A DNA stretch of 38,982 nucleotides from positions 291,746 through 330,727 of the forward strand of contig NZ_MVDN01000001.1 in assembly GCF_002006795.1 (NCBI RefSeq), written 5' to 3'. Of this stretch, positions 1 to 38,982 are shown in pieces. Position numbers and translations under genes: made by a program. The notes under the pieces were generated by a model. It was not told the DNA's origin and searched no databases. It saw only the letters and a list, made by a program, of their open reading frames with translations. How positions within the stretch are numbered: position 1 is the stretch's first letter; every line of letters begins with the position of its first letter. The stretch is from Wohlfahrtiimonas populi (GTDB lineage Bacteria; Pseudomonadota; Gammaproteobacteria; Cardiobacteriales; Wohlfahrtiimonadaceae).

Positions 1-129
1 CCTAACACTATCAGCATTAATATCGACGATATGATGCGCTAAACCCTCTAATGCAACATTAAAACGATCAACCAACTTAGAAAAGCTATTATCATGTGTA
101 ATCACTAAAAAATTAGGTGATAACGGCAT
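1..129 (-). CDS. Unidentified protein, 5' part only (runs off left edge)
   Basis: A reading frame of 43 codons opens with ATG at 129 and continues without a stop to base 1. An AGGAGA Shine-Dalgarno sequence lies 7 bases upstream of the ATG, which is good evidence that this is a real gene start. The visible N-terminus begins MPLSPNFLVITHDNSFSKLV and has no signal peptide or motif I recognise. It lies downstream of secA in the same direction but beyond a strong terminator, so it is probably a separate transcription unit. The A/T-rich 130-250 stretch would hold its promoter. Function unknown. Confidence 0.6.
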   Translation of the reverse strand, partial: MPLSPNFLVITHDNSFSKLVDRFNVALEGLAHHIVDINADSVR

Positions 130-254
130 GCACTCATCTCCTTGTACTTACATACTTTATTCATCTAAAACCCAAAACTAAACATCAAATAAAATATAAA
201 GAAAAGAAAAAAAAAGAAAATTATACTATATTTATACAAATATTACAGTAATAA

Positions 255-280
255 AAAAGCCCCGCTAATGCGAGGCTTTT
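255..280 (-). terminator. Rho-independent terminator of secA
   Basis: An 11-bp inverted repeat (AAAAGCCCCGC / GCGAGGCTTTT, one G-U type mismatch) with loop TAAT is followed on the minus strand by a run of six T. It starts 15 bases after the secA stop codon. Confidence 0.9.
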
Positions 281-295
281 AAAAAATTCTGTCAA

Positions 296-3016
296 TTAGC
301 TTAATTTACCATGACAATGCTTGTATTTTTTACCAGATCCACAAGGACAATCATCATTACGGCCAACCGTAGAGAAATCAATTTCTTGGCCTGTGATTTC
401 ACCTGCATCACTGAATGTGCGTTTCATCAACAATTCACTTGCATCTGCTTCATTACTATCTTCTGGCAATAAACTTATTTCTTGCTCTTCTGATACTGTT
501 GGTAATTCAATTTTCAAACGGCTCAAGTAAACAATTGTGTCGTAATAGATGCGATCCAACATTTGCTCGAACATACTGAATGCTTCTTTCTTATACTCTT
601 GCTCAGGACGTTTTTGAGCATAAGCACGCAATTGAATACCTTGACGCAAATAATCCATCGCAGCCAAATGATCTTTCCAGTTGTGATCCAATAATTGAAG
701 CAAAATATTCTTTTCAAATGCTTTGAAATTATCTTGATCAACAATAGAAATTTCTTCCTCTGAATCAGGTAATTTTACAAATTGTTTAGAATGATACGCC
801 TGCTTATTCATCTCGATTAAACGATCTACAACTTTTTGATCATCCAACTCTTGATCTTCTTCTAACCAAGCAGCTAATTTCACATCCATCAAGAAATCAC
901 GAGATAATTTCTCTTCCAATCCTTCCATATCCCATTGCTCTGGGAATGATTGTGGCGGGATATGTTTAGCAACTAAATCACGGAATACAGTTTCACGAAT
1001 TGCATCGATTGCTGGACCCACATCATTTGCAGCTAAAATATCATCACGCTGTTGATAGATAACTTTACGCTGATCATTAGCAACGTTATCGTATTGCAAT
1101 AAGTTCTTACGCATTTCAAAGTGATGACCTTCCACTTTGCGCTGGGCATTTTCAATCGAACGGCTGATCCATTTATGCTCTAAAGGAATACCATCACCCA
1201 TGCCCAATTTTTTCATCATATTGTAAGCAGATGGCGATGTAAAAATGCGCATCAAGTTATCTTCTAACGATAGATAGAAACGAGATGAACCGACGTCACC
1301 TTGACGACCAGAACGACCACGCAACTGATTATCAACACGGCGTGATTCATGACGCTCTGTACCAATGATGTGTAAACCACCTTCAGTAAGAACCTTATCA
1401 TGACGTTTCTGCCATTCTGCTTTCAAAGCAGCTTTTTCTGCTTCTGTTGCATCAGGATGACTTTCCAATTCCATTGAGAAGTTACCGCCCAACACAATAT
1501 CTGTGCCACGACCAGCCATATTTGTAGCAATTGTTACTGCGCCAGGTTGACCTGCTGCACCAACGATATAAGCTTCTCTTTCATGCTGTTTTGCATTCAA
1601 AACTTCATGGGGAATTTGACGATCATCTAACATTTGAGAAATTAATTCTGAAACTTCTACTGAAGCAGTACCTACCAACACAGGTTGACCTGCTTCACGG
1701 CAATGCACGATATCTTTAATGATCGCTTCGTATTTTTCTCTTTGTGTTAAGAAAATCAAATCACCATAATCTTTACGTTTGATCTCTCTATTTGTTGGAA
1801 TCACCACAACTTCCAAACCATAGATTTCTAATAACTCAGGCGCTTCAGTATCAGCAGTACCAGTCATACCAGATAGTTTTTCATAAATTCTGAACAAATT
1901 TTGGAATGTGATTGATGCCAATGTTTGGTTTTCAGGCTTAATTTGTACGCCTTCTTTTGCTTCAATCGCTTGATGCAAACCATCTGACCAACGACGACCC
2001 GATAATGTACGGCCTGTGTGTTCATCAACAATGATGATTTCACCTTCTTTGATCAAATAATCCACATCTTTGCGGAATAAGTGATGTGCACGCAAGCAAC
2101 TATCTAAATGATGATAAAGCTTCAAGTTATTCGCATCATATAAGCTTTCGCCTTCTTTCAATAAACCAGCTTGAACTAATAACTCTTCAGCATGTTCATG
2201 ACCAATTTCAGTCAATAATACTTGGCGATCTTTCTCATTGATCGTAAAGTCATTGTCACCATTTTCATCAGCTTTCACTAAATGCGGAACAACCAAGTTG
2301 ATCGCTTGATAAAGCTCTGCTGTACCTTCCGCAGGGCCTGAAATGATCAATGGTGTTCTTGCTTCATCGATTAAGATTGAGTCAACTTCATCAATAACAG
2401 CAAAGTTAAGTGGACGCTGTACTTTCTGCTCTGGCTGGAAACTCATATTGTCACGAAGATAGTCGAAACCAATTTCGTTATTTGTACAATATGTAATGTC
2501 ACATTCGTAAGCTGCTTTTTTCTCTTCAGGACCTTGTTCAGATACGATGACACCAACAGATAAACCCATCCATTGATACAAGCGGCCCATATCTGTTGCG
2601 TCACGCTTTGCCAAGTAGTCATTCACTGTAACAACATGAACACCCTTACCTTCTAAAGCATTCAAATAAACAGCCAATGTCGCCACTAAAGTTTTACCTT
2701 CACCTGTGCGCATTTCTGCAATGCGACCTTGGTGCAATGTAATACCACCGATCATCTGAACATCATAATGACGCAAACCTAAAACACGTGTACTTGCTTC
2801 ACGAATGGTTGCAAATGCTTCTGGTAACAATTTATTTAAAGAAGTACCTTCTTGGATACGTTCACGAAATTTAACTGTCTGTTGTTTTAATTCTTCGTCA
2901 GACATTGCTTGCATCGTAGGTTCTAATGCATTAATTTGTTTAACGATTTTGAAAGCATCTTTGACCAAACGGTCATTTCGAGTTCCAAAAATCTTTTTTG
3001 CAATCGCACCAAACAT
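296..3016 (-). CDS. secA: SecA preprotein translocase ATPase
   Basis: SecA is the ATPase that drives unfolded preproteins through the SecYEG channel in the inner membrane. The 906-residue length matches the family (E. coli 901). Visible landmarks are the Walker A segment MRTGEGKT near residue 105, the DEVDSILIDEARTPLIISG nucleotide-binding/preprotein region near 210-230, the second ATPase domain with NMAGRGTDI and the QLRGRSGRQGD motif near 500-570, and a C-terminal SEC-C zinc motif (CPCGSGKKYKHCHG) that binds SecB and lipids. AAGGA lies 5 bases before the ATG. proB lies 70 bases upstream in the same direction; a promoter-like TTGACG/TACACT pair occupies the gap. Secure identification. Confidence 0.98.
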   Translation of the reverse strand: MFGAIAKKIFGTRNDRLVKDAFKIVKQINALEPTMQAMSDEELKQQTVKFRERIQEGTSLNKLLPEAFATIREASTRVLGLRHYDVQMIGGITLHQGRIAEMRTGEGKTLVATLAVYLNALEGKGVHVVTVNDYLAKRDATDMGRLYQWMGLSVGVIVSEQGPEEKKAAYECDITYCTNNEIGFDYLRDNMSFQPEQKVQRPLNFAVIDEVDSILIDEARTPLIISGPAEGTAELYQAINLVVPHLVKADENGDNDFTINEKDRQVLLTEIGHEHAEELLVQAGLLKEGESLYDANNLKLYHHLDSCLRAHHLFRKDVDYLIKEGEIIIVDEHTGRTLSGRRWSDGLHQAIEAKEGVQIKPENQTLASITFQNLFRIYEKLSGMTGTADTEAPELLEIYGLEVVVIPTNREIKRKDYGDLIFLTQREKYEAIIKDIVHCREAGQPVLVGTASVEVSELISQMLDDRQIPHEVLNAKQHEREAYIVGAAGQPGAVTIATNMAGRGTDIVLGGNFSMELESHPDATEAEKAALKAEWQKRHDKVLTEGGLHIIGTERHESRRVDNQLRGRSGRQGDVGSSRFYLSLEDNLMRIFTSPSAYNMMKKLGMGDGIPLEHKWISRSIENAQRKVEGHHFEMRKNLLQYDNVANDQRKVIYQQRDDILAANDVGPAIDAIRETVFRDLVAKHIPPQSFPEQWDMEGLEEKLSRDFLMDVKLAAWLEEDQELDDQKVVDRLIEMNKQAYHSKQFVKLPDSEEEISIVDQDNFKAFEKNILLQLLDHNWKDHLAAMDYLRQGIQLRAYAQKRPEQEYKKEAFSMFEQMLDRIYYDTIVYLSRLKIELPTVSEEQEISLLPEDSNEADASELLMKRTFSDAGEITGQEIDFSTVGRNDDCPCGSGKKYKHCHGKLS

Positions 3017-3051
3017 GGCATTCCTTCTATATAGTAAAAATATAAATTAAC

Positions 3052-3079
3052 AGTGTATTTTAACGTATTTTAACGTCAA
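3052..3079 (-). promoter_or_regulatory. Candidate secA promoter inside a 10-bp tandem repeat
   Basis: On the minus strand TTGACG (3074-3079) and TACACT (3052-3057) are 16 bases apart, placing transcription start near 3045, about 30 bases before the secA ATG. The same stretch contains two head-to-tail copies of GTATTTTAAC (3055-3064, 3065-3074). Seen by eye only. Confidence 0.4.
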
Positions 3080-3086
3080 AAAGAAC

Positions 3087-4196
3087 TTATTGATGTGATA
3101 CCCAGTTATTTCTATGGATGAGCTCTTCTGATATCACATAACCTAATTTATTAATGATGTCATTCGATGCCGTTTTCAAGAGCAACTTTACTTCTTCTGA
3201 ATTATAGTTACACAATCCACGTCCAAGTTCTTCACCTTTAACGTTCACACAAGAGATGATATCACCGCGTTGGAAAGAGCCTTTGACATCGATCACACCA
3301 ATCGGTAACAAGCTCTTTTTCTGCACTAATAATGCTTTTTCAGCACCTTCATCCACCACAACTTTGCCAAATACATGCGCTTGATTGAGTATCCAACGCT
3401 TTTTAGCCGCCATTGTTGTGTGCTCTGGTTCAAACTGCGTACCAATTTCTTCTCGTGCAGCTACTTTCAATAAGCCATCTTCAGATTTGCCATAAACAAT
3501 GTATGTTTCCGTGCCTGAAGTTGCAGCTTTTTGTGCGGCTTTTACTTTCGTATACATACCACCTTTGCCTAAACTTCCACCTTCTGGGCTTGCCATATCC
3601 AATAATGATGGGTCCATCGCACGAACTTTGCTCAATAATTGCGCATCACTATTTTTACGAGGATCTTTGTTATACAAACCTTTTTGATCTGTCAAAATAA
3701 TATAAGTATCCGCTTCGATTAAGTTTGCAACCAACGCACCTAACGTATCATTATCGCCAATACAAACTTCATCATAAGAAACCGTATCGTTCTCATTAAT
3801 AACAGGAATCACATTGTGATTGATCAAAGCGTTGAGTGTTGCACGGATATTTAAATAGCGAGTACGATCCAAAGCATCATCATGAGTCAACAAAACCTGC
3901 GCTGCTGTTAAACGATATTTTTGCAATGCCGTTTGCCAAGCTTCCACTAATTTTGCTTGTCCTACTGCTGCAGCTGCTTGAAGCTCGCTCAATTCTTTGG
4001 GTCGTTCACTCCAACCCAATCGTTTCATACCAGCAGCAACTGCACCTGATGAAACCACGACAATCTTATAGCCTTTCGATTGTAAATTTGCGATTTGTGC
4101 AGCGTAATCATCCAATAAAGAATAATCAATACCAATGCCACCATTCGTGATCATTGCACTGCCGATTTTAATTACCCAAAGAGTTTCTTTTTCCAT
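3087..4196 (-). CDS. proB: Glutamate 5-kinase
   Basis: ProB phosphorylates glutamate to gamma-glutamyl phosphate, the first and feedback-controlled step of proline synthesis. The N-terminal amino acid kinase domain shows VIKIGSAM, VVSSGAVAAGMKRLG and the VIPVINENDTV and GDNDTLGALVA segments; GGMYTKVKAAQKA follows near residue 215. A C-terminal PUA domain (about 275-350) completes the two-domain form, with total length close to E. coli ProB (367). I chose the ATG at 4196 (MEKETLWVIKIG) because it aligns with the usual family N-terminus; an in-frame ATG at 4205 would add MNC. Neither has a clear SD. proA, its usual partner, is not in the window; secA follows instead. Divergent from leuC. Confidence 0.95.
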   Translation of the reverse strand: MEKETLWVIKIGSAMITNGGIGIDYSLLDDYAAQIANLQSKGYKIVVVSSGAVAAGMKRLGWSERPKELSELQAAAAVGQAKLVEAWQTALQKYRLTAAQVLLTHDDALDRTRYLNIRATLNALINHNVIPVINENDTVSYDEVCIGDNDTLGALVANLIEADTYIILTDQKGLYNKDPRKNSDAQLLSKVRAMDPSLLDMASPEGGSLGKGGMYTKVKAAQKAATSGTETYIVYGKSEDGLLKVAAREEIGTQFEPEHTTMAAKKRWILNQAHVFGKVVVDEGAEKALLVQKKSLLPIGVIDVKGSFQRGDIISCVNVKGEELGRGLCNYNSEEVKLLLKTASNDIINKLGYVISEELIHRNNWVSHQ

Positions 4197-4251
4197 ACAA
4201 TTCATATTATGATGTCAAGTTCAAGCAAAATTAATTTGCACAAAAATAAAT

Positions 4252-4292
4252 TAAGGTTTGTTGCAGGGGATTATCATAGCAAACTTACCTTA
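4252..4292 (+). other. Possible leader stem-loop upstream of leuC
   Basis: TAAGGT (4252-4257) can pair with ACCTTA (4287-4292), and the inner TTGTTGC and GCAAAC segments extend the pairing with one bulge and a small internal loop. It has no T-run and no convincing leader peptide, so it is only a candidate mRNA structure in the 130-base proB-leuC gap. Confidence 0.25.
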
Positions 4293-4336
4293 GCTTGTTT
4301 CCATTTTAGGATGTTAAATTTAGAGGTGGTTTTAAA

Positions 4337-5740
4337 ATGGCCAAAACGCTTTACGATAAATTGTGGGAAGCCCACGTTGTGCGTACCGAAGAAGATGGTA
4401 CTGCATTGTTATACATTGATAGACATATCATTCATGAAGTCACAAGCCCACAGGCTTTTGAAGGACTTCGTCTGGCAAATCGTGAGCTCTGGCGTAAAAA
4501 CTCCATCATTGCAACACCTGATCACAATACACCAACAACACCTGGCTTTACGACGATTGAAGATCCAATCTCTCGCTTGCAAGTTGATACTTTAGATCAA
4601 AATGCACGCGCAGCTGGTGTAACTTACTTCCCTGTTGGTGATATTCGCCGTGGTATCGTACATGTCGTTGGCCCTGAACAAGGCGCAACATTACCTGGAA
4701 TGACTGTTGTTTGTGGAGATTCGCATACGGCAACTCATGGCGCATTTGGCGCGCTTGCTTTTGGTATTGGTACAAGTGAAGTTGAACATGTTATGGCAAC
4801 ATGTTGTTTAGTACAAAAGAAATCCAAAGCAATGAATATTATTGTGGATGGTGATCTATCCAAAGGCGTTACTGCTAAGGATATCGTTCTTGCAATCATT
4901 CGTGAGATCGGTACTGCTGGCGGCACAGGTTATGCAATCGAGTTCTCAGGTAGTGCAATTCGTGCGCTATCAATGGAAGGACGTATGACTATTTGTAACA
5001 TGGCAATCGAAGCTGGTGCGCGCGTTGGTATGGTTGGTGTTGATAATACAACATTAGAATTTGTGAAAGATCGTCCATTATCGCCAAAAGGTGAAATGTG
5101 GGATCAAGCCGTTACTTATTGGAATACATTACATTCAGATGAAGGTGCTCATTTTGATAAAGTGATCACATTGAATGCTGCAGATATCAAACCACAAGTA
5201 AGCTGGGGTACAAGCCCTGAAATGGTGATCGGTATTGATGAAATGATTCCTGATCCAGCTAAAGAAACTGATTCTGTCAAACGTACAGGTATGGAAAAAG
5301 CTTTGGCATACATGGATTTACAGCCAAACATTCCATTATCAGCAATTCCTTTATCTAAAGTATTCATTGGTTCTTGCACAAACTCACGCATTGAAGATTT
5401 ACGTGAAGCTGCTTTCATCGCTAAAGGTAAAAAAGTTGCCAACAACATTTTACAGGCAATGATCGTGCCAGGTTCTGGCTTAGTGAAAGAACAAGCAGAG
5501 AAAGAAGGTTTAGATAAGATTTTCTTAGAGGCTGGCTTTGAATGGCGTGAACCAGGTTGCTCGATGTGCTTAGCTATGAATAATGATCGCTTAAATGCAG
5601 GTGAACATTGCGCTTCAACATCGAACCGTAACTTTGAAGGTCGTCAAGGCGCAGGCGGTCGTACGCATTTAGTGAGCCCTGCAATGGCTGCTGCCGCTGC
5701 TATTACTGGCCATTTTGTTGATGTTCGCACATTGATTTAA
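4337..5740 (+). CDS. leuC: 3-isopropylmalate dehydratase large subunit
   Basis: LeuC and LeuD form the [4Fe-4S] isopropylmalate isomerase, converting 2- to 3-isopropylmalate in leucine synthesis. The 467-residue protein has the aconitase-family active-site segment [20 protein letters not shown] near residue 130 and the cluster cysteines in [11 protein letters not shown] (about 350) and [10 protein letters not shown] (about 410-415), all intact; E. coli LeuC is 466 residues. GAGGTGG lies 7 bases before the ATG. leuD follows after 10 bases with its AAGGAG overlapping the leuC stop, so the two are co-transcribed. leuA and leuB, usually adjacent, are absent here. Confidence 0.98.
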
Positions 5741-5750
5741 GGAGATCATA

Positions 5751-6416
5751 ATGAAAAAATTCACAAGACATCAAGGCATTGCTGTTGCGATTGATCGCCC
5801 AAACATTGATACAGATGCGATCATTCCTAAACAATTTTTAAAATCCATTCAACGCTCTGGATTTGGCGTTAACTTATTTGACGAATGGCGCTATACAGAT
5901 GTTGGCGAACCTGGCATGGATAACTCCAAGCGCCCACTCAATAAAGAATTTTCATTGAACCAGCCGCGATTCAAAAATGCTTCTATTTTAGTCGCGCGCG
6001 AAAACTTTGGCTGCGGTTCATCTCGTGAGCATGCTGTATGGGCTTTGGATGATTATGGTTTTAGATCTGTGATCGCACCAAGCTATTCTGATATCTTCTT
6101 CAATAACTGTTTTAAAAATGGTGTATTACCAATTGTGCTTTCTGCCGAAGATGTTGATACAATTATACAGTTAATCAATCAACATGAAGGATTGGAAATC
6201 GAGATTGATCTACCTGAACAGCAAGTGGTTTGTAAGCTAGACAATAAAGCATTGCATCAACCATTTTCATTCAATGTGGATGAATTCCGTAAATATTGTT
6301 TACTCAATGGGTTTGATGATATTGGACTAACTCTTCAACATACTGATGATATTAAAGCTTATGAAGCGCGAATGAAACAGAAAACGCCATGGGTTTTTAT
6401 GGATCATTCCCTATAA
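5751..6416 (+). CDS. leuD: 3-isopropylmalate dehydratase small subunit
   Basis: LeuD is the swivelling small subunit that completes the isopropylmalate isomerase active site. Characteristic segments are [17 protein letters not shown] near residue 20, [28 protein letters not shown] near 80-110 and the following [13 protein letters not shown]. At 221 residues it is somewhat longer than E. coli LeuD (201), the extra residues being C-terminal (ending [11 protein letters not shown]). AAGGAG is 6 bases from the ATG. The gene lies 10 bases after leuC and 28 bases before alaS, which may be read from the same transcript. Confidence 0.97.
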
Positions 6417-6444
6417 TATTTTTATTTAACAAATTTTAGACTTT

Positions 6445-9051
6445 ATGAAAACTACAGAAATACGCCGTAAATTTTTAGACTTCTTTATCTCAAAAGGACA
6501 TACAGAAGTTTCTTCGAGCTCGCTCGTTCCTCACAATGATCCGACGCTTTTATTCACAAACGCAGGTATGAACCAATTCAAAGATCTATTCTTGGGATTG
6601 GAAAAGCGTAACTACGTGCGCGCCACATCATCACAACGTTGTGTTCGTGCCGGCGGTAAGCACAATGACTTGGAAAATGTTGGTTTCACAGCGCGCCACC
6701 ACACTTTCTTTGAAATGTTGGGGAACTTCAGCTTCGGCGATTATTTCAAAAAAGAAGCCATCGAATTTGCTTGGGAATTATTAACAAGTGTTTATATGTT
6801 CCCTGCTGAAAAATTGACAGTGACTGTATTCCATACAGATGATGAAGCATTTAACATTTGGCGCGATGTTATTGGTGTGCCAGAAGAACGCATCATTCGT
6901 TTAGGTTTGAAAGATGATGGTAGCTCAGATAACTTCTGGCAAATGGGCGATACAGGTCCTTGTGGTCCTTGCTCTGAAATTTTCTATGATCATGGTGATC
7001 AAATCTGGGGCGGCCCTCCAGGATCTCCTGAAGAAGATGGCGACCGTTTCATCGAAGTATGGAACTTAGTTTTCATGCAGTTTAATCGTGATGAATCTGG
7101 CATTTTGCATCCATTACCAAAACCATCTGTGGATACTGGTATGGGTTTAGAACGTTTGGCAGCTGTTTTACAAGGCGTTCATGGCAACTACGAAATTGAT
7201 ATTTTCCAATCATTGATCAAAGCTGCTGCAAAAGCAACAAATACAACAGATTTAACGAACAATTCATTGAAAGTCATCAGCGATCATATTCGTTCAGTAT
7301 CTTTCTTGATTGCAGATGGTGTTTTACCTTCTAACGAAGGCCGTGGTTATGTATTGCGCCGTATCATCCGTCGTGCAGTTCGCCATGGTTATAAACTAGG
7401 TCAAAAAGATATTTTCTTCAATACATTGGTCGCAACATTGGCTGATGTAATGGGCGATGCTTATCCTGAATTGATCGAGAAGAAAGTTCACATTCAAGAT
7501 GCGATCAGACAAGAAGAAATTCGCTTTGCTGAAACATTAGAGCACGGCTTGAAATTGTTAGAAGCAGATATCAAAGCATTGAATGGTGCAAAAACGATCT
7601 CTGGTGAAACAGTTTTCAAATTGTATGATACATACGGCTTCCCTGTTGACTTAACGAACGATATCGCTCGTGAACAAGGTTTAGAGCTTGATATGGATGG
7701 CTTTGAAGTTTGCATGGAAGAACAGCGTGCGCGTGCGCGTGCTGCAAACCAATTCAGCGCAGAAAAAACTGTAGCTGTTGATTTAGATAAACCAGTTGAG
7801 TTTGTTGGCTATACAGAAAACCATTTAGATACAATCATCCTAGAATTGGCTAAAGATGGTGAATTAGTAGATTCATTATCTGAAGGTGCTCAAGGTATTG
7901 TAGTATTAGAGCGCACACCTTTCTATGCTGAATCTGGCGGCCAAGTGGGTGATCATGGTTCTATTTCAATGGGTGATAACTTATTCATCGTTGAAGATAC
8001 GAAAAAACAAGGTGATGCAATTCTTCATTTTGGTCATGTTTCTAAAGGTTCTTTCAAAAAAGCTAACCAAGTTCATGCGAGAATTGATGAGCAATATCGT
8101 GATGATATTCGTAAAAATCACTCTGCAACTCACCTATTACACAACGCATTACAAGATATTTTAGGCAACCACATTGAACAAAAAGGTTCTTTGGTTACTT
8201 ATAATCGCTTGCGCTTTGACTTCTCCCACAATGCACCGATTCCATTGGAAGTATTGCAACAAATTGAATGGCATGTAAACCAAGCAATCATTGCTAATAG
8301 CCCAGTTGAAATTCAAACCATGCCAATTGATGAAGCTAAAGCTAAAGGTGCAATGGCTCTATTTGGTGAAAAATATGGTGATGAAGTTCGTGTTGTTGAA
8401 ATGGGCGATTCTTTAGAATTATGTGGTGGTACTCACGTTGCTCGCACAGGTGATATTGGCCAATTCAGAATCATTCAAGAATCAGGCATTGCATCGGGCG
8501 TTCGCCGTATCGAAGCTGTGACTGGCTTACATGCACTATCTTTAGTTCAAAGCAATGTACGTTTGATCGTTGAATTATCTGAAGCATTAAAATCAACGCC
8601 AGAACAGATTCTTATTAAAATGCATCAAATGTTGAATGATCTAAAAGCAACAGATAAAGCATTACAACAAGCTAAATCTAAATTGGCATTGGTTGCAAGT
8701 GATGAGATTTTAGCGCAAGCACAAGAAATTAATGGTACTAAAGTAATCGTTGCATTGGTTCCTGAAGTTGAAACCAAACTTCTACGTGAATTGGCTGATA
8801 AATTACGTGATCAATCACAAGGTATTGTCTTACTAGGTTCTGCGGTAGATGGCAAAGCAACATTAGTTGCATCGATTGAAAAATCTTTAACAGCTAAAGT
8901 AAAAGCTGGCGACTTCGTAAATGTTGCAGCTGCAATTGTTGGCGGTAAAGGTGGTGGTCGTCCTGATTCAGCAACAGCTGGCGGTCAAGATGGCTCTAAA
9001 GTTCAAGAAGCACTAGATGCTGCAAAAGCTTGGATTCAAGATAAAATCTAA
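6445..9051 (+). CDS. alaS: Alanyl-tRNA synthetase
   Basis: AlaS charges tRNA-Ala and edits mischarged Ser/Gly. The 868-residue protein shows the class II catalytic core (FLDFFISKGHTEVSSSSLVP, TNAGMNQFKDLFLG, DTGPCGPCSEIFYD, GMGLERLAAVLQG), the editing domain zinc/active-site motifs HSATHLLHNAL (near 560) and CGGTH (near 660), and a C-terminal DHHA1-type domain ending in VGGKGGGRPDSATAGGQD. Length matches the family (E. coli 876). No obvious SD precedes the ATG (the 25 bases before it are almost all A/T). It is possibly translated by coupling or from an A/T-rich leader. Two hairpins follow the stop codon. Confidence 0.98.
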   Translation: MKTTEIRRKFLDFFISKGHTEVSSSSLVPHNDPTLLFTNAGMNQFKDLFLGLEKRNYVRATSSQRCVRAGGKHNDLENVGFTARHHTFFEMLGNFSFGDYFKKEAIEFAWELLTSVYMFPAEKLTVTVFHTDDEAFNIWRDVIGVPEERIIRLGLKDDGSSDNFWQMGDTGPCGPCSEIFYDHGDQIWGGPPGSPEEDGDRFIEVWNLVFMQFNRDESGILHPLPKPSVDTGMGLERLAAVLQGVHGNYEIDIFQSLIKAAAKATNTTDLTNNSLKVISDHIRSVSFLIADGVLPSNEGRGYVLRRIIRRAVRHGYKLGQKDIFFNTLVATLADVMGDAYPELIEKKVHIQDAIRQEEIRFAETLEHGLKLLEADIKALNGAKTISGETVFKLYDTYGFPVDLTNDIAREQGLELDMDGFEVCMEEQRARARAANQFSAEKTVAVDLDKPVEFVGYTENHLDTIILELAKDGELVDSLSEGAQGIVVLERTPFYAESGGQVGDHGSISMGDNLFIVEDTKKQGDAILHFGHVSKGSFKKANQVHARIDEQYRDDIRKNHSATHLLHNALQDILGNHIEQKGSLVTYNRLRFDFSHNAPIPLEVLQQIEWHVNQAIIANSPVEIQTMPIDEAKAKGAMALFGEKYGDEVRVVEMGDSLELCGGTHVARTGDIGQFRIIQESGIASGVRRIEAVTGLHALSLVQSNVRLIVELSEALKSTPEQILIKMHQMLNDLKATDKALQQAKSKLALVASDEILAQAQEINGTKVIVALVPEVETKLLRELADKLRDQSQGIVLLGSAVDGKATLVASIEKSLTAKVKAGDFVNVAAAIVGGKGGGRPDSATAGGQDGSKVQEALDAAKAWIQDKI

Positions 9052-9065
9052 AAATCATATTTAGC

Positions 9066-9088
9066 ATTGCTCCCTACGGGAGCAATGT
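9066..9088 (+). terminator. Hairpin after alaS
   Basis: A perfect 10-bp inverted repeat (CATTGCTCCC / GGGAGCAATG) with a 3-base loop begins 15 bases after the alaS stop. The downstream TAGATATTTATTTTT is only moderately T-rich, so termination may be weak; a second, stronger hairpin follows at 9125. Confidence 0.65.
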
Positions 9089-9124
9089 AGATATTTATTT
9101 TTAGGTTTACTAATTTAAAATAAC

Positions 9125-9152
9125 AAAAAGCGGGATTCATTCCCGCTTTTTT
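9125..9152. terminator. Bidirectional terminator between alaS and adh
   Basis: AAAAAGCGGGA / TCCCGCTTTTT, an 11-bp stem with a 5-base loop, is flanked by A-run and T-run, so it can end the plus-strand alaS transcript and the minus-strand adh transcript. Confidence 0.9.
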
Positions 9153-9179
9153 ATACCTGAAATAATATCTCAATACCAA

Positions 9180-10262
9180 TTAGCAATTAATAATGACCTT
9201 CATGGCATTTTCATCCGCAGCGTTCTTAAACACTTTATAAGCATGCTCAAGCTCACTAAACTTAAAGTGATGTGTGATCATCTTATCTAGTGGCAATTTA
9301 CCAGAACAACACGTTTTTAAGAGCATATCCGTTGTATTTGCATTCACTAAACCTGTGGTGATTTTCAAATTCTTAATCCACAGTTTTTCTAAAGCAAAAC
9401 TCACAGCTTGACCATGAACACCAACGTTTGCAATATTACCACCCTCTTTCACTACATGTTGGCAAACATCCCAAGTTTGTGGAATGCCCACAGCCTCAAT
9501 TGCACAATCAACACCACGGCCATTTGTCATTTTAAGAATACTTGCAATTGGCTCTTCTTTTGCAGAGTTAATGATTTTTGTTGCACCCATTTCTAAAGCC
9601 ATTTGAAGGCGATTATCATCCATATCTACAACAATCAATTCGCTTGGAGAATATAATTGTGCTGTTAATAATGCAGCCATCCCAATTGGACCAGCACCAA
9701 CAATCGCCACCGTATCACCTGGCTGGACATCACCATACTGAACACCTATTTCATGGGAAGTTGGTAAAGCATCTGACAGTAATACAGCAATATCTTCTGC
9801 TAAGTTATTTGGCAGATGATACAAAGATGTATCCGCAAATGGCGTGCGAACATATTCCGCTTGTGTGCCATCGATCATGTAACCCATGATCCAACCACCA
9901 CCATTCATGCAGTGGGCATTCAATTGCTTTTGACAATTTTCACAAGTACCACAGCGGCTCACACAAGAGATGATAACCTTATCACCTTTTTTGAAATTCT
10001 TAACAGCACTACCCACTTCTTCAACAATACCAACGCCTTCATGCCCTAAAATACGGCCATTAAAGCTACCTGTTTTCTCTTTGGCAGTTGTTTCAATTTC
10101 TGGGTTCTTTCCTTTCATAATGCCAAGGTCTGTACCGCATATCGTTATCGTTGTTAATTTTATAATTGCATCTGTTGGTTCTAAAATTTGTGGTACTGGG
10201 CGATCTTCAAAACGCAAATCATCCGCGCCATAATAAACCATTGCTTTCATTGTTTTTTGCAT
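9180..10262 (-). CDS. Zinc-dependent medium-chain alcohol dehydrogenase
   Basis: A 360-residue cytosolic MDR-superfamily dehydrogenase, NAD(P)-dependent. It carries the catalytic zinc ligands (CGTD near 42 and GHEGVG near 73), the four-cysteine structural zinc loop (C-G-T-C-E-N-C-Q-K-Q-L-N-A-H-C near 100-113) and the Rossmann motif GAGPIGMAA near 175, followed by VVDMDDNRL. The acidic residues after the beta strand favour NAD over NADP. The overall pattern (GRILGHEGVGIVEEVG, MIDGTQAEYVRTPFADTSLYHLP) resembles bacterial secondary-alcohol/isopropanol-type dehydrogenases; the exact substrate cannot be read. ATG at 10262 is preferred over the adjacent GTG at 10265 because AAGGAGG then sits 7 bases upstream. 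Single-gene unit ending at the 9125 terminator. Confidence 0.9.
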   Translation of the reverse strand: MQKTMKAMVYYGADDLRFEDRPVPQILEPTDAIIKLTTITICGTDLGIMKGKNPEIETTAKEKTGSFNGRILGHEGVGIVEEVGSAVKNFKKGDKVIISCVSRCGTCENCQKQLNAHCMNGGGWIMGYMIDGTQAEYVRTPFADTSLYHLPNNLAEDIAVLLSDALPTSHEIGVQYGDVQPGDTVAIVGAGPIGMAALLTAQLYSPSELIVVDMDDNRLQMALEMGATKIINSAKEEPIASILKMTNGRGVDCAIEAVGIPQTWDVCQHVVKEGGNIANVGVHGQAVSFALEKLWIKNLKITTGLVNANTTDMLLKTCCSGKLPLDKMITHHFKFSELEHAYKVFKNAADENAMKVIINC

Positions 10263-10291
10263 CACTAATCCTCCTTAAATAGAGTTATATA

Positions 10292-10322
10292 GTTATAGAG
10301 TAAGCAACTTGAATGAATCAAG
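10292..10322 (-). promoter_or_regulatory. Candidate adh promoter with overlapping inverted repeat
   Basis: On the minus strand TTGATT (10316-10321) and TATAAC (10292-10297) are 18 bases apart. The -35 lies inside the inverted repeat CTTGA-n5-TCAAG (10308-10322), a possible operator for an unlinked regulator. Confidence 0.4.
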
Positions 10323-10558
10323 ATTCAAACATCATAGCGAATAAACAACGCCGATTCAAACTAATAACCATGCTTAATTGAGCATTTGTAAACCTAGCTC
10401 AAACTTAAACTCATAAAATATTTTTGACTATTTTTTGATCAGCCCAATTCAATATATATCTTTAACCTTTTTGGATTAAGGTTTGATAATTAATAATTTT
10501 TTAATTTTCATAACGAGAAAAAGACTAATTAGCATTAACATTTAAGATAAATGTATAT

Positions 10559-10586
10559 TTGACTATTACTACTAATTGATAATAAT
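10559..10586 (+). promoter_or_regulatory. Promoter of TonB receptor 1
   Basis: TTGACT (10559-10564) and AATAAT (10581-10586), 16 bases apart. The same pair with the same spacing is found upstream of the paralogous receptor, which supports function. Confidence 0.6.
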
Positions 10587-10591
10587 TACCA
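10577..10591 (+). promoter_or_regulatory. Fur box, receptor 1
   Basis: TGATAATAATTACCA matches the 7-1-7 Fur consensus TGATAATnATTATCA at 13 of 14 informative bases. It covers the -10 element, so iron-loaded Fur would block transcription. The receptor ATG is 52 bases downstream. Confidence 0.75.
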
Positions 10592-10642
10592 AATGTAATT
10601 GTAAACCACCAATTTATTTTACGTTCATCCTTAAGGAATATC

Positions 10643-12715
10643 ATGCAGTCCTATAATACAAATCTCGTTTTTAAATGCAGCATACTTGCCTGTGCTGTTG
10701 TAGCATTCTTAGCACCTATTTCATTTGCTCAAGAAGAACAAGTTAATAGCAATGAAACTATTGAAGAATTAGAAAATTTCTCTGAAGAAACATCAGCCAT
10801 TGATTTATCCAAAGTTGTAGTAACTGCTGGCGGTTTCAGCCAAGAAGTTAAAAGTGCACCTGCTTCAATTTCTGTAATTTCTAAAGCAGAATTAGATAAT
10901 GCGCCCTTTCGCGATGTCACAGATGCATTAAAAGATGTTCCTGGTGTTGTCATTACAGGTGGTGGTGCAAGCCAAGACATCAGTATTCGTGGTATGGCTC
11001 CTCAATACACATTAATGATGGTAGATGGCAAACGCCAAAGCTCACGCGAAACTCGTCCAAATAGTGATGGTGCAGGTATCGAACAAGGTTGGGTTCCACC
11101 ATTAGCAGCGATTGAAAGAATTGAGGTTGTTCGTGGTCCAATTTCCTCTCGTTATGGTTCAGATGCGATGGGTGGTGTTGTTAACATCATCACTAAAAAA
11201 GTAGCAGATAAATGGGGCGGAAATATCCGCACAGATTTCACGCTGACAGAAAGTTCTGATAGAGGCAATACAAATACAACAGAATTTTATTTAGCAGGCC
11301 CATTAATTGCTGAAACTTTAGGTTTACAACTCTATGGAAAGCATTCAGGCCGTGAAGAAGATAAAGTTAATAAAGGCTTCCCTGAACAACGTCTACAAAA
11401 CTTTGGTAGTAAATTATCTTTTGTGCCAGTTAAAGGTCAAACATTCGAATTAGAAGGTGGAATGGGCTTCCAGAAGCGCTTCAGCCATGTTGGTAAAACA
11501 ATCTCTGAATTCAATGATAAAGGTAAACGCAATAAAGACTCAGAAAATAAATATAAGAGAAATAATATTTCTCTCAGATATTTAGGTGAGTTTGATGGCG
11601 GTATCACAAGTGATTTCTTAATTTCACACGAAGAAAATAACAACTATTCTCGTGATATGAAAGTGAAAAACTTTGAAGTATCAGGCAATGTGATCGTTCC
11701 TATTGAAACACATACAGTGACATTAGGTGGACAATATCGTACAGAAAAGTTATCTGATGCGGGCAACCAAATCAACCCTGATTTAAATAAAGTGGAACGT
11801 TGGGCATATTCATTCTTCATTGAAGATGAATGGTGGTTATTGGATAACTTCGCTTTAACAGGTGGCTTACGTTACGATTACGATGAGAATTACGGCGGTG
11901 AGTTTACACCAAGATTATACGCTGTATGGAACATCGATGATGTATGGACATTAAAAGGTGGTATGTCTAAGGGCTATTCAGCACCTGGTTTACGTCAATC
12001 AACAGATGGTTGGGGACAAATCAGTGGTGGTGGTATGTATGCCATTGACGGTGTGATTTTAGGTAATTCAAACTTAAAACCTGAAAAAACAACTAACTAT
12101 GAAATTAGCACATCATTCACACCTAATGAAGCATTAGACATCAATGCAACAGCGTTCTATACAAAGTTCAAAGATAAAATCGAAACTACTCGTGTTTGCA
12201 ATATGATTGGTTACGGTGGTACAGATGCAACTTGTATGTATAACGGCACAGAGTTCTGGTACATCGATGAGAGAACGAATGTTGATAATGCTAAGCTTTA
12301 TGGATTTGAACTTGCAGCTAGATGGCAACCTATTGATACATTAACACTTTCAAGCAGCTATACCTATACCAAAACAAAAATTACAAGTGGCGATAAAAAA
12401 GGCACACCATTAAATCGCGTACCTGATCATTTGTTTAATATTAAAACTGACTGGCAATTTGCACCACAAGCCAATGCATGGGCAAAAGTTAGCTATCATG
12501 GTAAAGAGAAAGCATCTACATCACGCGGTGGACCATTAGATAAGCAATACAATGGCTATACAATTGTTGATTTAGGTATGTCATATAAATATAACAATGA
12601 TACTAATATCTATGGTGGGATCTATAACCTTACAGATAAAAGAATTGATGATGATAACTATGGCAAACGTTTAGATGGCCGCCGTTATTGGATCGGTGTT
12701 AGCATCGATTTCTAA
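10643..12715 (+). CDS. TonB-dependent siderophore receptor 1 (CirA/FepA-like)
   Basis: An outer-membrane beta-barrel transporter that takes up ferric siderophore using TonB energy. Residues 1-29 form a signal peptide (cleavage after SFA). A 25-residue acidic stretch (30-54) precedes the TonB box LSKVVVT (55-61). The plug domain follows (SISVISKAELDN, DVTDALKDVPGVVITGGG, DISIRGM, MMVDGKR, IERIEVVRGP, SSRYGSDAMGGVVNIITKK), then a barrel ending in the canonical terminal phenylalanine (RRYWIGVSIDF). These motifs are those of catecholate-type CirA/FepA-family receptors; the ligand is not readable. AAGGA precedes the ATG. Fur-box promoter upstream, terminator downstream, and a close paralogue follows. 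Confidence 0.93.
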   Translation: MQSYNTNLVFKCSILACAVVAFLAPISFAQEEQVNSNETIEELENFSEETSAIDLSKVVVTAGGFSQEVKSAPASISVISKAELDNAPFRDVTDALKDVPGVVITGGGASQDISIRGMAPQYTLMMVDGKRQSSRETRPNSDGAGIEQGWVPPLAAIERIEVVRGPISSRYGSDAMGGVVNIITKKVADKWGGNIRTDFTLTESSDRGNTNTTEFYLAGPLIAETLGLQLYGKHSGREEDKVNKGFPEQRLQNFGSKLSFVPVKGQTFELEGGMGFQKRFSHVGKTISEFNDKGKRNKDSENKYKRNNISLRYLGEFDGGITSDFLISHEENNNYSRDMKVKNFEVSGNVIVPIETHTVTLGGQYRTEKLSDAGNQINPDLNKVERWAYSFFIEDEWWLLDNFALTGGLRYDYDENYGGEFTPRLYAVWNIDDVWTLKGGMSKGYSAPGLRQSTDGWGQISGGGMYAIDGVILGNSNLKPEKTTNYEISTSFTPNEALDINATAFYTKFKDKIETTRVCNMIGYGGTDATCMYNGTEFWYIDERTNVDNAKLYGFELAARWQPIDTLTLSSSYTYTKTKITSGDKKGTPLNRVPDHLFNIKTDWQFAPQANAWAKVSYHGKEKASTSRGGPLDKQYNGYTIVDLGMSYKYNNDTNIYGGIYNLTDKRIDDDNYGKRLDGRRYWIGVSIDF

Positions 12716-12740
12716 GTAAATAATTAACTTATATGAACCT

Positions 12741-12772
12741 AAAAATAGCACTATTTTATAGTGCTATTTTTT
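12741..12772 (+). terminator. Terminator of TonB receptor 1
   Basis: A 14-bp perfect stem (AAAAATAGCACTAT and its complement) with a TTT loop runs into six T, 25 bases after the stop codon. It separates the two receptors transcriptionally. Confidence 0.92.
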
Positions 12773-12945
12773 ATTGTTGGATTTACAAGATATTGACAAT
12801 TATTTGATCATTTATTATACAAAACAGCATTTTGTAAACCTACAAATTACCATGAATAAAAATTAACATATTGATTATTAACATAATTTAATAAATTTCC
12901 TATAAACATCACTATTTTCTTTAAAACCATGTAAACCATTATTGT

Positions 12946-12973
12946 TTGACTATTTATATTATTTAGTAATAAT
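12946..12973 (+). promoter_or_regulatory. Promoter of TonB receptor 2
   Basis: TTGACT (12946-12951) and AATAAT (12968-12973), 16 bases apart, identical in both hexamers and spacing to the receptor 1 promoter. Confidence 0.6.
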
Positions 12974-12984
12974 AATCATTCTCA
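12970..12984 (+). promoter_or_regulatory. Fur box, receptor 2
   Basis: TAATAATCATTCTCA matches TGATAATnATTATCA at 12 of 14 informative bases; extended to the classical 19-mer GATAATGATAATCATTATC (12965-12983) it matches 15 of 19. It overlaps the -10 element, 40 bases before the ATG. Confidence 0.75.
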
Positions 12985-13023
12985 AATAATTCTAATTACT
13001 TAATTTTATAGTCTGAGGTTTTA

Positions 13024-15087
13024 ATGTCACGCAATCTTACTCTCCCCATCTTTAAACATAGCTTAGTTGCTGTTGCTGTATTTGCACTCATTTCTCCAAT
13101 GTCATTCGCTCAAGAAGAAAAAGTTAATAGCAATGAAACAATTGAAGAATTAGAAAACTTCTCACAAGAAACATCAGCCATCGACTTATCGAAAGTTGTT
13201 GTGACTGCTGGTGGTTTCAGTCAGGAAATTAAAAGTGCACCTGCATCTATTTCTGTCGTATCTAAAGCAGAATTAGATAATGCACCATTTCGCGATGTGA
13301 CAGATGCATTAAAAGATGTTCCAGGGGTTGTAATTACAGGTGGCGGTGCAAGCCAAGATATTAGTATTCGTGGTATGGCACCTCAATACACATTGATGAT
13401 GGTGGATGGTAAACGTCAAAACTCGCGCCAAACACGCCCAAATAGTGATGGATCAGGTATCGAACAAGGTTGGATTCCACCATTAGCAGCAATTGATCGT
13501 ATTGAAGTTGTACGTGGACCAATGTCATCACGTTATGGCTCCGATGCGATGGGTGGCGTGATCAACATCATCACTAAAAAAGTAGCAGATAAATGGGGTG
13601 GTAACGTTCGTACAGACTATACAGTACAACATCATTCTGATGCAGGTAATGGTAGTAACACAGAATTCTACCTAAATGGCCCATTGATCAAAGAGACTTT
13701 AGGCTTACAATTGTATGGTAAATATTCCAACCGCCGAGAAGACGAGTTTTCAGGCGGTAACCCAGAACAACGTATCGAAAACATTGGTGGTAAATTATCT
13801 TTTGTACCAGTAAAAGGTCAAACATTTGAATTAGAATATGGCTCTGGTTTCCAAAAACGGTTCTGGACAGCAGATAAATCAGCGGATAAATCATCAGATA
13901 ATAAATATAAACGCAATAATGGATCACTTCGCTATACAGGTGAATTTGATGGCGGCATCATTGCAGACTTATTAGTTTCTCATGAAAAAAATAATAACTA
14001 TTCACGCAACATGATTGTAAAAAATACTGAAGTGAATGGTAATGTGATCATCCCAATTGGTACACATACAATGACAGTTGGCGGACAATACATTGATGAG
14101 AAATTAAGAGACACTAATAATAAATTCAGCACATCCTCCACTCCTGTTAATAATATCGCTCGAAAAAGCTATGCAATTTTCATAGAAGACGAATGGTGGA
14201 TTTTAGATAACTTTGCCATCACTGCTGGCCTCCGCTATGATCATGATGAAAACTATGGTAGCCATTGGACACCACGTTTATATGGTGTATGGAATATTGA
14301 TGAAGCGTGGACAATCAAAGGCGGTATTTCTACAGGTTATAGGACGCCATCGATCCGCCAAGCAGTTGCAGATTGGGGACATGGTACGGGCGGTGGTCGT
14401 ACTAATGGTGTGATCTTAGGCAATCCTAGCCTAAAACCTGAAAAATCTACAAACTACGAAATCAGTGTAAATTTTGCACCCGATGAAAATTTAGATATTA
14501 ATACAACTGTTTTCTATACGCAGTTTAAAGATAAATTACAAAATGTTGAAACATGCCGTTCACCTGATTATAAAGGTAAATATAATTCTGCCCTGCACGA
14601 TAAATGTCGAGCACCTAATGGCCAAATGTTCTACTTCATCCAAACTAATGAAAATATTGATGATGCAACACTTAAAGGTATTGAGTTAGCAGCACGTTGG
14701 AGGCCCGTTGAAGAGTTAACATTATCAACAAGCTATACCTTTACAAAAACAAAACAAACTAGTGGTGCCAATAAAGGTGACCCTTTAAATCGTATTCCTA
14801 AACATTTATTGAATGTCGGCGCTGATTGGCAATTTACACCTCAAGCTAACGTTTGGGTAAAAGCGAACTATCGTGGCAAAGAAACACAGTTATCACGCGG
14901 TGGTGCTAAAGGCACAGAATATCCAAGCTATACAATGGTGGATATCGGTGGATCATATAAATTCGATGATCGCACAAGCTTCTTTGCTGGGGTATATAAC
15001 TTAACTAACAAGAAGATTACTGATGAAAAATATGGTAAGAGTTTAGATGGTCGCCGTTATTGGTTAGGTGTGAGTGTAGATTTCTAA
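13024..15087 (+). CDS. TonB-dependent siderophore receptor 2 (CirA/FepA-like)
   Basis: A 687-residue paralogue of the preceding receptor with the same architecture: 29-residue signal peptide ending SFA, acidic linker 30-54, TonB box LSKVVVT, plug domain and barrel with terminal phenylalanine (RRYWLGVSVDF). The region from about residue 30 to 200 is almost identical to receptor 1, whereas several barrel segments expected to be extracellular loops differ in sequence and length. One example is the loop near 500-535, where the cysteine-flanked insert of receptor 1 is replaced by an unrelated, longer one with C-R-S-P and K-C-R-A. This suggests gene duplication followed by ligand or phage-escape divergence. 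GAGG precedes the ATG. Confidence 0.93.
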   Translation: MSRNLTLPIFKHSLVAVAVFALISPMSFAQEEKVNSNETIEELENFSQETSAIDLSKVVVTAGGFSQEIKSAPASISVVSKAELDNAPFRDVTDALKDVPGVVITGGGASQDISIRGMAPQYTLMMVDGKRQNSRQTRPNSDGSGIEQGWIPPLAAIDRIEVVRGPMSSRYGSDAMGGVINIITKKVADKWGGNVRTDYTVQHHSDAGNGSNTEFYLNGPLIKETLGLQLYGKYSNRREDEFSGGNPEQRIENIGGKLSFVPVKGQTFELEYGSGFQKRFWTADKSADKSSDNKYKRNNGSLRYTGEFDGGIIADLLVSHEKNNNYSRNMIVKNTEVNGNVIIPIGTHTMTVGGQYIDEKLRDTNNKFSTSSTPVNNIARKSYAIFIEDEWWILDNFAITAGLRYDHDENYGSHWTPRLYGVWNIDEAWTIKGGISTGYRTPSIRQAVADWGHGTGGGRTNGVILGNPSLKPEKSTNYEISVNFAPDENLDINTTVFYTQFKDKLQNVETCRSPDYKGKYNSALHDKCRAPNGQMFYFIQTNENIDDATLKGIELAARWRPVEELTLSTSYTFTKTKQTSGANKGDPLNRIPKHLLNVGADWQFTPQANVWVKANYRGKETQLSRGGAKGTEYPSYTMVDIGGSYKFDDRTSFFAGVYNLTNKKITDEKYGKSLDGRRYWLGVSVDF

Positions 15088-15171
15088 TCTAATTTCCTAC
15101 GGATATAATCTATCATCTAACAATTCTTTTTTATTTCTTTATTTCAATTTTTAATATTAAAAATAAATAAA

Positions 15172-15201
15172 GCCCCTAAAATATCTTAGGGGCCTTTTTT
15201 T
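15172..15201. terminator. Terminator between receptor 2 and pilY1
   Basis: GCCCCTAA / TTAGGGGC, 8-bp stem with a 6-base loop, followed by T7 on the plus strand; on the minus strand the flank is TTTATTTATTTTT. It serves receptor 2 and probably also the convergent pilY1. Confidence 0.88.
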
Positions 15202-15212
15202 AAAATAGCTGC

Positions 15213-18200
15213 TTATAAAACTGTTGTAATACTAATACGGCCTTTTTTCAATGGTTTTTCGGGTTTTGGTATGCGCCCAATGTTAACCTCACAGTTCCCT
15301 TCAGCATCAATATTACCTTCACAAGTTGCTCCCACACCCTCAGTATTCTTTGTTAAAGAGCTATTATCTACGCCTACAATTTCAATTAGCTCATCAACCA
15401 GTTCCTTTCCCAAGTCGTCTAATGATGTAGTACTATTGTCTTCAGGAGCAGTTCCTATTAAATCTCCTGTTAAACCACCAGGTATAGTTCCCACTGAACC
15501 AACATTACTCAATCCCCCATGACCTCCACCAATTGCCTTTCCACCTGTTGAAATATTAAAAGCTAACATTTTACCAAATGGAGTATCCCGTAGACATGGG
15601 TCAGGTAAATCATTATCATTGACATCTTTCCGCTCGACTACGCCCCATGTAGAGAAAATTACACTTCGATTCAAACCATCATATTTTGGATCTTGTATCA
15701 CTCGCTCACCACTATTAAGTCCATCAGAGCTTAATTGCATATACCAACCATCTAGTTTTTTATCAGGTGTTTGGTCTATAGGCGTCACAATATCTATTTC
15801 ATAGCGATTCTTCTGCTGATAATCTATCTGTGTCCCATCTTTATACTTAACATCACCTTTTTTAAGATCTTTAATTGATAATTTTGCTGACAATGATAAA
15901 TTTGAATTATTTATAGCTAATGCACTATTAGTTGAATTTCCATCTGATAAATTCCGATCAGTAATACCATAGATACTATGCAATACTGCTGCATTATCAC
16001 CGCGATCACGCTCCTTATTTGCGGCAATACCAGTTGCAAAAAATACTTGCATTGATCCTTCTTTATTTTTTATAACTAATGGTTTTGTAGAAATAGCAGA
16101 TTGTCCAATATTAGTAATAGGTGCTTTAAATAAAGCTGTTACTTTAATTTCTGAATTATCCGTAAAATCGTTTCCATTAAAATCTATTTTATATAAAGTA
16201 CCTGAATAATCCCCGACATATAGCCGATCAATGATTTGTCCTCCATTAGCATCTGCCTTAACAATAATAGCAGGTGTTGCAGCACCACCACCTTGGTGGT
16301 TCAATACTATTTCATTTAATTTTTTTCCAGTATAGGCATCAATAAAATAAACTGTTGACTTGTCTGTTCCAAAACCATTACCAAAGACAGCTACAGCTTG
16401 TCCTCTCTTTTCACCATTCTGCATGATAAGGCGATTGAAATATTCAAACCCTGAATAGGTATAACCTAAATTTTCAAAACCAGGCGTACGATGCTTAGCA
16501 ATACCTTCATTACTAATTTCAAACATTGGCGTCACTTTATCAATAGGATTGCTATAACTTGCTGGCAATCTTGGCTTGCGTTGACCCAATATCCAATCAT
16601 TCACTGTACTTTCTTCTGATGCAAAAATACGATAGCCAACTAATCCTTTACCACCGCCCCCCATGCCAGTGATACCTAATGTTGCATAATAATTACCTTT
16701 ACCTTCTTGATACACTTTAGCATCTACTAAATTAGTACGTCCTTCAAAAACTAATATTGGTTTCTGATTCTTTACTGCAATATCATTTATTTTACGGTAA
16801 GCAATCTGTGGAAAATAAGCGGTATCACGCTGTCCACCTTTTCGCTCATTAGCCTTATTTAACCCACGCTGCGCATTAATAAAGTTAATAAATCCATCAT
16901 TATCACTGGCAATAATAAAGTTTTTAGGTTGCCATTGTGCCTTAAATTTTAGCCATTTAACCATCTCGTTACTCAATGGTTTGGCCATTTTATCTTTAGC
17001 AATATTAATATTAAGAATATCTTTATTAGCTAACCTAATATCCGAATTCGTAATGCTACCCATAGGTGTCATTCTTGAGCGTAAATTGTAAGGTCTAAAA
17101 CTAGTACGTGTAAACTCATATAACCAATGCACATGGTAATGCCACGCGTCATTTCTAAACCCAGTCATCTCTTGGTATATATCTTTAAAATTTATTAAAG
17201 CTTTTCCAGAGTGAACACGATACAATCTAGTGCCCACAGGGTAATTAGAATAGCCTTGTTTACTATCTAAATATGTTACATAATTCCCCTGGCCGGGCTT
17301 AATTGTTGCACTAGTATTCCATAACTCAAATAAATCAATTTTATCAACCTCTTTGCCATCTTTATCAATAATTTTACCATTAGTGTATGGTACAACTGCA
17401 GAGATAATGCCATAACGCTGTCCAAACCCATATCGTGTACTATATCTAATAGCACCTAATTTTCCCATATCAGTAGGTTTTCCATCCATATATAAGCGCC
17501 CATTAATCATCTCTACTTTATATGGTAAAACATCAGCATAAACTTTATCATTCACGGCTAAAGTACTACTAGAGCTTTGAATAATGTTAGAAAATATTGA
17601 ATCAAAAGAATTCAATAAATCCTCTGCTGTATACTCTAAGTTTTTACCTTCAGAATCTTTACCTGGTTTAAAACCAATACTGACACCACCAGTTGGGCCT
17701 ACTAAATTTTTAAATGCAGTAGCTTGAGGGTCTAATCCCAGAGATACACTATTAAGTATGATAGGCATTTTAGTAGAATAAATAGGGTCATTCCAAGGCT
17801 TTCCTGCATCATCCAACCGTTTTTCATCCCATTGTTTTGTTGATGCATTCCAAACAGGTTTAGATGCCGTACGCAAATCTAATCCAGCAGCTAAGCGACC
17901 AAAATCATAGAAATTACTCGAAATTACTGCTCGGTAAATTAAATTTACTCCACCTATAACATAGTCATTTTCACGGCTCGACATTTTTATTTCTGATAGA
18001 TAGGGGAAGTCTTGGCTAAAAATCCCATAAACCGTCGTACTAGCACTGTAACCATCACTCATATTAACAATATGACTAGGCTGACAACGATAACGCAAAG
18101 GTGTCTCATAACGATAGTAAGGATAATAACGGTTTGGTGCTTTACCTGTTGTGCTGGAACCAGCCTTCAATGGAATCGGGGCACCTCGTAAAATTTTCAT

Positions 18201-18857
18201 TGCGTGATATAAACCTTCTCCAGTAGGTGTACCGCCAGAAGGTTTTTCTATTGCATCTAATAAAGGTTTCAATTTCAAATCAAAGTCATCTTGTTCATCA
18301 TAGGCATAATCTTTCAATGGCAAAGTGATTAGACCACCTTTTTCGCCATTATCTAATAAATTCCCATTTTTATTGATCACATTGGCGCCAACAAAGGCCT
18401 TATCTCTATATCGATTTAAAATTTCTTGGACTACATAGCTTAATGCATTACCACGGGTAACTTTTAGACAACGGTTATATGGCGGTGGTTCTGTTTTACC
18501 ATTAATCATACCATCATCATCTACTTTTTCTGGATCCCAGGGAACGTACTGGTTTCTTGCAGGAAAAGCATTATACATTCCCTCCTTTTCTAAATCCTTT
18601 CCCCATTTAACAGCTGCAGCATCAGATTTACATGTAGGTTGACCTTGCCCATATGCATGTTCTAGCATATAAATATCAGAAGTAGCCATAGATCCAGAAT
18701 CATCCAAAACCATTTGAATATTAGATTTTGGCTGAGGCGTATTCAAAATTGGTTCTTGTGACGGTTTAAATGGTCCTGATTTTTGGGTATACCCAACAGG
18801 GGCAAATAATACCCCTAAAGCAATTAATATCTGTAAATATACATTTTTAAATTTCAT
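15213..18857 (-). CDS. pilY1: PilY1-type type IV pilus tip/assembly protein
   Basis: PilY1/PilC proteins promote type IV pilus extension and adhesion. This 1214-residue protein has a signal peptide (about 1-25). A von Willebrand A-like region carries a MIDAS-type D-D-S-G-S-M at 52-57, and the C-terminal half is the PilY1 beta-propeller (PQIAYRKIND, VAVFGNGFGTDKSTVYFID, GAATPAIIVKADANGG). A calcium-loop-like D-A-N-G-G-Q-I-I-D-R-L-Y-V-G-D precedes YSGTLYKID, as in PilY1. A second Asp/Asn-rich loop (DVNDNDLPD) lies near residue 1070. ATG at 18857 is chosen over TTG at 18860 because AAGGA is then 7 bases away. No minor pilin genes flank it, unlike the usual fimT-pilVWXY1E cluster. Confidence 0.88.
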   Translation of the reverse strand: MKFKNVYLQILIALGVLFAPVGYTQKSGPFKPSQEPILNTPQPKSNIQMVLDDSGSMATSDIYMLEHAYGQGQPTCKSDAAAVKWGKDLEKEGMYNAFPARNQYVPWDPEKVDDDGMINGKTEPPPYNRCLKVTRGNALSYVVQEILNRYRDKAFVGANVINKNGNLLDNGEKGGLITLPLKDYAYDEQDDFDLKLKPLLDAIEKPSGGTPTGEGLYHAMKILRGAPIPLKAGSSTTGKAPNRYYPYYRYETPLRYRCQPSHIVNMSDGYSASTTVYGIFSQDFPYLSEIKMSSRENDYVIGGVNLIYRAVISSNFYDFGRLAAGLDLRTASKPVWNASTKQWDEKRLDDAGKPWNDPIYSTKMPIILNSVSLGLDPQATAFKNLVGPTGGVSIGFKPGKDSEGKNLEYTAEDLLNSFDSIFSNIIQSSSSTLAVNDKVYADVLPYKVEMINGRLYMDGKPTDMGKLGAIRYSTRYGFGQRYGIISAVVPYTNGKIIDKDGKEVDKIDLFELWNTSATIKPGQGNYVTYLDSKQGYSNYPVGTRLYRVHSGKALINFKDIYQEMTGFRNDAWHYHVHWLYEFTRTSFRPYNLRSRMTPMGSITNSDIRLANKDILNINIAKDKMAKPLSNEMVKWLKFKAQWQPKNFIIASDNDGFINFINAQRGLNKANERKGGQRDTAYFPQIAYRKINDIAVKNQKPILVFEGRTNLVDAKVYQEGKGNYYATLGITGMGGGGKGLVGYRIFASEESTVNDWILGQRKPRLPASYSNPIDKVTPMFEISNEGIAKHRTPGFENLGYTYSGFEYFNRLIMQNGEKRGQAVAVFGNGFGTDKSTVYFIDAYTGKKLNEIVLNHQGGGAATPAIIVKADANGGQIIDRLYVGDYSGTLYKIDFNGNDFTDNSEIKVTALFKAPITNIGQSAISTKPLVIKNKEGSMQVFFATGIAANKERDRGDNAAVLHSIYGITDRNLSDGNSTNSALAINNSNLSLSAKLSIKDLKKGDVKYKDGTQIDYQQKNRYEIDIVTPIDQTPDKKLDGWYMQLSSDGLNSGERVIQDPKYDGLNRSVIFSTWGVVERKDVNDNDLPDPCLRDTPFGKMLAFNISTGGKAIGGGHGGLSNVGSVGTIPGGLTGDLIGTAPEDNSTTSLDDLGKELVDELIEIVGVDNSSLTKNTEGVGATCEGNIDAEGNCEVNIGRIPKPEKPLKKGRISITTVL

Positions 18858-19053
18858 CAAACTATCCTTACTTTACATTATTGATATTACTCTTAATTTT
18901 CTTTATCTTACTATATCGTAATTATTAAAATTAAAAGCTAATTTTGATCAATTTATACATAATATTTAAATATTAAATAGTTTTAACTGATAAATTTATA
19001 ATTAGATTGCCAAGAATAATTGTTTTTAACTTTTAATTTACCTTCCAGTTTAA

Positions 19054-19077
19054 AGCGCTATTCATAGCACTTTTTTT
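19054..19077 (+). terminator. Small hairpin with T-run upstream of the saccharopine-DH-like gene
   Basis: AGCGCTA / TAGCACT (one mismatch, loop TTCA) is followed by T7. It lies in the 263-base divergent gap, 44 bases before the plus-strand start codon, so it could be a premature terminator (attenuator) or end an unrecognised short transcript. Confidence 0.45.
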
Positions 19078-19120
19078 ATAACTGAGTATACTCAAAGGAA
19101 TAACATAAAAATAAGATGGA

Positions 19121-20233
19121 ATGAACATGCAACAGACATTCAAAGTCATGATATTAGGTGGCTATGGGAATTTTGGGCAACTCATTGCAACTGCCTTGAG
19201 CCAAGAAGAAAATATTTCAGTCATCATTGCAGGTCGCAATGAAAACAAGGCAAAAGCTTTGGCCAATCAGCTGAATTGTCGCTATGTAAAATTGGATGTT
19301 CATCAAGATGATCTAGTTCAAACCTTTCATGCTCATTCTGTTCAATTGGTTATTTCAACGGTTGGCTCTTTTCAAAATCAATCTTATGACATGGCTCAAG
19401 CAGCCATTAATGCGGGTATTCATTACATTGATTTAGCAGACTCTAGAGAGTTTGTTGAAAATATCGTCCAATTTGATTCCATTGCAAAAGAAAAGAATCT
19501 ATTCATTTGCTCTGGTGCAAGCACTGTACCCAGCTTAAATAGCGCTGTTGTTAATCATTTTCTATCTGAGTATTCACAGTTAAATAATATAGATATTGCG
19601 CTCAGTGCTTCAGAGAAAGTGCCTGGCATTAGTACATTGTCAGCAGTGCTGAGTTATTGTGGTCAAAAATTTACAATGTGGAAAAATCAACAATGGCAAG
19701 AAGTTTATGGGCTACAAAATTTAACTCACCAAAAATTTTATCATTTACCCAATAAGCGCTGGGTTGGTAACTGTAGTGTGCCAGATCTAGCATTATTTCC
19801 TATGAATTATCCAACTGTGCAACAAGTCACTTTCAAAGCTGGCGTTGGCATTAGCATCGTACAAATTAGTTCATGGTTTGTTTCATGGCTCAAGCGATAT
19901 CATCTTATAAAAGAACCACTCAAACATGTTGATTTATTCTATAAAACCGCCCAAAAATTTGAACGATTTGGTGATGGTTTAAGTGGCATGCAAGTTAAGT
20001 TAAAAGGCATAGATCATCAGCAACAACCGCTCACTATTAATTGGGAAATCATTGGCTATGACAATGAAGGCCCTAATATTCCCTGCTTTGCTTCTATTAT
20101 TCTGGCGCGAAAATTAGCCAATCAAACAATAATACAATCAGGCGCATTTTCCAGTATGAATCTCATTACATTGGATGAATATCTTACTGAATTTAATACA
20201 ATAAATGTTAAAACTTTTACTGATAAAGATTAG
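19121..20233 (+). CDS. Saccharopine dehydrogenase-like NAD(P)-binding protein
   Basis: A 370-residue protein with an N-terminal Rossmann fold of the saccharopine dehydrogenase NADP-binding type. VMILGGYGNFGQLIATAL near residue 9-26 gives the GxGxxG, then IIAGRNENKAKALA, CRYVKLDVHQDDL, LVISTVGSFQNQ and AAINAGIHYIDLADSREF follow; this order is typical of family members that are not true lysine-pathway enzymes. The substrate is unknown. The start is ATG 19121 or ATG 19127 (MNMQ); GGA sits 6 bases before the latter. It stands alone, followed after about 100 A/T-rich bases by an unidentified gene. Confidence 0.8.
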   Translation: MNMQQTFKVMILGGYGNFGQLIATALSQEENISVIIAGRNENKAKALANQLNCRYVKLDVHQDDLVQTFHAHSVQLVISTVGSFQNQSYDMAQAAINAGIHYIDLADSREFVENIVQFDSIAKEKNLFICSGASTVPSLNSAVVNHFLSEYSQLNNIDIALSASEKVPGISTLSAVLSYCGQKFTMWKNQQWQEVYGLQNLTHQKFYHLPNKRWVGNCSVPDLALFPMNYPTVQQVTFKAGVGISIVQISSWFVSWLKRYHLIKEPLKHVDLFYKTAQKFERFGDGLSGMQVKLKGIDHQQQPLTINWEIIGYDNEGPNIPCFASIILARKLANQTIIQSGAFSSMNLITLDEYLTEFNTINVKTFTDKD

Positions 20234-20336
20234 TTAAAGATCAAATCTTTAACTAATATCAATGTTAATAATTGTAAAATGAACTATTATAATAAGTAGT
20301 ACTTCAAACTAAAACAAATAATTAGAGGTAAGTATC

Positions 20337-20891
20337 ATGGCCATCAAAAACATTTTAACGTTGTGCGACCAAGATAAATTAAAAATCATTGAAGAGAATT
20401 TAGAGAAACAATTCTCTGCAATTTATAGAACATATGGCGTTTTGGCTCAAAAACAATATAAAGTCAGTTCTGAGCTGATCATCAAAGAGTTAAAAAATGC
20501 ACAATATGAATTCTTTAACTATGCAGATCTATTGACTAAAGAACTTCGTTTATCGACGGTTTATGATATTTCCAACCTGCTTGCGACAGATCTTGTGCCC
20601 AACTCAACCAATAGAACCATATTCATTCGTGGATTAGGGCCTGCGATGTTTTATCAGAAAGCATTATCGCGCTTGGTTGGGATTGAAGAAAATATCGTAT
20701 GGAGTGGCTTCACAACAATGCATCCTATGGCACAAGATGTTTTACCTAAATTATCCACAGACTATACTCGTTTTCTCGAAAAAGAAGAGCCAACTATTTT
20801 AGAGTTCCAAGCTGCAATCCAGCGCTCTTTTGATGAAAGTATCGATTTTTTTGCTAAGCGCATTAAGTTCACTAACTTTAAAAGTTGGTAA
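20337..20891 (+). CDS. Unidentified 184-residue cytosolic protein
   Basis: I do not recognise this protein. It has no signal peptide or membrane segment. The first 90 residues read as amphipathic helices (KLKIIEENLEKQFSAIYR, SSELIIKELKNAQYEFF). The middle contains NRTIFIRGLGPAMFYQKAL and the C-terminal part again looks helical, ending KRIKFTNFKSW. There are few cysteines and no obvious catalytic motif. GAGGT lies 8 bases before the ATG and codon use resembles its neighbours, so it is a real gene. It is a single-gene unit followed by a perfect 12-bp stem-loop. Possibly an all-helical regulatory or DUF family; no function is assigned. Confidence 0.8.
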   Translation: MAIKNILTLCDQDKLKIIEENLEKQFSAIYRTYGVLAQKQYKVSSELIIKELKNAQYEFFNYADLLTKELRLSTVYDISNLLATDLVPNSTNRTIFIRGLGPAMFYQKALSRLVGIEENIVWSGFTTMHPMAQDVLPKLSTDYTRFLEKEEPTILEFQAAIQRSFDESIDFFAKRIKFTNFKSW

Positions 20892-20930
20892 ATTGCAATA
20901 ATATACTCATTACGTTAAATAGTTACCAAG

Positions 20931-20961
20931 AAGCCTTCTCACCACAAATGAGAAGGCTTCA
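20931..20961. terminator. Perfect 12-bp stem-loop between convergent genes
   Basis: GAAGCCTTCTCA and TGAGAAGGCTTC pair perfectly around a 7-base loop. No T-run follows on either strand, so it may be a transcript-end or mRNA-stabilising structure rather than a classical terminator. It lies between the 184-residue gene and ubiV, which converge on it. Confidence 0.55.
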
Positions 20962-20997
20962 GCTTTCAATTGTTTGAATATAATATATCGCGGAGAA

Positions 20998-21870
20998 TTA
21001 TCTCATCCCTGCTTCGCCTGTCCAAAATCCAGAGCATTCATTCTGTGTTAATGGTTGTGGAATATAATCCTTGGATAACATTCTCACACGATATTGCTGA
21101 ATCACATTAACAATATCCTCATCTAATGGTGATAAACGAATAATATCCACTAAACCTTCTAACGCTGAGTATTCGTTGATTAAGTTATAACAAAGCCCGC
21201 TTTGCATTTGAATGCCATTCATTGTAAAAATGCGTTGATCATCTTGCGTCAATACAGCTTTACCTGCCGGATCATGAATACAAGCAATTTCACAATCTGC
21301 TTTATCTCGCCCAACATTGCGCGCTGTGAAGCATCGTGCAGAATATGATAAAGGCAGATAGCCATAAGCTAATATCTCTTTCTCAAATTTTTGCCATATT
21401 CCCTGTGATTCACATTCTTTTTGAATGGCACTCAACCATTCTTGCGAAAGCTCCACAGGAAAGCACCATCGTTGCATGCCATTACGTAGCATCACAGCCA
21501 AAGCTTCTGCATTGTAGATATTTAAAGCATGCCCTACCACAAATGGTAATTGATTTTCCACACACAGATTAATGACAGAAAAATCATTGGCTTCAATCAT
21601 AAACTCACCATTACTCACAGCTTTTTTAACATCCAACAATTTAGATGGACTATCCACCAATGCTAATGATGTTAAAATAACTTCTTTGCCATGTTTCTTG
21701 AGCTCTTGACCGATCTCAAGCCAATCATTGAGTAAAAGTTCTTGGCGCTTTGCACAGACCATTTCACCCAAATAAACAATATCTATATCACTCATTTTGA
21801 TGGTATCATAAAAATCATAAACTCTAGTTTTTCCCCAACAATAAAGAATCGGGCTTAATGATAATTTCAT
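20998..21870 (-). CDS. ubiV: UbiV, O2-independent ubiquinone hydroxylation (U32 family)
   Basis: UbiV (formerly YhbV) with UbiU performs the O2-independent ring hydroxylations of ubiquinone synthesis, using prephenate as oxygen source, and carries a [4Fe-4S] cluster. The 290-residue protein has the cysteine set expected for UbiV: C39 in GEMVCAKRQ and a cluster with spacing C-x12-C-x3-C in SARCFTARNVGRDKADCEIAC. Length matches E. coli UbiV (292). AAGGA is 8 bases before the ATG, and the gene starts 18 bases after ubiU, so they form one operon. Confidence 0.95.
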   Translation of the reverse strand: MKLSLSPILYCWGKTRVYDFYDTIKMSDIDIVYLGEMVCAKRQELLLNDWLEIGQELKKHGKEVILTSLALVDSPSKLLDVKKAVSNGEFMIEANDFSVINLCVENQLPFVVGHALNIYNAEALAVMLRNGMQRWCFPVELSQEWLSAIQKECESQGIWQKFEKEILAYGYLPLSYSARCFTARNVGRDKADCEIACIHDPAGKAVLTQDDQRIFTMNGIQMQSGLCYNLINEYSALEGLVDIIRLSPLDEDIVNVIQQYRVRMLSKDYIPQPLTQNECSGFWTGEAGMR

Positions 21871-21888
21871 ACGACTTTTCCTTCTTCT

Positions 21889-22887
21889 TTATTGCCAATG
21901 GCGATTATAAGCACCTAAAGTGGTTTGCTTACCTTCTGAAATTTCACTCAATGCTTGATCCCATTGTGCTTTCACTTGAAAGTCATTGGGTGATTTTTGA
22001 TAATAATCGATTGCTTCTCGCCATGTTTTGGCAACTTTAGCAACGTAAGCTGGGCTGCGTTGGCGCCCTTCTATCTTCACTGATGCAATGCCCATTTTGA
22101 AAAAATCAGGAATCAATGAAATTGTATTCAAACTCGTCGGTTCTTCCATCACATGATAGAGAGAATCTTCGACATTGAATCGCCCTTTACATAAAGTCGG
22201 GTAACCTGCATGCTCAGATTCTGAAAAGCGATCAATCAAAATATTATTCAAACGTGTCTCTTTACCGCCATTTTCAATTTCTCGCCATTCTACAAATTCC
22301 GCAGGTGAACATGCACCTGCGGTATTCGGTGATTTACCTGTCGTATAAGATGATAAATAACAACGTCCTTCTGCCATGATACATAACCCACCAAATGCAA
22401 AAACCTCCAATGGAACGGGAGATTCTTGTGCGAGTTTTTTTACTTGATGAATGGGCAAAACACGAGGAATCACGATCCGCTTAACATTAAATTCACGCTG
22501 ATAAAATTTAATGGCTTCGAGATTGGTAGCTGAGGCTTGTACGGATAAATGTATTTCCATCTCAGGATGTTGATTGGCAACATAATCCAAATTAGCAATA
22601 TCTGCCAATATCAAAGCATCAACACCTTCTCCAGCTGAGCGATCAATAGCACTTTTCCAAACATCAAAAGAAGAAGGATTCACAAATGTATTAATTGCAA
22701 CATGCAGTTTTTTACCAAAGCTTTTCGTTGTTTTCACTGCTTCTTGTAATCGTTTTTCTGTAAAATTTAACCCTGGAAAATGGCGAGCATTGGTTTCATC
22801 TTTGAGACCAATGTAGACAGCATCTGCACCATTTTCAAATGCAGTTTTCAGAGCAGGTAAATTACCCGCTGGGCATAATAATTCCAT
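21889..22887 (-). CDS. ubiU: UbiU, O2-independent ubiquinone hydroxylation (U32 family)
   Basis: UbiU (formerly YhbU) is the partner of UbiV in anaerobic ubiquinone synthesis; it was once listed as a U32 peptidase. MELLCPAGNLPALKTAFENGADAVYIG at the N-terminus and the cysteines in GGLCIMAEGRCYLSS, GACSPAE and GYPTLCKGRF correspond to the four [4Fe-4S] ligands of the E. coli protein, and the length (332) is nearly identical. GAGG precedes the ATG. The promoter region upstream contains a perfect FNR palindrome centred at the class II activation distance from a plausible -10 element. Confidence 0.96.
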   Translation of the reverse strand: MELLCPAGNLPALKTAFENGADAVYIGLKDETNARHFPGLNFTEKRLQEAVKTTKSFGKKLHVAINTFVNPSSFDVWKSAIDRSAGEGVDALILADIANLDYVANQHPEMEIHLSVQASATNLEAIKFYQREFNVKRIVIPRVLPIHQVKKLAQESPVPLEVFAFGGLCIMAEGRCYLSSYTTGKSPNTAGACSPAEFVEWREIENGGKETRLNNILIDRFSESEHAGYPTLCKGRFNVEDSLYHVMEEPTSLNTISLIPDFFKMGIASVKIEGRQRSPAYVAKVAKTWREAIDYYQKSPNDFQVKAQWDQALSEISEGKQTTLGAYNRHWQ

Positions 22888-22922
22888 AACGCCTCATTTA
22901 TGATTAATATCAAAATGCTATT

Positions 22923-22928
22923 AAGATA
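22923..22928 (-). promoter_or_regulatory. Candidate -10 element of the ubiUV promoter
   Basis: TATCTT on the minus strand would place the transcription start near 22916, 29 bases before the ubiU ATG and 41.5 bases from the centre of the FNR site, the classical class II spacing. Confidence 0.45.
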
Positions 22929-22950
22929 GATTGTTTACAGTATGAGTGGT

Positions 22951-22964
22951 TTGATTGGAATCAA
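22951..22964. promoter_or_regulatory. FNR-binding site in the ubiU-ubiT divergent region
   Basis: TTGATTGGAATCAA is an exact match to the FNR consensus TTGATnnnnATCAA, including both half-sites. It lies 63 bases upstream of ubiU and ends 13 bases before the ubiT ATG. It implies induction of ubiUV when oxygen is low. Confidence 0.85.
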
Positions 22965-22977
22965 TTTTGAGGTCGTT

Positions 22978-23454
22978 ATGCAAATACCCGCTCAAGTTTC
23001 AAAGCATTTACCTGATATTTTGCCAAAACTGTGCAAATATCATTTGAAGATAATGCCGAATCAATTAAAAATTCAATGCATTAATATTGCCATGAATCAT
23101 TTCTTTAAAGAGGCAATTGCTGAAGGTGAATTGGATTTTTTAGAGAATAAAACTTTTCAAATTAACGTGGATGATATTCATTATTCAACAACCATCACAT
23201 TACGAAATAATAAGCTGGTAGCATTGGATGCTAATGAAAAAGCTGATGTCATATTAAAATCAACATTTAATCCTTTGGTTTTATTAATCTCCAGAACAGA
23301 AGATCCTGATACATTATTCTTCAATCGTGCTTTAGCAATCGAAGGTAAGACAGCTTTAGTTTTAGAAATTAAAAATTGGCTAGATAGCTTAGACTTTGAT
23401 CTATTGCCAAAAACGATGCAAAAAGCATTAATTAATTATAGTGAAATGCTCTAG
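22978..23454 (+). CDS. ubiT: UbiT, SCP2-domain accessory factor
   Basis: UbiT (formerly YhbT) is the lipid-binding SCP2-domain protein needed, like UbiJ in the aerobic pathway, to carry ubiquinone intermediates under anaerobic conditions. The 158-residue protein contains AIAEGELDFLENKTFQI, which aligns with DDGELEFLEG of E. coli UbiT, and DPDTLFFNRALAIEGKTALVLEIKNWLDSLD, the diagnostic C-terminal SCP2 segment. The upstream ATG at 22942 is rejected because the FNR site would lie inside the gene and no SD precedes it; ATG 22978 has GAGG 5 bases upstream and restores family length. Divergent from ubiUV. Confidence 0.92.
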   Translation: MQIPAQVSKHLPDILPKLCKYHLKIMPNQLKIQCINIAMNHFFKEAIAEGELDFLENKTFQINVDDIHYSTTITLRNNKLVALDANEKADVILKSTFNPLVLLISRTEDPDTLFFNRALAIEGKTALVLEIKNWLDSLDFDLLPKTMQKALINYSEML

Positions 23455-23458
23455 ATAT

Positions 23459-23485
23459 AAAAAATCCCGCTATGCGGGATTTTTT
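23459..23485. terminator. Bidirectional terminator between ubiT and the PAS gene
   Basis: AAAAAATCCCGC / GCGGGATTTTTT with a TAT loop, flanked by A- and T-runs. It ends both ubiT and the convergent PAS gene. Confidence 0.92.
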
Positions 23486-23519
23486 ATTAAATAATTTATT
23501 AATACTGATTTAATATTAA

Positions 23520-24047
23520 TTATAGCACTAATTCACCTGACCAAATTTTACCAATCACTTCTAGCGTTTGATTCACACCTTCACGTGCAGGCTTACGACG
23601 AACAGATGTATAAGCGATGATATGGCCATCTTCATAGTTTGGGCTTGCTGTTGCATAAACCCAATAATAACGACCATCTTTACGCAAGTTTTTAACAAAA
23701 CCACGCCAAGGCTTACCTGATTGAATCGTATCCCATAAATCTTTAAAGATCACAGGTGGAACATCAGGATGACGCAAAATAGAGTGTGGTGAACCTACTA
23801 ACTCTTCTTCTGTCCATGCAGACATATCCACGAATGCTCTATTAGCGTGTGTGATAATACCGCGTGTATCAGTTCTCGAAACAATCAAGCGACCATCTGG
23901 ATAAGGCACTTCCTCATCCACAACATAAATTCGACGCTGGAAGCCTTCATAATACGTCAAAGTCTTTTCTACATACTCTATTGTACCTTGAGGTAAATCG
24001 GAAAGTTCCATGTTCGGTGGAATTTTGTAGTCTACATTGTTATCCAT
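23520..24047 (-). CDS. Aer-like PAS-domain protein without output domain
   Basis: A 175-residue soluble protein consisting essentially of one PAS domain (about 50-155). The segment GIITHANRAFVDMSAWTEEELVG, then LRHPDVPPVIFKDLW and GKPWRGFVKNLRKDGRYYWVYATASP, is that of the FAD-binding PAS domain of the aerotaxis receptor Aer; the R-H-P-D motif used for FAD binding in Aer is retained. No transmembrane, HAMP or methyl-accepting domain follows, so any output must be through a partner protein. AAGGA lies 7 bases before the ATG. Its position beside the FNR-linked ubiUVT genes fits a redox or oxygen-sensing role, but this is inference. Confidence 0.85.
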   Translation of the reverse strand: MDNNVDYKIPPNMELSDLPQGTIEYVEKTLTYYEGFQRRIYVVDEEVPYPDGRLIVSRTDTRGIITHANRAFVDMSAWTEEELVGSPHSILRHPDVPPVIFKDLWDTIQSGKPWRGFVKNLRKDGRYYWVYATASPNYEDGHIIAYTSVRRKPAREGVNQTLEVIGKIWSGELVL

Positions 24048-24152
24048 AGATGATTCCTTATATACACAAATTATTTAATTATATTATGACGTACATACCA
24101 CAATCACAAACGTTAAAAGGTATTTATTTTCTCTATTTGATTCCTATCAATA

Positions 24153-24713
24153 CTAAGTTCTATAAACTTTTCCTGTCACGATATGCTGGATCTTTGTTGC
24201 TTGTGGAATCCCACCTAATCTACCTGCAACAACACCAGTCACTTCAGAATCAAAAAATCTTAAAGCATCCTCTTCTAACATTATAGCAGGTTCTCCCTGA
24301 ATGTTAGCACTCGTTGAAATTAAAGGAGCACCAAAACCTTCACACAACGCTTTTGCCACAGGATGCGTTGTTAATCTTACTGCTAAATCAGACGAATCCC
24401 CAGATAAAACATCTGGACATTGATCTGTTCTTGGCGCTAACCAAGTATGATGAAAACCAAAATCCATAGTTTCCATCAATGCTTTTTGCTCTTCGGTTAA
24501 TGGCAAAATCCAATCTTGTAACCTTTCTAATGAGTCAGCTAAAACAATCAGGCCTTTGCTTAACGGTCGCCCTTTGATTTCACAAATTCTTTTGGCTAAT
24601 TCTACATTTCGTGCATCAGCGCCGATGCCATACACGCCCTCTGTAGGATAAAGGATTAGTTCTTGACGAACTAATGCTTCAATCCCTTCTTCCACTGTTA
24701 ATAACTTGCTCAT
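24153..24713 (-). CDS. tsaC: Threonylcarbamoyl-AMP synthase
   Basis: TsaC (YrdC/RimN) makes threonylcarbamoyl-AMP from Thr, bicarbonate and ATP for the t6A modification of ANN-decoding tRNAs. The 186-residue protein matches E. coli TsaC (190) and shows the YrdC-domain motifs YPTEGVYGIGADA, KGRPLSKGLIVLA, LAVRLTTHPVAKALC and LISTSANIQGEPA. It is the short form without the Sua5 C-terminal domain. The start is ATG 24713; the TTG at 24719 would overlap the pit stop codon. The gene lies 6 bases after the PiT transporter gene, so co-transcription is likely although the functions are unrelated. Confidence 0.95.
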   Translation of the reverse strand: MSKLLTVEEGIEALVRQELILYPTEGVYGIGADARNVELAKRICEIKGRPLSKGLIVLADSLERLQDWILPLTEEQKALMETMDFGFHHTWLAPRTDQCPDVLSGDSSDLAVRLTTHPVAKALCEGFGAPLISTSANIQGEPAIMLEEDALRFFDSEVTGVVAGRLGGIPQATKIQHIVTGKVYRT

Positions 24714-24719
24714 GACCAA

Positions 24720-26189
24720 CTAACTAATAAATAAAAGGTTACCGATATAATATAACGTAAATGATAAAATAATTGAAACAGGTAATGTTAATACCCATGC
24801 CATTAAAATACTACGCACTGTCGATCCTTGCAAACCGGATTTATTCGCAACCATTGTTCCTGCAACTGCACTTGATAAAATGTGCGTTGTTGAAACTGGT
24901 AAACCCAAATAGCTTGCTGAAGCGATCGAAACACCTGCTGTAATCTGAGCACTCATGCCTTGGGCATAAGTCATCTCTTTCTTACCAATTTTACCACCAA
25001 CAGTTTCTACAACTCTTCTCCAGCCAATCATCGTGCCGCAACCTAACGCTAATGCCACAGCGAAAATCACCCAAATTGGTGCATATTGAGTTGTCTTTGT
25101 TAAGTTCTTAGAAATGCTCTTATAAGTTTTACGATCAGCATCAGATAAATCCTCTGCTTTTTCTAACTTCTTAGTCACATTGCCTAAACACAAAACTTCG
25201 TTACGCACAGACCAGCGTTGATCCGTTGTTAACTGATCATAGCTAGTAATGCCATCCAATAAACCCACTAATTTCTGTGCATGTGCAACCATTTCAGATG
25301 GCTCACAGCTGAAAAGTGTTTGTTCTACTTTTTCAGGCCTTGGGAATAACTTTTCCATCACATCTTTATTTTTATCATAAGAAGTGATGATCAATTCTGC
25401 AGCAATTTTAGTCTGCTGAATGTCATAAACATCCGATTTCATGTTCACAACAAATTGTGCTGGCACAATGCTGAACAATACTAACATCACCAAGCCAATC
25501 CCCTTTTGTCCATCATTTTGACCATGAGCAAAGCTCATGCCCATTGCTGAACAAACTAAACAAAAACGCGGCCAGAATGGCGGACGCTTTTTCTTTTCGA
25601 TATTATGGCGAATATGTGGTGTTTTATGGATATTACTTTTAGGCTTCCATTTCAATAACAATAATAGAAATAAACCTGCAACACCAGCACCAATCAATGG
25701 TGAAAATAGTAATGAGAAGAATACATCATAAGCTTTCGCCCAGTTCACACCTTCCACTAATGAGCCATGCTCAATCAATGCATTTGCCAAACCAACGCCT
25801 AAAATTGATCCGATCAAAGTGTGAGAGCTTGAAGCAGGAATACCAAAGTACCAAGTACCTAAATTCCAAATCAACGCTGCAACCAACAATGAGAAGATCA
25901 TAATCAATCCCTTCGTTGAGTTTGCCGTTGCTAATAATTCCATTGGCAATAGATTTACAATCGCATAAGCAACTGCCAAACCGCCCAATGCAACACCTAA
26001 AAAGTTAAATATGCCAGATAAAAAAACCGCCATGCCAGGCTTCATTGATTTGGTAAAAATCACTGTCGCTACAGCATTGGCGGTATCATGGAATCCATTT
26101 ACAAATTCAAAAGCTAGAACAAGTCCGACAGAGCCAATCAAAATTAAAATGACATGCCAATCAAGTCCAGAAAAAAATTCAGCCAACAT
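24720..26189 (-). CDS. pitA: PiT-family low-affinity inorganic phosphate transporter
   Basis: A 489-residue polytopic inner-membrane symporter of phosphate (often as a metal-phosphate complex) with protons. The two inverted PHO4 repeats are seen as FVNGFHDTANAVATVIFTK near residue 30 and FAHGQNDGQKGIGLVMLVLF near 220, with WRRVVETVGGKIGKKEMTYAQG and GLPVSTTHILSSAVAGTM in the C-terminal half. A hydrophilic central loop (about 240-350) is as in E. coli PitA (499 residues), so the symbol is reasonable. The ATG directly abuts the T-run of the upstream terminator, and no proper SD is visible apart from an AAAGAG inside the terminator stem. Confidence 0.92.
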   Translation of the reverse strand: MLAEFFSGLDWHVILILIGSVGLVLAFEFVNGFHDTANAVATVIFTKSMKPGMAVFLSGIFNFLGVALGGLAVAYAIVNLLPMELLATANSTKGLIMIFSLLVAALIWNLGTWYFGIPASSSHTLIGSILGVGLANALIEHGSLVEGVNWAKAYDVFFSLLFSPLIGAGVAGLFLLLLLKWKPKSNIHKTPHIRHNIEKKKRPPFWPRFCLVCSAMGMSFAHGQNDGQKGIGLVMLVLFSIVPAQFVVNMKSDVYDIQQTKIAAELIITSYDKNKDVMEKLFPRPEKVEQTLFSCEPSEMVAHAQKLVGLLDGITSYDQLTTDQRWSVRNEVLCLGNVTKKLEKAEDLSDADRKTYKSISKNLTKTTQYAPIWVIFAVALALGCGTMIGWRRVVETVGGKIGKKEMTYAQGMSAQITAGVSIASASYLGLPVSTTHILSSAVAGTMVANKSGLQGSTVRSILMAWVLTLPVSIILSFTLYYIGNLLFIS

Positions 26190-26219
26190 AAAAAAAGCTC
26201 TTTCAAATGACGAAAGAGC
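26190..26219 (-). terminator. gor terminator abutting the pitA start codon
   Basis: GCTCTTTC / GAAAGAGC (8 bp, loop of 7) is followed on the minus strand by T7, whose last T touches the pitA ATG. It starts 28 bases after the gor stop. The only SD-like sequence for pitA (GAAAGAG) lies in its 3' arm. Confidence 0.85.
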
Positions 26220-26221
26220 CT

Positions 26222-26227
26222 ATTGTA
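26222..26227 (-). promoter_or_regulatory. Candidate -10 element for pitA
   Basis: TACAAT on the minus strand would start transcription near 26215, inside the 5' arm of the terminator stem, so transcripts from it could not form the full hairpin. No clear -35. Confidence 0.3.
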
Positions 26228-26247
26228 ATACAAAATGCTAGCGATGT

Positions 26248-27579
26248 TTAGCGCATTGTCACCAATTCTTCTGCAGAAGTTGGATGTAACGCAACTGTGT
26301 CATCAAAATCTTGCTTCGTTGCGCCCATGCGAACTGCAACTGCAAAGCCTTGCAACATTTCATCCACTTGTGGGCCAATCATATGAACACCCACAACTTT
26401 TTGTTCATCACCCACAACAACTAATTTCATTGCTGTTTTTACAGGATGTGGCGTAAAGCTTGAATACATAGAAGTAAATGATGTTGTATAGCATTTTACT
26501 TTCTCATATTGAGCTTCTGCTTCCGCTTCTGTTAAGCCAACAGTACCAATTGGTGGATGGGAAAACACAATACTTGCGATATTTTCATAAGGTAAATAAC
26601 GACCTTCTTTACCACCATATAAACGATCTGCTAAACGGCGTGCCGCTGCAATTGCAACTGGTGTTAATGAGAATTCACCAATAATATCACCCAATGCAAA
26701 AACACCTTTTACATTAGTTTCTTGATATTGATCAACTGGGATCACACCATCTGATTCCATTTTAATGGAAGTATTTTCTAAACCAATGTTGTCTGTATTC
26801 AGATCACGACCAATCGCCCAAATCACTTGTTCAACTTCTGTGCGACCATGATTAGAAACAACGACTAAACCATTTGCAGTTTTTTCGATGGCTTCAATCG
26901 TAGAATTTGTATGGAATGAGAGATTTTTTTCTAACTCTAATTTCAACTCATCCGTTACAAAGTGGTCAAATGTTCTCAATACATTTTCTTTACGGCAGAA
27001 TAAATGTGACTCAGTGCCTAAACCTTGCATCAATTGTGCAATTTCTACAGCGATGTAACCCGCACCGATCACAGCAACACTTTTAGGTTGCGTTTCTAAT
27101 GCAAAAAACTCATCTGATGTAATGCCAAATTCAGCACCTTTGACATCTGTAGGAATTTTTGGACGACCACCAGTTGAGATTACAATGTGATTAGCAGTAT
27201 AACGTTCACCATTCACTTCGATTGTATGATCATCAATGAACTTTGCAGCACCTTCAATATAATCGATGCCTAAAGATTCAATGTAACCGCCATACCAATT
27301 TGTGATGCCACCAATATAACCATCACGCTTCTCTTTCAATGTTACCCAAGAGAAATTTTTCAATTCAACATCAAAGCCATAACCAGATGCATTGCGAATT
27401 GTGTCTGCAACATGAGATGCATTCCACATGATCTTTTTCGGTACACAGCCAACGTTCACACATGTGCCACCAACCATACCTTTTTCAATCACTAAACATT
27501 TAGCGCCATAACTCACAGCACGCTCTACAACGGAAATTCCTCCTGAACCAGCGCCAAGAGCAATTACATCATATTTCAT
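26248..27579 (-). CDS. gor: Glutathione reductase
   Basis: Gor reduces glutathione disulfide with NADPH and FAD. The 443-residue protein has the FAD motif GAGSGG (9-14), the redox-active pair C40/C45 in [13 protein letters not shown], the second dinucleotide fold [17 protein letters not shown] near 170-190, the FAD-binding [15 protein letters not shown] near 300 and the C-terminal catalytic [13 protein letters not shown]. coli Gor has 450 residues. The ATG overlaps the dolP stop codon (TAATG), with AAGGA 6 bases upstream, indicating translational coupling in an rpoH-dolP-gor operon. Confidence 0.96.
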
Positions 27580-28184
27580 TACTTATCCTTTTTCTCTGGG
27601 TAATATGTTTGGAATAATGGTACAACTTCAACAACACCAGAAACGCCACGCGCACGGTCAATCACTGGCTGCATTTCAGATGGTTTCAATAAGCCCATTA
27701 AATAAACAATGCCTCGCTCCGTCACAACCTTAACATTACCAGCATAAAAGTCAGGTGCGATATTCAACAATGCAATTTCACCTTTAACTTTCGTAGTTAA
27801 GAAAGTATCTTGCGAACGTTCACCAAATGATGATGCAGGTGCTATCACCAGTTCATTGTAGACATTTGTTACACCTGGGATTTTTTTAACTTCATTTTCT
27901 AAAGTTAAACCCACTTCTCGATTGTGCACTTCACCCGCTAACAGCACAACGTGATTGTAACTAACCTTGTTAATGTGATTTTTCGAGCCATAAGGCAGGT
28001 CACGTATAGCCTTATCCACTTTCAATTCAATTTCTTGATCTTCAAGCATAACTGCGTTTGATCGACGATCCGCCATAATGACACCTGTTGTGCCAACTGC
28101 ACCAAATACTAATAATGGCGCACAGCCAGATAGGGGCAAAATCAATGCCCCTAACAAAATTGTTAATAATTTTTTAGATTTCAT
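27579..28184 (-). CDS. dolP: DolP-like dual-BON outer-membrane lipoprotein
   Basis: DolP (YraP) is an outer-membrane lipoprotein with two BON domains that binds anionic phospholipid, localises at division sites and supports envelope integrity. The signal peptide ends in the lipobox L18-S-G-C21. BON domain 1 is at about 47-115 ([10 protein letters not shown] ... [14 protein letters not shown] ... [10 protein letters not shown]) and BON domain 2 at about 125-193 ([11 protein letters not shown] ... [14 protein letters not shown] ... [12 protein letters not shown]). The 201-residue length fits E. coli DolP (191). It lies 14 bases after rpoH and overlaps gor by one base. Confidence 0.88.
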
Positions 28185-28198
28185 AACGATCCAATTGA

Positions 28199-29065
28199 TT
28201 ATTCAATCAGGAATTTTTTCAACTTCGTCATTGCTTGCGCTTCAATCTGACGAATACGTTCTGCTGACACACCATATTCAGCAGCCAATTCATGCAATGT
28301 TGGCTTTTTACTGTCATCTGTTTCCATCCAACGGCGCTGAACAATATCACGACTACGATCATCCAAGCTCGCCATAGCATTTGCTAAAGCTTCTAAGCTT
28401 TTCTGTTCAGTATCATCTTGTTCAACTTGTACTAATGGATCCATATTTTCATCTGCCAACCATTCTGATGGTGAATAATGTTCATTGTCATCATCACTTG
28501 TGGATAAATCAAACGAAACATCATTAGAAAACAAGCGCGATTCCATTCTTTTCACTTCATCGACGCTAACATTTAAATCCGCTGCGATATTCTCAGCTTC
28601 ATTTTCATTGAGCCAACCTAAAGATTCTTTAGATGAACGCAAGTTAAAGAATAATTTACGTTGTGCTTTAGTTGTTGCCACTTTAACAATTCGCCAGTTA
28701 CGAATGACAAAGTCATGAATTTCTGACTTAATCCAATGAACAGCGAACGAAATCAAGCGAACGTTGTAACTTGGGTCAAAGCGTTTCACTGCTTTCATCA
28801 AGCCAACATTCCCTTCTTGTACTAAATCTACTAATGGCAAACCGTAACCAGTAAAGCCTTTAGCAATATGAACAACAAATTTTAAATGTGCTAAAACTAA
28901 TAATTGTGCCGCTTGAATATCATTTTTTTCAATCAAACGCGTTGCAAGCTCTTTCTCTTCTTCTGCACTTAAAGTTGGGATATCTGCGATTGCAGAAGCA
29001 TATGCACTGAAGTCATCACTGACAGCAGGCAATGAATTAGCTCTTAAAACTAAAGATTTATTCAT
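28199..29065 (-). CDS. rpoH: Heat-shock sigma factor sigma-32
   Basis: RpoH directs RNA polymerase to heat-shock promoters. The 288-residue protein has region 2 (LLVLAHLKFVVHIAKGFTGYGLPLVDLVQEGNVGLMKAVKRFDP), the RpoH-specific box QRKLFFNLR near residue 135 used for core binding and FtsH/DnaK control, and region 4.2 (TLHELAAEYGVSAERIRQIEAQAMTKLK) as helix-turn-helix. E. coli RpoH has 284 residues. GGGAGG precedes the ATG by 4 bases. An extended -10 promoter lies just upstream. It heads an operon with dolP and gor, an arrangement that would tie sigma-32 supply to envelope and thiol-redox functions. Confidence 0.97.
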   Translation of the reverse strand: MNKSLVLRANSLPAVSDDFSAYASAIADIPTLSAEEEKELATRLIEKNDIQAAQLLVLAHLKFVVHIAKGFTGYGLPLVDLVQEGNVGLMKAVKRFDPSYNVRLISFAVHWIKSEIHDFVIRNWRIVKVATTKAQRKLFFNLRSSKESLGWLNENEAENIAADLNVSVDEVKRMESRLFSNDVSFDLSTSDDDNEHYSPSEWLADENMDPLVQVEQDDTEQKSLEALANAMASLDDRSRDIVQRRWMETDDSKKPTLHELAAEYGVSAERIRQIEAQAMTKLKKFLIE

Positions 29066-29092
29066 TAAACCTCCCTTAAAATTTGACAGACT

Positions 29093-29101
29093 ATTATATC
29101 A
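29093..29101 (-). promoter_or_regulatory. Extended -10 promoter of rpoH
   Basis: TGATATAAT on the minus strand is a perfect extended -10 element (TGnTATAAT); the start would be near 29086, about 20 bases before the rpoH ATG. No good -35 is present, as is common for extended -10 promoters. I saw no sigma-E type GGAACTT element. Confidence 0.55.
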
Positions 29102-29261
29102 TAAATCTATGATGACATAGTCTCTTATTGTCTTCTATTATCTTTTTACTATGCTTACCATAAGTATAGTCAATAATTACATTTTTTGGTAACATCAAGC
29201 CCTAAAAATGCTACGCGCATTGCGTAAATTTTACACAACAAACAATGGTTTTGGAGGAATT

Positions 29262-31577
29262 ATGACCAACGATAAGGTTAAGAAAGAAGCAGAATTTAGA
29301 AAGGCAGCATTGAATTATCATCGCTTCCCGAAACCCGGTAAGGTTGAAGTCATCCCTAGCAAACCTGTGAGTGATCAACGCGATCTTGCACTCGCATATT
29401 CTCCTGGTGTTGCTTATCCTTGTGAAGAAATTAAAGCGAATCCTTTATCTGCATTAGATTACACGGCTAAAGGTAACTTAGTTGCAGTGATCTCCAATGG
29501 TACCGCTGTATTAGGCTTAGGTAATATTGGTGCTTTAGCAGGCAAACCTGTGATGGAAGGTAAAGGCGTTCTATTCAAAAAATTTGCTGGCATTGATGTA
29601 TTTGATATTGAAGTGGATGAACAAGATCCAAAAAGATTCATTGAAGCTGTTGCAGCATTAGAGCCAACTTTTGGTGGCATCAACTTAGAAGATATCAAAG
29701 CACCAGAATGTTTTGAAATCGAAGCTGAATTGAAAAAACGCATGAAAATTCCTGTTTTCCATGATGATCAACATGGTACAGCGATCATCGTTGCTGCGGG
29801 CATCATGAACGCATTGAAACTTGTGAACAAGTCTATTGAAGGCGTCCGCTTAGTGACAAGTGGCGCAGGCGCTGCTGCATTAGCATGTTTAAATATGCTG
29901 GTCACAATGGGTTTAAAGAAAGAGAACATCTTAGTTTCAGACATTGATGGCATCATCAATACACGTCGCCCTGAAGAAACTTTGAATAAATACAACAAAG
30001 AATATCAACGTGAAACGCCTCACAATACTTTGGCTGAAGCAATCGCAGGTGCTGATATTTTCTTAGGTTTATCTGCACCACGTCTTTTGAATCAAGACAT
30101 GATTAAATCAATGGCAGATAACCCAATCATCTTTGCATTAGCAAATCCTGAGCCAGAAACTCGCCCTGAAATTGTTCATGAAGTTCGTTCAGATGCAATC
30201 GTTGCAACAGGCCGATCTGACTATCCGAACCAAATCAATAACGTATTATGCTTCCCATTCTTGTTCCGTGGTGCACTAGATTGTGGCGCAACCGAAATCA
30301 ACGAAGAAATGAAAGTTGCTTGTGTGAATGCAATTGCAAAACTTGCTCAACAAAGTGCAAGCATCAATGTTGGTAGCCGTAAGAGCCAAACTGCTCGCTT
30401 TGGTCGTGATAGCATTATTCCTAAGCCATTTGATTCACGTTTGATCATCGAATTACCAATTGCTGTTGCAAAAGCAGCAATGGAAACAGGCGTCGCAACT
30501 CGTCCTATCGAAGATTTAGCTGCATATCGTGAAGAGCTCACAGCTTTAGTTTATCGCTCATCCATGATCATGAAGCCTTTGTTTGATGAAGCAAAACATA
30601 ACTATCGAACAATTGCCTATGTTGAAGGTGAAGATGAGCGTGTATTGCGCGCGGCTGAAATCATTCATAATGAACAAATTGCAAACCCTGTGTTAATTGG
30701 CCGTGCAGATGTGATTCAAGCTAAATTGGCTGAATTATCCATCAGCTTGCCAACTAAAGTGTTGCAATCTGAAGAAGAAATTTCCCACACTGAACGTGAG
30801 TTTGTACAGATCATTGATTATCGTACTCCGCCACATTTAGATGCTTGCCATAAAGGTTACTATGCAAAAATGGGACGCAAAGGCTTAACATCTGATTGGG
30901 CTTATCACCGTTTACAAATGCGCCCGAACGTTTTAGCTGGCATGTTATTGGATCAAGGTTTCATTGATGGCATCGTTGCAGGTACTTTAGGTCAATACAA
31001 AAACCATTTAGAACACATTACAGATACTGTGGGCTTGAAAGATTCACACAACAAACCTTCTGCTGTGAGCATCCTATTGGCGCAAGATGGTCCATTATTC
31101 TTCACAGATACTCATGTGAATGAAAATCCAAGTGCTGAACAATTGGCTGATATTACTTTAGCGGGTGCTAAAATCGTTGAACGCTTTGGCTTAAAACCTA
31201 ATATCGCATTGGTTTCTCACTCTAACTTTGGCTCATTTGATACTGAATATTCACTCAAAATGAGAAAAACATTAGAAATCTTAAAAGAGAAAGCACCAAC
31301 TTTATCTGTGGATGGTGAAATGCAACCTGAATTGGCACTATTCAAGTACTATCGCGATGAATATTTGCCAACAAACAAGTTGTCAGACAATGCGAATTTA
31401 TTGGTATTCAGCAACATTGATTCTGCAAACGTTTCTTATAACCTTGCAAAATCAATTACAGGCAGCGTTGTGGTTGCTCCGATCTTAACAGGATTTGCAA
31501 AACCTGTTCAGATTTTGACAAACATTGCGACTGTGCGCCGTGTTGTGAATATCACAGCAATTTGTGCCACTGAATAA
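29262..31577 (+). CDS. maeB: NADP-type malic enzyme with phosphotransacetylase-like domain
   Basis: MaeB decarboxylates malate to pyruvate, producing NADPH. The 771-residue protein has the malic enzyme N-domain ([46 protein letters not shown]), the cofactor-binding domain ([16 protein letters not shown]) and a C-terminal PTA/PTB-like domain from about residue 430 ([20 protein letters not shown] ... [18 protein letters not shown]) that in E. coli MaeB is regulatory rather than catalytic. ATG 29262 is chosen because GGAGG sits 4 bases upstream and the length then fits MaeB (759); the longer frame from 29208 would add 18 poorly conserved residues. Divergent from rpoH. Confidence 0.95.
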
Positions 31578-31595
31578 TATTTAGCAATAAATCCT

Positions 31596-31652
31596 CAAGT
31601 TCGCAAAATTATCCTTTACAATATAGTGTAAAGCCGTTATTTTGCGAACTTG
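31596..31652. repeat. Nested inverted repeat between maeB and the NlpD-like gene
   Basis: Outer arms CAAGTTCGCAAAAT (31596-31609) and ATTTTGCGAACTTG (31639-31652) are perfectly complementary over 14 bp. Inside lies a second palindrome, CTTTACA-ATATAG-TGTAAAG (31614-31633). There is no T-run after either arm. The element starts 18 bases after the maeB stop and ends 31 bases before the next ATG. A TTCGCA/TATAGT pair with 16-base spacing lies within it, so it may combine an RNA structure with a promoter/operator. Confidence 0.7.
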
Positions 31653-31683
31653 TCTCAAATTTAGGATCGATAATAAATATACT

Positions 31684-32397
31684 ATGAGCTCTATGCGTAC
31701 AACTCTTCTGATTCCAATCGTTTTGATCATCGCTGCTTGTTCTAGTTCTGGCACATATACTGTTCGACCAGGCGATTCATTGAGTAATATTGCGAGTCGT
31801 CACAATATGTCTGTGGCTGATCTCAGTCGTATGAATAATATCTCCAATCCTAATCATATTCGTGTTGGGCAAACGCTTAAAACACGTGGTGGCACAAAGG
31901 TTAAAGATACTCGTGGCAGTAGTTCTAACTACTCTTCTAGTAACAATTACAAAGTCCCACCTGTTAATAAAAATACTGATCATAGTGTTCAAGCATCATC
32001 CACATACACTAATCAACCAATTCCAAAAATGGGCGGCTGGCACAAACCAACGCAAGGTAAAGTTGTTCGCTCATTCAATCCAAATCTACCTGGTCACAAA
32101 GGCGTGCAAATCTCTGGTAGCTTAAACCAACCAGTCAACAGCGCTAATAATGGTGTTGTGGTTTATGCAGGTCAAGGCAGTGGCGGATTTGGACAATTAG
32201 TCATGGTGAAACATTCTAATAATGTTTATACCGCTTATGGCTATCTATCTTCTGTCGCAGTTCGTGAAGGACAAAAAGTTTCCAGCGGGCAAAAAATTGG
32301 CACAATGGGTGCAAGCCCTGAAGGTAAAAGTATTCTACACTTTGAAGTTCGTGTAAATGGTAATCCTATCAATCCATCACGTTATGTGAACTTATAG
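31684..32397 (+). CDS. NlpD-like lipoprotein: LysM plus degenerate LytM (M23) domain
   Basis: An envelope lipoprotein that by analogy with NlpD would activate a septal N-acetylmuramyl-L-alanine amidase. From the ATG at 31684 the lipobox is I-A-A-C19. A LysM peptidoglycan-binding domain follows at about 24-66 (TYTVRPGDSLSNIASRHNMSV). A Ser/Asn-rich linker leads to a LytM domain at about 130-235 (GHKGVQISGSLNQPV ... GVVVYAGQGSGGFGQLVMVKHSN ... GQKIGTMG ... ILHFEVRVNGNPINPSRYV). The metal-binding H-x-x-x-D appears as H-K-G-V-Q and the H-x-H as I-L-H, so peptidase activity is unlikely, as in NlpD. No clear SD; ATG 31693 is also possible. rpoS, the usual nlpD neighbour, is absent. Confidence 0.85.
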   Translation: MSSMRTTLLIPIVLIIAACSSSGTYTVRPGDSLSNIASRHNMSVADLSRMNNISNPNHIRVGQTLKTRGGTKVKDTRGSSSNYSSSNNYKVPPVNKNTDHSVQASSTYTNQPIPKMGGWHKPTQGKVVRSFNPNLPGHKGVQISGSLNQPVNSANNGVVVYAGQGSGGFGQLVMVKHSNNVYTAYGYLSSVAVREGQKVSSGQKIGTMGASPEGKSILHFEVRVNGNPINPSRYVNL

Positions 32398-32405
32398 AGT
32401 CAAAA

Positions 32406-33245
32406 CTATCTGAATAACTCAAGGGATAGTACAAATCCCTTGAGCATATCGCCACCTGATCTTGAGCCAATACTAAAAACATTCTGGATTGCATCGTCCA
32501 ATGCTTTTGAATCATGATGACAAATCACTTCACTCAATGCCATTAACCATTCATTGAATCGCCCTTCTGCTGCACATTTTAACATTGCATAGCTAATATC
32601 ATTCGTTCTATCGTGGCTGATTGCTATAGCTTTCTGTATTGCTTCTAATAAATCTATATTTCTTCGAGATTGAATATAGCAACCTAATAAAAACCCCACT
32701 AAACGATCATCACCTGATGGCGTTAAACCCAATCCTAAGCCAATATTGCGCTGAATACACAGGATCACATCATCATAGTTTTTAGCTTGGATAGCTTGAC
32801 ACAAAGCCCGATGATTATCATCCAATTGATAATAAATTTTCTTCTCTATCTCTTGCAGATCACCATTATTCAGACTTAAAAACAGGTGGATCGCAAGGAT
32901 TGCATCGCCATTCACTTTAGATAATTTTGGAAACTTTGGGTGCCATATTTGAAGATCTTCTCGGATCAGTAAATTAATATTTGTATTGGATAATAATAAA
33001 CCCTGAGAAGATTTAGTAAGCATTACAGATTCATTTAAAGCCCAATTATCAAAAGATTCAATATCCACGATCAAAGTATTTGGGCCATTTGGCAAATCTT
33101 CAGATAAGAATGTGACCATTTCACCGTCAGCATTCATCCAATTGATGGCATGGCTGAATCGGCTGTGCAATCGATAGGCAAATGATTCACAACTCTGCCA
33201 TTGATGCGTTAAACATTCATCCATTGATAGAACTGTATGATTCAT
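32406..33245 (-). CDS. DUF2877 (AllH-like) protein
   Basis: A 279-residue cytosolic protein whose C-terminal half carries the DUF2877 signature NIGLGLGLTPSGDDRLVGFLLG near residue 170-190 and a late SIGSRSGGDMLKGFVLSL segment. DUF2877 proteins (E. coli AllH/YlbF) are linked to purine-nitrogen/allantoin breakdown as part of an oxamate carbamoyltransferase; no other such genes are visible here. I use ATG 33245 (MNHTVLSMDE) with AAGG 8 bases upstream; the longer frame begins with TTG at 33293. A 9-bp inverted repeat (CTCAAGGGA / TCCCTTGAG, 32418-32444) lies in its last codons and may shape the 3' end of the convergent NlpD-like transcript. Confidence 0.75.
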   Translation of the reverse strand: MNHTVLSMDECLTHQWQSCESFAYRLHSRFSHAINWMNADGEMVTFLSEDLPNGPNTLIVDIESFDNWALNESVMLTKSSQGLLLSNTNINLLIREDLQIWHPKFPKLSKVNGDAILAIHLFLSLNNGDLQEIEKKIYYQLDDNHRALCQAIQAKNYDDVILCIQRNIGLGLGLTPSGDDRLVGFLLGCYIQSRRNIDLLEAIQKAIAISHDRTNDISYAMLKCAAEGRFNEWLMALSEVICHHDSKALDDAIQNVFSIGSRSGGDMLKGFVLSLELFR

Positions 33246-33313
33246 ATCTTGAGCCTTGAAATTAATAATATAAATATATACATTATCTGACAATCAATTT
33301 GCGCAATCAACGC

Positions 33314-33319
33314 TATAAT
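33314..33319 (+). promoter_or_regulatory. -10 element of the TOBE-protein gene
   Basis: Perfect TATAAT in the context CGCTATAATG, placing transcription start near 33326, 28 bases before the ATG. It lies within an imperfect CGCTAT ... GATAAC dyad (33311-33332) that loosely resembles a ModE operator. Confidence 0.45.
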
Positions 33320-33353
33320 GTCAGACGATAACACATTTCACAAAGGAGTAGGG

Positions 33354-33788
33354 ATGAAAACAACAGCACGCAATCAATTCAAAGGAACAATTGAAGCCAT
33401 TCAATCTGCTGGCTCAGGCAATGATGAAATCATCATTGATATTGGTTCTGGTTTAGAAATTGTTGCTGGCATTACTCAAGGCAACACACGTCGCCTTGAT
33501 TTATCAGTGGGCCAAGAAGTCGTTGCTATGATCAAAGCGACTTGGATTATTTTGGCAGTTGATTCTGATGAATACGAATTCTCGACACGTAACCAATTTT
33601 TTACAACAGTCACAGCCATCAAAGCAGGTGCTGCTGATAGTGAAGTTTTCTTAAAAACAGAAGAAGGCGTTGAATTAGTTGCGATCGTCACAAATGTTGG
33701 CGTTGAAAATATGGCATTGACTGTTGGCAAATCTGTCACAGCACTATTCAAAGCACCACACGTGATTTTAGCTATTAAAAAAGCTTAA
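33354..33788 (+). CDS. Molbindin-like protein with two TOBE/Mop domains
   Basis: A 144-residue soluble protein made of two tandem Mop/TOBE repeats, each about 65-70 residues: TARNQFKGTIEAIQSAGSGNDEIIIDIGSG ... VGQEVVAMIKATWIILAV, then STRNQFFTTVTAIKAGAADSEVFLKTEEG ... VGKSVTALFKAPHVILAI. This di-Mop arrangement is that of molybdate-binding ModG-type proteins, which store or buffer molybdate in the cytosol. The R-N-Q-F opening of each repeat is the family hallmark. ATG 33354 has AGGAG 5-6 bases upstream; the frame extends 12 codons further upstream, but there the ATG overlaps the -10. Followed by its own terminator. No mod transporter is adjacent. Confidence 0.88.
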   Translation: MKTTARNQFKGTIEAIQSAGSGNDEIIIDIGSGLEIVAGITQGNTRRLDLSVGQEVVAMIKATWIILAVDSDEYEFSTRNQFFTTVTAIKAGAADSEVFLKTEEGVELVAIVTNVGVENMALTVGKSVTALFKAPHVILAIKKA

Positions 33789-33811
33789 TCATTTCAAACA
33801 AGATTCATCAG

Positions 33812-33846
33812 ACTCTTCCTTAATGATATTTAAGGAAGAGTTTTTT
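33812..33846 (+). terminator. Terminator of the TOBE-protein gene
   Basis: ACTCTTCCTTAA / TTAAGGAAGAGT, a perfect 12-bp stem with a 6-base loop and T6, 23 bases after the stop. Confidence 0.93.
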
Positions 33847-33858
33847 ATTTGAACGATT

Positions 33859-34659
33859 TCAGTAATGATTTAAATTAAATGAATGTTGAGCCGTTGGAAA
33901 CTGAGAAGCTTTAACAGCATTAACATAGGCTTTCACAGCCGACTCAATCGAATTAGTTTCTGCTAAAAAATTATGGGAAAAACTTGGGGGATTGGGATAA
34001 ATCCCGAGCATATCCTGTAAGACTAAAACCTGACCATCGCAATCCACACCAGCACCAATACCAATCACAGGAATATTCAACTGCTCTGAAATAGCCTTAG
34101 CTAATTCTCGAGGAATGCATTCTAAAACGATCAATGCTGCACCAGCTTCCTCATGTGCCTTTGCTGCTGCAATCATTTCATTAGCAACTTCTTGATCACG
34201 ACCTTGCACACGATAACCACCCAATGTATTCACAGATTGTGGTGTTAAACCTAAATGTGCACACACAGGAATTGAGCGCTTAGATAGATAAGCCGTTTTA
34301 TCCACTTGATCTAATCCACCTTCCAATTTAACCATATGTGCGCCAGCTTTCATTAACTGCACAGAGTTTAGAAAAGCAGATTCTACAGAGCCTTCATAAG
34401 CACCAAATGGTAAATCAGCGACTAATAATGCTTTTTGATTACCGTTCGCGACATTTTGAGTGTGGTAAATCATATGCTCCAATATGACAGGCAATGTGCT
34501 TGTATGACCTTGAATTGTCATACCGAGTGAATCACCTATGAGTAAAACTTCTACCCCAGCGTTATTCATCACTTTTGCAAAAGAGGCATCATAACAAGTT
34601 AACATCGCTATTTTCACGCCCTTCTCTTTCATCTTTCTCAATGTTGTTACAGTGATCAT
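33859..34659 (-). CDS. panB: 3-methyl-2-oxobutanoate hydroxymethyltransferase
   Basis: PanB makes ketopantoate from 2-ketoisovalerate and methylene-tetrahydrofolate, the first committed step of pantothenate synthesis. The 266-residue protein has LTCYDASFAKVMNNAGVEVLLIGDSLGM, LLVADLPFGAYEG, MKAGAHMVKLEGG, PVCAHLGLTPQSVNTLGGYRVQGR and VIGIGAGVDCDGQVLVLQDMLGI, all canonical. E. coli PanB has 264 residues. GGAG is 6 bases from the ATG and a TATAAT lies at 34693-34698. panC, panD and panE are not nearby. Confidence 0.97.
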   Translation of the reverse strand: MITVTTLRKMKEKGVKIAMLTCYDASFAKVMNNAGVEVLLIGDSLGMTIQGHTSTLPVILEHMIYHTQNVANGNQKALLVADLPFGAYEGSVESAFLNSVQLMKAGAHMVKLEGGLDQVDKTAYLSKRSIPVCAHLGLTPQSVNTLGGYRVQGRDQEVANEMIAAAKAHEEAGAALIVLECIPRELAKAISEQLNIPVIGIGAGVDCDGQVLVLQDMLGIYPNPPSFSHNFLAETNSIESAVKAYVNAVKASQFPTAQHSFNLNHY

Positions 34660-34692
34660 TCAATGCTCCAATCGATTACTCATGAATCCACG

Positions 34693-34698
34693 ATTATA
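34693..34698 (-). promoter_or_regulatory. -10 element of panB
   Basis: TATAAT on the minus strand in the context GCTATAATCG, about 33 bases before the panB ATG. The -35 is poor (TGGTTC at best). Confidence 0.4.
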
Positions 34699-34740
34699 GC
34701 GTTCAATTCTCAAAGAACCACCATTCTCATGATCATCCGC

Positions 34741-34746
34741 TATAAT
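34741..34746 (+). promoter_or_regulatory. -10 element of the SBF/ACR3-type transporter gene
   Basis: TATAAT in the context CGCTATAATT, 41 bases before the ATG; no convincing -35. The same GCTATAAT octamer occurs at the panB and TOBE-gene promoters. Confidence 0.4.
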
Positions 34747-34786
34747 TAAAAATTGAATACAATCCCATCATTCATGGATCAAAGAG

Positions 34787-35731
34787 ATGAGAGATAAAAT
34801 AGAACACAATCAAGTGGGCATTTATGCCATCACAATCATCATTGCCATTGTGATTGGATTAATGTTCCCTGCCATTCATATCTTGAATGATGGATTGCCT
34901 TTAGCTTTAGGCATTTTAATGTACAGCATGTTCTTGCAAATACCATTTGCAGATTTAAAAGCTTCTTTTGGTCATCGCAAATTCATGCTTGCTTTACTCA
35001 TCAGCAATTACATTGTTGTGCCTTTATTGGCTTATGTACTCACTCAATTTCTACCCGATCAACCTGCCATTATCTTTGCAGTTTTATTAGTATTATTAAC
35101 GCCGTGCATAGATTACGTAATTGTGTTCACGCAAATTGGCAAGGGCGATGCTAAGTTAATGCTAGCTTCTACGCCGTTATTATTCATCACTCAAATATTG
35201 TTATTGCCTTTCTATATTTGGTTGATGATGGGTAAAGGTTTTTTATCTTCATTATCCATTCTACCTTTTGTGGAATCTTTCCTATTTTTGATTGTGATTC
35301 CTTTTATAGCAGCAATCATTGTGCAAACATTATCAGCTAAAAATACGATATTGAATCTTACACGTCAAATTTCTAACTGGTTGCCTGTGCCATTCATGGC
35401 AATTGTTTTATTCATCATCATTGCTTCACAAATCACACCGATAACTTTGCATTATGAACAAATCATTCAAGTTATTCCGATCTACATTGCATTTATGATC
35501 ATCATGTTCCCACTCAATCTTTTGGTGGGAAAACTATTTAGATTGTCATCTGAATCTAAGCGCACATTGATTTTCAGTGCAGGCACAAGAAACTCATTGG
35601 CAGTATTGCCTTTTGCATTGGCATTGCCTATCGACATAATTCTAATCACAACAAGCATCATCGTCACACAAACAATTGTTGAGCTAATCGGTGAATTGGT
35701 TTACGTAAAACTCACACCCAAAATTCATTAA
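34787..35731 (+). CDS. SBF/ACR3-family membrane transporter
   Basis: A 314-residue polytopic inner-membrane protein with about ten hydrophobic segments. The fold and motifs (LPLALGILMYSMFLQIPFADLKASFGHRKF near residue 40-70, LLVLLTPCIDYVIVFTQIGKGDAKLMLASTPLLFITQ near 105-140, SAGTRNSLAVLPFALALP near 265) place it in the bile acid:sodium symporter/arsenical-resistance-3 superfamily. T-P-C-I-D-Y has a cysteine at the position conserved in ACR3 arsenite exporters. No arsR or arsC is near, so the substrate (arsenite or an organic anion) is undecided. GGA lies 8 bases before the ATG. Divergent from panB; terminator downstream. Confidence 0.8.
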   Translation: MRDKIEHNQVGIYAITIIIAIVIGLMFPAIHILNDGLPLALGILMYSMFLQIPFADLKASFGHRKFMLALLISNYIVVPLLAYVLTQFLPDQPAIIFAVLLVLLTPCIDYVIVFTQIGKGDAKLMLASTPLLFITQILLLPFYIWLMMGKGFLSSLSILPFVESFLFLIVIPFIAAIIVQTLSAKNTILNLTRQISNWLPVPFMAIVLFIIIASQITPITLHYEQIIQVIPIYIAFMIIMFPLNLLVGKLFRLSSESKRTLIFSAGTRNSLAVLPFALALPIDIILITTSIIVTQTIVELIGELVYVKLTPKIH

Positions 35732-35750
35732 ACATAAATATTTGGCAATA

Positions 35751-35778
35751 AAAAAGCTCTGATTATTCAGAACTTTTT
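35751..35778. terminator. Bidirectional terminator between the transporter and the ABC operon
   Basis: AAAAAG-C-TCTGA / TCAGA-A-CTTTTT, an 11-bp stem with one mismatch and loop TTAT, flanked by A- and T-runs. It ends both converging transcripts. Confidence 0.85.
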
Positions 35779-35802
35779 AAATTTTAATCGAAGATTGAAT
35801 CT

Positions 35803-36564
35803 CTAATCCAAATCTTCTTCAAACATTGCAGCCAATTCTGGTGCTGTAAGATTATGCTTCTCTTCTTTACTGAATGTTTTTAGAAACTGACCATTTTTCA
35901 ATAACATTGTGCGATCACCATATCTGATTGCATGGTGCATATTATGAGTGATCATCAAACATGTTAAATGTGAATCTTCCACAATTTTATTCGCAAGATA
36001 CATCACATTTTCAGCAATTTTAGGATCCAATGCTGCTGTGATTTCATCCAATAACAATATTTTAGAATCAGACAAAATCGCCATAATTAAGCTCAAAGCT
36101 TGGCGCTGACCGCCCGATAAGTTCATCACTGAATCTTGCAAGCGATTTTCCAAGCCCATATTCAATAAAGATAAACGATCTCTAAAGAACTCACGCTGTG
36201 CTTTGCCATTGAAAAATCCTAAACCACGTGTTTGACCACGTTTTGCAGCAAATGCCATATTTTCTAAAATTGTCATACGTTCCATCGTGCCCACACGAGG
36301 ATCCTGCATCACAATCGAAACATCTTTTGCACGCTTTTGTTGAGAACGTGTTGTTACATCTTCATCATTGATTAAAATGCGACCTTTTTCAGGCTTCATA
36401 AAACCTGAAATCACATTAAATAATGTTGATTTACCTGCACCATTGCCACCAATGATGACAGAGAACTCACCCTTTTTAACTTCCAAGCTCAAACCTGAAA
36501 GCACTTCTCTTTCTAATTTTGTGCCTTTGGCAACGATGACATCAATTGATTCTAGTTTAAGCAT
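35803..36564 (-). CDS. ABC importer ATP-binding protein (TrpXYZ-type)
   Basis: A 253-residue ABC ATPase with Walker A GGNGAGKST near residue 40, Q-loop VMQDPRVGTM near 85, signature LSGGQRQALSL near 150, Walker B ILLLDEITAALDP near 170 and the H-loop ITHNMHHA near 205. It energises uptake through the overlapping permease gene. Its 8-base overlap with the permease gene, the AGGAAG SD inside that gene and the shared terminator downstream show it is the last gene of a four-gene operon starting with the TrpR-family repressor. The substrate is inferred from the operon to be tryptophan or a related aromatic compound. Confidence 0.9.
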   Translation of the reverse strand: MLKLESIDVIVAKGTKLEREVLSGLSLEVKKGEFSVIIGGNGAGKSTLFNVISGFMKPEKGRILINDEDVTTRSQQKRAKDVSIVMQDPRVGTMERMTILENMAFAAKRGQTRGLGFFNGKAQREFFRDRLSLLNMGLENRLQDSVMNLSGGQRQALSLIMAILSDSKILLLDEITAALDPKIAENVMYLANKIVEDSHLTCLMITHNMHHAIRYGDRTMLLKNGQFLKTFSKEEKHNLTAPELAAMFEEDLD

Positions 36565-37435
36565 TTTTTCTTCCTGGTAACGCCATAATCACAATAATTA
36601 ATACGCCTGCAATGAGATTGAAATCCGACGTTTGAAGGCTTAAAAACTCTGTATTTAAAGCAATAGAAGTCACAACACGGTAAACAATTGAACCAATGAT
36701 ACAACTCAATAATTTCACCCAGATTGATCTGAATGGTAAAACTTTTTCACCAATGATCACAGCCGCGAAACCTGCAATGATTGTACCAATGCCTGATGTT
36801 AAATCACCAAAGCCTTGCTGTTGGGAAAATAGAGCACCGCCTAATGCAATCAAACCATTCCCCAACGCAACACCTAGAATAATCATCCACTTAACGTTGA
36901 CACCGCCATTCAAGCACAAACGCTTATTTTGCCCAATTGCGCGTAATGACAAACCCAAGTTTGTGCTTAATACCCAAGTAAATACTGCAACCAATACAAT
37001 ACTAATGATTGCTAAATAAATTAATGAGTAAGAAAAACTGTAGCCAAATAATTCAAAGTACGATGAAGGGAAAATGGTTTTCGCGCCCATCAAAGAAATA
37101 TTAGGAATACCGCCCATCACATGAATATTGACAGAGTACAGCATAAAGGCAACCAAAATACCTGCCAGCAAATCTGTCACTTTAAAATAGCAATTGAGAA
37201 CCCCTGTAACCGATCCTGCTGCCATTCCACCCATGATTGCGATCAATAGCGCGAAATAAGGATTGTAACCATATTTGATCAAAATACTTGAAATCGCCGC
37301 ACCTAATACGAAGCTACCATCACATGTTAAATCAGGAAAATCTATCACACGAAATGTGAGATAAATCCCCATACCAACTATCCCATAAATGAGCCCCAAA
37401 ATGAGGCTCATCTCTAATTCACCGAAACTTATCAT
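36557..37435 (-). CDS. ABC importer permease (TrpXYZ-type)
   Basis: A 292-residue inner-membrane permease of the branched-chain-amino-acid/ribose class (BPD_transp_2). Hydrophobic helices cover most of the chain, with the family motifs LIYGIVGMGIYLTFRVIDFPDLTCDGSFVLGAA near residues 15-45, NCYFKVTDLLAGILVAFMLYSVN near 85 and LGLSLRAIGQNKRL near 165. It forms the translocation pore, probably as a homodimer. The gene starts 8 bases after the binding-protein gene and overlaps the ATPase gene by 8 bases. Only a weak SD precedes ATG 37435; the next ATG (37411) has none, so the first is kept. Confidence 0.9.
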   Translation of the reverse strand: MISFGELEMSLILGLIYGIVGMGIYLTFRVIDFPDLTCDGSFVLGAAISSILIKYGYNPYFALLIAIMGGMAAGSVTGVLNCYFKVTDLLAGILVAFMLYSVNIHVMGGIPNISLMGAKTIFPSSYFELFGYSFSYSLIYLAIISIVLVAVFTWVLSTNLGLSLRAIGQNKRLCLNGGVNVKWMIILGVALGNGLIALGGALFSQQQGFGDLTSGIGTIIAGFAAVIIGEKVLPFRSIWVKLLSCIIGSIVYRVVTSIALNTEFLSLQTSDFNLIAGVLIIVIMALPGRKNA

Positions 37436-37443
37436 CTACTAAC

Positions 37444-38412
37444 TTAATCCTTCTTGATTACTTTTGCTGCTTTTGCTTTAACTTCATCTGAGAATGTATA
37501 ACCCAATTTATCTGCAGCATCTTGATTGATGAACAATTCTAAACCATTCGGGAAACCAACATCAATGCTATTGATATCTTTACCATCTAAAATGTCTGCA
37601 ATCATCACTGCTGTATCTAAACCTAAATCATACTGATTTGGACCTAATGCAGCTAAAGCACCTAATTCAACTGCATCTGTATCTGCCACAAATACAGGTT
37701 TTTTCTCTTTATTTGCTGCCATGATCACACTTTCCAATGCAGCCAAAGTTGTGTTATCACCATAAACAAATAATGCATCTGTTTTACCTGCTAAGCGTGT
37801 TGCCGCTTGCGGAACGTCTGATGTTTTGTTCACAGCTTGTGGCACAATTGTTAAGCCTAATTTTTTACTTGCAACATTCACATCATCCAACTGCTGAATA
37901 GAGTTTGCATCCGCAGGATTATAAATGAAACCGATTGTTTTTAAGTTAGGCAACAATTCTTTAAATAATTCAAACTGTGGCACAACGTCTACTTTATTCG
38001 ACATGCCTGTCACATTGTTATTTGAACCAGATAATTTTGTTACTAGCGTTGCACTTAAAGGATCAGTGATTGAAGAGAAAACCATTTTTGTTTTACCTTC
38101 ACTTGCAGCTTTCACCAAGCTTTGTGCTGAAGGTGTACCAATTCCCACAGTCACATCAGCGCCCTGATTCACAAATTTTGTAGAAATCTGGCTTGCCAAT
38201 GCGATATTGCCTTGCGCCGATTCAACACGGAAATCCAAATTTTCACCTTGCTTATAACCACGCTTTTCCAAACCATCTTTAATGCCTTTAGCAGTTTGAT
38301 CTAATGCAGGGTGCTCTACAATTTGGTTCACATAAACTTTTTTCATTTCAGCATACGATGCGCTGAATACTGTCATTAATCCTAAAGCTGCTGCCAATAC
38401 TGTCTTTTTCAT
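37444..38412 (-). CDS. ABC importer substrate-binding protein (TrpX/ABC_sub_bind type)
   Basis: A 322-residue periplasmic binding protein with a signal peptide of about 21 residues (cleavage after SYA). The mature chain reads as an ABC_sub_bind (PF04392) protein: VNQIVEHPALDQTAKGIKDGLEKRGY at the start, IGTPSAQSLVKA near 90, MVFSSITDPLSATLV near 110, IGFIYNPADANSIQQLDDV near 160 and VFVADTDAVELGALAALGPNQYDLG near 245. Firmicute relatives (TrpX) are controlled by tryptophan-sensing T-boxes and assigned to tryptophan uptake; here the adjacent repressor and Trp-box give the same hint. GAGGAG is 6 bases before the ATG; 21 bases separate it from the repressor gene. Confidence 0.9.
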   Translation of the reverse strand: MKKTVLAAALGLMTVFSASYAEMKKVYVNQIVEHPALDQTAKGIKDGLEKRGYKQGENLDFRVESAQGNIALASQISTKFVNQGADVTVGIGTPSAQSLVKAASEGKTKMVFSSITDPLSATLVTKLSGSNNNVTGMSNKVDVVPQFELFKELLPNLKTIGFIYNPADANSIQQLDDVNVASKKLGLTIVPQAVNKTSDVPQAATRLAGKTDALFVYGDNTTLAALESVIMAANKEKKPVFVADTDAVELGALAALGPNQYDLGLDTAVMIADILDGKDINSIDVGFPNGLELFINQDAADKLGYTFSDEVKAKAAKVIKKD

Positions 38413-38433
38413 TCCATACTCCTCAACATAAAT

Positions 38434-38718
38434 TTATTTTTGATCAATTTTTGCTAAAACTGAAGCATATCCATTGTTGTTTTCATCTTTTAAGAAACGT
38501 GCAACACGTCCTATTGTCGTTAAACTCGCCCCTGTCAGGGCATGAATTTCACGGTATGAGTGCTGTTCCGTTGCAAGTAATTTACATACTCTCCAACGCT
38601 CTACAAATGCGGCATATTCATTGGGTGTGCAGAGATCTCTTAAAAAGTCATTCATCTCTTTTGCATCATCAATGGATACTAATGCTTCACAAAGCGCTTG
38701 ATAATCATCATTCTTCAT
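38434..38718 (-). CDS. TrpR-superfamily repressor (YerC/YecD type)
   Basis: A 94-residue DNA-binding protein. The helix-turn-helix region reads HSYREIHALTGASLTTIGRV, and the preceding LRDLCTPNEYAAFVERWRVCKLL aligns with the [20 protein letters not shown] segment of TrpR. It resembles the YerC/YecD branch (DLCT-NE, TGAS-TTI-RV) more than enterobacterial TrpR. I use ATG 38718 because GGAGG lies 5 bases upstream; the frame extends upstream to 38745, but that would place the operator inside the gene. It heads the operon with the ABC importer, directly downstream of a Trp-operator-like palindrome, and so is probably autoregulated. Ligand: tryptophan likely, not proven. Confidence 0.88.
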   Translation of the reverse strand: MKNDDYQALCEALVSIDDAKEMNDFLRDLCTPNEYAAFVERWRVCKLLATEQHSYREIHALTGASLTTIGRVARFLKDENNNGYASVLAKIDQK

Positions 38719-38734
38719 TGATTCCTCCATAAAC

Positions 38735-38754
38735 TGTACTAGCATAGTAGTACA
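38735..38754. promoter_or_regulatory. Trp-box-like operator
   Basis: TGTACTAGCATAGTAGTACA has perfect 7-bp arms (TGTACTA / TAGTACA). Its central 18 bases match the E. coli Trp-operator consensus GTACTAGTTAACTAGTAC at 14 positions. It covers the -10 element and start region of the repressor-ABC operon. Confidence 0.75.
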
Positions 38755-38771
38755 ATTATTTTTAAAGTCAA
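38744..38771 (-). promoter_or_regulatory. Promoter of the repressor-ABC operon
   Basis: TTGACT (38766-38771) and TACTAT (38744-38749) are 16 bases apart on the minus strand. Transcription would start near 38737, inside the operator, 19 bases before the repressor ATG. Confidence 0.6.
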
Positions 38772-38911
38772 TTTTTTTCTTATCGTAATTTCATAGAATA
38801 AATTTAAAATTTTATACAAAGTAATTGTTAAGCATAAGCTTTATGGATCACTATTAATTTTTTTAATCTGATTGCTTGCATTTATGACAGAAGCGATGTA
38901 AAAAATATGAC

Positions 38912-38980
38912 ATGAACAAAATTATTGCACTAGTTTATTTCTTTTACTTCAAGCCCTGCGGGACTCGGAGAATTTTGTGA
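38912..38980 (+). CDS. Possible aromatic-rich leader peptide (22 codons)
   Basis: A short frame beginning ATG 38912 encodes MNKIIALVYFFYFKPC followed by six more residues and a TGA (38978-38980) that overlaps an ATG at 38980-38982. Five consecutive aromatic codons (Y-F-F-Y-F) resemble the control stretches of PheL/PheM leader peptides. No clear SD precedes it, and the downstream sequence needed to see an attenuator lies outside the window, so this is a weak call. Confidence 0.25.
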   Translation: MNKIIALVYFFYFKPCGTRRIL

Positions 38981-38982
38981 TG
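38980..38982 (+). CDS. Possible start codon of the next gene (right edge)
   Basis: The final three bases are ATG, with GGAG at 38967-38970, 9 bases upstream, so a plus-strand gene may begin here. Nothing of its product can be seen. Confidence 0.3.

Follow-up and report, generated by a model that had tools for sequence, protein, structure and literature searches.

FNR control of the genes for O2-independent ubiquinone hydroxylation is already known in E. coli and has been predicted across the Pseudomonadota. In E. coli, Arias-Cartin et al. (2023, PMC10470549) demonstrated experimentally that the FNR site F1 activates the promoter ubiUVp and the site F2 activates ubiTp2, and that mutations in F1 and F2 act independently, neither affecting the other gene. 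In addition, E. coli ubiT is served by an FNR-independent promoter, ubiTp1 (PMC10470549). A predicted FNR site was reported in 96% of the divergent ubiT-ubiUV loci of Pseudomonadota in a study (ISME J 2024, PMC11707229) whose main text deals with the presence and median position of the site, without describing crossed pairs of sites or promoters that overlap, and mentions neither Wohlfahrtiimonas nor Cardiobacteriales. An exact FNR site between these genes, taken alone, is therefore a confirmation of what has been described. Also relevant are the bidirectional promoters that Warman et al. (2026, PMC12825309) studied in E. coli, in which divergent promoters lie on the same DNA, RNA polymerase can take up only one orientation, and activating one side can repress the other. 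This repression of the opposite direction was attributed mainly to polymerase competition, and CRP at -40.5 of one such promoter activated one direction while the other was blocked. Overlapping divergent promoters likewise form the basis of the genetic switch of pLS20 (PMC4207663), although this is a plasmid conjugation switch that also involves DNA looping and is not an FNR system.

The window, that is, the whole stretch of 38,982 nucleotides of the Wohlfahrtiimonas populi genome that was analysed, contains ubiU, ubiV and ubiT, which were identified with NCBIfam equivalog models, all with scores above the cut-off. The closest named relative is Wohlfahrtiimonas larvae, with a UbiU 96% identical. 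The features of the locus are the following:

20998 to 21870, minus strand: ubiV, second gene of the ubiUV operon (NF047965, 331 bits, cut-off 275)
21889 to 22887, minus strand: ubiU, O2-independent ubiquinone hydroxylase subunit (NF047963, 523 bits, cut-off 440)
22900 to 22913, no strand assigned: FNR site B, ATGATTAATATCAA, with 1 mismatch, predicted to activate ubiT from a class II position
22923 to 22928, minus strand: -10 element of ubiUV, TATCTT, predicted start at about 22916
22929 to 22935, no strand assigned: linker GATTGTT between both -10 elements, 7 bp, nearly invariant
22936 to 22941, plus strand: -10 element of ubiT, TACAGT, predicted start at about 22948
22951 to 22964, no strand assigned: FNR site A, TTGATTGGAATCAA, an exact match, predicted to activate ubiUV from a class II position
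22978 to 23454, plus strand: ubiT, SCP2-domain accessory factor (NF047962, 129 bits, cut-off 46.9)
23460 to 23490, no strand assigned: probable two-way terminator, AAAAAATCCCGC TAT GCGGGATTTTTT, read directly from the sequence

The start codon of ubiU is the ATG at 22887, with the ribosome-binding GAGG at 22895-22892, and that of ubiT is the ATG at 22978, with GAGG at 22969-22972, the latter two being situated at the same place in the aligned relatives. The spacer between the two start codons measures 90 bp. A longer ubiT reading frame from the in-frame ATG at 22942, which would place site A inside the gene, was rejected, as this ATG is not kept in other genera and lies upstream of the predicted transcript, and the GAGG precedes the ATG at 22978 instead. 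Downstream of ubiT, the probable terminator, which was absent from the output of a sequence scan of the region, separates this gene from the converging gene encoding a PAS-domain protein (23520-24047, minus strand). Upstream of the latter gene, a further exact FNR site, TTGATTCCTATCAA, is located at 24137-24150; the TATAAT at 24083-24078 would place it at about -72, near the class I position, and the site is present in W. larvae (L043) and not in a third Wohlfahrtiimonas (L044). Elsewhere in the window, two adjacent TonB-dependent receptor genes (10643-12715 and 13024-15087) have nearly identical N-terminal parts, apparently the result of a tandem duplication.

When site A was compared with the FNR consensus TTGATNNNNATCAA, 0 mismatches were found, and its centre, at 22957.5, lies at -41.5 from the ubiUV start predicted by the TATCTT element. 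Both the exact palindrome between ubiU and ubiT and its class II position for ubiUV, as given in the preliminary description of this DNA, were borne out. That description was correct as regards site A and incomplete in that site B, with its single mismatch, and the -10 element of ubiT were overlooked. It had also held that FNR could not activate ubiT in the same way, a claim that probably does not hold, in view of site B: the conserved -10 element TACAGT facing ubiT predicts a start for which the centre of site B, at 22906.5, is at exactly -41.5. Although this hexamer is moderate (4/6), FNR very probably activates ubiT from site B, to judge from the sequence. The class II distance is thus found with an offset of 0 at both predicted promoters, A with TATCTT and B with TACAGT, and on opposite strands the same 29.5 bp, to the base, separate the centre of A or B from the first position of its -10 hexamer. 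The resulting order, ubiU, site B, the two -10 elements, site A and ubiT, is crossed: at the predicted promoters, the site adjacent to ubiU serves ubiT and the site adjacent to ubiT serves ubiUV. The whole module occupies 65 bp, with 51 bp between A and B and a symmetry centre at position 22932, and the predicted starts, 22916 leftward and 22948 rightward, are 32 bp apart. Site A falls inside the predicted 5′ leader of ubiT, its centre about 10 bp past the predicted start of that gene, and site B inside the predicted 5′ leader of ubiU, its centre likewise about 10 bp past the predicted ubiUV start.

That the palindrome arose by chance in AT-rich DNA and has no function is barely credible. The whole genome contains 28 exact FNR sites, many of them within genes, so chance copies do exist, and the third exact palindrome of the window (26722-26735), within the glutathione reductase gene, is probably one of them. 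Against this explanation, an exact site arises in simulated 90-bp spacers of local composition with a probability of only about 6e-4, and the half-sites have been kept across three genera while the site spacers have changed. For an exact site combined with a leftward -10 element at the class II distance, the simulated probability decreases to about 2.5e-5, and no pair of sites like A and B arose in 200,000 simulated spacers. The 3 exact sites of the window compare with a mean of 0.16 in dinucleotide shuffles, in which 3 were never reached. Class II geometry was not seen as a genome-wide rule, most other exact sites being intragenic or without a -10 element at that position, and the geometry of these other sites was not counted as evidence.

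As in E. coli, ubiUV and ubiT are divergent in this locus, and each direction has its own FNR site, placed upstream of the start as expected for an activator. In contrast, the E. coli spacer measures 208 bp, with the order ubiU, F1, F2 and ubiT and with promoters that stand back to back and apart, whereas the predicted promoters of the 90-bp spacer in Wohlfahrtiimonas are crossed and overlapping. The same -10 rule, applied to E. coli, assigned F1 to ubiUVp (TAAAAT, offset 0) and F2 to ubiTp2 within 1 bp. The back-to-back order was also found in Vibrio sp. UCD-FRSSP16_30 (L116), Thalassotalea (L111), and Colwellia (L120). Regarding ubiTp1, E. coli has such a promoter, whereas between 22500 and 22950 no consensus match was found for a sigma-70 promoter facing ubiT, in a scan that would miss weak promoters. 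Since neither a consensus -35 element nor a separate sigma-70 promoter was found facing ubiT, the gene may be expressed at a lower level in the presence of oxygen than it is in E. coli.

Within the Wohlfahrtiimonadaceae, ubiU was found in 10 of 18 genomes and ubiT in exactly those ten. The compact spacer is present in nine of the ten ubiUVT loci, belonging to three genera including Ignatzschineria (L045), and in all nine the order is crossed, A and B are always 51 bp apart, and both -10 elements are at the class II distance, while the distance from B to the ubiU start slides between 12 and 15 bp. The strict module pattern was matched in 9 of the 18 family genomes, with a single copy in each, and the comparison rests on ten mutually related genomes of one family. 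Column variability was counted over 8 distinct sequences from three genera. None of the ten half-site columns of site A is variable, while all four columns of its spacer are, and the same invariance applies to the six columns of the ubiUV -10 element, which reads TATCTT in the nine compact loci. Three of ten half-site columns vary in site B, as do three of six in the ubiT -10 element (TACAGT, TAGAGT, TAGCAT), the latter only at positions 3-5, with T1, A2 and T6 invariant. Overall, all 26 gap and spacer columns vary (8 in the site spacers and 18 in the outer gaps) whereas in the half-sites and -10 elements variation is confined to 6 of 32 columns. Site A is perfect in 9/9 compact loci and site B in none; nevertheless, B is present in all ten family loci with 1-2 mismatches. 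The linker GATTGTT is almost invariant across the three genera (1/7 columns variable versus 18/18 in the two outer gaps), though no known element is located there.

The tenth locus (L019, from genome G006 of a fourth genus, whose source genome is 80% complete) shows a different organization, with about 233 extra bp between ubiU and the module. Its site B, ATGATACAAATCAA, has 1 mismatch, and its ubiT -10 element, TATAGT, is nearer to the consensus. Site A, TTCAATCACACCAA, is still 51 bp from B, carrying 3 mismatches, the ubiUV -10 element is absent (AGCTTA on the plus strand), and the linker has diverged from GATTGTT. This locus would amount to a natural dissection of the module, and its state agrees with an assignment of A and TATCTT to ubiUV and of B and TA[CG]AGT to ubiT. 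The ubiUV half may have been lost or never gained; the latter is conceivable since the UbiU tree, in which g2, g3 and g1 with g4 form a fork, gives no order among the four genera. The extra DNA contains a short open reading frame (ALPQGDFYKLDFSRLAILLKAQFTEVNEHFNNLVSAEKAINKCALQ) that resembles a gene remnant.

These comparisons bear on two explanations in which only one of the promoters would be under FNR activation. In the first, only site A matters, activating ubiUV, while transcription of ubiT has another basis and may be repressed by FNR bound to A. Site A is indeed the sole exact site, is better conserved than B and has its centre about 10 bp past the predicted start of ubiT, but we regard this explanation as unlikely, given that B has been kept in ten loci at fixed spacing with a ubiT -10 element at the class II distance, that in L019 site A is degenerate, yet B and the ubiT -10 element are present, and that no sigma-70 promoter towards ubiT was found in 22500-22950. 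In the second, which we consider slightly more doubtful still, B serves as a brake from which FNR represses ubiUV at high FNR activity without activating ubiT. The location of B in the ubiU leader and its weakness relative to A everywhere would suit such a role, as sites downstream of a start can repress. However, a brake leaves unexplained a ubiT -10 element at the exact distance with positions 1, 2 and 6 kept, as well as the fact that L019 has site B although its ubiU is about 233 bp away. In addition, among the bidirectional promoters tested in E. coli, the opposite transcript was not blocked by a bound activator on its own (PMC12825309).

With respect to the regulator, the preliminary description had suggested a search for fnr, whose absence would have counted against it, and a true FNR was found. 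It is the sole protein with a cNMP-binding domain (a single PF00027 match) in a genome that is 99.5% complete, and no further CRP/FNR-type proteins were found in this genome. The protein scored 252 bits against the NCBIfam Fnr model (cut-off 228), its four cluster cysteines align with C20, C23, C29 and C122 of E. coli (CX2CX5C and the fourth cysteine), and its recognition helix reads VETVSR. FNR is present in 17 of the 18 family genomes. DNR-type proteins read the same TTGAT half-sites, which speaks for the alternative that the palindromes are read by another regulator of the CRP/FNR family with the same core, such as CRP or DNR/NNR. As the single cNMP-binding-domain match is FNR itself, we consider this alternative very improbable.

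From the above, we consider it likely that the 90-bp spacer holds two crossed, overlapping FNR class II promoters, which probably compete. At low oxygen, an FNR dimer on site A would contact RNA polymerase at the TATCTT element and drive ubiUV leftwards, and an FNR dimer on site B would contact the polymerase at the TACAGT element and drive ubiT rightwards. Both promoters should depend on FNR, since neither has a recognisable -35 element. The predicted polymerase footprints (-50 to +20) would extend from about 22966 to 22897 for ubiUV and from about 22898 to 22967 for ubiT. Because both complexes would cover the same approximately 70 bp, only one could be accommodated at a time, and the locus should therefore alternate between transcription of ubiUV and of ubiT. 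A bias towards ubiUV would be expected, given that A is always perfect in the compact loci and B is perfect in no genome. More tentatively, and with somewhat less than even confidence, we propose that in the Wohlfahrtiimonadaceae the two promoters compete naturally: FNR would activate ubiUV as well as ubiT, the activated complexes would exclude one another, and the unequal strength of A (perfect) and B (always imperfect) would set the ratio of UbiUV to UbiT as FNR activity shifts with oxygen, possibly with less output when both sites are filled.

The exclusive occupancy expected here from the predicted footprints resembles that of the promoters of Warman et al. (PMC12825309), although these share a -10 element and have starts 10-23 bp apart, while the present promoters have separate -10 elements with 7 bp between them and predicted starts whose separation of 32 bp falls outside the range in which competition has been measured. 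Furthermore, the natural examples in that study have an activator for one direction, whereas here a single regulator has a site for each. Repression of ubiT from site A, which had been raised in the preliminary description, is possible, as A is centred about 10 bp past the predicted ubiT start; yet the relation is mutual, and polymerase competition is suggested instead. Our analysis favours competition over a roadblock as the cause of any such repression, because in the E. coli bidirectional promoters a bound activator alone does not block (PMC12825309).

Outside the family, none of 56 divergent named loci had two sites with at most 2 mismatches at a distance of 51 bp. The 40 upstream regions of ubiU taken from across the class, where ubiT is mostly not divergent, likewise showed no crossed pair. 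Among 369 genomes of the class, the strict pattern, with 3 mismatches allowed, was matched only in this genome and at two places in genome G140; the latter were rejected as crossed ubi modules, as neither is beside ubiU or ubiT. In the same unrelated gammaproteobacterium, the locus L205 (G140:C48:57035-57099) carries two near-perfect FNR sites 51 bp apart, with -10 positions that fit poorly, directly downstream of a gene of the FNR family and upstream of the next gene. A different arrangement was observed in L197 (G171:C1:11580-12798), where ubiU and ubiT are divergent and have only one exact FNR site between them, its centre about 66 bp away from the start of ubiU. Good -10 elements flank this site at the class II distance, TAAACT in the leftward and TAAATT in the rightward direction, so that in this third layout both genes could be served by one FNR dimer. 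No precedent for crossed or interlocked FNR/CRP promoter pairs was found in the open-access literature searched. Regarding other functions encoded in the genome, two molybdopterin oxidoreductase genes (G000:C12:15658-16935 and G000:C9:21732-23183), each with one in-frame TGA read through, are likely selenocysteine formate dehydrogenases; the survey of molybdopterin oxidoreductases gave no account of which family members carry ubiUVT.

With about 95 bp, the locus would provide a compact natural test bed for one activator driving two mutually exclusive promoters, a question only recently opened for bacterial bidirectional promoters (PMC12825309). Contrary to what was observed for F1 and F2 in E. 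coli, mutating one site should raise the expression of the opposite gene. The crossed layout suggests that different lineages have retained the FNR input on ubiUV and ubiT with different promoter topologies: back to back in E. coli and its relatives, crossed in the Wohlfahrtiimonadaceae, and maybe organized around one shared site in L197.
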